NCBI RefSeq assembly: GCF_026210795.1
Contig: NC_089442.1
Location: 248,001 to 312,000 of the forward strand
Direction: 5' to 3'
DNA length: 64,000 bases
Source: Rhizophagus irregularis
Lineage: Eukaryota; Glomeromycota; Glomeromycetes; Glomerales; Glomeraceae
Shown: positions 1 to 64,000 of the stretch, in pieces
Layout of the letters: each line of letters opens with the position of its first letter
How positions within the stretch are numbered: position 1 is the first letter of the stretch
Notes under the pieces: model-generated
What the model was told of the DNA's origin: nothing
What the model saw: the letters and a program-made list of their open reading frames with translations, nothing else
The model's database searches: none
Program-made: the position numbers and the translations under genes

Positions 1-664
1 TTTCGCGCGAAAATTCTTGCCAGGGACCCGGCCCATTGATGGCCCCTCCAATCCAGCAGTTATCGTGAGTGCCGCAGACTCGACCTTCGATGGCTCTTGG
101 GATATCAATACTGATTCAATTGTATATTTGAAAGGCCTCTCCTGGACCATTGGCGAGTTACTTGCAGACAGTAAGTATGCAAATGACTTTGCCGGCGGAA
201 AATTTATGCACGCATTTCTCTCACCATACGACTATCATCGTCAGCATGCTCCTGTCGATGGCAAAGTGCTCGAAGCCAAAGTCATTCCAGGCCAGACCTA
301 TCTTGAAGTTAATATTAAAAAACATTCTGACGGAAAACATAGACTCATTCCTACTCGAGGACTTGTTTCTCCGGACTCTGCAGGGTATCAATTCTGCCAG
401 ACTCGCGGTCTAATTGTAATTGATTCGCCGAAAGTTGGAAAAGTGGCTGTTTTACCAGTCGGTATGGCTCAAGTGTCCTCTGTGGTCCTCTCCGTCAAGG
501 AAGGAGATGAAGTGAAGAAAGGGGATGAGTTATCTTATTTCCAGTTTGGTGGGTCTGACATTGTTCTCTTGTTCCAAGCGCAGAGCAAAGTTAAAATACT
601 TGCTAACGAACACAAGCATTATCGCGTGGGCGAACAGATTGCAATTGCTCATATTGCTGAATAA
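1..664 (+). CDS. Phosphatidylserine decarboxylase-like protein, 3' part (cut by window edge)
   Basis: The reading frame is open from base 2 to the TAA at 662-664, so the gene begins outside the window; no real start is visible (the TTG at 17 is internal). The product shows the PSD signature HAFLSPYDYHRQHAPVDG at bases 209-262 and a GGS tripeptide (Ser codon 554-556) where PSDs cleave themselves to form the pyruvoyl cofactor. The family decarboxylates phosphatidylserine to phosphatidylethanolamine in membranes. The GGS followed by Asp, instead of the bacterial LGST, fits the PSD-related branch found in fungi, whose members are not all proven PE-forming enzymes. The exon is clearly richer in GC than its flanks. 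A decayed inverted copy lies at 2351-2965. The family call is solid; the exact substrate is inferred. Confidence 0.82.
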   Translation, partial: FARKFLPGTRPIDGPSNPAVIVSAADSTFDGSWDINTDSIVYLKGLSWTIGELLADSKYANDFAGGKFMHAFLSPYDYHRQHAPVDGKVLEAKVIPGQTYLEVNIKKHSDGKHRLIPTRGLVSPDSAGYQFCQTRGLIVIDSPKVGKVAVLPVGMAQVSSVVLSVKEGDEVKKGDELSYFQFGGSDIVLLFQAQSKVKILANEHKHYRVGEQIAIAHIAE

Positions 665-1235
665 TCATGAAATATTTAATACTCAAGAATATGTAATTTT
701 TTTACATAAATTATCACATTATTTTTGCAACCTTGGGCTATTTATTCTACACTTGTAAATCACGACCTATGTAATCTGAATAATAAAGTAAAATAGTGAT
801 TTTATAAATATATAAAAATTCCATATATTTAAAATAAATTTATAAATTAATTTGAATTGTGTAATGACTGTAACATGTAGTATGCTTTCCGCCAATTACT
901 ATTCATAGAATTAATTTGTTCCGTTCATTTTCGTGGGATAATATCACGATTTTTAGCTAAAAGTAAATGGTGTTATAAAAAGATAAATAAATTATAATTA
1001 TCTATATGAAGAAAATGAATAAAAAATTTCTCTCTCCGTTGATGATACCACGTTTTTATGGTCAATATTCATGTTGTAAATCGTCACAAATCAGCGCATG
1101 TCATCGGAAATCGGAATCGGCGTAATATATCATATAAATTTATTAAATTTAAAGACTTTTATATTTTTGTTCATGCTACTGCTTATTTCCAGAATTTGTG
1201 TGCATAATTTACCATATGATTTAAGTTCATTGAAA
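1..1235 (+). repeat. Left arm of a large imperfect inverted repeat
   Basis: The PSD gene end plus about 570 bp downstream reappears in reverse complement at about 1910-2965. Matching stretches include the segment after the stop codon (665-790 against 2225-2345) and the far end (1195-1235 against 1910-1950). The right arm lacks much of about 800-970 of this arm. Apart from the PSD gene, no gene is seen in 665-1235. Confidence 0.75.
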
Positions 1236-1909
1236 ACAACGGGCTGTTGCTAGTACATACTTTATAATAAAAATATTTCTGTGAAAAATGTTGATCTGTG
1301 TTTATATTTCCATGTTTTTTCCATAAATGTATCATTTTCACGAAAGGCACGGAATATTCGGATAAAAATTTTTATAGGGATTTCGATTAAGAATTATATA
1401 AAATTTGTTTTTTTACTTCAAATCACCTGGAGTGATCATCACCGTCGGCCAGAATTATTAATTTTTACCGGCATTATATTTTTTTAATGCTGGTCAATCG
1501 TCATAATTTAAGTCACCGGTGATCATCACCCTCGTGAAATTCAAAATTTATTGTATTTGTTATTCAAAAACTTTTGTAAATATTATTACAATGAAGTGTT
1601 TCATACTAAGGATTTTTTTATAATTCTAAAATCTATTAATCTACCTTTATTTGATTGTTTTATAAAGAGTTTAATGAATCAAATGAACGTGATAAATAAG
1701 ACCTAATTTATATAAAAAAAAAATCCTGGAACCGCCAACTGAATATAAGGAAAGTAGATCGATCGAATCTTTAGTTTTTTTTTCATAAAAACATAAAACA
1801 CGTCTAACAAACAGATCATTGGTATTATCGATATACATAATATCGATAGAATTTTTTTGTTTTAACTTATAACCTGTATAATATTATCAATAATATCAAT
1901 GCAATACTT
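1236..1909. other. Spacer between the inverted-repeat arms; no gene seen
   Basis: AT-rich sequence separating the two arms of the PSD inverted duplication. It has two short related segments with GTGATCATCACC near 1432 and 1517, and long T and A runs. No ORF with recognisable content. Confidence 0.6.
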
Positions 1910-2350
1910 TAAGATGAACTTAAATCATATATTGAATTGTGTACATAAATTCTGGAAATAATCTGTAGCATGAACAAAAAATATTAAAGTCTTTAAATTT
2001 CATAATTTCAATGATAAAATTATGATATATCACGCGGAAATCTGCCGATTCCTACATGCACCGATTTGTAACGATTACATAAACACGTGGGATCGATGGA
2101 GAGAGAATTTTTTTATTCATTTTCTTTATAAAAATACTTATAATTTGTTTTTTTTTTATAGTAACATTTACTTTTACAACAATATTGCCAATAAAATATA
2201 TAGATCTTCTGATAAACTTATAAAATCACTATTTACTTTATTCAGATTACATAGGTCGTGATTTACATGTGTAGAATGGCCTAAGGTTGTAAAATCTTAT
2301 GATAATTTAATGTAAAAAATACATATTCTTATGTATTAAATATTTCGAAA

Positions 2351-2965
2351 TCATTCAGCGATATGAGCAATTGCATCTGTTCGTCCACGCGATAATGCTT
2401 GTGTTCGTTAGCAAGTATTTTAACTTTGCTCACAAGAGAACAATAGCCCTGTTCAATTCTAGATCGGACCGGATTATTGGTTACAAAAACGATCAGCGGT
2501 CAGTCAAACCGATCCACGAAAATAGGTGTTCGCCTCTGATCGATTTTGATAAATTAACGTGATGCGTGTCAGCGACCAACCATATTTATTGTTTATGATA
2601 TGATACGATCGAGCCATACAAATTGTGCTCAATTGTAACTGCGGTTTGACCGGTTAATTGTTTTCCGATCTGAGCGATACGACCTAGAATTGAACAGGGC
2701 TAATGTCAGTTCCACCAAAATGGAAATAAGATACTTCACTTCATCCTCTTTCTTAACAGAGAAGACCACAGATGACACCTGAGCAGCTGAGCTATATTAA
2801 CTGGTAAAACAGCCACTTTTCCAATCAACTCATAAAAAAAATTCTGGATAAAATTTCATTTTTCTAGTTTTATTCTGAAGAAATTCAGATACGTGATTAT
2901 TTTTTATAAGGCAGGCCGCGAGCCTGGCAGAATTGATATCCCGGAGAGTCTGGTGCATCGAGTCC
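2351..2965 (-). pseudogene. Decayed inverted copy of the PSD-like gene 3' end
   Basis: Read on the minus strand this is the C-terminal part of the gene at 1-664. The stop is TGA at 2353-2351 in place of the parent TAA. The frame is destroyed by a deletion of about 10 bp near 2430, insertion of the MITE at 2445-2701, a small deletion near 2736, and replacement of part of the coding sequence by unrelated AT-rich sequence near 2815-2905. Similarity ends in the segment corresponding to parent bases of about 360-390. A functional product is not expected. Confidence 0.8.
2445..2701. mobile_element. 257-bp MITE inside the PSD pseudogene
   Basis: The element is bounded by inverted repeats AGCCCTGTTCAATTCTAG (perfect over 18 bp, then near-identical for a few more). 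It is flanked on both sides by AAT (2442-2444 and 2702-2704), consistent with a 3-bp target duplication. The intact PSD gene at 1-664 gives the empty site, with the sequence continuous across the AAT. It has no ORF, so it is non-autonomous; the superfamily cannot be assigned from these data. Confidence 0.85.
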
Positions 2966-3240
2966 CGGACTTCACAACTATTCGTCTCACCGGTAACATA
3001 ATGGGTGTTAAGCGTACTCAGTGATGAATAGCAGCTCGGCCCACTCTGAATCACGTGTTTGGCCCGTCGTGTTATTTATCACTTGAGTAAACTGTCACAT
3101 AGGGAACCGTACTCCACCTCCACAACTCTTATGTTACACACCGCTGAATGTCACCGTACTCCACTCAACATCCTCACCGGACTCCACAACTATTCGTCTC
3201 ACCGGTTTTTATCCAGATCGAAACACTAGATTCAAGGACG
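2966..3240. other. GC-richer stretch of unknown nature with a short direct repeat
   Basis: This piece adjoins the PSD pseudogene. A segment containing CAACTATTCGTCTCACCGGT occurs twice (about 2977-2996 and 3188-3207). No protein similarity is recognised on either strand. It could be the continuation of the duplicated segment upstream of the visible PSD part, which lies outside the window. Confidence 0.4.
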
Positions 3241-3284
3241 CAATAAATGCAGGTCATATACATATACAGTAATTTATATAATTT

Positions 3285-3750
3285 ATATATATTGTTCTAA
3301 TTTAGTAATTATTATAACCTCGAACTTTAAAAAAGAAAATGGCGTAATAACAATTACATCAAATTTCATGTAACGCGTTGCTGACAATAATTTTTAAATA
3401 TTATAATAAGTTTAAACGTAAATTTTTCTTTAAAAATAAACATATTATAATATCTTTTCGATAAAAATAATAAAAATTTTTTCGTTCCTAATTAAGTAAT
3501 TATTATAACCTCAAAATTTTTTTTAAAAATAGCGTAATAACAATTACACCAAATATCATGTAACGCGTTGCCGACATATACAGTAATTTTTATAAATCCT
3601 TTTTGAAAAAAAATATATTTTTATACGATGGTTCTAATTTAGTAATTATTATAGCCTCAAAATTTTTTTTACTATCCCATATTCGACGAACTTACAAAAA
3701 GTGGAGCAATAACAATTACATCTAATTTCATGTAGCATATTGCAGACTAA
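3285..3750. repeat. Three diverged direct repeats of about 90-115 bp
   Basis: Units at about 3294-3385, 3484-3575 and 3632-3747 each contain TAGTAATTATTATA(A/G)CCTC, then a GCAATAACAATTACA-like segment and a TCATGTA(A/G)C-like end. They are spaced by AT-rich sequence. Not coding. Confidence 0.7.
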
Positions 3751-3802
3751 ATATGTTTCAAAATTGAGCGACGCAAAAGTATTTTGGCTTGCAATTTAAC
3801 CG

Positions 3803-4860
3803 CCAATTAACCATTTTTTTTGTGAAAAGTTCTTGATCCAAAGCCAACTATTCCATATACTAATTTTTTATTTTAAAAATACGTTAATTTTATTTTATTT
3901 TATAATTTTTTTATTTTTTAAGTAAAGACAATAAAACTAGTTACAAAGATTTGCAAAGAGCGAAAATGGAGAAACTAATTATAAAATCCCACCGAAGTTG
4001 ATTAATACGTTACGTCGTTACGAATTATTTTTGATCAGCTGACCGGAATAAAGTATAGTTTTTGATAAAAAATGGTTTATTTCGTAATATCTTTGAAAAA
4101 TTCGTGTTCATTTTTCCTACAAATAATATTTTATAATTTATAAAAATATTTATATTGTTTAATACTGTACTTTAATATTATTATCAAATAAAATAGTTAC
4201 ATATTTAAGTCTATCCGGATACTGTCGTACAAACTCCATGAGATGGCACGATGATTATACTTTTCTTCATGAAAGCAAGTTGATGTACAAGTATTGATAT
4301 ATAGGTAAAGTATAAATAGTACGAACTAATCCCAATTAACCATTTTTTTTGTGAAAAGTTCTTGATCCAAAGCCAACTATTCCATATACTAATTTTTTAT
4401 TTTAAAAATACGTTAATTTTATTTTATTTTATAATTTTTTTATTTTTTAAGTAAAGACAATAAAACTAGTTACAAAGATTTGCAAAGAGCGAAAATGGAG
4501 AAACTAATTATAAAATCCCACCGAAGTTGATTAATACGTTACGTCGTTACGAATTATTTTTGATCAGCTGACCGGAATAAAGTATAGTTTTTGATAAAAA
4601 ATGGTTTATTTCGTAATATCTTTGAAAAATTCGTGTTCATTTTTCCTACAAATAATATTTTATAATTTATAAAAATATTTATATTGTTTAATACTGTATT
4701 TTAATATTATTATCAAATAAAATAGTTACATATTTAAGTCTATCCGGATACTGTCGTACAAACTCCATGAGATGGCACGATGATTATACTTTTCTTCATG
4801 AAAGCAAGTTGATGTACAAGTATTGATATATAGGTAAAGTATAAATAGTACGAACTAATC
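3803..4860. repeat. Recent 529-bp tandem duplication
   Basis: Copy 1 (3803-4331) and copy 2 (4332-4860) are head to tail and nearly identical; the only difference I noticed is a C/T change near 4170 against 4699. Both begin CCAATTAACC and end ACGAACTAATC. No ORF of note. The near identity indicates a young duplication, or an assembly artefact. Confidence 0.92.
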
Positions 4861-5833
4861 AATTTTTTTTTCGATACTTTAATATTAGAATCAGTTTCCT
4901 TTTTGGTTAATGCAAAGCTATATCTTGGACAAGAAATTATGAAATTTGGGAAGAAAAAGTTTAATGGTTTTATATTGAAAGTAATAATTTTTTATTACAT
5001 AATAAATTTCAAAATTTTTTTATGTATTTAGAAACTTCTTTTAAATATTGATAATAATAAGCATTTAATAAGGATTTTTACATAGTCTATCCTTTCAAAT
5101 TTATTCGTTACGACATATTTCAAAGATTACTCGGAGAAAGTTTCAAAGTTATAAATTTTCGTTACATTTCGGACGTGATTACAGTGATGTGTCACATTAC
5201 GCGAATTTCATCATATTTGAATCTGCAAACACTTATATTATGAATGTCAAGGAAAAAAAATGCACAATTAGTGTAATTGAAGCAATGGAAGAAAGGCTGT
5301 TACATAAAATATATTATAAGGAATGTTATATTTTTTTATATTATTAATAAATATAGAATATTTATTGTTTAATATTGAATATAATTTCATGAACGTACAA
5401 GAATGGCGAAAATATTTACCAATTTCTTCTTTTCTGAAATTAAAATCTAACGGAAATAATATAAAATATTGGTATATGGAATAAGTTTCTGAGATCAAGA
5501 ACCTGTATATTAAAAGGTTATTATAAAAAATTGTTCAAAGCTTCAAAGACTTGTGTACCAAACTTTTTTTTTGGTTATAGTTACATCGTTTGATGAGCCG
5601 GTTAAACTAGCAGCCGACTTCTGTTTGTCACTCAATTTTGGCGTAAAATTTTGGTCTACAATCACGCAACGCGTCATTGCATAAAAATTTGTGTATTTGT
5701 TATTATGCCTATTATGCACCTTTTTTTAAAGTTCATTGCGCCACCTTTCTTTAAAGTTCATTACGCCGATCCAATAAATAAAGTTAATATATATATATGT
5801 ATTTTTTTTTTAAAAAAAAAAATTCAAATCATA
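4861..5833. promoter_or_regulatory. Intergenic region upstream of kinase gene A
   Basis: No gene is seen. It is AT-rich and ends in a run of T followed by a run of A (about 5802-5822) just 5' of the chosen ATG at 5834. The same arrangement occurs 5' of kinase gene B (about 30839-30871). A short GGTTAAACTAG segment near 5600 also recurs upstream of gene B near 30700, so part of the promoter was copied with the gene. Confidence 0.45.
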
Positions 5834-8800
5834 ATGGCGTCCCAAAATAATATTAAGTGTAAAAATTGTAGTGATTTTTATACAAATATAAAACACAAGT
5901 GGTGTAAACCATGTCAAATAAATAAAGTAAATAGTCTTAAAAATAATATTGCAAATTCGACTAGTGGAAATGAAAAAATTGATTATTTCATTCAAGAAGC
6001 ACAATTAAAATTTGAAAGTTATAAGGATACAATAGTTGAATGGATACCATATAATCAATTTAGTGATATTAAAGAAATAAGTAAAGGTAATTTTGCCACA
6101 GTATATTCGGCAATATGGAATGACGGTCCATTACAACATGATGAACATTATGAAGAGTTGAGGAGAACATCTAATAAAGAAGTTATTTTAAAACGTTTAT
6201 ATAACCTACAAAATATCATCAATGATTTATTATATGAGGTTTGAAATTTCTAATTCCTTTGTAATTTTATTTAAATACTTAAATTATAATATTTTTTATA
6301 TTTAATAGGCTAGAGTATATTCTATTGAAAAAAGAAAATATGCCTATCTCAAAATATATGGAATATCTCAAAATCCTGATACAAAAGATTATATTTTAGT
6401 TTTTAATGATGGTTACTGTCTAAACTGTGGTAAAATCGTATATACATATAAATGGTGTAGATCATGTCAAATAAATAACTTGAAGAATCGGTTTGAAAAC
6501 TGGACTAGTGGAAATGAAAAAATTGATAGATTTATTCAAAAAATGCAATTAATGATTAGTTATTATGATGATATAATAGTCGAGTGGATACCATATGGCC
6601 AGTTTAATAATATTAAGGAAATAAGTAAAAGTGATTTTACTGCAATATATTCAGCAAAATGGAAAGATGGACTATTACAATTTGATAAGAATTGTAGAGA
6701 ATTAAAAAGAGAACTTAATAAAGAAGTTGCCTTAAAATATTTTTATAGCTCACAAAATATCAATGATTTTTTATTTGAGGTATGGGATTTCTAAATTTTA
6801 TAATTAACATTTAAGTACTTTTTATTAAAATAACCGTTTTTATGTTATATTTTAACAGATTAAATCATATTCCATTAATAAATTTTCCACTATTCCGTGG
6901 ATATATGGAATATCCAAAAATCCTGATACAAAAGATTATATTGTAGTCCTTAGTAATGACTATTGTGAAAATTGTAGTGAATTATATACAGATATATATT
7001 ATAAATGGTGCAAACCATGTTTACTAAATAATTTGAGAATTAATTTTAATTTTACAAGCTGGACTAGTGGAAATGAAAAAATTGATGAACTTATTCAAGA
7101 AATGCAACTTAAAATTAATAAATGGAATGATATAATAGTTGAATGGGTACCATATAATCAATTTAATGATGTCAAAGAAATAAGTAAAAGTAATTTTGCT
7201 GCAGTATATTTAGCAGTATGGAAAGATGGTCCATTACAACGTGATGAACATAATGAAGAGTTGAAAAGAACACCCAATAAAGAAATTGCATTAAAATGTT
7301 TATATAATTCTCAAAGTTTTACTAATGATGAATTTTTAAAAGAGGTATGGATTTTTAATTAATTTGTTATTTAATTTAAGTATTTTATTTGTTATAATAA
7401 TTTTTATATCTTAACAGGTTAAATCATATTCTATTGAAGTCAATTCATATAATAGGATTCTTAATATGTATGGAATATCTCAAAATCCAAATACAAAAGA
7501 TTATATTATAGTTCTTGATAATGCTTATTGTGAAAACTGTAGTGAAGTATATACAAATATAAGAGAAAAATGGTGTAAAACATGTCAATTAAATAATTTC
7601 AAAAAATACTTTTCACATGAAATCAGCAGAAATGAAAAAATTGATGATTTTATTCAAGAAATGCAGTTTGAAATAAATAAATGGAATGACATAATAATTG
7701 AATGGATACCATATAATCAATTTATTAATATTAAAGAAATAGGTGAAATTGGGTTTACTACAATATATTCGGCAATATGGAAAAATGGTCCATTACAGCA
7801 TGATAAGCATTATGGGATATTGAAAAGGATATCTGATAAAAAAGTTACTTTAAGATGTTTACATAATTCACAAAAGATTACAAATGAATTTCTAAATGAG
7901 GTAAAAGTTATTTCTTAAAATTAAGTATTTTTTCAATGTAGTAATTTTTTTTTTATTATTTAACAGGTTGTTAAAGAATTCTCTATTGTAAAGGAAGAAT
8001 CATCTCTTCCTAACTTATTTGGAATATCTCAAAATCCGGATACACAAGATTATATTATAGTAGTTGATAATGATCGTTGTGAAACTTGTAACAAAATATA
8101 TACAGTTATATGTCGTAAATGGTGCAATCCATGTGTATTAAATAATTTAAGAAAAGCATTCGTAAATTGGACCAGTGGAAATGAAATAATTGATAATTTC
8201 ATTCAAGAAATGCAATTAAAAATTAATAATTGTAATGACCTAATAGTTGAATGGATACCATATAATCAATTTAATAATATTAAAGAAATAATCAAAAATG
8301 ATTCTTTTGCAGTATATACTGCAAGTAGTAACCAAGTTTTTAGTAACGTTTTATTAAAAAAATTTTTTAATTCACAGAATATTACTAATGAATTTTTAAA
8401 TGAGGTATGAATTTATTTTTTTTAAAATTTAATTAAATTTTTTTTTTATAATAATTTTTCTCATATCTTAATAGATTAAATCATACTCCATTCATATGTT
8501 TGATAGTATTCCTATAATATGTGGAATATCTCAAAATCCAGATACAAAGGATTACATTATAGTATTTCAAAATGGTTGCTGTAAAAAATGTGGTAAAACA
8601 TATACTGTTACAAATATAGGGTGTAAACCATGCCAAATAAATAGTTTAAAACAAAATTTTGCAAACTGGACTAGTGGAAATAAAGAAATTGATGAGTTAA
8701 TTAAGGAAATACAATTAGAAGGTGGTAATTATGGTGATACAATAGTTGAATGGATATCATATAATCAATTTAATAATATTAAAAAAATAAGTAATAAAGA

Positions 8801-9499
8801 TGCCTCAAATATAAGATACTCAGCAATATGGATGGAAGGTCCATTACATTATGGTTATGAGTTTGAAAGGTTACTATCTTATAAAAAAGTTGTCCTAAAA
8901 TATTTATGTAATTCACAAGATGTTAACAATGAATTTTTAAATGAGGTATGAATTCATTTTTTTTTGGATTTAATCAAATACTTAGCTAATATATAATTTT
9001 TTAATTTTAATAGATTAAAACTTATTCCATTAATAATAATGGTAAGGAAAATCCTAATTTATATGGAATATCTCAATATCCAGCAGATACAAAGGATTAT
9101 ATTATAGTACTCCAAGATAGTTATTGTAAAAATTGTGGTAAATTATATACAGAACTACATTATGAATGGTGCAAACCATGCCAAATAAATAATTTAAAAC
9201 AAAATTTTGCAATCTGGACCAGTGGAAATAAAGAAGTTGATAATTTAATTCAAGGAATGCAATTAAAAATTGATCATTATGATGATATAATAGTTGAATG
9301 GATACCATATAATCAATTTACTGATATTAAAAAAATAGGAAAAGGTGGTTTTGCTACCATATATTCAGCAATATGGGAAGATGGTCCATTAGTAAATGAT
9401 TATGGACATGATGGAAAGTTGAAAAGAATACCTAATAAAGAAGTTGCTTTAAAGTGTTTAGATAATTCACAAAATATCAATAATGAATTTTTAAATGAG
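5834..9499 (+). repeat. Sevenfold tandem exon array in kinase gene A
   Basis: Seven homologous exons of 405, 471, 486, 483, 438, 471 and 486 bp, all multiples of three, are separated by introns of 66-79 bp. Donors are mostly GTATGA/GTATGG after a GAG codon, and acceptors precede an ATTAAA or GTTAAA-like start. Loop sequences by module: SKGNFATVY, SKSDFTAIY, SKSNFAAVY, GEIGFTTIY, IKNDSFAVY, SNKDASNIRY, GKGGFATIY. The four ribbon cysteines are present in all seven. The beta3 Lys is kept except in module 4 (Arg). Confidence 0.9.
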
Positions 9500-10741
9500 G
9501 TATGAATTCCTTTTTTTTTTTGAATTTAACTAAATATTTTTTAATATATACTTTTTTTGTATCCTTAATAGATCAAAGAGTATTCTATTAAGTGTCGTGA
9601 TGTAATTCTTAATTTATATGGAATATCACAGAATCCAGTTACAAAAGATTATATTATGGTTCTTGATTATGCAGATGGTGGAAATATTAATAATTATAGT
9701 TATATTAATATAAATTGGTATTGGTTTGAAAAATTAAACGTATTAAATTATATTATTTTAGGTCTTAAAAAAATTCATGAAAATAAAATGGTTCATCGTG
9801 ATTTTCATACAGGAAATATATTATTATCTTTAATGGCTACTGATGAAAGATCTGGAAATGTATTTAGTAGAACATATATTTCAGATATGGGATTATGTGG
9901 AGAAGTTGGAAATATAGATAATAAAAAAATTTATGGAGTTATGCCTTATGTAGCCCCAGAAGTATTAAGAGGTAAACCTTACACTCAAACAGCAGATATA
10001 TACAGTTTTGGTATGATTATGTATTTTATAGCAACCAAAAAACAACCTTTTGCAAATTGTGCTCATGATAAAATATTAGCATTAAATATATGTAATGGAA
10101 TTAGACCTGAGATAAATGAAAAAGAAGTTCCAAAATGTTATATTGATTTAATGAAAAGGTGTTGGGATTCAGACCAATATAATAGACCAAGTGCTATTGA
10201 AGTACATGAATTGATTGAATTATTTTGTAATTCTTGCAGTTATAGAATGGGAGCTAATAAAGATAAGGAAATTGAAAAGCAATTTAAAGAAGCAGAAGAA
10301 TATAGAAAAGCAAATTATTTATCTATAGGAAATAGTCAATTAACTAATCACCATCCACAAGCTTATTATACTTCTCGATTGCTTAATCCATTTACCAAAG
10401 ATCTTCCAAAATATGACGATATTAATAATAAAAATTCAGTAAATATCGTCGATTCTATGGAGTACGTTAAATCTATTTTTATATATTTTTTTATATGAAA
10501 AATTTATTAAGTATTATTTATTTTGTAGGGTATCAACAGAAGATGAAAGTCTTAATCCATTTACCAAAGACCTTTCAAAGTATGACAATATTAATAATAA
10601 TTCAGTAGAAATCTTCGATTTTACGAAGTATGTTAAATCTATTTTTGTTTATTTTTTATATGAACATTTATTAAGTATTATTTATTTTGTAGGATATCAA
10701 CAGAAGATGAAAGTAAAAATAAACAATCAGAAGAAAAATAA
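5834..10741 (+). CDS. Kinase gene A: seven tandem zinc-ribbon/kinase N-lobe modules plus one catalytic C-lobe
   Basis: Predicted exons: 5834-6238, 6309-6779, 6859-7344, 7418-7900, 7967-8404, 8475-8945, 9014-9499, 9572-10461, 10529-10627, 10693-10741; 1425 aa. Exons 2-7 each encode a beta4-beta5 segment (YGISQNPDTKDY-like), a CxxC-x(9-11)-CxxC ribbon, a TSGN linker, and glycine loop to alphaC, ending FLNE-like. Exon 1 lacks the first part. Exon 7 supplies the intact loop GKGGFATIY (1027-1035) and VALK Lys1065. Exon 8 supplies HRDFHTGN (1155-1162), DMG (Asp1185) and APE (1208-1210). Modules 1-6 have eroded loops. Introns 1-7 are all phase 0. The ATG at 5834 was chosen because gene B has the matching start. 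The protein resembles Glomeromycotina TKL-like kinases; substrates are unknown. Alternative splicing of module exons is possible. Confidence 0.82.
10382..10719 (+). repeat. Tandem duplication of the tail exon and intron of gene A (period 169 bp)
   Basis: The segment from CTTAATCCATTTACCAAAGA at 10382 through the following intron recurs from 10551. It creates the extra 99-bp exon 9, which gene B lacks. Both introns use strong donors (GTACGT, GTATGT) and a TTTTGTAG acceptor, and both keep the same phase. Confidence 0.85.
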
Positions 10742-11264
10742 AAAATTTAGAATAATGGTTGAAAGATAAATTAATATATATATATTGAACGTGATATAAT
10801 ATGATAACATTTAAATTGATATTTTATTGGTTGATTATCTTAAGGATTATCTATTGACATATGCATGTGAGATTATGAGATCATGTGGTAATGTCACGTC
10901 ATCGTCATGTCAAATTTTGTTATTTTAATAAGCAAGATAAAAATTAATGGTATGTTAAATATTAAATATTCTTTATTTGATGTAGTTTTTGTTCAACACT
11001 GATTATAGAGTATATGTAAGTTATTTATTTTACATAAATAAATCAGTTTGTAATTGAACGATAATTTGATAAATATATGATTCGTTAAAAGTTTTCATCT
11101 TAATATTTAATAATTATATGAAATTGTTATGTGATTATAGTTTATGTGTATTAAAATCTATTTGTTTTTATTTGTTATTAAGAACTTCAAGTTCTGGATA
11201 AATTGTTGCATCTGATTGATCATATGTATTGCAGATTTATTTCTTCAAAATATTTATTTGGCCT
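10742..11264. other. 3' flank of kinase gene A, partly shared with gene B
   Basis: No gene is seen. The piece around 10985-11070, containing GTTCAACACTGATTATAGAG, is repeated at about 35910-35990 behind kinase gene B. The duplication of the locus therefore extended past the stop codon. Confidence 0.6.
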
Positions 11265-11375
11265 TCGTTTTATACAGAAGGTCGCGTTGAGGAACCCGTT
11301 CGGGAACCTCCATCTTTCCTGAAGGACAAGGGTAGCGGAGGAGTTATTCCCATAGAGGCCACCGGTTGGTCCTCT
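11265..11375. other. GC-richer island of unknown origin
   Basis: A short stretch with clearly higher GC than its surroundings, lying in a 66-codon open frame (11229-11429, plus strand). I recognise no family in its translation (it includes REPPSFLKDKGSGG). It may be a fragment of a mobile element or an old exon; not called as a gene. Confidence 0.3.
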
Positions 11376-11714
11376 CTCCTCAGTTTTATAAAAAAATATA
11401 TAACAAATTTGGTTACTGCGGATTACTAGTAATAATGATTTTCCTGCCTGTTATACATATTTTTTTAGATATAGACGTAGATTGAGGCAATAACATGAGG
11501 AAACCCTGTATATATGCACATACATATTTTATTATACTAATACTTACATTATATATTTAAAATCGCGTGTTCACATATCTCTAATTTTTCGCATAGAACG
11601 TTTACCTTGAGAAAAAAATGAAAAAAACAAATATCTTTTTCTTAAAATACATCAAATAAAATCAAGTTAGCTTGATAAAGATTAATACTTAAGTAATGTA
11701 ATTTTACACTTGTT

Positions 11715-11945
11715 TAAATGGGTATGGTATGAAATCCTAAATCCTGACAGGTTCAAAATCCCAACAGGTACAAAATCCTGAAAAATTGACCCACATTAAG
11801 CATTAATGCTGCCCAAAGTCGTTCCGTAAGATTTTGACCTGTCGGGATTTCGTACCTGTTGGGATTTTGGATTTTGGATTTTGGATTTCAGGATTTGACC
11901 TGTCAGGATTTTGAGTTTTGGGATTTTAGACGGCATCCAAATAAA
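11715..11945. mobile_element. Short inverted-repeat element with AAATCCTGACAGG motifs
   Basis: The left end (ATGGGTATGGTATGAAATCC) and right end (GGGATTTTAGACGGCATCCA) are imperfect inverted repeats. Inside are several CCTGACAGG/CCTGTCAGG and GGGATTTTG motifs. It resembles in style the MITE pair at 58583 and 62330, but its relationship to them is uncertain. Confidence 0.5.
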
Positions 11946-12606
11946 CCACTTCAGAGATCAAGTTACAATAAATGTAAACCCGAATATTTATCGAGTTTGG
12001 TTTTTATATTCGGGTCGAGCTCAAGTACATTCTCAAACCTGATCCGACTCGTCCCTTTCAGAACACTCAGATTTTAGCCAGTTAAAAAATTTTAGCTAGT
12101 TCTAACTTCTATGCTAATCATTTCCAATAACTTATATTTTGTATTTTTATAAAGAAACCGATCGATTTTTTATAAAAAAAAAAAGTTTGATTTTTTGCTT
12201 TATAAAAGAATGAATTTTGGAATTAAAATGAGGCGTAGTATTTTAGTAGCATATAAGGAAATAATCGATAAATATTAGTAAGTGGGAAAATTAATAATAT
12301 TTGTATAATGAATTTATTAGTTCCGATATTATGATGTTATTGAACGTATGACGAATGCAATACGAAAAGTAGTTTACTTATGGGAAATTATCGCAGTTTG
12401 AAAGTTATATCTAGGATTTTGGGATTTTATTAGTGGAATAAGAAATTTGGATTATGAAATATTTTTATTAGTTTATTTTAGTTTTATTATATTTTATTTA
12501 GAACCAAGCATGAACTCGGGATAGTAATAGGTGATTTTTGTATTTTTGTTATTATTAATAAAGTTAACAATGTTCAAGGTTGTGGTGGTAATACGTAGGC
12601 ACAGCT
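11946..12606. other. Intergenic, no gene seen
   Basis: AT-rich sequence between two small inverted-repeat elements. I see no coding signal on either strand. Confidence 0.5.
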
Positions 12607-12770
12607 TATACTAATTTTCGCCCCAGGTTCCGATGTGGAATTAGCTCGGATTCCATGTAATAACGGCAGTAGTCATGGGTCCGGATGATTACAAATCAAA
12701 AAATTCCAGATGTCGATCAATCGGACCCGGTTCACCGGAATCAATGGAACTAGGGGCGAAAATTAATATA
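12607..12770. mobile_element. 164-bp palindromic MITE
   Basis: The ends TATACTAATTTTCGCCCC and GGGGCGAAAATTAATATA are near-perfect inverted repeats of about 25 bp with their inner continuation. The interior contains further inverted GGACCCGG/GGGTCCGG words. No ORF. Confidence 0.65.
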
Positions 12771-13076
12771 ACCTATACAAACTCACAACAGATAAATCAC
12801 GGAGGATCAACATTAATTTAAAGGGGAAACAAAAAATTTATTTGATTAAAATGACGCCGATTTCAACAAGATCTGTTTGCATATGCAATTACAGCGTGAT
12901 TGTGTGAGCATAAATGACTAATATTTTCTTATTTTTCTTTTGTCCAATTAAACATCGGAATATTTTAAACATCACGGATAAATAACCATTAAATCGCCGA
13001 AAGCCGGGTTCGCTTCATATATAAATATATAACCAAATTTCTCAAAAAAAAAAAAAAAAAAAAAAGAAACGAAAAA

Positions 13077-15138
13077 ATGCTTAATTTATCTTCTCTAGTT
13101 GGTTTTCTTGTTTTAGGATTTATAGGATGGGTCACTTACAAATTATTTATTTGGCCATTTTATATTTCCCCTTTGAGAAAAATTCCTGGCCCACCATCTG
13201 AAAGCATAATTTTTGGAAATTTTAAATCGATTTTGTCAAAAGAGGTATATATATTATCTATATTTTGTTTGGTATTTTTATCAACTCATATACTATCTTT
13301 TATATGTATATATATATATATATAGGAACCATTTCTTGAGTGGATACAAAAATATGGGAATATTGTAAAATACAATGGAACATTTAATCGACCAAATATT
13401 GTTATAGCAGATACAAAAATAATTCAAGATATCACATTAAATCATGTTTATGATTTTATTAAACCACCTGAAATGTGGAATGATTTTGTTTTAATTATTG
13501 GTAGAGGACTTGTACTTGCGGAAAATGAAGATCATAAAAGACAGAGAAAAATGATGAATCCAGTTTTCGCTCATAATAATATTAAAGTAATTATATTTAT
13601 AAATATATTTTCAACTAATAATTAAATTACATTAATAAAACATATTTATTTATTTCAATCTAGGAAATGGTTCCAACATTTATTCGAGTGGCTTCTACCT
13701 TAAAAGAATTAATAGAAGATAAAATAAACAAAGGAGAATCCGAAATCAATCTTACACCATACATATCAAAGGCTACCCTTGATATTATTGGCTTAGTTGG
13801 TGAGAAAAATATGTGAAATTCACGAATTTACGATGATATCGGCGTTTTTATAATTACTACATGGTTACAGCATTAAACAACTGTGTAATTTCGTAGATGT
13901 GCGATAACCGTGATATATTAATAGCACCATACTTATATAATTCCATTTATTTATTTAGGATTTAATTACGAATTTAATTCGTTAACATCTTCAAACGAAC
14001 TGGCGGATGCTTATGCTGCTCTTTTTAGTAATAACACAAATTCTGCCGCACGTTTTTTCATCAGTATATTATCAAGATATATCCCAATTGTTAGAAACAT
14101 TCCGATAGATATAAATCGAAAATTTAAAAATGCGTGTGCAGTTATCGACCGGGTATCAAAGAAATTGATGAAAGAAAAAAATAATGAAGCAAAAAATGGA
14201 GAATTGAAAAGTAAGGATCTATTATCCTTATTGATTAATATTAATAAAACATTACCTATTGAAGAGAAATTGACTGATGAAGAATTACAATATCAGGTAA
14301 TATTTGAAAAATATAATTATTAGTAATTATTCATTATTTTGTTTTAATTATATATTATTACTGCAGATTATGACATTTCTAATAGCAGGACATGAAAGCA
14401 CGAGTGCTACAACTATGTGGGCATTGTATTTACTTGCAAAATATCCATATGAGCAAGATTTATTACGTGAAGAACTAGTTAAAGCTTTTCCTGATAAATC
14501 AAAATTCAATCCCTCATTTGATGAAATTAATTCTTTGGAATATTTGAATTGTATAGTTAAAGAAACTTTAAGAACACATCCTCCTGGTATAATTATTATT
14601 TTTTTTTTTTACAAATTAATACATTTATAAATCATCTTATTAACACAAAATAATTTTTATTTTAGTACCGATGATTAGTCGAGCTAATGTTAAAGATAAA
14701 GTTATTGGAGGATATTTAATTCCAAAGGTAAATATATTTGTATATATATTTTTTGCTAAAGTTTTTTCTATTTCTCAAATTTATTCATTATTTATTGTTA
14801 TTTAAAAATAGAATACTATAATAATGGTAGCCATTTCAGTACTTCATAAATCAACTGAAATCTGGGGCCCAACAGCAAATGATTTTGATCCAAAAAGGTG
14901 GTTAAATCCTTTATATACTAAAAATGTGACAAATTATAATTATTTACCTTTCATCACTGGTGCAAGGTCTTGTATAGGCAATAAATTAGCTTTAGCTGAA
15001 TTTAAGATATTGTTAAGTACGTTAATTAGGAATTTTGTTTTTCAACCAATTGAAGGATTTAACTTTAAAGAAAAAAGTCTTTTAAATAGTAAGCCTAGTC
15101 CATATCTTGGATTAGTTGTTTCTAAAGTTGAAGGTTAA
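13077..15138 (+). CDS. Cytochrome P450, seven exons, about 503 aa
   Basis: Predicted exons: 13077-13244, 13326-13586, 13664-13799, 13959-14296, 14367-14586, 14666-14727, 14812-15138. Residues 5-40 form an N-terminal membrane anchor, followed by the proline hinge KIPGPP. The I-helix motif AGHEST is at 308-313, ExxR (ETLR) at 367-370, FDPKRW at 420-425, and the heme loop FITGARSCIG at 442-451 with Cys449 as the iron ligand. All P450 hallmarks are present, so it should be an active ER-bound monooxygenase; the substrate is unknown. The fourth helix region follows a phase-1 intron of about 160 bp, longer than the other introns here. A long A-run lies just 5' of the ATG. Confidence 0.9.
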
Positions 15139-16783
15139 CGAAACTTAATAATTTTTATTTAAATTTTTATATTTATTTTTATTCATTGTACAATTATTTT
15201 AAGATTTGATGTATGTATCTTACTTAATAAAATCATGTTTGATTATTTTCACAAGATAGTTGACTTAAATGTAAATCATGCCAAGTCAATATCAAGGTAC
15301 TGAAGGTAGCAAGTGAAATAGAAAACAGCCTTTTTTAACAAGCTATTTAATTATTATGTCTCGAATATTTGACGATGAAAAATTAGTCTGCATTCATGTT
15401 TATTAAAAATTCTTTTGATTCGTTTGGATTATAACTTCACATCAAAAGCGATAATTTTATCCCGACTTCAAAATTCTAATGTTTATAATCGAGCAACCCA
15501 AATTTATTCAGTTAATATCCTCGAACTAATGAAAGCAGCTATTAAAGCAACCTTGACGGAAAATATCGTAAACTTTCTCCATGCTCTTCGGTAGGTCATG
15601 TGTCGATTTAAATCATTGAAATGAATATAAAATTGTAAAATTTAATGGAAAATACAGGAAATATCAAGCAATAAACATAAAGCAAGAAAAATAATGCTAA
15701 TTTAAAATATCGGAATTAAAACTTTTTTTTACTTATTAAATTAGATTCCAGCTATCTACAGAAATTATATTTCATTAATTTATGTTTTGCGCAGCTAAAA
15801 GGTAGACTACCTTTAATTAATGTATATAACTTTTGTCTGCAAATTTCTTGATTTATATATCTATTATTTATTATCTTTCGACTATCAAATGTTGAGTCTA
15901 GGGTCGCATTCAACTCATTTTACCGACGGGTACATTAATACCGATAATCAAATTAATACCGGAAATTATATTTTTTTTTTTTGTAAATGGGAATTATTTT
16001 TTTTCTCCATGGGAAAACCTGACAAATTGATAATTGTCAATTAAGAAAATTCAAATTACACACGTACACAATTACGTCGATATTATTATATTTGTATAAC
16101 ATTATGTGAAGGCCACAATTTAATTTGTATAAAAAGGATTGTATTATTATTTCGTTCGCGGTCAATAACAATTTTCTCCCACCCCTTTTCTTCATACCCC
16201 ATTTGTTTATTTATTTATTTTTTTTAATAGGTATACGCGTTTATTTATAGATATTTATAAGAATATAATATATAATTACAAATACTCCATTTGTTTATGG
16301 ATAGAACTTAATCCTTTGTTTCTAATTTGATATCTGTCGATTAAATAAATGATCGTCAATCACTTAAAAAAATTCAAAAAAATGTTTATTTTTTTTGTCT
16401 ACTTCACATTCATAGTTATACAAGTTATGTACCGATGTGGCGTGATAATTTCATATGATACGGCACATAATTAATTTGTAAAACACCTAGAGCTTAGAAA
16501 AATAAAATTCTCTAATCCCTATAACTAAGTAATCGAACAAAATTCAAACAAGTTAAAAGAAAAACTAAACTATTATAATTATGTAACTAAATCTAATAAT
16601 TATTTCATTTTGATCGTTAGGTCCCATCTATTACTAATACTAGATCCTTTCGTTATTGTTCCTATTAGTCTATTTAGCGTCACCTTTTTAATATTTTGAT
16701 TAAATTTATTTTTTTTCTATTTTTTCTAATTTTTTCTTTTGTTTTTTCCATTTTTTGTATTTTTTCTTTTTCCCTATCTAATT
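15139..16783. other. Intergenic between P450 and LINE remnant; no gene seen
   Basis: AT-rich with many T and A runs. The lower end (about 16690-16790) is strongly T-rich on the plus strand and may be the 3' tail region of the minus-strand LINE remnant. No supported ORF. Confidence 0.5.
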
Positions 16784-18529
16784 CTAATTCATCTCTGTCT
16801 TTTCTTTTTCATAAATCCATTTTTTGTATACCTTCTTTACGTTCAATTCCTTGATTTCATCACATCTAGGTATCCAAATTCTTTGTCTAAATTCTTCGTA
16901 AACGAAATTCCATAAATTTTTGATTACGAACTTTAATAAATTATCGAACAAAAGAGAAGAAAAGTTATTATTATATACTCCTCTTAGAATTTCCCATATT
17001 CGGCTTTTTCCTCTTAGCACAATTGAAGTCTGTTCCAGAATTCTCATAAAATCAAAATTATAATTTCTTAAAATTTTTATCTCGTCTTGAAGATTTTTGT
17101 CTTCTAATTGCTTTTCGAAATTATATATTGATTCTTGTGCTATTTCGTCTATTGTAGATTTATTTACTTCGCATATCCAAATATGTTCCCAATCTTCTAC
17201 CTTGTCATTCATATATCTTTTGCATATATCATTTTCTATTTTATTCGTGTTTCTTTTAAGTAGAGTATCATAGGTCGGTAATTCCTTTAATAAATTTTTT
17301 ATGCGATATGATCTGTCTCTCGTGTCTTTTTGACTACATTGTCTTTGTGTAAAATTTATACGATTGCTGACAAATTCCAAAGTTGTTTGCCAGTCAAATT
17401 CTTTTCTAAAATTGTACATAAACAGATCGTCTAATTTTTCGCTATTGAGAATTTCGTTTTTCCATATTGCATCTGTAACTTTCTTGCTCCATTTTCTAAA
17501 TCCTCCCATAACTATTTTTTTATTCCAAATTAAATTGTACTCATTAACCAAAAGAGCTTCTTCTATTATTTCAATTTTGTGAACTATCGTCATAACAATA
17601 TTTTTATCCTTTAACATTCCTCTCGCTTTTTTCTTAATTTCAATCACTTTTTTATATCCTTGATCATTATAATCTATTATAATCTATTATATCTATATTA
17701 CTATTCTTCAATAAATTTTTCTATGAATAATAACTCTATATAAAATTCGCTATCGATCTTTTTCCTGTTACTTTAAATTTTTCGTGAATTCATATAATAA
17801 ATTGTTTACATATTCATTTATTCCCAAAATTACCTCACTTTTTTCACAAATAATTAATAGTCCAATAATAACACTTCTAATCAAAATTTTAAATTCATTT
17901 CGTTAGTACTTTCGTATTGCGCCAATAACATTACCTCATTTGCGAGAAAATAATTTTCTATCTCGTTAATTATCCAAATTACATTGTAATTATAAGTTCT
18001 TTATTTACCGCACTTTTTGTCTTTTCGTTAAGTAAAATTTTTTCTTTCTTCTATCTATGCTATCTTTTTCGAAAATACTATTTTTTAAAATCGTAATAAA
18101 GTCATCATCTGATTGTATTAGACTATCAATTATCCCAATCTTTTCATTATATTTTTCATTATTTTTTTCTTCTTCGTTATATTTTCTTATCCATTCATTT
18201 TTCTTTATTATATTATTTAGCGTTTCGTACGGCTTTAACACTCCTTCTTCGTTTCTTTTCTCTATTGTTTTGCTAAATTCGCCTTCCAAATAAATCAAAC
18301 ATTCTTTTGTTTCTTTTTTCTTGCTGATATTTTTTGTGCATCCTTCGCATTGTTTTAAACTAGGCGAATTATTTATATCTAATTCTTCTTCGTTAATAAT
18401 TAGATGTATTCCTATTCTTCTATACTTTTTACTTTGCGATCGTTTTTTGTCTTCTCCGAAAATTGTGGAACCTTGCGCGTCATTCCATGTTATTAATACT
18501 ATTTTTGTCTTGTTTTTCATTCTCGTCAA
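16784..18529 (-). mobile_element. Probable degenerate non-LTR retrotransposon (LINE) 3' part
   Basis: On the minus strand two open stretches lie in order, 18529-18005 (174 aa) and 17647-16784 (287 aa), separated by stop-rich sequence. The second has LPTYDTLLKRN, then a Cys-rich EDWEHIWIC pattern (parent layout: LPT, Cys pair, HxW, C). This pattern is seen at the C-terminal end of LINE polyproteins behind the reverse transcriptase. The first has a CEGC patch. No reverse-transcriptase core (YxDD) is visible, so this is a 5'-truncated, broken copy. Both stretches are Lys/Asn-rich, consistent with AT drift. The call rests on motif layout only. Confidence 0.5.
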
Positions 18530-19206
18530 AATAATTTACATGAATTTTACTTCTTACGTATTTTCCCATATACTTGTTTTTGATACGGCCCTATTACTTA
18601 AACATGTTACACACAATTAGTTGTCATGTAAATTGTGTGGCTGCGCGGCAATATCAAGATCACCGTAATATAAATCAGCCACAATGATAAAATGTGACTA
18701 ACGAATATCTCTTCGCTCACAATATGTCATATTCAATTTTACTGAATTAACATAAAACATCATAAAATATTTTCAAAATGATTATTCAACCTTATATTCA
18801 TGTGTTTTAGTTAACAGATTATGGTGTTGCTTAACGATTCCAATATTATGGGAAATCCATTTTCAATTAATTATAATGTCATTGATATTTACTTGCATTA
18901 TTTAAATGATAAAATATTTATTGAAAATAAAGTAAATTTACATACCCTTGAAATTGAGATCTCTATCACTTATTATGTTGATTATATTCTTGAAATAATT
19001 TTACAATATCAAATTTTCATTCATAAAATTAGAAATTTAAAAGTGAAGAAGATATAAATTAAAAATCGTATAACACAAATGATTAATATACATCAAAATC
19101 ATCAAAATCTTAAAAAAATTATATTAAGTCGTAATAGTTTTTCTTTATATCAACCATTAATATTATCAAACGGTTCTAATTGTTCAAATACCTTAAATAC
19201 AATTAT
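18530..19206. other. Intergenic, no gene seen
   Basis: A 78-codon open frame at 18821-19057 has no recognisable feature, and the flanks are AT-rich. Nothing is supported here. Confidence 0.5.
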
Positions 19207-20482
19207 GCCTGGGCGATTATCGCCTGGGACCTCAATCACGTGACAGATTTAATATTTTTATTTGTTTATCGAATCTCGTTTTTATTATAGGTTCGTTTCC
19301 TCGGTTTTTCGGTCTCAAGGTATTTTTCTTTTCTTTTATTTTTATTTCTAACTTACATTCTGCTTACACTTTGTTTCTTACTACTCTATTTCATTATTTT
19401 TAGGTCCTTTAGTCCTTCCGGTTCTGCAATTAAGGTTCAGTTGTTTTTCACTTTACGTTCGTTTCTTTATTTTTTTATTTTTTTTTATTTTGTTTCTGTT
19501 TCATATTTCGGTTTTCAATAATTTTATTTCATTTTTGTTTTTAGATATTTTAGTTCTTTCGGTTCTACAATTAATAAAGGTATGTTTTTTTTATTTTTTA
19601 TTTATTTATTTTTTTATTTCGTTTCTATCTTATATTTCGTTCCTTACTAACTTCAATTTTTTTTACTTTATGGTTTTATTTTTTACTTGGTTTCCTATCA
19701 TTACCCAACCTCCTATCATGATCATTTTTTTATTTTTTGTATTACTTCTCATTATTCCATCCTTTTCGTCTTCCATCAACTCCTCTTCATCTTTCCATCA
19801 CTTGTTCGTCTCCCATCGCTCCTTTTCGTCTTCCATCACTTCTTTTCGTCTCCCATCACTCCTCTTCATCTTCCTATCACTTCTTTTCGTCTCCCATCAC
19901 CCCTTTTTTACCTTTAATCACTCTTCTTCGTCTCCCATCACTTCTTTTTGACTCTCATCACTCCTTATCGTCTCCCATCACTTCTGTTCATCTTCCATCA
20001 CTCCTCTTCATTTTCCCATCACTTCTTTTCTTCTTCTATCACTCCTTTTACCTCCCATCACTCCTTTTCATCTCTCATCATGTCCTATTTCTCCTTTTTG
20101 TTTCCTATCACTTCTCATTACTCTTTTTCATCTTCTATTACTTTCTTCCATTACTCCATTGTTGTTTCGTTTTTTTATTAGCATCTTTCTCCTTGATCAT
20201 TGTAATTTACTTATCTTTTTTATTTATTGTTATTGTTTTTTTTATTTGTATTGCTTCATTAAAAATAAAGACACCGATTTTTTTCTTTAAAATCGTAAAT
20301 GTGTGACTTAAATTTTAATATTTGCAAATAAAAATAAAATTTCATTAAATAAGATTATTTGAATAAATGTGTTTGCAAAATTTTTTTAAAAAATATCTTC
20401 GCAATAAAATTTTAAGTTTAACCGATCAAAAGTTAAAAAAATCAGCCATCAGCCGATTCGCCCAGGCGACAATCACCCAGGC
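19207..20482. mobile_element. About 1.28-kb segment bounded by 22-bp inverted repeats
   Basis: The left end (19207-19228, starting GCCTGGGCGATTATCGCC) and right end (20461-20482) are inverted repeats matching at 20 of 22 positions. Each end itself holds the word GCCTGGG in both halves. The interior has related TTCGGTTCT(A/G)CAATTAA segments near 19427 and 19559, then the pyrimidine minisatellite. There is no transposase ORF. A non-autonomous element is likely, but no target duplication was established. Confidence 0.5.
19758..20100 (+). repeat. Pyrimidine minisatellite, unit close to CTTTTCGTCTCCCATCACTC
   Basis: Roughly 17-20 variant copies of a 19-20-bp unit made almost only of C and T on this strand. 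Open frames across it (Ser/His/Leu/Phe-rich) are products of the repeat and are not genes. The same unit occurs in the opposite orientation at 59391-59790. Confidence 0.9.
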
Positions 20483-20840
20483 GACGGTTAGCAATTCCCA
20501 TGACTAATTATATAAAATTTTTAATGATTAGTAATATTTTTTAGTGATTGGTTTAAGGGTAAAAAAAAAAAATTTCAGTCATCCTGTTAGTCTAATTTGG
20601 TAAATAAAATCGTGCGTTATCATGCATGATTTTTTTTTTTTTGGATCAGCTTCCATCCCTGGTTCGTACATTGTTTAACAACAATTAGTTATTGTTTAGC
20701 TAATAATGACGTAATAATTCGTTCATTATAACAGCCTTAAACACGATCTTGATTATTGAGTTTATCAAAAAAAAAATTTATTTTTTATTTTTTTTTAAAC
20801 ATAAATAAATAAAAAAAAATAAAAAACTAGCACGACAAAC
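20483..20840. promoter_or_regulatory. Upstream region of the TPR-SET gene
   Basis: AT-rich, with A- and T-runs from 20766 to the ATG at 20841. No defined promoter motif is recognised. Confidence 0.35.
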
Positions 20841-23081
20841 ATGGAACGTCAAACTGTTCACAGAGCAATAGGAGAATTAGAAACTTTGCAAAGTGCTATT
20901 TTACGTCTGAAAGTTGATAATTTTTCTCAAAGAAAAAGCAAAGATCAATTTATTAGAGAGCATAAAAATCTAGATAATTTATGTGATAAGAATAAATATG
21001 TTGTTCATAATATCAAAAAACAAAAGAATTTAACTCTAAATATTCAACTTCGGATATCAATATCAAATTTACGAGTTAATATAAATGTACCCAATAGAAG
21101 ATTCTTGTTATGTCGAGTGATTTCTAGATTTATAAAAATAGATGCCCTTTTAGCTCTTGTAGAAGATCCTGAGGGTAATGTTGAAAGACTTGCTTTATAT
21201 AATTGGACAAAGATTCCCGAAGAAGGTCAATCAAATACTAAATCTATCGATGAATCATTTTTACCAATTGGCACTTTACTTGTTATCAAGAATATATCTT
21301 ATAAATTTGCTACTGGTAATATACCCATAATTCGTTCTGATAATCCTGATGATGTTATCATCGTAGATCATAATAACACGTTGTTTAATGATATAAAATG
21401 GTCCACGTCCACAAATGAAAAGGATATTGAAATAAAGAATGTCGATGATTTCCGTCGTCGTGGAAATGATTATTTTGCTTCAAATCATTATATTTCAGCT
21501 ATTGATGAATATACAGAAGGCATCGAATTGGAGTCACGAAATGTTACTTTACTTTCTAACCGAGCAGAAGCTTACCTTCGATTGGGTCAATTTTATAATG
21601 CTCTTGAGGATGCAAAGTTTGCTCTTACGCTTGATCCCAATAATATAAAAGCAGCCTATCGTAAGGGTAAAGCTCTTTGTGGTCTCAAATATTATAAAGA
21701 AGCCTCTAATACACTTCAAATTTTAAATAAAAGAATTAAAGGTAATAATACTTTAATTAAACAAATTACGGAACATGCGGAAATGTTATTCTATGAAAAC
21801 AAAAATGGGAAATATGACTATTTACGTATTATTGATGAATTCTATGAGAGAGCTAAAGTTAAAAAGGATAGTAAGGGTAATGATGTTTGGATTTACGAAG
21901 ATGGCCCAAGATTAGATCATGCCGATTTTTTAAATGAAAATATTAAGATTGACCTTATAGAAGGAAAAGGAAGAGGTTGGATTGCTAAATGTGACATTCC
22001 TGAACTTACTTTGCTGATGGTCTCTAAACCATTAAAATTGGTTTTTAGTAACGAAGCTCATGGAACTATGATAAGTGATGAATCAAATGATGAAATACCA
22101 ACTGGTGCATATTCATGTTCTGAAGAATTAGCAATATGTATTGCTCATAAACTTTTTGCAGAACCTCATTATTGTCGTGAAGTGTATCAACTTTATACTG
22201 GTCTAAATATTAGCATAAATGAAAAAATTGAAAAAATTAATAAGAGATTAGTGAATATTGTAATAATTTTACACGCTATCAAATACAATAGCTTTGGTTT
22301 AGGTTATGAAGAGTTTAATCTTGAAACTGAATTAACTGGTGCTGGGCTGTGGATCTTACCTTCTTTTTTTAATCATGCATGTATTGATGAAAATGTAAAC
22401 CATTTTTTTCTTGGTGATTTGATGTTCTTTCGAACTAATCGGCCTATTTCAAAAGGTGAAGAGCTAATTGTTAATTATAGAGATGCTTCCTTTAGCTATA
22501 AGGAACGATCAAGGTATTTAAAAGCTGTAAGCATAGATTGTCAATGTAGAATGTGTAAGTTGGAAAGATCTGAATCACAAGAAATTAAACTTAGAATGGC
22601 TAAGCTATTGACAACTTATAATGAATCAATCGAACCAAAATTAAAATCACGTAAGGTTTATCCTTCTCTTATTAAACAATTGGAAGATACAATTGCTGAA
22701 TTACGTAACCTTCGAAAGGAACATCCAGATCTAGGATTCAATACAATAGTACTTAGTAAAACTCTGGCACATACTTACCGTAAAAATGGAAACAAAGAAA
22801 AGGCTCTTTCCATTTTGAAAGAAACATATGATTTATATAAGGCAGTTCGGCCAAAAGATATTCGTCACATCATCCTTAATATTATATATCTCAGTTTAGA
22901 ACTAAAGTTGGTTGAAGAAGCTAAGAAATGGTTTGATATATTATTGAAAAATATTGTAGAACCAATAATGGGCAAACTTAAGGATGATAAACCTGAATGG
23001 AGAAAAGAAGCATTACTTTTGGCAGAAAAAATTTTACCGGAAGTGGCTGAAATTTCAAATAACGTAAGATCTGAACAGTAA
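20841..23081 (+). CDS. TPR- and SET-domain protein (putative protein lysine methyltransferase), 746 aa
   Basis: A single exon of 746 codons. TPR repeats occupy about 204-300 (RRRGNDYFASNHYISAIDEY, then the Asn-Arg-Ala and DPNN helices). A SET domain lies at about 368-547 with GKGRGW (375-380), NHACIDENV (511-519) and GEELIVNY (539-546). Post-SET cysteines C567, C569 and C572 lie in CQCRMC. SET enzymes of this TPR-plus-SET layout transfer methyl groups from AdoMet to lysines. The key NHxC and GEEL...NY motifs are intact, so activity is plausible. The C-terminal helical part (about 585-746) may be further TPR-like repeats. There is no MYND finger, which sets it apart from SMYD proteins. The substrate is unknown. 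Confidence 0.88.
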   Translation: MERQTVHRAIGELETLQSAILRLKVDNFSQRKSKDQFIREHKNLDNLCDKNKYVVHNIKKQKNLTLNIQLRISISNLRVNINVPNRRFLLCRVISRFIKIDALLALVEDPEGNVERLALYNWTKIPEEGQSNTKSIDESFLPIGTLLVIKNISYKFATGNIPIIRSDNPDDVIIVDHNNTLFNDIKWSTSTNEKDIEIKNVDDFRRRGNDYFASNHYISAIDEYTEGIELESRNVTLLSNRAEAYLRLGQFYNALEDAKFALTLDPNNIKAAYRKGKALCGLKYYKEASNTLQILNKRIKGNNTLIKQITEHAEMLFYENKNGKYDYLRIIDEFYERAKVKKDSKGNDVWIYEDGPRLDHADFLNENIKIDLIEGKGRGWIAKCDIPELTLLMVSKPLKLVFSNEAHGTMISDESNDEIPTGAYSCSEELAICIAHKLFAEPHYCREVYQLYTGLNISINEKIEKINKRLVNIVIILHAIKYNSFGLGYEEFNLETELTGAGLWILPSFFNHACIDENVNHFFLGDLMFFRTNRPISKGEELIVNYRDASFSYKERSRYLKAVSIDCQCRMCKLERSESQEIKLRMAKLLTTYNESIEPKLKSRKVYPSLIKQLEDTIAELRNLRKEHPDLGFNTIVLSKTLAHTYRKNGNKEKALSILKETYDLYKAVRPKDIRHIILNIIYLSLELKLVEEAKKWFDILLKNIVEPIMGKLKDDKPEWRKEALLLAEKILPEVAEISNNVRSEQ

Positions 23082-23854
23082 CAAAGAATTAAACAACGAA
23101 CGCAAATAGATTAAAAGAAGCGAAAAGAATGTATAAAGAGTATACAATTACTTTATATTGCTGAAACTATGCTGTAAATGCACAAAATACAATATACTAT
23201 TAAAGATTTATATTCTAAATAAATGAAATAAATGCAAATTCTATATTTCTGCAATTAAAATTATTTCAACTGACTTGTATAAATACGTATCATTAAATTA
23301 ATTACATCTATTTTGCAATGATATAATCTTTGAATTTTTATAACTATAATTCTTCTTTATACATTCAAAGGAAAACTCATTAAAACATCTAAGTAAACGT
23401 TAAACATAGCAGGGAGCTTTAAATATAAATTTTATTATAATTAGACCCTATAAAAAATTGGACATGTTTTTTATAAGGGTTTATACAATTTTTTTTTTAA
23501 AAATAATGTATCTAATCTATATAGGGATACAGGAAAATACACAATTCCATATCACAAAAATGCATCATTTACATGATTTGACCATAATTTACACGATTTG
23601 GTCAATGAATCTACTGCTTAAATTACAATTTATGAATTTGATCTTAAATAGTATAAAATAATACAGCTACAAAAAAAAATGAAATGTAAGTGACGTAGCT
23701 TTAAACATCCCAAACTAGAGGGTTAGAAAATTAATTTTGAGAAATTTATTGTAACATATAGTAGTCCTTTTCTTATACCAAATTCAACACGTATTTGGAT
23801 CTTTACCAATTACCACTCATTCCATCCTCTGAAAAACTTTTGAAATCGTTTTAT
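23082..23854. other. 3' flank of TPR-SET gene; no gene seen
   Basis: AT-rich. The open frame at 23458-23661 has no recognisable content. Confidence 0.5.
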
Positions 23855-24230
23855 TTACAGCGCTGGCTAATTTTTTTTAAAACATTGAATTTATTTAATG
23901 ATTTAATTCCATCTATAGAAGTAAAAAATTACGGCGAGATATATATTATCTATATTATCTAACTTTTCCGCATCATATGAATTTTATCACTTTTTACAAA
24001 TTTTTAAAGTAAATTAAAACTAATTATACTACCAATTATTTATACTAAAAGTTGGTAATTGTTCTTTGTACAATGCCGGCTAATTTTTTAAAAAAAGTTT
24101 GAATTTATTTAATGACTTATTCCATCTATTTAGAAGAAAAAATATTATATTATCTGATATTTCCGTACTATATAAATTTTGCCATGACTACAATAGTTTT
24201 ATAAATTTTTAAATTATACTTAATCAGATG
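23855..24230. repeat. Two diverged direct repeats of about 170-200 bp
   Basis: The segment around GGCTAATTTTTT...GAATTTATTTAATGA...TTCCATCTAT at 23865-24020 recurs at about 24070-24220. The copies are clearly diverged, so the duplication is old. Non-coding. Confidence 0.65.
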
Positions 24231-25446
24231 AACGCACTTTCCAGACGGAAACAGACGAAGATGTTTAGAAGAACAGGGTATAGCTTAAAAAATTATAGTT
24301 TTAATAAATGTAAGTTAAGTTACTGGGTGATAAAGTAAGTTTACTATTATATGACGAATAATGATCACGAAAATAGCGAAAAAAGCTTTGATATTCATTT
24401 TTTTTATTAATTTAAAAAGTTTATTTAAGATATTGTTAAGAGTTATACTTTCAATTTATTCAATTTGTTTTTACTAATGTGAAAATTCAAAGTGTTTATA
24501 AAAATTAAAAAATATAATTATCACATTTTTTTTCCAACGAATATTGTGGCAAAGTACTTGATATAATTCAATGTATTGAACTATAGTCGAGTAAGCTTGA
24601 AAATCAGTAAATAAGCCACATTTAATTGGCATATTATTGATATTATATATGTAGCATAATTCAACTTTTTGATGTTTACAACAATTCATCCGATGAACGC
24701 CTTAGGTTTTTACAAAAAAAAATTTTTTTTTTTTTAAATAAGTACCGCGTTTTTTATTGAATTTAATGAACCATAAGGATTTACAATTATTAAAAAACAC
24801 AGAGTATAGAAAAACAAGTTTTCAATCTCCTATAACTAAGTTTATCCTATCTAAAAATTTAATTTAAGATCTAACTATTTTGTGTATGACCTAAAATTAT
24901 TTATTTTTTTGTTTTCTTTACCTAAATTTTAAATTGAAACGTGAGAACAAAAAAAAATTTTAATAAATTTCTGCGGATTAATGTTATGTACAGTATATTA
25001 TGTAAAACATTTTACATTTGGAAGAGTTTATATCAATTTTTAATATGTTCCGTTAAATTTTTTCCTTTTTACAAATAAAATTGAATAGAAAATTTAAATC
25101 TTATCTTTGTGCTGTGAATTGAATCTTTGAAAATAACTTTCATATTATTCTTTTACTAGCTATAATTATGGGTAAATTTTATTATGAACTGAATCAATGT
25201 TTTGAACTTTAAATGATTATAATGACCTTTTAAATTTTGAAAATTTTAACTCGTTAGGAGCCAAGCCTGTAGAGAGAAATATCACAAAATATTTGTGCGG
25301 GTAAAATCTCATAATATAATAAATTCATTGATGATTTTTTTTAATAAATAGTAAGTAGTAACAATATGAGTAAACTTAATTTAACAATAAATCTTTTTTT
25401 AACAAATATTAAATACAGTATATAAAAAAAATTTTGTTTTAATAAG
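24231..25446. other. Intergenic, no gene seen
   Basis: AT-rich stretch before the pogo-type MITE. The open frame at 24474-24689 (minus) has no recognisable content. Confidence 0.5.
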
Positions 25447-25448
25447 TA

Positions 25449-25961
25449 CACAGTGAAATTCGATAAACCGGATCTTCGATAAACCGGATTTGGGCCTAAA
25501 CCGGACTTTTTTGCTAGAACCAAATCACGTATATTAAAATAGTTTCGATATACCGGAGTTTACTAGTAAAGGCTCTATATTCGCTATAACGGATCAATTT
25601 TCTAACCAGCTATAGTAAAAATGATTCGACAAACCGGATCACGTGATAATTAACCAATAAAATTTAAGTAACGTGATGCGGTAAATCTTAATTTTGGCCG
25701 GAATTATAAAAATCTTAATTCCGGCCGAAGTTATATATTACTTAAAAACATTTTATATTCATTTTCATGGCCTCTGTGACTTAAAACTAGGTTGAAAATT
25801 TAAAATATAGTGTACATTAGTTTTATTAGCATGAATTTTTTTAAAAAAATTCAGTATAATAGATTTTCAATATATCGAGATTTGTTCGCTATACCGGATA
25901 TCCTGATAAACCGGATATTTTTAGTGGAACCGATAGATTCGGTTTATCGAATTTCACTGTG
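25449..25961. mobile_element. 513-bp pogo/Tc1-mariner type MITE
   Basis: The perfect terminal inverted repeats (22 bp) begin CACAGTGAAATTCGATAAAC and are flanked by TA on both sides (25447-25448, 25962-25963), the target duplication typical of Tc1/mariner. The CAGTGAAA...CGATAAACCGG style is that of pogo/Tigger ends. The interior has many degenerate copies of CGATAAACCGGA in both orientations, and no transposase ORF. It is a non-autonomous element lying just downstream of kinase C. Confidence 0.88.
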
Positions 25962-25963
25962 TA

Positions 25964-26313
25964 TGAACTTTTTTAATAAATAAATATTTATTTTAAATAA
26001 ATTTGAGACGTTTCTTAACAAGATTTTTTAATACTAAACAAATGTGATCTTTTTTTAACAAATAATTTTTCTTAAAGGTTACCATAATTAAATCATAGTT
26101 AATAAGGAATTCTAGTTGGAATCTGACCTGGGTTTCAAATAATGGACTTTTGTGAAATACTCCAATCTAAGAAGACCGTTAAATTAGAAAAGTTATATAG
26201 ATTTGTTAAATTTAGTAAATCATAAATAATTCTTTTAATCAAAATACAAATAAAATAAATAATTACACAAACATAATATGATATTATTATACTTAATTTT
26301 AAGTAGTATGAGC
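25964..26313. other. 3' flank of kinase C
   Basis: No gene is seen. The block at about 26040-26240, read on the minus strand (with AATTTAACGGTCTT and CACAAAAGTCC), is shared with the 3' flanks of kinases D (about 41885-42010) and F (about 53220-53350), and with an orphan copy at 49640-49810. Confidence 0.7.
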
Positions 26314-27953
26314 TTAATTAGTTTCATCTATAATAAAAATAGTTTAATTAAAATTTAATAGATCAAAAAAATCACATGCAAGAGTAATCAATCACCTTTT
26401 GAATTAATATCAAGTTTAGTAAAATCCATTTTTAAGGAATCTATAAATATTAATTGTTAGCATTTTAAAATAAATTTATATTATTATAGCATGTTATATA
26501 TATACCTGAATATTCTATCCCATGTAAATCATCATTATCATCAGCATTTTTTGGTTCTGGAAGATTTTTAAAATCTAAAAGTTTACTTGTATAAACTGCT
26601 TGAGGATGTGTCACATATGATATACTAGTATCACTAGATATTAAAGGTGATGAAAAAGATAACTTTTTATTAATTTCATCTGTTTCTTTAGCTTGTCCAT
26701 AAATTACAGACTCCGCTTTATTATTTTGCATAGCTTTCCATAAATCACGAATTATATTAAATAATTCATTTGCATTAGGTCGTTTTAAAGGGTCTGCATC
26801 CCAACATTGATTAATAATGTCAAGAATTAATTGAGGAATTTTATAATTTGACTTTGGTCTCAATCCATTACAAATTTTCATTGCTAAGAATTCATCATGA
26901 GCTATATCATGATAAGGAGGGAACCCTGTACAAATTTCATATGCAATAATTCCATATCCATAAATATCACTTGCTTGAGTATATTCTTTTCCTCTTAAAA
27001 CTTCAGGAGCTACATAAGGTAATACTCCATATATTTTTTTATTACTATTTTGAGAGGATTTGACATTTGCTGGTTGACATAATCCCAAATCAGTAATGAA
27101 AGCCTGATGGATATTATTGCTTAATATATTCCCACAATGAAAATCTTGATGAATTAATCCTTTATTATGAATATCTTTAAGACCGGTTGCAATACTATGT
27201 AAAGTAAACAACATATTCTCCCAACTCATCAAAATGAAGCTGTTATTTAAACGTTGTCTTAAACTATAATCTTTTAATTCCATCACCATCATAAAATCGT
27301 TTGTTTTTGGATCTTTGGTAATCCCAAAACAACGAACTGTATAACCAGAACTATGTACTAAAATATTTGATTCAACCTTAAAAGAAAATTATAGTTAGTT
27401 TAACATTTATAAAGGCTAATAATACTAAAATCAGTAAAAAAGATCTTACTTCTTTTAAAAAATCTGCTGTAATATCTTGTGAATTATGTAAGCACTTTAA
27501 AGCGACTTTTGTTTTACTATCTCGTTTCCATTGATCATTTTCATAATCCCAATCTTCAATACATCCATCTTTCCAAACTGCTTTAAAAGTAGTTCCAAAT
27601 CCCCCTTTTGCTAAATATTCAACATTTTCAAATTTATCATATTCAATCCACTCTATGATATTGTCCTCATCTTTAGCTTTTAATTGTGCTTTTTGAATAA
27701 ATTCATCAACGACATGATTTTCACTTGTCCAATTTTTGAAATTTGGTTGAAACACACAATAATTGCAATAATACCTATTTATCCTAAGCCGATTACAATT
27801 TCTACATAAACCATTTTTTTTATAACGTTCTTTTAATTCTTTGTCTGTTATTAGTTTATCAATTAACGATTTTTGTTTTTCAGTCAATTTCCGATACTTA
27901 TCAAAGTCTTTTATTTGTTCAAATACATCATCACTTAGTTTAATTTGATCCAT
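26314..27953 (-). CDS. Kinase C: single-module zinc-ribbon TKL-like kinase, about 477 aa
   Basis: Predicted exons on the minus strand: 27953-27450, 27376-26506, 26440-26396, 26327-26314. The N-terminus MDQIKLSDDVFEQIKDF is shared with F and, with Glu3, D. A Cys4 ribbon lies at C50, C53, C63 and C66, a WTSEN linker follows, and the glycine loop is AKGGFGTTF (115-123). Other motifs are beta3 Lys153, catalytic HQDFHCGN (Asp246), DLG (Asp264), APE and an HPQAVYTSRLLDF tail. HRD is changed to HQD, so it is a non-RD kinase. The first intron falls directly after FLKE in alphaC, phase 0, exactly as in genes A and B. A 45-bp micro-exon is conserved in D and F. All exons are open; it is probably active. 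The substrate is unknown. Confidence 0.88.
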
Positions 27954-28215
27954 TTTAATAAATAATTTATTAACAAAAAATGTTTTTAATTCTCATTTAA
28001 AAGAAAATGAAAAAAAATGAAAAAAGTAATGGTGAAACGACTGAAACGTTATTTATGTTGCAACGATTTCAAGATCGGCAACAAAATTATGGAAAAAAAG
28101 ACTATTTAAAATGCACAAATGAAACCCAAAAATCTGATCGGCAATTAAATTTATTCAATTTTGGCAAATTACAGTTTTTATTTAAATTCTCCATAATAGG
28201 TAAGATGGTTAACTA
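27954..28215 (-). promoter_or_regulatory. Promoter block shared by kinases C, D and F
   Basis: About 260 bp 5' of kinase C is highly similar to the sequences 5' of kinase F (51225-51474) and kinase D (about 43766-44030). Common words include CGTTATTTATGTTGCAACGA (C and F) and GATCGGCAA. The block ends near TCTCCATAATAG in all three. Duplication of promoters with the genes is seen directly; shared regulation is inferred. Confidence 0.7.
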
Positions 28216-30877
28216 ATTATAGTTAGTATTATATTATTATGGCGAAATTTAAAAAGCTAAACTTTTACGAAATAATATTTTCTGGGAAAATATTCTTGAT
28301 AAACAAGCAGTATATAAATAATCTAATCACCAATCCATTATTAGACGTAAAAAAACTCATGCATAAATATCAATTTCTAGTCAACAAACTGGAAAAAATA
28401 ATCATTGAGATTAAAGAAACATAAGGGTAAAGAGCAATGTAACTTTGGAGGGTTGACGCCCTGGGTACAAATATAACGCAGATTTTTATTGAATTTTTTA
28501 TTTGAAGTTAATAAAACCGCCCAGAATATTCCAGAATAGGATTTGTTTAAATTAAGATTTGTTAAGTGTTAACAAATTAAAATAAACAAAGATTTACCTG
28601 GAAATGATTTAACTTCAAGTATTTCTACGAGATTTTTTTTAAAAAAAATTAACTAATTTAAGACACTTCTAAAATGGTAAGCTTGTGTGATCGAATATTC
28701 AAAAGAGAATATGGCTAAATGTAATTAGCAAATTTAACAAATTATATAATGAAAGCTTGTTTTGGAAATTATACTAAAAGAAATTAAAAAAAAAATAATT
28801 TTGTTAATGATATATCCGTATAATTAAAAAATTTGGTGATATGTTACAATAATTTGATTGGCTGTCGGGGTCATATATACGTTTGATGATTTTCTTTTTT
28901 TCTAAAAGAAATACCAAAAAAATAATTCAGTTAATACCATTACAGGGGATTTTCATTATCTTCTGACTAGTGGTTTTCCATATATTCTTTAATGAACCGC
29001 TGCGGGTTTGGATTGCTTCATCCTAGTATTGGAAGTAGGAACGATTCTTGGATTAAAGCCTGAAATATTTTGGCTTAGCAAATAGGCCACAAATGAGCCG
29101 GGAGAAGGAAAATTGAAAAAATGATTTATTAATAAATAAAATATAAAATATTTAGTACAATAGCTATTTATATAATTAAAAAAGTTGGTTTGAATTGTGT
29201 AATGTGTAGTTATGCTGCGTCAAATCTATGGTAGAGAATGCCAACTAGTGAAGTGAATTTATAGAATGAAATGTTAAAACATATCAGCGAGAGAAATTCT
29301 TTTATAAACCCAAGGATGAAAATTACGGTCACCTCTTAATGAAAATGAAAAAAAAAAGTTCGGTATGTTGAATTAAAAAGCTTAGAGAATCATTCAGAAT
29401 TAATAGGAATTTTTTTAAATAAGGTAAACAGTTTATGTAATTTATGTAGCAAATAATTTATTTATTATCTATTGTACAAGTTATTCGATTTAATTTATTA
29501 GTTAATTAATGGAAAATTATTCAAAATTTGTATATTCAACTCGAATTACTCAAGATCTGGAATCATTAAATTATGTGGTTACAGACATATATGAATTAGG
29601 ATTTAATCAGAGATAAATATCATAATTTATATTATTTTACATAATCATTATTCCAATAGATTAAATAATAACAATATCGTATTTAATGAACATAATATGA
29701 TTCTTTGCGAAAGTCGTTACCGAGTGCGTTATGATAATTCTAAAATTGGCCAGCTTTAGGCTTTAATCCTGCCTAAATTAGCCATTCGATTTTGGCTGAA
29801 CTGGCAGTCGGATATACAAAAAGTCGTGTCATGTGATTTATTTTGTAGAACGCGGGTCGGCAGTGTCCCGTTACATATAAAAATAGCCGTAACGAAATTA
29901 TAAAAATAATTTTTACCTTTTTTTGACTTTAATAAATTTTATTCATTTTTAAGAAGTATTGCGAAGATTACATTTTACAACAAATTTAATTCTTTTAAAT
30001 AATTTTCTTTTCGTACATTTTTAATATACAAACTTTTATTCTCAATTGAAAATCACTTTCAATATAAAGCCATTATTCAATTATATTACATTTTTCCGAA
30101 ATTTCAAAATTATGAAGTTTGCGTTGATCAAAAAAAAAAAAATAAAAAAAATTAAAATAAAATAAAAAATTCTACATAATAAATATTAGAAAAAATTTTA
30201 TACACATTTTGATTGAATAATGATACTACCTTCATATATTAATACTTCGAAAGCATCAAATTTTTACATAATTTCATAAAACGAAATGTACAAAAATGGT
30301 AAAAGTATCACCATTGACATGACCAAAGTTTCTGCAATAAATACCTCAAAACGTGACATTAACCATCTCATGGAATTTGTATGTTAGTTAAAAATTCTAA
30401 TGGTAGCATTATAAAAATTGAATAATAGATATGACCCTGTATATATTAAAAGAATATCATAAAATTTTCGTCAAAAATATAAAGTTGAAAGTTAAATACT
30501 CAATTAACAACTCTTGTTTCACGTTGTTCAACATTTTAAAAAATTTCTTATTTTTGTTCATAGTTACGTCATCTATCTATGGTTGCAAAATTCACGATCT
30601 TTTCTTTTTTTAGTCCAGTCAGTTGATCAAAATCAAATAATCATAATAAATCATGACGTAATTTTTATTTAGCCAATCATAGAATTTTGCAACTTACGGT
30701 TAAACTAGAAAACCGAATTTCTTTGTATCACATAATTTTGAGCATGTCACGTAACGTAAATAAATTTGCTTCGTTACATGAAAATTTGGTGTAATAATAA
30801 TTTTTTTTTTAAAGCCTCCATTTACGTCGATCATGAAATATTTTTTTTTCTTAAAAAAAAAAAAAAAAAAATTCGTC
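28216..30877. other. Long intergenic region upstream of kinase gene B
   Basis: AT-rich with isolated GC-richer patches at about 28440-28475, 28980-29110 and 29700-29880, none recognised. The small open frames at 28239-28424 and 30431-30613 show nothing recognisable. The T-run/A-run pair at 30839-30871 sits directly 5' of gene B. Confidence 0.45.
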
Positions 30878-33800
30878 ATGGTGTCATTCCAAAATGATAT
30901 TAAGTGTAAAAACTGTGATGAAATATATACGAATATAAAACATAAATGGTGTAAACCATGTCAAATAAATAAAGTAAATAGTTTTAAAAATAATGTTTCA
31001 AATTTTTCAAATTGTAATAGTGAAAATGAAAAAATTAATTATTTCATTCAAGAAACTCAATTAACATTTGAAAGATATGATGATATAATAATTGAATGGA
31101 TACCATATAGTCAATTTAATAATATCAAAGAAATAAATAAAAGTAATTTTTCTGCAGTATATTCGGCAATATGGAAAGATGGTCCATTACAACATGATGA
31201 ACATTATGAAGAGTTGAGGAGAGTATCTAATAAACAAGTTATTTTAAAATGTTTATATAATTTTCAAAATATCATTAATGATTTATTATATGAGGTATGA
31301 AATTTTTTTAATTTCTTTATAATTTTTATTTAAATACTTTTTCTTATAATAAATTTTATTTTTTATATTTATTATAATATAGGCTAAATTATATTCTATT
31401 GAAAGGAAACAAAAATATGATTATCTTAAAATATATGGAATATCTCAAAATCCAGATACAAAAGATTATATTTTAGTTTTTAATGATGGTTATTGTTTAA
31501 ACTGTGGTGAAATATATACAGATGAAGATAATAAATGGTGTAAACCATGTCAATTAAATAATTTAAAAAATCATTTTGATAATTGGACTAGTGAAAATGA
31601 AAAAATCGATGAATTTATTCAAAAAATGCAATTAAAAATCAAATATCATAATGATATAATAATTGAATGGATACCATACAACCAACTTCATGATATCAAA
31701 GAAATAAGTAAAAATGATTTTACTGCAGTATATTTAGCGATATGGAAAGATGGCCCATTACAATATAATAAGAATTATGGAGAGTTGAAAAGAGAACATG
31801 GCAAAGAAATTGCCATAAAATATTTTTATAATTCTAATTCACAAAATATCAATGATTTTTTATTCGAGGTATGAAATTTCTTATTTTTTTTATAATTAAA
31901 TTTCAAGTACTTTTTTTTATAATAACCTTACCTTTTCTATATTATATTTTAACAGATTAAATCATATTCTATTGAAATAAATAATTACTATAATAATATT
32001 CTTAATATATATGGGATATCTCAAAATCCAGATACAAAAGATTATATTGTAGTTCTTAATAATGGTTATTGTGAAAATTGTAGTGTGATATATACAAAAA
32101 TATATTATAAATGGTGCAAATCATGTTTATTAAATAATTTAAAAATAAATTTTACAAGCTGGACTAGTGGAAATGAAAAAATTGACGAACTTATTCAAGA
32201 AATGCAACTTAAAATTAATAAATGGAATGATATAATAGTTGAATGGATACCATATAACCAGTTTAATGATATTAAAGAAATAAGCAGAAATGATTTTACT
32301 GTACTTTATTCAGCAATATGGAAAGATGGTCCATTACAACATAATAATGATGAACGTAATGGAGAGTTGAAAAGAATTCCTGATAAAGGGGTTGCTTTAA
32401 AATGTTTATGTAATTCACAAGGTCTTATTAATAATGAATTTTTAAGTGAGGTATGAATTGTCTAATTACTTTGTAATTTAATTTAAGTATGCTTTATTTA
32501 ATAATTTTTTTTTATATTTTAAAGATTAAATCATATTCTATTGAAATTGCTAAAGACGATAATATTCCTGGTATAATACATGGAATGACTCAAAAACGAG
32601 ATGAAAATATTCTTAATATATATGGAATATCTCAAAATCCAAATACAAAAGATTATATTATAGTTCTTAATAATGGATATTGTGAAAAATGTGGAGAAAT
32701 ATATACAAATATAAAGAAAAAATGGTGTAAAACGTGTCAATTAAATAATTTCAAAAAATATTTTTCATATGGAACTAGTACAAATGAAAAAATTGGTAAT
32801 TTCATCCAAGAAATGCAACTTAAAATAAATAAATGGGATGATATAATAGTTGAATGGATACCATATAACCAGCTTAATAATATTAAAGAAATGGGTAATA
32901 TTGGTTATACCACAATATATTCAGCAATATGGAAAGATGGTCCATTACAAATTGATAAACATTATGGAATATTGAAAAGAATATCTGATAAAAAAATTAC
33001 TTTAAGATATTTACATAATTCACGAAATATTACAGATAATTTTTTAAATGAGGTAAAAGTTTTTTTTCTTAAAATTATTTATTTTTTTTCAATATAGTAA
33101 TTTTTTCTTTATTTAAGTAGGTTGTTAAAGAATTCTTTATTGAAAAAGGTCGATCTCCTAACATATTTGGGATATCTCAAAATCCAGGTACAAAAGATTA
33201 CATTATAGTTCTTAATAATAATTATTGTGAAAATTGTAATAAAATTTATACACATAAAAGTTATAAATGGTGTAAACAGTGTCAATTGAATAATTTAAGA
33301 AAAAGTTTTATAAATTGGACCAGTGGTAATGAAAAAATTGATGATTTTATTCAAGAAATACAATTAAAAATTAAAGAATATGATGATATAATATTTGAAT
33401 GGATACCATACAATCAATTTAATGATATTAAAGAAATAAATAAAAATGATACTTTTGCAATATATTCAGCAATATGGATAAGAGGTCCATTAAAGTATAA
33501 TAGATTTTATAATAAGTTGTTAAGACATTCACATTTTAAAAAAGTTTCATTGAAATATTTTTATAATTTACAGAATATTATTGATGAGGTATGAATTTAA
33601 ACTTTTTTTAATTTTTTTTTTAATTATTTTTATATAATATTTTATTTTATTCCTTTATAGATTAAATCATATTCCATCAATACATTTAATGGTATTCAGA
33701 AAATATATGGAATATCTCAAAATTCAGATACAAAAGATTATATTATAATATTTCAAGATGGTCGTTGTGAAAATTGTGGTGAAATACGTACAGGTAATTA

Positions 33801-34707
33801 TAAATGGTGTAAACCATGTCAAATAAATAATTTAAAACAAAATTTTGTAAACTGGACTAGTAAAAATAAGGAAATTGATGAATTAATTCAGAAAATGCAA
33901 TTAAAAATTGATAAACATAATAATATAACTGAATGGATATCATACAATCAATTTTATAATATTAAAAAGATAAGTGAAGATAGTTTAACTATAATATATT
34001 TAGCAATATGGATGGAAGGTCCATTACATTATAATAAGAATTATGAAGAGTTAATAAGAATACCTAATGAAAAAGTTGCTTTAAAATATTTATGTAATTC
34101 ACAAGATATTAACAATGATTTTTTAAATGAGGTATGAATTTATTATTATTATTTTTTTTTTAATTTAATTAAATGCTTAATTAATATATAATTAATATAT
34201 AATTAATATATAATTCTTTATTATTAGATTAGAAAATATTCTAATAGTAATGATAAAGAAACTCTTGATTTGTATGGAATATCTCAAAATCCAGATACAA
34301 AAGATTATATTATAGTAATTCAAGATGGTTATTGTAAAAACTGTAGTAAAATATATACAAGTATAAAGAAAAAATGGTGTAAACCATGTCAAATAAATAA
34401 TTTAAAACAAAATTTTACAAACTGGACCAGTGGAAATAAAGAAATTGATAATTTAATTCAAGAAATGCAATTAAAGATTAATAAATATAATGATATAATA
34501 GTTGAATGGATACCATATAATCAATTTAATAATATTAAAGAAATAGGTAAAGGTGGTTTTGCTATAGTATATTCAGCAATATGGAAAGATGGTCCATTAT
34601 ATTATGATGATAAATATTATAAAGAATTAAAAAGAATACCTAATAAGAAAGTTGCTTTGAAATGTTTAAATAATTCACAAAATATTAATAATGAATTTTT
34701 AAATGAG
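30878..34707 (+). repeat. Sevenfold tandem exon array in kinase gene B
   Basis: Exons of 417, 486, 495, 528, 468, 471 and 480 bp, all phase 0, with introns of 68-96 bp. Ribbon cysteines are intact in all seven. The beta3 Lys is Arg only in module 4 (ITLRYL), as in gene A. Intron 6 contains a small tandem of ATTAATATATA near 34180-34212. Confidence 0.9.
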
Positions 34708-35755
34708 GTATGAATTCATTTTTAACCATGTTTTATCTTATTATCTTTTTAAATTTGACAAAATGTACATTATTTATTTTTATCAGATTAAAGAGTATTC
34801 TATCAGTTATAATGATAGAATTATTAGTTTATATGGAATATCACAAAATCCAGATACAAAAGATTATGTTATGGTTCTTAATTATGCAGATGGCGGTACT
34901 ATTAATAATTTTATTTATATTAATATAGATTGGTATTGGTTTGAAAGATTATGGGTATTGAATAATATTATTGAAGGTCTTAAAAACATTCATAAAAATA
35001 ATATGGTTCATCGTGATTTTCATACAGGAAATATATTATCACTTACTCGTGGATATTATTCTAAATCAGGAAATTCGGCTAGTGATGTATATATTTCAGA
35101 TATGGGATTATGTGGAGAAGTTGGTAATATAGATGGAAATAAAATTTATGGAGTTATGCCTTATGTAGCTCCTGAAGTATTAAAAGGCAAACCCTACACT
35201 CAAGCAGCAGATATATACAGTTTTGGTATGATTATGTATTTTGTAGCAACTAAAAGACAACCTTTCGCAAATTATGCTCATGATAATATATTAGCATTAA
35301 ATATATGTAATGGAAATAGACCTAAAATCAATGAAAATGAAGCTCCAAAATGTTATATTGATTTAATGAAAAGGTGTTGGGATTCAAATCCAAATAATAG
35401 GCCAAGTGCTATTGAAGTAGGTGAATTCATTAGATTATTCCGATCTAGAAAAAATGAGGAAATTGAAAAGCAATTTATCGAAGCAGAAGAATATAGAAAA
35501 ACAAATCTTTTATCTGTAGAAAATATCCAATCAACTACTCATCATCCACAAGCTTACTATACTTCTCGATTACTCAATTCATATACCAAAGATCTTTCAA
35601 AATATGATAATATCAACAATAATTCAGTAGAAATTGTTGATTTTACAATGTATGTTACATCTTTTTTTTTTATTTTTTTTATATATATATAAAAGATTTT
35701 TTAAGATTATCTATTTTATAGGATATCAGCTGATGATGAGGATAAGTATAAATAA
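30878..35755 (+). CDS. Kinase gene B: paralogue of gene A with seven tandem zinc-ribbon/N-lobe modules
   Basis: Predicted exons: 30878-31294, 31383-31868, 31956-32450, 32525-33052, 33121-33588, 33661-34131, 34228-34707, 34787-35649, 35722-35755; 1413 aa. The plan is the same as gene A: each of exons 1-7 carries a Cys4 ribbon and a glycine-loop-to-alphaC segment. Only module 7 has a canonical loop (GKGGFAIVY). Exon 8 supplies HRDFHTGN (1190-1197), DMG (Asp1220) and APE. Every module matches its counterpart in A by position. Exon 4 is longer, with an extra 20-odd residues (HGMTQKRDEN region). The extra tail exon of A is absent. The Met at 30878 aligns with the start in A; an in-frame ATG at 30833 would add 15 mostly Lys/Phe residues. 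All frames are open. Confidence 0.82.
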
Positions 35756-36433
35756 TCAAGAGAAAAAGAAAAATTTAGAAAATATTATTTTCCGAATTTT
35801 GTTGAAATATGAAGCTGAATGTGACACAATACTAGAACAACATTTGAATTTTTTTTTTATTATTTTATTCATTAATTATATCTGTTTATTTAAATATTTT
35901 ATTTTATAGTTTTTGTTCAACACTGATTATAGAGTACATGTAAAGTTATCTATTTTGCATAAATAAAATCAATTTGTAATCGAACATATAAAATCATAAT
36001 ATTATAGGACGAATTGTCATATAAATTTAATAATTTATTGCTCTTTTTTTATTTTTCAGGGGGAACAAACTGTTTTTACTTAAGGAGCAGCTCAAGCACA
36101 GTTTTGGATGATTTTCAGCTTGGGCTCAGTTTGTAACGGCTTAAGCTGCCCTATAAAAAATTTTTCAGGAAAATGATCACGTGTCTGAGTTTCTTTGGAA
36201 TAAAAACTAGAAAAAGGATCATTTATCGGAATTTTTCCCGATTTTTTTTATAGGGCTGACTTCAACTGACATCTGCAAGTTTATTCGCCTTATCCAAATT
36301 AGGATCATAAACAGATAATTTCTGATCATTCTGGGTAGTTGTAACAATTTCTTTATTAGGGCTGGATCCTATCCAAATTATTGACAATTTGTTGCGAACT
36401 CATGCGAAGTTACAATAAAGTCACGTGATTTTT
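35756..36433. other. 3' flank of kinase gene B and following intergenic DNA
   Basis: The piece 35910-35990 matches the 3' flank of gene A. Beyond 36050 the sequence is GC-richer with GGAGCAGCTCAAGC/GGCTTAAGCTGCC inverted words. No gene is supported. Confidence 0.5.
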
Positions 36434-36640
36434 CTAGTGTGACTGCCTTGGGGTTTTCTTTCTCTTTACCCTTCGTTTGAGGAAAGGACTGTAGGTGTCC
36501 TTCACAATATCCCTTTCGATAGCCATAGCTTGTTCCGCCTTCCGATCTTTAATTGTTTCTTAGAAGTATGTTGTTGGGTTTCCAAATATTTTCGTATTGG
36601 ATTTGTGTCTGCGCCTTATTACTGCATATTGCGGATTTGT
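36434..36640 (-). pseudogene. Short coding remnant of unknown family
   Basis: On the minus strand a GC-richer frame reads KAEQAMAIERDIVKDTY, then a basic end and TAG at 36436-36434. Upstream, a second frame (IQYENIWKPNN) joins it only through a frameshift near 36560. It looks like the end of a broken gene, perhaps from a mobile element. I cannot name the family. Confidence 0.3.
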
Positions 36641-36891
36641 ATGATTACCTAATTTATCAAATTAGCTACGACGCAGTTATGGTAAATTGTGGCACTACAA
36701 TGCTCATTAACAACTTTTTGTCATATGCATAAATTTTTTTAGTTGACAACAATTAGGATAACAATATGAATATGAACGTTCAGTTAATGATTTTATTTTT
36801 TCGAAAATTCATTGATTTAAGTTTTTTTAAAATAGAACATAGATTTTACATAAATTTACATATTCTAATTAGAATTTTATATAAATATTGT

Positions 36892-36908
36892 GAATCTACA
36901 TCCCATGG
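36892..36908. repeat. Left target-site duplication (17 bp) of retroposed element
   Basis: GAATCTACATCCCATGG here is repeated exactly at 39599-39615, directly after a poly(A) tract. This is the hallmark of target-primed reverse transcription. Confidence 0.9.
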
Positions 36909-39598
36909 ATGGTAAATTGGATCTGAGGGGGAACTCTTTCTGACGATCATTCTGCCCAAATTTTCAGCGGAAGGAAAAACGTCTTTTACGAGTCTTTTTA
37001 TTAATAAAACCCAAATAAAAAACCTCAAAAATGGAGTCAGCATACAAATTTACAGAATATAGATATAGGTTTCTGAAAGAAACAAAAAATATTTTCAGTG
37101 CGGACTCAAGGACCACAGCAAAAAGCCAAGAAAGAGTACCAAAAGACGGCGGTCTCAGCAAAACTGAACAAAACTTCCTGGAGTCAATACGGAACGACGC
37201 TGTACGCAGAAAAGAAACTATTAAAGACATAGTTTTAAAGTGTTCAGCAACGTCTTTCGACGTCTATATAGATGAAATAAAAAGACTCTCATGGGAAAAT
37301 TCAAAATTGCGAGAAGAACTGCGGAAGAAGGATCACGTGATGGACAGAAAAGTAAATGAGGAGAAACAACAAGCACGAATAATATCGCAGAAAAATGAGC
37401 AAATAAGGAAAATTTCGCAAGAAGTAGAGAAAACGAGATCAGAACTAAAAAAGGTTAAAACTGGCGTTAACAAAGAAGTTGATCAGCTGAAGAAATCCAA
37501 AAAAGGAAGATCGACATCAAACAGGAGAAAATGGGAAGAAATTGTAGAGATACCAGTTTTACCCGAAAATATTAGTAATGATCAGCAGGCCAAGGAGGCA
37601 CGTGACATATTTTTCTACGATATACCAAAATATTGGAGTGAAGATGATGTAAGAACAAATCTGATGAAGATAGGAACGGTTTATAGACTGCAAATTCGTG
37701 GACAATACAAATACAAAACCGTTAAGGCAAAAATCGCTTTGAACGAAAACTTCGAAAAAACGTTCTTGGAGGGACATTTCGGTATTTGTATTAGCAAAAA
37801 CTTTATCAGATGGTACGACGCGAAACTAGGTTTGAAAGGACGACAAGAGCGGGATCAATGGCAGACTGTGAGAGACCTAACTAACGAGGAAATGGAATCC
37901 ATAAAGAAGGGAAACACATACGACTTCACGAAAAAACTGCAACAAACTTTCAAGACAGCGTTCATTAAAATTATCAAAATCACAAAAAATTGGAAAGTGA
38001 TTGGGTATTTCAAGAACCTCAAAGAAATGGAAGAAGCAGTGGAGGATTCATGCACACAAGGAGATATTAATAGAGTTTGGCTTGTGAGAAACAAGAAGAC
38101 GATATATAAAGATGGTGATGCTAAGACAAGGGCGAAGAAACTACAAGAGAAGATAGTTCAAGAAAAGGTTATAGCTACAGAAAATAGAACGAGATCACCT
38201 TCACGGCTGGACAGTGAACCGAAGACACCTATCACACCACCGGAGAGAATTTACAGAGAATTAGGGAACTTCGCTTCACGAAAAGAAAGCTTGCTGCATC
38301 CATCAAAAGAAGAAAAGCCAGTAAGGATAAGCAAGACGCCAGACGAAAATGAAGTTGTCGAGATGATCAAAAACTGGAGAGTAGGAGAAGAGAATACTCA
38401 AGATCATAATGACACTTCAGAAAACAAGAGGAAACAACTGAAGAAAGATAACGTAGTGCCTGAAGAAGTGGTTGATATCATAAAAGATTACAGAACAATG
38501 AACAAAATTAAATATGTTCAGTATCAAGAATCAGACCACAATGATAGTTTAGTTGACAAATTAATGGAAGTTAAAGATGTCTTCGATCAAACGTCCAACG
38601 AAATGGAATGGGAAAGAATCAATACAGAGGCCTTGTATGCGGTGAGCATGGAGAACTCGATAGATTCACTATCGAGAGCTAAAGAATGGGCCTTGGAGAA
38701 AAACAATTTTTTCCTATTAGGACAGAAAATTATCAGTTTAGCAGAAAAATCAAAAATATTCCAAGAATATACGACCCTGAATGATAATTTTAAACAAAGA
38801 TTGGAGAATGAAAATCGCTACCAGGATGAAAAGAAAACTGGAGAAAAGAGACCAATTCTAGAATCACCGAGCAAATGGAGCGACTTAGAGGATGGAGAAG
38901 AAAAAAATAAAGCTTTCACTGCAATGCATAAAGAACGGAGGCAACGAGAGCAACTCATATCCTTTTTGCCAGCGGCCATCTATGGAATTGAAGAAGATTT
39001 AGAAGAAGAAGAGGAAGAGGAAGAAGTAGTAGAACCAGAAGCATCACCATCAAAGAAGAAAGGTGGAAAGAAAAAAAAGAAGAAGAAGAATAGCAAGAAG
39101 TGAAGAGTTAAAAACTTTTAATCGAAGTCACATGATATACGTTAAAAAATTTTTTCCGATAACAAAATAAAAAAATTTAGCTTTTCTCTTTTATGACAGT
39201 AGGATAGTATACTAACTTTTATTTTTGTAGGATAAGGAAGATTAGGTGGAATAAATCTGGTTGGGTGTGGGGACATTACGACTCATCTTTAGGGGCTGCC
39301 ATATGCGCAGTACCCAACATTATTACATATTTCATCCTTTTTTCCTACACATTAAAGTAGATTGTAACTAGTTAGGTCTCACAAATTTTATTTTGCTTTT
39401 ATTACCGGGTATAGTATTTATTTTATATTCTTTCTGTAATGCATTTTTTTTTTCCTTTGTTCGAAAATTACTCTGTTATAGGGTTGACATGTGCTCGACA
39501 CAGTTGGCTCTAGGTATCTTTGCTATTAGAGTGTATAATTTATTTATCGAAATTCTAATAAAGATGCATTACAGTTTTAAAAAATAAAAAAAAAAAAA
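36909..39598 (+). mobile_element. 2.69-kb retroposed element with only an ORF1-like gene (HAL1-like candidate)
   Basis: The element lies between 17-bp direct repeats and ends in an A-rich tail (about 39576-39598). It carries one long intronless ORF (37031-39103), a 5' leader of about 120 bp and a 3' UTR of about 475 bp. No reverse transcriptase or endonuclease follows. The ORF product has the coiled coil plus RRM-like plus basic layout of LINE ORF1 proteins. It could be a non-autonomous LINE that lost ORF2 (compare mammalian HAL1), or a retrocopy of a host mRNA. Base composition differs from the surroundings. Confidence 0.75.
37031..39103 (+). CDS. LINE ORF1-like RNA-binding protein, 690 aa
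   Basis: Uninterrupted frame of 690 codons. Residues about 77-156 are a charged heptad-like coiled coil. Residues about 191-265 form an RRM-like fold, with IFFYDIP (193-199) in the RNP2 position and YKTVKAKIAL (228-237) near RNP1, followed by WYDAKLG. The middle is polar with phosphorylatable SP/TP sites (RSPSRLDSEPKTPITPP). The C-terminus has an acidic run (EEEEEEEE) and then a Lys-rich tail. Such coiled-coil/RRM proteins bind their own RNA in LINE particles; this role is inferred from architecture. The frame is intact, which suggests recent insertion or selection. A host nucleic-acid-binding protein copied by retroposition is the alternative. Confidence 0.7.
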   Translation: MESAYKFTEYRYRFLKETKNIFSADSRTTAKSQERVPKDGGLSKTEQNFLESIRNDAVRRKETIKDIVLKCSATSFDVYIDEIKRLSWENSKLREELRKKDHVMDRKVNEEKQQARIISQKNEQIRKISQEVEKTRSELKKVKTGVNKEVDQLKKSKKGRSTSNRRKWEEIVEIPVLPENISNDQQAKEARDIFFYDIPKYWSEDDVRTNLMKIGTVYRLQIRGQYKYKTVKAKIALNENFEKTFLEGHFGICISKNFIRWYDAKLGLKGRQERDQWQTVRDLTNEEMESIKKGNTYDFTKKLQQTFKTAFIKIIKITKNWKVIGYFKNLKEMEEAVEDSCTQGDINRVWLVRNKKTIYKDGDAKTRAKKLQEKIVQEKVIATENRTRSPSRLDSEPKTPITPPERIYRELGNFASRKESLLHPSKEEKPVRISKTPDENEVVEMIKNWRVGEENTQDHNDTSENKRKQLKKDNVVPEEVVDIIKDYRTMNKIKYVQYQESDHNDSLVDKLMEVKDVFDQTSNEMEWERINTEALYAVSMENSIDSLSRAKEWALEKNNFFLLGQKIISLAEKSKIFQEYTTLNDNFKQRLENENRYQDEKKTGEKRPILESPSKWSDLEDGEEKNKAFTAMHKERRQREQLISFLPAAIYGIEEDLEEEEEEEEVVEPEASPSKKKGGKKKKKKKNSKK

Positions 39599-39615
39599 GA
39601 ATCTACATCCCATGG
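39599..39615. repeat. Right target-site duplication (17 bp)
   Basis: Exact repeat of 36892-36908, placed immediately after the poly(A) tail of the element. Confidence 0.9.
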
Positions 39616-42122
39616 CTTCGCTGATGATTTATGGAAGACGGACTTAATTTAATTTCATAACTTTTCTATTTGAATAAACATAAAGAGAACAAATCAAACA
39701 ATTTCGTAAAGCTTCAGAATCATTTATTATTAGTTACATGTCTAAGTTATGCAAATTCTACAAAGGTTCACGAAAATTTACAACAGATAATAAATTTTTT
39801 TATAAAATTAGGTTGTATCTTTCTCGTCTCGTTTCATCACTTTTGTCTACCTTCTGCTTTTATTTTTTTTTATTTCATCCATAATCTCTTGTATTACTTA
39901 TTATTTGTTATGGAAGAATTAAAATCTGTGACAATATATTTGGGTAAATAAAAGATTTTGGATATTGTTCAGCTTGTGTAAATTTATAAAATTTGAAATA
40001 CACGGAGAAACCATAATATCGTACCAATTAATGTTAAAGATTAGGACTGAATATTTAATGAACTAGTACGCAACGAATCCATGTAATTATCATTTGTATA
40101 ATTTATAACATCTTGACAAAAAATATTTTTTTGTATTGCATCCAAAATAAATTATAAGCCACAAGTATTTTACAAAAATGATAAAAAGTATGCATTTAAT
40201 AAAAACATACCACTCTAACTCAGGCTAATAAAGTATCAAAACTCAAAGTATTATTATATTATAAGCAAATTTTGATTGATGATTTAATGTTTTAAATTAT
40301 AATGATGTTTGTATAGGAAAAATAAATAAGTAATAAAATGAACGCTAAATCTATCTATTTAGGTTTCATATGCTAGGAAAGCAAGGATTTTATTTAAAAA
40401 TAACGTATTAAACATTAAAAAAACGATTTTTTAGAATATTATTAAAAATGACGAACCATCATACATAACAGTGAAATATAGGAATAATATGAACATGTTA
40501 TAAATTTGATATACTAATTTTTTACCTAAACTCTCATTTCTGCTCGTATAACAAGATAATGGATGATTTTTGGTAATTGGTTCATTGACTAAAAAGTATA
40601 GATTAATAAATTAAATAAAATTAGACTTTTCACACTCATTAAAAATAAAAAAATATGAATTTAACTTAGTTTGAGTTTATAGTATAAAGTGTGTAAGAGT
40701 CAGTTTATCAGAACGCACTAAAAAAAAGGAGAAAAGAAACCCTCCAAAATTTATATTTGAAGTATCATCAGATCAACCATTTTTAAAAACGGCTAAGATC
40801 TTAAAGTTTTATATCATGCACAATTGCATGACTATCATTTTTCTCAGTTATGAGCTACATCAATAAAAAATTTTTTTTATTCGAGTACGACTATGAAAAT
40901 TCATTTATTTCATATTTCATGATCTCTAACTAATGATCACAATTATATATATACATATATATTTTTTAATTTTAGAGACGAGAAGTATGTTAGATAGTAT
41001 TTCTGGTAATTTTGTAGGTTCAATATGAAATTTTTAAACGCTGTATAGAATTGCTTTGGTCATTATCATAAATTTTGAATAGTTTGTAGAAAAATCTGGC
41101 GTAAAAACAAGGCATTATTGATTCTTTCGGTCGTACACAAATTTTTTTTTGGTCTCCCAATTTTTCTTATCCTTCCGATCCGTAGGCGAAGTTTTCGATT
41201 CCTACAGAATTAGACGCTTTTCCTTTTATAAAAAATTATAATAAAAAATTAACTTTTTTTTTCGTACACGAATTTTTTTTTTTATCTCCTGATTCTTCTG
41301 ATCCATTCCGATCTGTAGGCGAAGTTCTCGATTCCTATGAAACAAAAAAAGATTTGAACACAAAAAATTTGATTTCTACAAAACTAAAAAAAGAAATAAA
41401 TCATCTCAATTTTTCCGATTTCTTGATTTCAATCATTAGCATTATAATTTTTGCATTTAATATCATTTTATTTTATAGCTTTTCAGTTTATATACTACAT
41501 TTTTCCAGCTTTTTATGTTTTTAATTTTGTTTTTAAAAAAAAAGTTCTTGCTTTGATAATTTACAATCTAAATAAAAAACAAACCTTTTTTTATCCTTTT
41601 CAATTTATTCATTCTCTTGTAGATAAATAAATCATGTAAATATCTTTTCTATAGATAGTTTTTTAGTAAATAAATTTTAATAAATTTAAAGGTAATTTTA
41701 TTCAATAAACAGTAAAAATAAGAAAATTTTTTTTAGTAAGTAAATACAATATAAAAAATTTTTTAAAGTAAATATGAAATTTATTTTAATAAGTAAATAC
41801 AAAGATATTTTCTAGTAAGTAATATAAAGGTTTTTTAATAAATAAATGTGAAGATTTTTTTTAATAAATGGCTTTTTTACTCAAGGGTACCATAATATGA
41901 GATTCTGGTTGGGATCTGGACCGGACTGGGCCGGATTTCAAAAAATAGACTTTGTGCAGGACTCCAGTCTAGACTCTAGAACATTAAATTAGAAAATTTA
42001 TATCAATTGTTAAATTTAAATCATAAAAAATTCCTTCAATCTCTTCTCACCAAGTAAAAAAATACAAATAAAATTAGATAATTACATAATAAACATAGAT
42101 ATCTATTTAAAGTAATCTGAGC
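39616..42122. other. Intergenic between retroposed element and kinase D
   Basis: AT-rich with no supported gene. A duplicated segment of about 85 bp (41125-41215 and 41260-41345) contains GTAGGCGAAGTT and CGATTCCTA. The last part (about 41885-42010) is the 3' flank block shared with kinases C and F. Confidence 0.5.
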
Positions 42123-43765
42123 TTAATTACTTTCATCTATAATAAAATAAATAATTCAATTTAATTAAAATCTAATAGATCAAAAAAATCACATGTAAAA
42201 AGTAATTACCTTTAGAATTAAGATCAAGTTTAGTAAAATCCATTTTTAAAGAATCTATAAATATTAGTTGTTAGCATCATAAAAAATTTATGTCATTATA
42301 GAAAAGTATATAGTATGTTTACCTGAATATTCTAAATCATCATTTTTGTCAGCATTTTTAGGTTCTGGAAGATTTTTAAAATCTAAAAGTCTACTCGTGT
42401 AAACTGCTTGAGGATGTGTTATATATGATATAGCACCAGTAGTTATTAAAGGTGATGAAAAAGATAACCTTTTATTGATATCATCTGCTTCTCTAATTTG
42501 CTCATAAATTACAGAATCCTCTTTATTTTCCTTAATAGCATCCCATAAATCCCAAATAGACTCATCTAATTTACGTACATCAGGTCGTTTTAAAGGGTCA
42601 GCATCCCAACATTGATTAATAATGTCAAGAATTAATTGAGGAATTTTATAATTTGACTTTGGCCTCAACCCTTTACAAATTTTCACTGCTAAGAATTCAT
42701 CATGAGCTATATCATGATAAGGAGGGAACCCTGTACAAATTTCGTATGCAATGATTCCATATCCATAAATATCACTTGCTTCTGTATATTTTTTTCCTCT
42801 TAAAACTTCTGGTGCCACATAAGGTAATACTCCATATATTTTTTTATTACTATTTTGAGGAGATTTGACATTTGCTGGTTGACATAATCCCAAATCAGTA
42901 ATAAAAGTATTTCCGTCAAAATTGCTTAATATATTTCCACAATGAAAATCATGATGAATAAGTCCATTATAATGAATATCTTTAAGACCAATTGAAATAT
43001 TAATTAAACTATTTAACTTTTGCCTCCAATTCAATGAAATGAAGTTGTTATTTAAATGTTGTCTTATACTACCATTTTTTAATTCCATCACCATCATAAA
43101 ATTATTTGTTTTTGGATCTTTAGTAATACCAAAACAACGAACTATGAAACTACTACCTTTAAATACTAAAATATTTAATTCAACCTTAAAAGAAAATTAT
43201 AGTTAGTTTAACATTTATGAAGGCTAATGAAGATTCATAAGAAAATATCTTACTTCTTTAAAAAATCTGCTGTAATATCTTGTGAATTATGTAAGCACTT
43301 TAAAGCGACTTTTGTTTTACCTATTCTTTCCAAGTGCAATTTTTTATTTTTAGAAGTCAATCCCCAAGGACCATCTTTCCAAACTGCTTTAAAAGTAGTT
43401 CCAAATCCCCCTTTTGCTAAATATTCAACATTTTCAAATTTATCATATTCAATCCACTCTATGATATTGTCCTCATCTTTAGCTTTTAATTGTGCTTTTT
43501 GAATAAATTCATCAACGACATGATTTCCACTCGTCCAATTTTTGAAATTTTGTTGAAAATGATTAGAAACACATGGATGACAATAATAAGAACTAGTATT
43601 AAACTGCTTACAAATTTTACATAAACCATTATATTCATAACGTTCTTTTAATTTTTTGTCTGTTATTAGTTTATCAATTAACGATTTTTGTTCTTCAGTC
43701 AAATTACAATGTTTGAAGTCTTTTATTTGTTCAAACACATCATCACTTAATTTAATTTCATCCAT
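42123..43765 (-). pseudogene. Kinase D: single-module zinc-ribbon kinase with a 1-bp frameshift in alphaC
   Basis: Exons corresponding to kinase C: 43765-43254, 43184-42323, 42254-42210, 42136-42123. All domains are present: the Cys4 ribbon, AKGGFGTTF loop, VALK lysine, catalytic HHDFHCGN (HRD changed to HHD), DLG, APE and the HPQAVYTSRLLDF tail. At the end of exon 1, minus-strand TTAAAGAAGTAAG has one A fewer than the C gene (TTAAAAGAAGTAAG). The exon 1 and exon 2 frames therefore no longer match through the usual splice. Everything else is intact, so this is either a very young pseudogene or a base missed in a homopolymer. The ATG at 43765 aligns with C and F. Confidence 0.75.
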
Positions 43766-44040
43766 TTTAATAAATAATTTTTTTAACAAAAAATATGATG
43801 TTATTAACTCGTATGTAAAAATTATTAAAAAATAATAAAGGAAAAGAAAAAAAAAATGAAAAAAAGTGGGGAAACGTTATTTTATGTTGCAATGATTTTA
43901 AGATCGGCAACAAAATCATCATAAAAAGACTAGTTAAAATACACGGAGGAAACACAATAATCTTGATCGGCAATTTAAATTTACTATTACGGTTTTTATT
44001 TAAATTCTCCATAATAGTTAAGATTAAAATAAATAAGTTA
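43766..44040 (-). promoter_or_regulatory. Promoter block of kinase D, shared with C and F
   Basis: Similar to 27954-28215 and 51225-51474, including GATCGGCAA and the TTTAAATTCTCCATAATAG end. The shared similarity with F continues to TTAACTAAATATAGTAAATA at about 44053-44072. Confidence 0.6.
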
Positions 44041-44122
44041 AAAAAAAAATGGTTAACTAAATATAGTAAATACTATGTAGTTTATGTATGAAAGTAGTAG
44101 AATTTTTTTTTTTCAGCGAAAT

Positions 44123-44693
44123 TATGAAAAAAATGTGTCCAGAAAATGCTTTGAAATTGTCTGAAATATAATGTACAAATTCCGGACAATCCAGTAAATG
44201 ACTGAAAACGATTACATTTTAGAACATTTTCTGGACATCAATTTATATTCTGAATTTGTCCTGGTTCAAGTTCTATTCGGAATTTGTCATCCAGGTTTCA
44301 TTGATCTTTGACCTAAGTGGCTAAGTCAAATGATGATCATTTGCACAAACTCTGAAATTTCAATTATATATAACATTTTTGTCTGCTCTTCATTTTTTCT
44401 TAGTATGTCAATAAAGGTTTGAATGTCAGTTTTGATATTTTTACATTTTTTTTGTGAAAATTAATTAAATTATTTTATCCTTTTTTAGAAATATTGTCCA
44501 AGATTTTTCTGAATTTTTTTTTCACAGTCCGGAATTTGTCCAACATGAAAAATTTAGAACAAATTCCAGACATATCAAGATTCGGGACAGTTCAGGATAA
44601 ATAAAAAAATGGACATGTTTTGGACATGCAGAATTATAACTGGATATATTTCGGACATTTTCGCCGACATTTTCTGGACATTTATTTTTCATA
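44123..44693. mobile_element. 571-bp inverted-repeat element with GTCCAGAAAATG ends
   Basis: The left end (TATGAAAAAAATGTGTCCAG, continuing AAAATG) and right end (its near reverse complement at 44668-44693) are imperfect inverted repeats of about 26 bp. The interior repeats GGACA/TGTCC and CCGGA words in both orientations. No ORF, so it is non-autonomous. It may extend to GGG at 44696. Confidence 0.7.
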
Positions 44694-44696
44694 GGG

Positions 44697-46741
44697 ATGG
44701 AATACGATACTTAAAATGAAATTTTGCAATTAAAGAGTAAATTAAGAAAGCAATTGAAATTAACGAAAAATTATATCCTTCAACCGTTATCATTAATTAG
44801 TAATCTCTCATATACAACACATCCTCAAACCGTTTACACAAATAGATATATATATTAAATTAATTCCATAGTATTAACAACTTTACATTTATATTTTATA
44901 GAATCCCTAAAAATAGATTTTATCAAGTTCAACATTAATTTCTAAAGGTATTATTTGACCAATTAAGTATAGTGTCTTAAATTATTATAATATCAGATTT
45001 ATTATAGCGAAATAGTGACTCCAAAACTTTAGAACATTCGGTACTTGATTTAGCTGAAAAATGAAATTATAGGAAATTAAAGATCGAGATATTTTTTTTT
45101 TCTTGTATAAAGTATTACTGGAAAATGAGATTTTATTACCACCACTTTTCTTCGCATTTTCGTAATAGTAACGAAATAATTTATAATTTGAAGCGTAAAA
45201 CAAAGTGTAGAACAAATATTATGCAAATTTAAGAAGTATACTTTATTTAAATAAATATTTACAATATATAACAACAAATTTGTATAATAAATTTTAATAA
45301 ATAATGAATAAATAAACTTAACTGATGTGTTTTAACAGAATTATAATTAAAACAAGCGTTATTGAATAGGTTTAACTTATCCACAGTAGACTCTTTTTTC
45401 ATAATGATAAATTTAACAATAAAAAATTTAATTTCATTATAAAGAGACTTTTATTTAAAAATTTCTACATATCAAATGCGTATTGTATACAAAAATCAAT
45501 TTAATTTTAAACATAGTTTCAGTTAAACTATTTTGTATAATTAAAAATTGGTATTACTGAGCGGCAAAACGGTTTGAAAGCTCTTTGGAATATTGTGTAT
45601 AAATATTCTTTGATGCTTTTGGTATACTTTTAATAACATCTTATGGTATTATATTGAATATTTTTAAGTTTCATTATTTGTCAATTTTACATATTTTTTA
45701 TAGTGGCTTTCAAAATTAATGACGAAAACAATTAAACAACACACAAATGATCAACAAATCATGTGACATAACCACATAATAGAATCGGACGCATTAATAA
45801 GAAATTTTGAATTTTTTAAAATTTTATAAATTAAACATAATTTGCATGAATAAGTCAAATAAAGAATCAAAAATTTAGTGTCATTTAATAAATTTCTATA
45901 TAAAAATTAAAATATGATGTTAAATTATTACAGTATATTAAAAAAAAAATTGAATAAAATTATATATTTAACTTATACTATTTACATAGTTTTCATTAGT
46001 TTCCCAAAAGTTTGTTAAATTTAATAATTTATGTCATACAATATCTAACACTAATAGAAAATGTACTAATTATTAGACAATTTCACAATTAACTAATTAT
46101 AAACAATATATAATAAATAATACATCCTATCATCGTTATTTGATCTCATAAAATTACTTTTCTGTTAAAGAGCAGCTTTCTACGGCATGATTTTTAATAT
46201 TGTGAACCTTTAAAAGTTCAAATATCAACTTTTTTTAAGGATATAACAACAGGTTTTTCATATAAAAACTCTATACACTTATAAAATGTGTCTATTCGAC
46301 AAAAAATATTAAAATATTACGAACTGGAATAAAAAATGATCGACACATGATCGGCATAATTTTGAAACCACTATATTTAATTTTTTACCAAACACAAGAA
46401 ATAAAATTGCTTACAGTATCAAAATATCACAGTATTAAATACTTGTTTTTATCAATAAAGTAAAAAAGTTAATTTTATCAGGATTTAAAGTTCTATCTAA
46501 AAAGGAAAAATTTTGCCATTTACATATGAAATAACCTTTAGTCATGAGGTCATAACATTAACACAAGATTCTAAATTAAGGTTCATTATGTAATACCAAT
46601 TAGAGAAGATTTACGCCCAATTTTTTTTTTTTTTTCGAATTACTTTATTTTCAAAATAATTTTTTTTTCATTATTAACATTAAATTGAGTATATTCGCTA
46701 AATTATAAGTGTTATATTTTACTTGGAAAAATATTAATAAA
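44697..46741. other. Intergenic upstream of kinase E; no gene seen
   Basis: AT-rich. The open frames at 44985-45277 (minus) show no family features. A T-run of about 16 lies near 46620. Confidence 0.5.
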
Positions 46742-48611
46742 ATGGATACTTCAAAACAAAATTCAGATACAATTAAAACTGATGTTAAAAATTTATGGAT
46801 AGACCGCAGCAGAAATAGTGAATATCAGGTAAAAATATTATTACATAATAAACAATATAAATTTTTATTAAAATTTTTTAACCATTTATTTTGATAGTCC
46901 CACGCTACAATTTTTTCAACTGATGCAACTACTGAATCAGTTGAAATTATTGCCATTTTTAAAAAAGTAAATATTATGGATTTAGAAAAAAGAAAAGAAT
47001 TATACGGAGTATGTGGAGAATGTAATGAACCAGGTACAGGATTATATTGGTGTCAACCTTGTAATGCTAAAAGATTAAAGGAAAATTTTAAAAATTGGAC
47101 TAGTGGTAATAAAAATATTGATGAATTAATACAACAATCACAACTTAATGCTTTTATTTACATAAAATGTCTTGAATGGATACCTTTTGAAAAATTTGAA
47201 AATGTTACCTATCTTACCAGAGGTGGTTTTAGTAAAATTTATTTGGCTGACTGGCCCGAAGGAAAGATTGAACATTGGGATATTGAAAATCAAGAATGGG
47301 TACGAGTTTCAAGAAAAGTTGCATTGAAAAGTTTAAATAATTCATCTAATATAAGTAATGATTTTTTAAATGAGGTAATTAAAATAAATATTACTTATTA
47401 ATATTTGTATTTTAATACATAATTTATTAACAAAATTTCTCTTTTTAATGATTTTAGATTAATTATTATATTTCAGGTCATGTTCATGCTACTAATACTG
47501 TTATGTGTTTTGGAATTACTCAAGATCCAAATACTAAAGATTATATGATGGTTTTAGAATATTGTGACGGAGGAAATTTGAGAAATACTTTAAGGAAAGG
47601 TTTTGATTATAATATCAAAATGAAATTTTTATTTTGTATTATAGATGGACTTTTAGGTATTCATGATGCTGGAAATATTCATAAAGATTTTCATTCGGGA
47701 AATATATTACATGATAATCATTATGATTTACTAACAATTAGTGATTTGGGAATGTGTCAACCAGTAAACGATAATGAGCGAAAAGGAATTTATGGAGTAA
47801 TACCTTATATGGCACCCGAAGTTTTACGTGGATATCAATATACAAAAGCAGCTGATATTTACTCATTTGGAATAATAATGAATGAACTTATGTCAGAAGA
47901 AATTCCTTATAATGATATTCCTCATGATCAATTTCTGGTTGTTAAAATATGTAAAGGATTTAGACCAAAAATTTCTGAAGATACACCAAAATTAATTATA
48001 GATTTGATTATTAAATGTTGGAATGCTAAAGCAGAAAATAGACCAACTGCTAAAGAATTACGTCAAATATTGGAAAAATATTTAGTTGACGTTTATGATG
48101 ATGGTAGCGAAATTTCTTCTCAAATAAAAGAATGTGAAAAAATTAAAGAGAATAAATCAAAAAACAGAACAAATGAAAATAAATCTAAAAATCTTCAAAC
48201 ACATCCACAAGCAATTTATACTAGCAGACTTTTAAATTTTGAAAATCTTCCAGAACCAGTTAATTCAACCGATTATTTATCTTCATATCAAGGTAAATAT
48301 ACTGTACCGTCTGTACGTTTAAAAAACTAATATTTGAAAATATAATTTATTGATTTTTTTATTTTTTTAATAGAAAATGTTTCATCATCATCAGCAAATC
48401 CAAGTAAGTATATATTTGCATTATTAAAGATTATTGTGATTATTATAATAATGTTTATTTTCATTTTATTAATAGTTTCTGAATGTTTGGATTGTGAATT
48501 AAATGAATTAGGTAAGACATCCGTTTTATAATTATATGAAATTATTAATTTAATTTAATTATTATTATTATTATTTTTAAAATAGATCTCAATCAAGACG
48601 ATGATGAATAA
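46742..48611 (+). CDS. Kinase E: single-module zinc-ribbon TKL-like kinase, about 496 aa
   Basis: Predicted exons: 46742-46828, 46898-47374, 47458-48292, 48374-48403, 48476-48511, 48586-48611. A short N-terminal exon precedes the Cys4 ribbon (C68, C71, C81, C84), the WTSGN linker, the loop TRGGFSKIY and VALK. Exon 3 carries NIHKDFHSGN (H263, K264, D265), DLG (Asp284), APE and the HPQAIYTSRLLNF tail with NLPEPVNS. HRD is replaced by HKD. The split after FLNE in alphaC, phase 0, is conserved with A-D and F. Three micro-exons of 30, 36 and 26 bp close the gene, giving a Ser- and acid-rich end. An ATG at 46976 is an alternative start. All exons are in frame. Confidence 0.83.
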
Positions 48612-49639
48612 ATTTTAAGGAGTAAATTTATTTATCGCCCTTAGCGATACATCGCCTCTGGGCAAAATTAAGAAGAGTGTCACGGGTGACAAAAGGTAGC
48701 GAACATCGCACGCGTGATGAATATTAAATTAGTATATTATTCAAAAAATTTTAGTGTTTCTTTTTATTATATATTATTCCATTTCAGTACTTTATTATTA
48801 TATTATTTTAGTAAATTTTTCATTTTTATTATACAATGTAGCGACATGGCTTTATTTGATCAAAGAAAAATAAATTTTAAACTATAAAATATTAAAATAA
48901 TTGTTATTTTATTTTTTTACTATTTATATTATTAAAATTTATTTACTAAAAAAATTAACTACAAATAAAATTTACAAAAAATTATATTAAATTTCAGTTA
49001 CTTTTAATAAATTTTAATTATTAATATTCACTAGCATTTTAAATTTTGCACTTATTCCACTTATTTTAAAAAAAAGAAACAATTTAAATTATAAAATCAT
49101 ATATAATCCGGGTTTATACTCTGGGATGAATTTATAAAAAAATTTGCATCCCTTGAAGGTATCTTATTCGGAATAATTAATCCGAAAAAAACCTTCTGAA
49201 TTGAAGCTGAAACCTAAAAGAAAGAAAATAAAAAGCCTTTAGTATTTCTTTAAAAAAAAATAGATAAATAAATCAAAAAAGTAAAGAAAATAATAATTAA
49301 TTCGGAAAGATTAAAGAATTTATTTTGGTCATGTGCTGATCAGCCACTAATATCGGTTTGAGTTAGGTTTGGTTTGAGTTGGTTCAAGCTGAACCACTTC
49401 AAATTGGTTTAGTCGCTCTACAAAGCAGGAGCCGAATTAAACCTATGTTTTGCTGCGTATTAAAGTTTGTTCATTCATTTTTTTTTTTATTTTGTTATTA
49501 AAGTTTTAGATCGCGTCAGGTTGTAAAATCATGAATTCTTCTTTTCCTAATGAACTTCAAAAAAAATTAATTTAATACATAATTTTTCAATAATTCAGAT
49601 TTATATTCAATGTTTATAAAAAAAATTAACATGTTAAAG
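48612..49639. other. Intergenic after kinase E; no gene seen
   Basis: A GC-richer patch at 48640-48722 (with ATCGCC and AGCGA words) and another at 49340-49445 (with GGTTTGAGTT repeats) are unexplained. The rest is AT-rich. Confidence 0.45.
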
Positions 49640-49810
49640 AATTGACTTAACAAAATATATAATTTTGGTGAGAGATTGATTATATAAATTTCCTAATTTA
49701 ACGGTCTTGACTGTAATCCTGCTATACAAAAGTCCATTTTTTTGAAACCCAGCCCAGTCCAATTCAGATCCCAACCAGAATTTCTTTTATTCATTGTATT
49801 TATTGTAAAA
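49640..49810 (+). repeat. Orphan copy of the kinase C/D/F 3' flank
   Basis: Contains AATTTAACGGTCTTGACTG, CAAAAGTCC and CCAACCAGAATTTCTTTTAT, the same order as behind kinases C, D and F. No kinase coding sequence is seen directly upstream, so a former family member appears to have been deleted or replaced. Confidence 0.65.
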
Positions 49811-50225
49811 AAAATCTTTATATTCATTTATTTAAAATTTCGTATTTACTTGTTTTAAAAAAAAAAAAATTTTAAACCGTATTTACTTGTTAAAAAATTT
49901 TTGTAATGTTACTATTTATTAAAAAGTTAATTTTTTTTTATTTATCTGGTTTGTAAATTATATAAAGTAAAAAACTTTTTTTTAATTAAAAAATGTGATT
50001 AAAAAATTGATGTAAAAAAAATGAAAAAAGAAATATTATACGCCCATCAATTTTGGTGTGCATGAGATAAATAATCATTTTAATTATTTTATAATTATAC
50101 TTTTAAGCTTATTGTGGCACATAAATACATAATATCTGGTATTTATTTTGTTTCTCTCTTCTCTTTTTTTTTTAAAAAAAATAACAATTTATTTTAGATT
50201 TTCTATACACGATCAATAATTATGG
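49811..50225. other. Intergenic, no gene seen
   Basis: Very AT-rich, with T- and A-runs up to the FAR1-like fragment. Nothing is supported. Confidence 0.5.
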
Positions 50226-50387
50226 ATGAAATGGAATATTCCAGAGGATAGTGATAGTGATTATAGTGACGAAAATAATCTTGGATATAATCCTACTAAT
50301 ATTGATTCAAGTTCTTCACCTTTAGGGTTGAAAGTCGGCTTAACATTTCTTAGTACCTGGAAGTCTGCGCTTAACCATATACAGTGA
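50226..50387 (+). pseudogene. Possible N-terminal fragment of a FAR1/MULE-type transposase gene
   Basis: The 53-codon frame MKWNIPEDSDSDYSDENN... ends with LKVGLTFLSTWKSALNHIQ and TGA. The GLTF...W..A...I pattern resembles the start of the FAR1-type zinc domain of Mutator-like transposases. Coding similarity may continue after a frameshift (SANEVFLFDKEVRK). It is short and uncertain. Confidence 0.35.
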
Positions 50388-50859
50388 TCACTTCTGCAAA
50401 TGAGGTTTTTTTATTCGATAAAGAAGTCAGAAAAACTATTAAATGAGTGTAGAAAACAACACTATTGTGTCGTTGTTAAGGAAATTATAATAATAAAACA
50501 GAAGATGATCAATAAATGATATTGTGTTACTTATTCATGTGACTAATATTCTTTTTAACTACTGCATAGAGAAGTTAATAGGCTTGAAGTTCCATAATGT
50601 TATTTAAACAAAATAAAATCTTTTCTCTGTTTATTCATATAGAATTAAAATTGGTAACACATAATTCAAAAAAGCTTAACCTTCAATATAAATTTTTGAT
50701 AAATAAGAAAAAATAATACTGTTGATGTTGATGTAATATTTAAGCAATGCAAAAAAAAGAAAAAAAAAGGCTAGTTAAAATTTGTTACAAATTGAACAAA
50801 AAGATCAAAAAATAAAAATTGTATTTATCATTTAAAACAATTCCGAATTTCCCAGAATA
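50388..50859. other. Intergenic, no gene seen
   Basis: AT-rich continuation behind the FAR1-like fragment. No supported feature. Confidence 0.4.
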
Positions 50860-51170
50860 TATTGAATATGATAGATTCGAAAAAAAAATTACTAGTTAAA
50901 AATATTAAATATCATATGATTGTCACTAACCATGATATGCAAAACATTACTAAAGTACTTTAATCATATTATTTATAATATTTTAATTCTTCATATTTTT
51001 TATTAATTTTTTTTTCTTTTTTTTGTTAAATTTCTGACGGTCAAAATGATATCTGAATAAATCTACAATTATAGAAAATATTATATCTCATAAAAAATGT
51101 TTAGCTTAGTTTTAATTTCGCTGAAAAAATCCACAACTTTTTTTAATTACATTAATTACATTACAGTATT
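50860..51170. repeat. Direct repeat upstream of kinase F (partner at 54205-54500)
   Basis: About 290 bp including CCATGATATGCAAAACA and AATAAATCTACAATT, ending near CCACAACTTTTT. It recurs in the same orientation downstream of kinase F, so the gene sits between direct repeats about 3.3 kb apart. Confidence 0.75.
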
Positions 51171-51224
51171 TACTATATTTAGTTAAACATTTTATTATTA
51201 TTTATTTATTTATTTCGTCATTTA

Positions 51225-51474
51225 TCCTATTATGGAGAATTTAAATAAAAAGCCGTAATTTGCCAAAATTGAATAAATTTAATTGCCGATCAGATTTTTG
51301 TGTTTCGTTTGTGCATTTTAACTAGTCTTTTTTTTCCATAATTTTGTTGCTGATCTTGAAATCGTTGCAACATAAATAACGTTTCAGTCGTTTCACCATT
51401 ACTTTTTTCATTTTTTTTCATTTTCTTTTTAATGAGAATTAAAAACATTTTTTGTTAATAAATTATTTATTAAA
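51225..51474 (+). promoter_or_regulatory. Promoter block of kinase F, shared with C and D
   Basis: Nearly identical to the reverse complement of 27960-28200 over most of its length. It includes the segments around CTGATCTTGAAATCGTTGCA and CGTTTCAGTCGTTTCACCAT. Confidence 0.7.
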
Positions 51475-53100
51475 ATGGATCAAATTAAACTAAGTGATGA
51501 TGTATTTGAACAAATAAAAGACTTCAATAATTATTATTTGACTGGAGAACAACTATCGTTAATTGATAAACTAATAACAGACAAAAAATTAAAAAACCGT
51601 TATAGAAACTATGGTTTATGTAAAGATTGTATGCAGCCTAGAACTGGTGCTTTATATTGTCGGTCATGTGTTTCTAATCATTTTCAACAAAATTTCAAAA
51701 ATTGGACAAGTGGAAATCATGACGTTGATGAATTTATTCAAAAAGTACAATTAAACGCTAAAAATAATAACCAAATTATAGAGTGGATTGAATATGATAA
51801 ATTTGAAGATGTTGAATATTTAGCAAAAGGGGATTTGGAACTACTTTTAAAGCAGTTTGGAAAGATGGTCCTTGGGGAATAAATTTTGACAATAAACAAT
51901 GGGAACGAAAAGTTGATACAAAAGTCGCTTTAAAGTGCTTAAATAACTCACAAGATATTACAGCAGATTTTTTAAAAGAAGTAAATTATTTTCTTATAAA
52001 TCTTCATTAGCCTTCATAAATGAAACTAACTATAATTTTCTTTAAAGGTTGAATCAAATATTTTAGTATATAGTTCTGCGTTCATAGTTCGTTGTTTTGG
52101 TATTACCAAAGATCCAAAAACAGAGAATTTTATGATGGTAATGGAATTAAAAAATGGCAGTTTAAGACAACATTTAAATAACAACTTCATTTCACTGAAT
52201 TGGAAGCAAAAGCTGAGAAGTTTAACTGATATTACAACTGGTCTTGTAGATATTCATGATAAAGGATTAATTCATCAGGATTTTCATTGTGGGAATATAT
52301 TAAGTGATTCCGCGCATCGAGCTTTTGTTACTGACTTGGGATTGTGTCAACCAGCAAATGTCAAATCCTCTCAAAATAGTAATAAAAAAATATATGGAGT
52401 ATTACCTTATGTAGCTCCTGAAGTTTTAAGAGGAAAAGAATATACTCAAGCAGGTGATATTTATGGATATGGAATTATTGCATATGAAATATGTACAGGT
52501 TTCCCTCCTTATTATGATGTAGCTCATGATGAATTCTTAACAATGAAAATTTGTAATGGATTGAGGCCAAAGTTTAATTATAAAATTCCTCAATTAATTT
52601 TTGACATTATTAATAAATGTTGGGATGCTGACCCTTTAAAACGACCTGATATAAATGAATTGTTTAAGTCATTCAGGGGTTTAGAGGATGATATTGATAA
52701 ACTGGATTCTGTGATTTATGAGCAAGTTAAGGAAACAGATGATATTAATAAAAAGTTATATTTTTCATCACCTTTAAAATCTACTGGTACTATATCATAT
52801 ATGACACATCCTCAGGCAGTTTACACAAGTAGACTTTTAGATTTTAAAAATCTTCCAGAACCAAAAAATGCTGATAATAATGATGATTTACATGGAATAG
52901 AATATTCAGGTATATATATAACGTGCTAATATTTTAAATTTATTCTGAAATGCTAACAACTAATATTTATAGATTCCTTAAAAATGGATTTTACTAAACT
53001 AGATATTAATTCTAAAGGTGATTGACTACTTTTGCATGTGATTTTTTTAATCTATTGAATTTTAATTAAACTATTTTTTATTATAGATGAAACTAATTAA
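51475..53100 (+). pseudogene. Kinase F: single-module zinc-ribbon kinase with a 1-bp frameshift in the glycine loop
   Basis: Exons corresponding to kinase C: 51475-51980, 52048-52909, 52973-53017, 53087-53100. The start MDQIKLSDDVFEQIKDF, Cys4 ribbon (GLCKDCMQPRTGALYCRSC) and WTSGN linker are intact. The loop AKGGFGTTF is broken because the G-run at 51829-51832 has four G instead of the five in kinase C; the frame then runs to TAA at 51880-51882. Past that point the other frame restores WKDGPWG and VALKCL, and later exons are perfect (HQDFHCGN, DLG, APE, HPQAVYTSRLLDF). It is either a recent pseudogene or a homopolymer sequencing error. Confidence 0.78.
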
Positions 53101-53697
53101 GCTCAAACTACTTAAAATTAAGTATAAGAATATCATATTATGCTTGTATGTAATTATTTATTTTATTTATATTTTGATTAAAAGAAAATTTTATGATTTA
53201 AATTTAACAAATCTATGTAACTTTCCTAATTTAACGGTCTTTTTAGTTGGAGTATTTCACAAAAGTCCGTATTTTGAAACCAGTCCGGTCCAATCCAGAT
53301 TCCAACTAGAATTTCTTATTAATTATGATATAGTAATTATAGTAACCTTTAAGAAAAAATTATTTGTTAAAAAAAAGATCACGTATTAATAAATCTTGTT
53401 AAAAAATCTTCATATTTATTTGTTTAAAAAAATATCTTTTGTATTTATTTATTATAAATTTCATATTTACTTATTAAAAAAAAATTTTTTTTGTACTGTA
53501 TTTCTGTATTTACTATTTGTTAATATTTATTAAAAAATCATCAATAAATTTCTTCCTTTCCACAGACTGGCTCCTAACGAGCTAAAATTTAATTTAATTT
53601 TCAAAGTTTAAAAGGTTATCATAATCTCATCTTTTTATTTAAAGTTCAAAGCATTGATTTCAGCTTATAATTGTATGTTATTGAACGGGGCGTCAAA
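53101..53697. other. 3' flank of kinase F
   Basis: Carries the shared C/D/F 3' block (about 53220-53350) and then AT-rich DNA. No further gene. Confidence 0.55.
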
Positions 53698-53718
53698 ATA
53701 TCGGCCGAAGGCCGATAT
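53698..53718. repeat. Perfect 9-bp-stem palindrome in a GC-richer patch
   Basis: ATATCGGCC-GAA-GGCCGATAT forms a perfect hairpin with a 3-nt loop. The surrounding 53680-53900 has several CGATAT words and could be a small element, but no ends were defined. Confidence 0.6.
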
Positions 53719-54204
53719 AGCCCGATATTATTATACGTGATATTAGGATTAGTGCGTGTGCTAATATAATTATATTGTCGATCATCATTAAAAATATCGG
53801 GCATGATAACAAAAATATCGTTACAATGAATTCCGCACAATCCTAATGAGCGTGTAATAATAAAATTTATTAAGATTACGCGAAAGTAGTTACCGGTGAT
53901 CACCAGTAAATAAAGTTACTCATAATTGTAGTTAGTAAAAAAAAAAATAAGAAAGCTATTGTTGAAGATTCAATTTCACGGCACAAAGACAAGATTTTAA
54001 TAATTTAAAATTTTTATCCAATTTATTTGTAATAAAAAAAAAAAATTTAACAAGACATATTGAAAATTGACAAACTCTTCTAAATGTAAAATTTTATTTT
54101 AATTATTAATTAGATGTAATTTTTTACACACACTCAGCAATAAAAGGCGATTTGATTAATAATTTATGTGATAATTAAGAAATTTATATTTTATTACAAT
54201 AAGA
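53719..54204. other. Intergenic, no gene seen
   Basis: A moderately GC-rich start (to about 53910), then AT-rich. The minus-strand open frame here has no recognisable content. Confidence 0.45.
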
Positions 54205-54500
54205 TTTTGCTAAAATTTAGAGAATGGATTGGATATTATATTTGAAAAAAATTACCAGTTGAAAATGTTTCATATTTAATATAATTGTCACCAACCATGA
54301 TATGCAAAACAGTACTTGCATTCTTCAATTAAATCATATTTAACTATAATTAATTCCTGTTTTTTTTCTAATTAAATTTTGATGGTCTAAATTATATTTG
54401 AATAAATCTACAATTTATAGAAAATATATCTCGTAAAAGTTTAACTTAGTTTTAATTTCTCTGAAAAACCCCACAACTTTTTATTACCGTAATTACATAA
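54205..54500. repeat. Direct repeat downstream of kinase F (partner at 50860-51170)
   Basis: Diverged second copy of the repeat 5' of kinase F, sharing CCATGATATGCAAAACA and CCACAACTTTTT. Confidence 0.75.
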
Positions 54501-54784
54501 CGAGAATCTATCACATGATTTATTGTGGCGCAGTAATTTTCGTATGTAAACGAATTTTTGTTAGTATTCCAATAACTAATTACTAATTTGGAATTGGTTT
54601 TTGCCAGAAAAGGTTATGTAAATGAATATTTATTTTAAATTTAAAGCAGCAAACGATACATTATGCTCAAATTGTATACTGTCACCCTATATTTAAGAAT
54701 TTCATTGCAATGAAATTCATCATAAAAAAAAAATTTTTCCCGCTACATTTTCATTCTCTCTTTTTTTTTAAAAAAAAAAAGGCT

Positions 54785-56095
54785 ACGTATTTTGGTATTT
54801 TGGCAGATAAAAATATACGACTTTCAATAATAATTATATTAAATGATAAACTAAATGTAGAAAGTATCAATACTTGAAATAATTAAGTCTTCACTATCAA
54901 AATATATATATATATAATATATATATATATATATTTGCAAGCTACGAATAACTTATCTCTCCATTGATGATTTATTTTACTAACATTTTTTTTTATTATC
55001 AAACAATGAAATAAAGGTCTAATACAAATAATGTAGTCATTGCGAATAGTATTGAAACTTTTCTCCGAAGGAATATTTCGCAAAAGGGACGTTTCATCGA
55101 AATACCATTTCATCGAATGGACATTTCGCGAATGGACATTAAGCCAAATTGTTATTTCGCCGAAAATTAATTATTCCAATTGGTTATTTTATTGTTTACT
55201 AAATACATGAAATCTTTTCTAGAAAAATTTTTGAATTAGATGATTTTTTATTAAATTTATCTCGTTGTTTATAATACATTAATCTTTTTTTTTACTTACT
55301 TTTTCGTGAATAAATATTTCCAAGAAAATAATTTATTTATTATTGCTTAATAATTAATATCAGTTACTTAAATGTTAAAGTGATAACATCCTGAAAAAAA
55401 AAAGATCTCTAAAAATAATTTTCATTGCGCGATGAATATTTTTTATGAAAATGTTAATCGCTACCATTTTTGACGAAATGTCCATTCGGTGAAATGGAAT
55501 TCGAAAAAATGGACGATTCGGTGAAATGTACGATTTGGTGAAATGGACGATTCGGTGAAATGGATTCGATAAAATGCTTCGGCGAAGCATCCCTTTGGTG
55601 AAACATCCCTTCGGCGAAATGTACCGTAAACACATTGCGATTTGCGAATGTATCCTGTTATTCCTGTACATCAGTACTGTACATGTTATACAAATACTGA
55701 TGATCAAAATGGCGAAATTTACTAGTTTATAAAAAAAAAATTAATAATTTTCATTTAGCATCCTTTATTTTTTATATCAATATATTTATGTAGAATATGA
55801 TGACTTTTAAATCACATTTTATGTTACTCACTTTCTATATACTTCTACCAACCTAAAATGATATTAAATTATAATTAATAGAAAGATGCAAATAATATAC
55901 AAAGAATAAATTCATTTAAAGTTTTCAGAAATTGATGAGATTTAAAATGTTAAAGACGATATGATATAATTTATATTATATATATAATATAGTACAATAA
56001 TAAAAGTAAAATGAAAGCTACTTTATTAACAATATTAACTATCGTATAATCGTAAAAAAAATCCTTTTTGGATAATACGTCTTTTATGAGACTGA
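54785..56095 (+). repeat. Segmental repeat copy 3 (diverged)
   Basis: Similar to parts of the copies at 57672-59240 and 61610-62727: TTTTGGCAGATAAAAATATA, TATCAATACT, the (AT)n tract, AAATAATGTAGTCATTG, then GTTATACAAATACTGATGAT and the TACTCACTTTCTATA block. It lacks the 270-288-bp MITE found in the other two copies and has its own 587-bp insertion. Confidence 0.7.
55046..55632. mobile_element. 587-bp element with 8-bp target duplication CATTGCGA
   Basis: Flanked by CATTGCGA at 55038-55045 and 55633-55640. The related copy at about 58990 (ACATTGTG followed directly by TTATTTGTG) is the empty site. Ends are imperfect inverted repeats around CCGAAGG(A/G)AT(A/G)TTTC. The interior is full of TTTCG(C/G)GAAATGGAC-like words in both orientations. 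No transposase; the 8-bp duplication would fit a hAT-type MITE. The open frame across it is not a gene. Confidence 0.75.
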
Positions 56096-56703
56096 TTTTC
56101 ATTATTAAGAATTAATAAATTATTGTAAGAATCATTAACGAAGTTTAATAAATAATAATATATAGCGAAAAAAAAAATTCTTTATTTATTATACAGTAGT
56201 TTATACCTATAAATAATTTGATTCAAATTAAAAAAATGAGCGAGATAATCAATCTTTCAAATATTGAAGAACTTGATATTAATTATATTGAAAAGTAAAG
56301 TAGTAGGTAAGATTAAGCATTTTAATTTAATAAATTAATCTCCTTTAACAGTTAATGTTTCTTAAAGGAATATGCAATGGCCCTGTAAAAAATTTTATCC
56401 ATTTATTTACGGAAATAACATGGAATAAAAAAAAAAACACACGGAATAATAGATCTTCAAATTAAAATACTCGCTGTTTATGCTGCATTTTATAATACGT
56501 ATTTTTTTTTATTTCAATTCATATATTAAATTTGGGCCGATTCTGTAGATTGGCGGACATGTAAAAAAATTGTTTCAAAAAAAAATTATGAATGATATAA
56601 ATATTATCATAAGTATTGGCTATATGTAAAGTAAGTGAAACTACTAAATAAGTTAATGCACAAATGCTATAAAAATACATATTACAAAAATAAATAAATC
56701 CAT
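56096..56703. other. Intergenic, no gene seen
   Basis: AT-rich 3' flank of the minus-strand secreted-protein gene. Confidence 0.45.
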
Positions 56704-57328
56704 TTATTTTGGTGGATTATAAGATATGTCAGCGATATACTGACAAGACGATAAGCAAATCGTTTCGTTGTCATAATAACAATTACCATACATAGTTATT
56801 TCCACCGTGATATCCTCTCCTGGAGAGAAAAATTTTTTGGGATCAATTTTGTCATCTCGCGTGTAAGTATATTGTCCTTGATAAAGTGTATTACAATCAA
56901 GGCTTCCACTTGAACAATCATTCGAATTTAAGATATTTGTGCTAGTGTATCCATTTACCCATAAAAGTTTATTTTTTGGTATAATAGTATATTGGTAACT
57001 TTCATTTTTAAACGTATAATCACTAATAAGCATCATCCCCTGTTGCAAACAACATGGGATTTTACCAGGATATTCTGTTTGGGCTGGTCCCACTGAATTT
57101 AATCGTACAAGATTATTTGATAGAAATAAAATGTAATCGGGTTCAAAGTAAGGAGCATCTTTTTAGCAAGAACGTAAAAAAAAAAAATTAATATTGGCTA
57201 TCTTGGAAAATAAACCAATAAATAAAATTTGTTCTTAGATAATTACCAGTACAATCTACTAAAGATTTAAAAGCAAAAGTTTTGGAAAATATAAAAAATG
57301 ATACAATAATAAAAACCATGTGCTTCAT
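56704..57328 (-). CDS. Small secreted Cys-containing protein, two exons, about 178 aa
   Basis: Exon 1 is 57328-57247 (ATG, MKHMVFIIVSFFIFSKTFAF signal peptide) and exon 2 is 57158-56704; the intron is phase 1 with GTAATT donor and AAAAAG acceptor. The mature part has about nine cysteines, including a CC pair (PCCLQQG), DCSSGSLDC and CLSSC, and one NxT/S glycosylation site (NET). No catalytic motif and no transmembrane segment after the signal peptide. I do not recognise the family. Its location and size fit a secreted protein of a plant-associated fungus; an effector role is possible but not shown. Confidence 0.68.
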
Positions 57329-57671
57329 GATTGATGAATTTTTTTTGATTAAAAAGAATAACTATGGGAGCTTTACTTTTTTGCTGGTTTATTTATATAT
57401 ATCGACATAAGAAAAGATCTAATATTAGTATTATTTTAGAAATATTGCGAAAAATAAAAATAAAAATAAAATAGAATATGGTAATATTAAAATTTTAATT
57501 TTGTATTTCATTTATTGTATGATCGGCAGAATCTAACGTTTAACCATATGTATTAAAAACACTTATTTTAGGGAAGTGATATTATTTCTTATTTAGAAAT
57601 TTTACTCCTTAAAATCCATCAGCAAATAAATGGGCTTTATGTAACAATTAATTAGTGGGATGATCATAATT
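57329..57671. other. Intergenic, 5' flank of the secreted-protein gene
   Basis: AT-rich. The minus-strand promoter presumably lies here; no defined motif is seen. Confidence 0.35.
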
Positions 57672-59240
57672 TGTTAATTGCTCAATAATCATTTCCCTAT
57701 CAAGCAGACTTGCCGATCCTATATCACGTGATAATAATATATTTTTTTCACCGACAGTTCATTTTAAATATTACTCTTGACATGCGATAATAATAAAAAT
57801 TTGAGGTTATGTTCATATTAATAATTGCTAAATTAAGTTTATTATAACAATTTTGGAGAGTAAAATGGTTTTTTAAAGTTTTATTATGGGATTTTATTAG
57901 CGTTTCGATAGGTATAATGATAAACCGTACTGTACGATCGTCTAAATTGTATTGTACTGTACGAATTTTAAGAAATCAATGAATGGTACAGTACAATAAA
58001 GTAGTAAAAAATTGAACTTTAACCGGTTAATCATACAATAATCACGTGATCGACTCAAAATTTTTTTGTTATACTGATTACTTCAAATAAAAATTCTTTA
58101 TTAACCTATACATTTTATTCACCTCTCGATTAAAATAAAATAAAATAATTAAGATAAATAACAATTTTTATTAATTATCATTGTGATTAAACTTTTTTTT
58201 TTATTTATATTACTGATTTACACAATTTCTTGACGCAGGTTTTTTATCTCTAATGGGGTTTAAAAGAATATTTATTTAATATTTAGAAGCAACTATGGTG
58301 AAATTGTCTAAAAAAAGCAAAGTTAACGAAAGTAAAAAGCAAAAAAAAAGAGAAAAGAAAACAGCAAATAGCAAAAAAAAATAAAATCTACCCTGAACTG
58401 TACGTTAAACTAAGTCATTCTAAGCTTTTAAAAAAAATTAATTTTAAAAAATATAAAACAAAAGAAAAAAAAATAGTAAAATGAAAAAAAAAGATTTTTT
58501 ATTTTTATTTCACAGGGAGAATAAAAACTATTTTGGCAGATAAAAAAAATATAGTTTTCAATAATTATAACTAAATTAGAAAGGTTTTTGGTACGAAATC
58601 TCGAAAATCATTTGAGCGACTGACACAAGACCGACAACAAAATCTCGACAATCCAATATCTTGACAAGTCAAAATCCTGACAAGTCAAAATCTCGACAAA
58701 ATTATAACACATTTAAACTAAATATTACATATTGCAACAAATTATTTTATTAGAACACACATCATAAAATTGTCGATATAATGACTTGTCAGGATTTTGG
58801 ATTGTCGAGATTTTGTTTTCGATCTTTTGTTAGTCGTGCAAGTGGCTGTCGAGATTTTGATCGGATACCATTAGAAAATATCAATACTCATTTAAATAAT
58901 CATTGTAGTTTGCAAACATATATATATATATATAAATATATTTTTATATGATTTAACAATGATGAAATAAATTCTAATATAATAATGTAGACATTGTGTT
59001 ATTTGTGTATGTACATGTTATACAAATACTGATGATCAAAATGAAAAGTATTATTTTATTAACTATACTTCAATTAATTTAAGCTAACCGTGTATAATAT
59101 AATGACTAATGATGACAATTACATGACACTTTATGCTACTCACTTTCTATACTTTTACCATATGAGCAAAATGAAATTATACTAACAATATTAACTTTAA
59201 AATTAATCCTTTTTTGATAATAAGTTTAGTCTCTAGGATT
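57672..59240 (+). repeat. Segmental repeat copy 1
   Basis: Directly repeats copy 2 (61610-62727) over about 57672-58998, with high similarity (for example CAAGCAGACTTGCCGATCCT and ATCACGTGATCGACTCAAAA). It has about 170 bp near 57813-57987 that copy 2 lacks. The part 58980-59240 matches copy 3. No gene. Confidence 0.82.
58583..58870. mobile_element. 288-bp MITE nested in segmental copy 1
   Basis: Flanked by TTAGAAA (58576-58582 and 58871-58877). Copy 3 shows the uninterrupted site near 54855-54863 (GTAGAAAGTATC). Imperfect terminal inverted repeats are based on TGGTA...AAATCTCGA. The interior repeats GACAAGTCAAAATC and its complement. No ORF. Confidence 0.75.
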
Positions 59241-59390
59241 GTCATGCATACTTTTACGGCTTCAAATACAAAAAAAAAAAAATAGATATTGATATTGAAC
59301 AAGAGGTCATTTTCATGGGGGAGCTTGACATACTTTTGAAAGATCTTTTAAGTGGAAGTTATTGTAAAAAAAAATGACCAGTGATGGGAG
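59241..59390. other. Short spacer before the minisatellite
   Basis: No feature seen. Confidence 0.3.
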
Positions 59391-59790
59391 ACGAAAAGGA
59401 GTGATAGAAAGATGAAGAGGAGTGATGGAAGACAAAAGGAACGATGGGAGACAAAAAGGAGTGATTGAAAGATGAAGAGGAGTGATGGGAGATGAAAAGG
59501 AACGATGGGAGACGAAAAGAGTGATGGAAAGATAAAGAGGAGTGATGGGAGACGAAAAAGAACGATGGGAGACGAAAAGAGTGATGGAAAGATGAAGAGG
59601 AGTGATGGGAGACGAAAAAGAGTGATGGAAAGATGAAGAGGAATGATGGGAGGCAAAAAGAAGTGTTGGGAGATGAAAAGGAGTGATGGAAGACGAAAAA
59701 GAGTGATGGAAAGATAAAGAGGAATGATGGGAGACAAAAAGAAGTGTTGGGAGACGAAAAGGAGTGATGGGAGACAAAAAGAAGTGATAA
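59391..59790 (-). repeat. Purine minisatellite, same unit as at 19758 but opposite strand
   Basis: About 20 variant copies of GAGTGATGGGAGACGAAAAG, the reverse complement of the unit in the 19.8-20.1 kb array. Some units alternate with GAGTGATGGAAAGATGAAGA, giving a higher-order pattern of about 60 bp. Minus-strand Ser/His/Pro-rich open frames are by-products. Confidence 0.92.
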
Positions 59791-60768
59791 AAAAGATTAC
59801 CTGAACGCCAATTGCTAAAAATGGAAAGGTTAAGAAAAATAAAAGGAAAAGTTTAATTTTTAGATCGGTAAATCAATGCCAAAACGGGGTAGTGAGATTC
59901 CAAAAAAGGAAACCATTCGAAAGCTAATCTTGTGTTAACGTTAAGTTAACGTTAAGTTAATGTTAACGTTCCGTCCGTCCGTACGAAACGAAACTTAACG
60001 TAAACCCACGCCACCCTCCACCCATCTGAAGAAAGGGTGTTTATATATGTTTTTATTACGCCAAAAAAAAATGTGGGAGCAATAAAAAAATTTTTATAAT
60101 AACATTTTAATTATGATTACTAATTTTTCAAAAGGGTCTTACTATTTTAGTGTAGTGATGATCAGATCACAAGCCTATCCTTTATTTCATTTGACATTTA
60201 TGCTTTAAGCTCCCTTCAAGTTTAACGTTAACTTGTTGGAATAGTACATTATTTTTTTATGACGATCTTAATTTAGTATGGGGTCATCCCGGATGGTCAT
60301 CCGGATGGTCATCCGTAGAACTATTTTAGACTTTTTTTTCTTTTAAATTTCAAATTCAACGATTCATTTTACCGACAATCATCTTACCAACATGGTCACT
60401 TCACCGACAGTAATTGGTTAATAAAAATACCAGATTTTTTTTATTGGAACAATATATATAGTAATATGTACAATACAAATTGAAAAAATATACAATTAAA
60501 AAGATTTTGCACATCGTACTTTTTTGTTGAAATCTTATGGTATGGTCCTTTGCAAGGAAAGATAAATTCCGTGATTTTCAATATAAAATGAGACTATTAC
60601 AGAATTTAAATCCCATGGTTTTCATTATTGGTTCCATTAAAATGAGACTTTATAAAAAAGGAAATATTAAAGCATAGATCAATTTTTTTACGGAGTTGCA
60701 AATATATATAAATAAGTGCACTAAATAATTTGAACATATTCACATAAATATAACAATTATAATTAGTC
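59791..60768. other. Upstream region of the second secreted-protein gene with short repeats
   Basis: Holds a GTTAAC-rich tandem (59934-59970, unit TTAACGTTAAG), a CCGT tetramer run (59971-59982), and tandem GGATGGTCATCC words (about 60282-60316). AT-rich DNA follows to the ATG at 60769. A TATATATA stretch at 60702-60709 may be part of the promoter. Confidence 0.55.

Positions 60769-64000: not shown

Follow-up and report, generated by a model that had tools for sequence, protein, structure and literature searches.

Introduction

The protein kinase fold is usually viewed as consisting of two lobes. The window analysed here, a 64,000-nt stretch of Rhizophagus irregularis DNA, contains a gene that a preliminary description had read as serial kinase N-lobes ending in one C-lobe. 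This raises the question of whether the small lobe is indeed repeated without the large one, and what the surplus lobes might do. The reading favoured here, with modest confidence, is that arrays of zinc-ribbon pseudo-N-lobe docking beads precede a single active TKL-like kinase.

Architecture of gene A

The gene A model runs on the forward strand from an ATG at 5834 to a stop codon ending at 10741, and its ten exons encode 1425 aa with no internal stop. The introns are all GT-AG and 65–79 nt long. Exons 1–7 have lengths divisible by 3, join at phase 0 and carry one ribbon/N-lobe module each, consisting of a Cys4 ribbon followed by a kinase N-lobe up to alphaC. Exon 1 (5834–6238) contains the start codon, ribbon 1, the linker and N-lobe 1 from beta1 to alphaC. 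Each of exons 2–7 opens with beta4-beta5 of the preceding lobe and continues into its own ribbon and N-lobe: exon 2 (6309–6779), exon 3 (6859–7344), exon 4 (7418–7900), where the beta3 Lys of N-lobe 4 is replaced by Arg, exon 5 (7967–8404), with a shortened N-lobe 5, exon 6 (8475–8945) and exon 7 (9014–9499), whose terminal N-lobe 7 retains intact IGKGGFATIY and VALK motifs. Exon 8 (9572–10461) comprises beta4-beta5 of lobe 7, the hinge, the only C-lobe of the gene (HRDFHTGN, DMG and APE) and a tail. A further tail exon, exon 9 (10529–10627), repeats the last part of exon 8 in diverged form, and the final tail exon, exon 10 (10693–10741), ends in TAA. The terminal unit carries the Gly loop, the VAxK lysine, HxD with its downstream N, the D of DxG and APE. 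Modules 1–6 are homologous to module 7, at 52–62% identity.

The serial N-lobe, single C-lobe architecture is well supported at the gene level, both by this model and by an intron position that matches an ordinary kinase (below). Two details of the preliminary description need adjusting. Seven exons were said to repeat one unit, and seven phase-0 ribbon/N-lobe modules are present, but the full unit occurs in only six exons because exon 1 lacks beta4-beta5. The TSGN linker, claimed for every unit, is found in 6/7 modules, with module 4 reading ISRN.

A paralogue and an ordinary kinase in the same window

Gene B (30878–35755, forward strand) is a colinear paralogue of gene A with seven modules, one C-lobe and 1413 aa. 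Its exons 1–5 lie at 30878–31294, 31383–31868, 31956–32450, 32525–33052 and 33121–33588, and its exons 6–9 at 33661–34131, 34228–34707, 34787–35649 and 35722–35755. The same strand also carries an ordinary single-ribbon kinase at 46976–48150, where 48150 marks the end of the C-lobe match rather than of the gene. In this comparator, a ribbon/N-lobe exon (46976–47374) is separated by a phase-0 intron from a C-lobe exon starting at 47458. The alphaC/beta4 intron occupies the homologous codon and phase (GAG|GT..AG|) in the comparator and wherever one module of A or B borders the next. Each internal exon is therefore a fusion, in which the opening part of a C-lobe exon runs straight into a ribbon/N-lobe exon. 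Searches of the 64,000-nt window with Rfam (gathering threshold) and ARAGORN gave no match.

A gene family across the host genome

The serial N-lobe layout is not confined to gene A but recurs in gene B and in many more genes of the host genome. Two genome searches recovered at least 197 hybrid beta4-beta5/ribbon exons, in at least 81 clusters on at least 21 of 32 contigs, making this a large and partly clustered family. Thirty-seven multi-module chains were read, with 3–12 modules detected in each; the counts for L002, L004 +, L010, L022 and L033 are minima, owing to larger gaps inside these arrays. The chain terminates in a C-lobe in 33 of the 37, two of which (L010 and L031) are split between frames. 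Array C-lobes matched in one piece retain H-x-D in 25/25, DMG in 24/25 and APE in 23/25. No C-lobe lies upstream of any module in the 37 chains, nor does a module follow a C-lobe on its strand in the loci retrieved; since chain building itself broke chains after C-lobes, this result rests on the raw listings and on a lax scan of seven larger gaps, in which no C-lobe signal inside an array was better than E 1.9. Damage is seen in four family members, L010, L013, L028 and L031.

The preliminary description named as counter-evidence modules that belong to several genes, each starting and stopping independently. A related alternative is a tandem set of small genes for ribbon proteins ahead of a single kinase gene. 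The DNA does not show such a separation: 160/168 internal modules share an open frame with beta4-beta5 of the previous lobe, and a loose scan located phase-0 donors for 158/168 internal modules and phase-0 acceptors for 147 of 160 scannable ones. An arrangement of separate genes is thus exceedingly improbable, and the exons of gene A would instead be spliced into one mRNA.

Identity of the kinase lobes and zinc ribbons

Exon 8 of gene A alone matches PF00069 (100.5 bits) and PF07714 (87.6 bits) above the curated cut-offs. None of the 14 module exons of A and B on its own gives a kinase Pfam match above cut-off; below it, PF07714 is matched by exons 7 of A and B only (E 0.15 and 0.064). Joining a terminal module to the C-lobe exon raises the PF07714 score by 24–28 bits over the exon alone; for upstream modules (A modules 1, 3 and 6 and B module 3) the gain is 9–19 bits. 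The match then extends from the N-lobe start for A modules 1 and 3 and B module 3, and only from profile position 29 for A module 6.

The two CxxC knuckles of a zinc ribbon are present in nearly all upstream modules, which are predicted to bind zinc. No curated ribbon family was matched above cut-off. The NOB1 Zn-ribbon profile (PF08772) gave weak matches, with 6/14 members at E<=1, a best E of 0.0014 and listed scores of 16.4, 18.0 and 19.1 bits against a cut-off of 24.9. AlphaFold2 modelling of one internal exon (gene B exon 3) predicted strands at low confidence (mean pLDDT 51.9), and a Foldseek search with this low-confidence model returned no match at E<=0.001. A PDB sequence search gave three non-significant matches (best E 0.24). 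Pattern matches in viral contigs and in prokaryote genomes yielded no confirmed relative.

Loss of the ATP pocket in upstream modules

A feature absent from the preliminary description distinguishes the upstream lobes, which, judging from their motifs, have specifically lost the ATP pocket. In a first count, for which 43/168 upstream rows were dropped for a gap at the loop or Lys column, the glycine-loop GGG was present in 25/27 terminal modules and 2/125 upstream modules. Module 4 of L004 + was then reassigned to the terminal class because its C-lobe, seen in L034, comes directly after the end of the stretch read first; with this change a GxGG loop is found in 26/28 terminal and 1/124 upstream modules. 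Six further genes show an intact loop in 5/6 terminal and 0/23 upstream modules, a count that leaves out L034, the truncated L028, loop-gapped modules (two of L032, one GG-) and the L033 fragments. The terminal modules without GGG are those of L013, L017 and L032. The truncated L028 has NDG and NGN in its two upstream loops.

Five of the 126 profile columns are at least 90% conserved in terminal modules and below 50% upstream: the three loop Gly, the loop Phe and the VALK Ala. Upstream, the Ala of VAxK is kept in 33/159 modules, and the GxGG loop and VAxK Ala expected of an ATP-binding lobe are generally missing. The beta3 Lys is retained in 141/159, and some nucleotide contact may therefore persist there. 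The framework is otherwise preserved. Among upstream modules with letters at each position, Cys1–4 are found in 158/158, 159/161, 160/166 and 166/167, respectively. The ribbon and linker are as well kept upstream as in the terminal module, and the N-lobe is for the most part almost as well kept. Conservation is somewhat lower upstream in beta2 (0.72 versus 0.82), beta3 (0.62 versus 0.84) and alphaC (0.67 versus 0.77).

Module position is also inherited. With ATP columns excluded, 25/27 terminal modules have their nearest match in a terminal module from a different gene, against a shuffle mean of 4.1 and maximum of 12. Nearest-neighbour counts were used in place of a module tree because terminal modules form no single clean clade in it (best pure clade 8/27); modules of fewer than 100 residues were left out of both.

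These observations bear on whether the modules are an alternative-splicing cassette, in which symmetric exons would be included or skipped so that one gene yields kinases with one to seven ribbons. Exons 1–7 end and exons 2–7 begin at phase 0, so any skip among exons 2–7 keeps the frame, and the N-lobe-start matches of A modules 1 and 3 and B module 3 with the C-lobe exon point the same way. However, the upstream ATP loop is lost in almost every gene, and skipping exon 7 is therefore expected to give dead kinases, while position-specific inheritance across many genes needs no skipping. Exon choice is accordingly unlikely as the main explanation, and it is compatible with docking beads as an addition to them.

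Frame and selection

The degenerate and varied upstream ATP loops could alternatively mark the modules as a decaying by-product of tandem duplication, functionless exons left by kinase genes whose C-lobes were deleted. The broken members L013 and L028 fit such decay, as do the introns of A and B, which are about as similar as the exons (69–85% identity over aligned bases, with no clear contrast). In exons 6 and 8, the A versus B pN/pS interval reaches 1. Against decay, the 918 codons of gene A exons 1–6 contain zero stops, whereas 1000 runs simulating neutral change in a simple way, at 0.15 random draws per site, gave a mean of 23 and a minimum of 10. Exons 1–7 of A and B differ in length by multiples of 3 throughout (12, 15, 9, 45, 30, 0 and -6), while only one of the seven intron differences is such a multiple (18, 8, 1, 2, 2, 28 and 7). 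The Cys4 set is retained in nearly all modules, and middle modules equal terminal ones in constraint: pooled dN/dS for nearest between-gene pairs is 0.49 in middle modules (0.45–0.52, 90 pairs) and 0.49 in terminal modules (0.41–0.59, 20 pairs). First modules give 0.47 (0.35–0.73, 11 pairs), with dN/dS not below 1 in 4/11 pairs, and pairs between unlike module positions give 0.61. Modules under 100 residues and pairs with pS outside 0.02–0.6 are excluded from this set, and values near 0.5 indicate moderate constraint only. The frame, indel, selection and family evidence together disfavour pseudogene debris, which is very improbable, as they do separate genes.

The selection data also weigh on the possibility that the pseudo-N-lobe arrays are decoys, baiting kinase-attacking or kinase-binding proteins of microbes, the plant host or non-self hyphae, with the terminal kinase acting as the alarm. 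A large, partly clustered family with 3–12 modules per gene would suit this role, which has likewise been put forward for plant tandem kinase-pseudokinases (PMC6170490). A pooled dN/dS of 0.49 shows no sign of diversifying selection, as far as pooled values tell, and the modules mostly hold their position rather than being freely exchanged. We regard a decoy or sensor function as quite unlikely.

A model for the arrays and their origin

The docking-bead reading would account for these features as follows. Gene A would produce one long protein with seven beads, each consisting of a Cys4 zinc ribbon, a helical TSGN linker and a kinase N-lobe, each upstream lobe being completed by the beta4-beta5 that opens the next exon. 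The last bead, continuous with the sole C-lobe, would form one TKL-like kinase, probably active. The upstream beads would be pseudo-N-lobes that retain the framework after the nucleotide pocket has gone, and most likely serve as non-catalytic docking units. As a multivalent array, they may use ribbon and linker to bind partner proteins, which they would then present to the terminal kinase.

We put at about even the chance of a more general proposition, that an N-lobe without a C-lobe, capped by a zinc ribbon, is a tandem repeat module, used as 2–11 non-catalytic beads per protein, with the ribbon and linker that follow it shielding the surface which would otherwise face a C-lobe.

Such arrays may have originated when a hinge-to-ribbon fusion created the hybrid exon, most simply through a deletion between adjacent single-ribbon kinase genes. 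Recombination in phase-0 introns could then have multiplied it.

Relation to known systems

TKL kinases are reported as expanded in R. irregularis (PMC4219462, citing Tisserant 2013), and a figure of 2,533 kinase genes is given for this fungus (PMC10234402). With the ordinary TKL kinase, represented by the copy in the window, the arrays share the ribbon, TSGN linker, N-lobe, HxDFHxGN C-lobe and phase-0 alphaC/beta4 intron. The ordinary type has one ribbon and one N-lobe per C-lobe, whereas the arrays have 3–12 N-lobes, the upstream ones without the ATP loop.

In plant tandem kinase-pseudokinases (Yr15/WTK1, Sr62), as portrayed in PMC6170490 and PMC8956640, a single chain contains a duplicated kinase fold, of which one unit is often degenerate, and many arose by duplication. 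Duplication within one chain and degenerate units are common to both systems, but the plant proteins described there repeat entire kinase domains, with two in each protein for the genes that are named, and the arrays repeat only the N-lobe and zinc ribbon. Classification as a plant-type tandem kinase-pseudokinase was rejected: two complete kinase domains are not found, and in none of the 37 chains is a module preceded by a C-lobe. In JAK-type pairs, a kinase-fold unit without catalytic function precedes an active kinase, an order that the arrays would share; unlike in the arrays, that unit is a full pseudokinase domain in single copy, with no ribbon. The array ribbons show weak profile matches, below the cut-off, to C4 zinc ribbons such as NOB1 (PF08772), a family not known to carry an attached kinase lobe. 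A literature search covering titles and the beginnings of abstracts found, among the matches listed, no family with serial N-lobes and one C-lobe.

Significance

Selection appears to have preserved many genes that repeat the small kinase lobe without the large one. The arrays thereby offer a natural experiment on whether an N-lobe can exist by itself and on its role in the absence of ATP. Part of the kinase expansion reported for R. irregularis would divide into genes with a single N-lobe and genes with many, a distinction that tallies of kinase profile matches are not expected to reveal by themselves. If the proposal is true, the N-lobe bead repeat would constitute a new class of repeat protein, and the genes encoding it would form an expanded signalling family with many members in an arbuscular mycorrhizal fungus.

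Architecture of the array genes

Gene A occupies 5834-10741, opening with an ATG and closing with a TAA; GT-AG introns of 65-79 nt separate its ten exons, and the spliced model encodes 1425 aa free of stops. In exon 1 a Cys4 ribbon is followed by a linker containing TSGN and by the beta1-to-alphaC part of a kinase N-lobe. Each of exons 2-7 opens with beta4-beta5 (..GISQNPDTKDYIIVL..), directly followed by the ribbon, linker and N-lobe of the next module, while exon 8 has the same beta4-beta5 start and proceeds through the hinge to a C-lobe with HRDFHTGN, DMG and APE. The names given to lobes, strands and loops rest on homology to kinases in general and on what is known of their fold, not on a solved structure. 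At the 3′ end (10380-10741), a tail segment occurs as two near copies, one closing exon 8 (LNPFTKDLPKYDDINN..) and the other in exon 9 (LNPFTKDLSKYDNINN..); the gene B model has a single copy.

Gene B (30878-35755, same strand) encodes 1413 aa with seven modules and one C-lobe. The closest B match of each A module is the same-numbered one (65-77% identity, versus 47-69% for differently numbered pairs). Across exons 1-7 every length difference between the genes is a multiple of three, compared with one of seven differences in introns. Individual exons have dN/dS values of 0.26-0.78; for exons 6 and 8 the bootstrap interval of pN/pS takes in 1. Aligned intron bases are 69-85% identical, and there is thus no clear exon/intron contrast between A and B.

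At least four ordinary single-ribbon kinases (about 26663, 42468, 47009 and 51616) lie beside the two arrays in the window, two of them on the minus strand (about 26663-27809 and 42468-43624). The single-ribbon kinase starting at 46976 is interrupted by an intron at the corresponding codon and in the same phase, which makes the hybrid exon look like the start of a C-lobe exon, cut just past the hinge, with a ribbon exon joined on. In the plus-strand kinase at 51616-52746, the ribbon/N-lobe match is divided over two reading frames, possibly through a frameshift, pseudogene formation or an extra intron.

A family of arrays in the host genome

The genome (146,748,485 bases, 32 contigs) was searched with two peptides spanning the beta4-beta5/ribbon seam, in which 150 out of 3402 and 150 out of 3589 candidates were scored. 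These matches comprise at least 197 distinct seam exons in at least 81 clusters on at least 21 contigs; among the matches listed, 38 clusters have one scored seam exon each and contig C14 holds at least 18 clusters. Two neighbouring C14 arrays (712679-715741 and 720314-723330) share three hit pairs with identical scores 7,589 bases apart, pointing to a probable recent tandem duplication.

Reading 33 regions and one extension yielded 37 multi-module chains (A and B among them), in which 3 to 12 modules were detected. A C-lobe ends 33 of the 37, divided between two frames in regions L010 and L031. The other four comprise C-lobe fragments in L013 and L028, none seen in L026, and one L015 chain that leaves its stretch. 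The raw listings of the arrays read contain no module downstream of a C-lobe on its strand, and no C-lobe signal was found inside the larger intra-array gaps. L004 (C2:1568000-1577000) and L015 (C12:4537000-4546000) each hold two opposite-strand arrays within 9 kb.

Loss of the ATP pocket upstream of the terminal module

An intact GxGG loop was initially counted in 25/27 terminal and 2/125 upstream modules, the latter being the subset of the 168 that has no gap in any tested column. One of the two upstream exceptions proved to be terminal once its stretch (L034) was extended, so the corrected counts are 26/28 and 1/124. Six later genes, leaving out L034 and the truncated L028, have the loop in 5/6 terminal and 0/23 upstream modules. 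The terminal modules lacking it belong to L013 (truncated), L017 (GGC) and L032 (GGR).

At five of 126 profile columns, conservation reaches 90% or more in terminal modules and stays below 50% upstream: the three loop glycines, the loop Phe and the Ala of VALK. Mean frequency of the commonest residue (upstream/terminal) is 0.47/0.88 in the Gly loop, 0.62/0.84 in beta3, 0.72/0.82 in beta2 and 0.67/0.77 in alphaC, against 0.66/0.65 in the ribbon, 0.71/0.72 in the linker, 0.77/0.79 in the beta1 region and 0.44/0.45 in the beta2-beta3 insert. The beta3 Lys is retained in 141/159 upstream modules.

The HRD Arg is replaced (HHD or HCD) in the C-lobes of L005, L014, L016, L019, L025 and L034, and nearly all array C-lobes carry DMG in place of the DFG found in most kinases; these departures may affect activity or regulation.

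Selection and inheritance by position

Over the ribbon-to-alphaC part, nearest between-gene pairs, which share members and are not independent, gave a pooled dN/dS of 0.49 both for middle modules (86 of 90 pairs below 1) and for terminal ones (all 20 pairs below 1), with 0.47 for first modules (7 of 11 pairs below 1) and 0.61 where the two positions were unlike (20 of 21 pairs below 1). With ATP columns excluded, the nearest other-gene relative of a terminal module is also terminal in 25/27 cases (mean 4.1, maximum 12 in 1000 label shuffles), and first modules are nearest to another gene's first module in 18/25 (mean 3.9, maximum 12). Modules thus tend to pass on their identity according to position, a sign that the arrays may predate many of the gene duplications.

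Proposed function

TKL kinases are described as expanded in R. irregularis (PMC4219462), with 2,533 kinase genes reported (PMC10234402), and in plant tandem kinase-pseudokinases the repeated unit is the whole kinase domain (PMC6170490, PMC8956640). Among the literature matches listed, which leave two key papers outside, none is about serial N-lobes with one C-lobe. No Pfam family scored above its cut-off for the ribbon in the scans shown. For one internal exon taken alone, as a putative free-standing lobe, structure prediction gave a low-quality model (pLDDT 51.9), and Foldseek with this model returned no match at E<=0.001.

Layout, frame, selection and upstream ATP-pocket loss are evident at the DNA level. 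In the proposed mechanism, all exons would be joined in one mRNA, the ribbons would bind zinc, and the upstream beads would serve as docking units for a terminal unit that is a putatively active kinase. The upstream units might also act as exon cassettes or as decoys, and either role could coexist with docking. A ribbon and linker that are kept, a nucleotide pocket that is lost and a position that is kept are what would be expected of serial non-catalytic binding modules placed before one enzyme.
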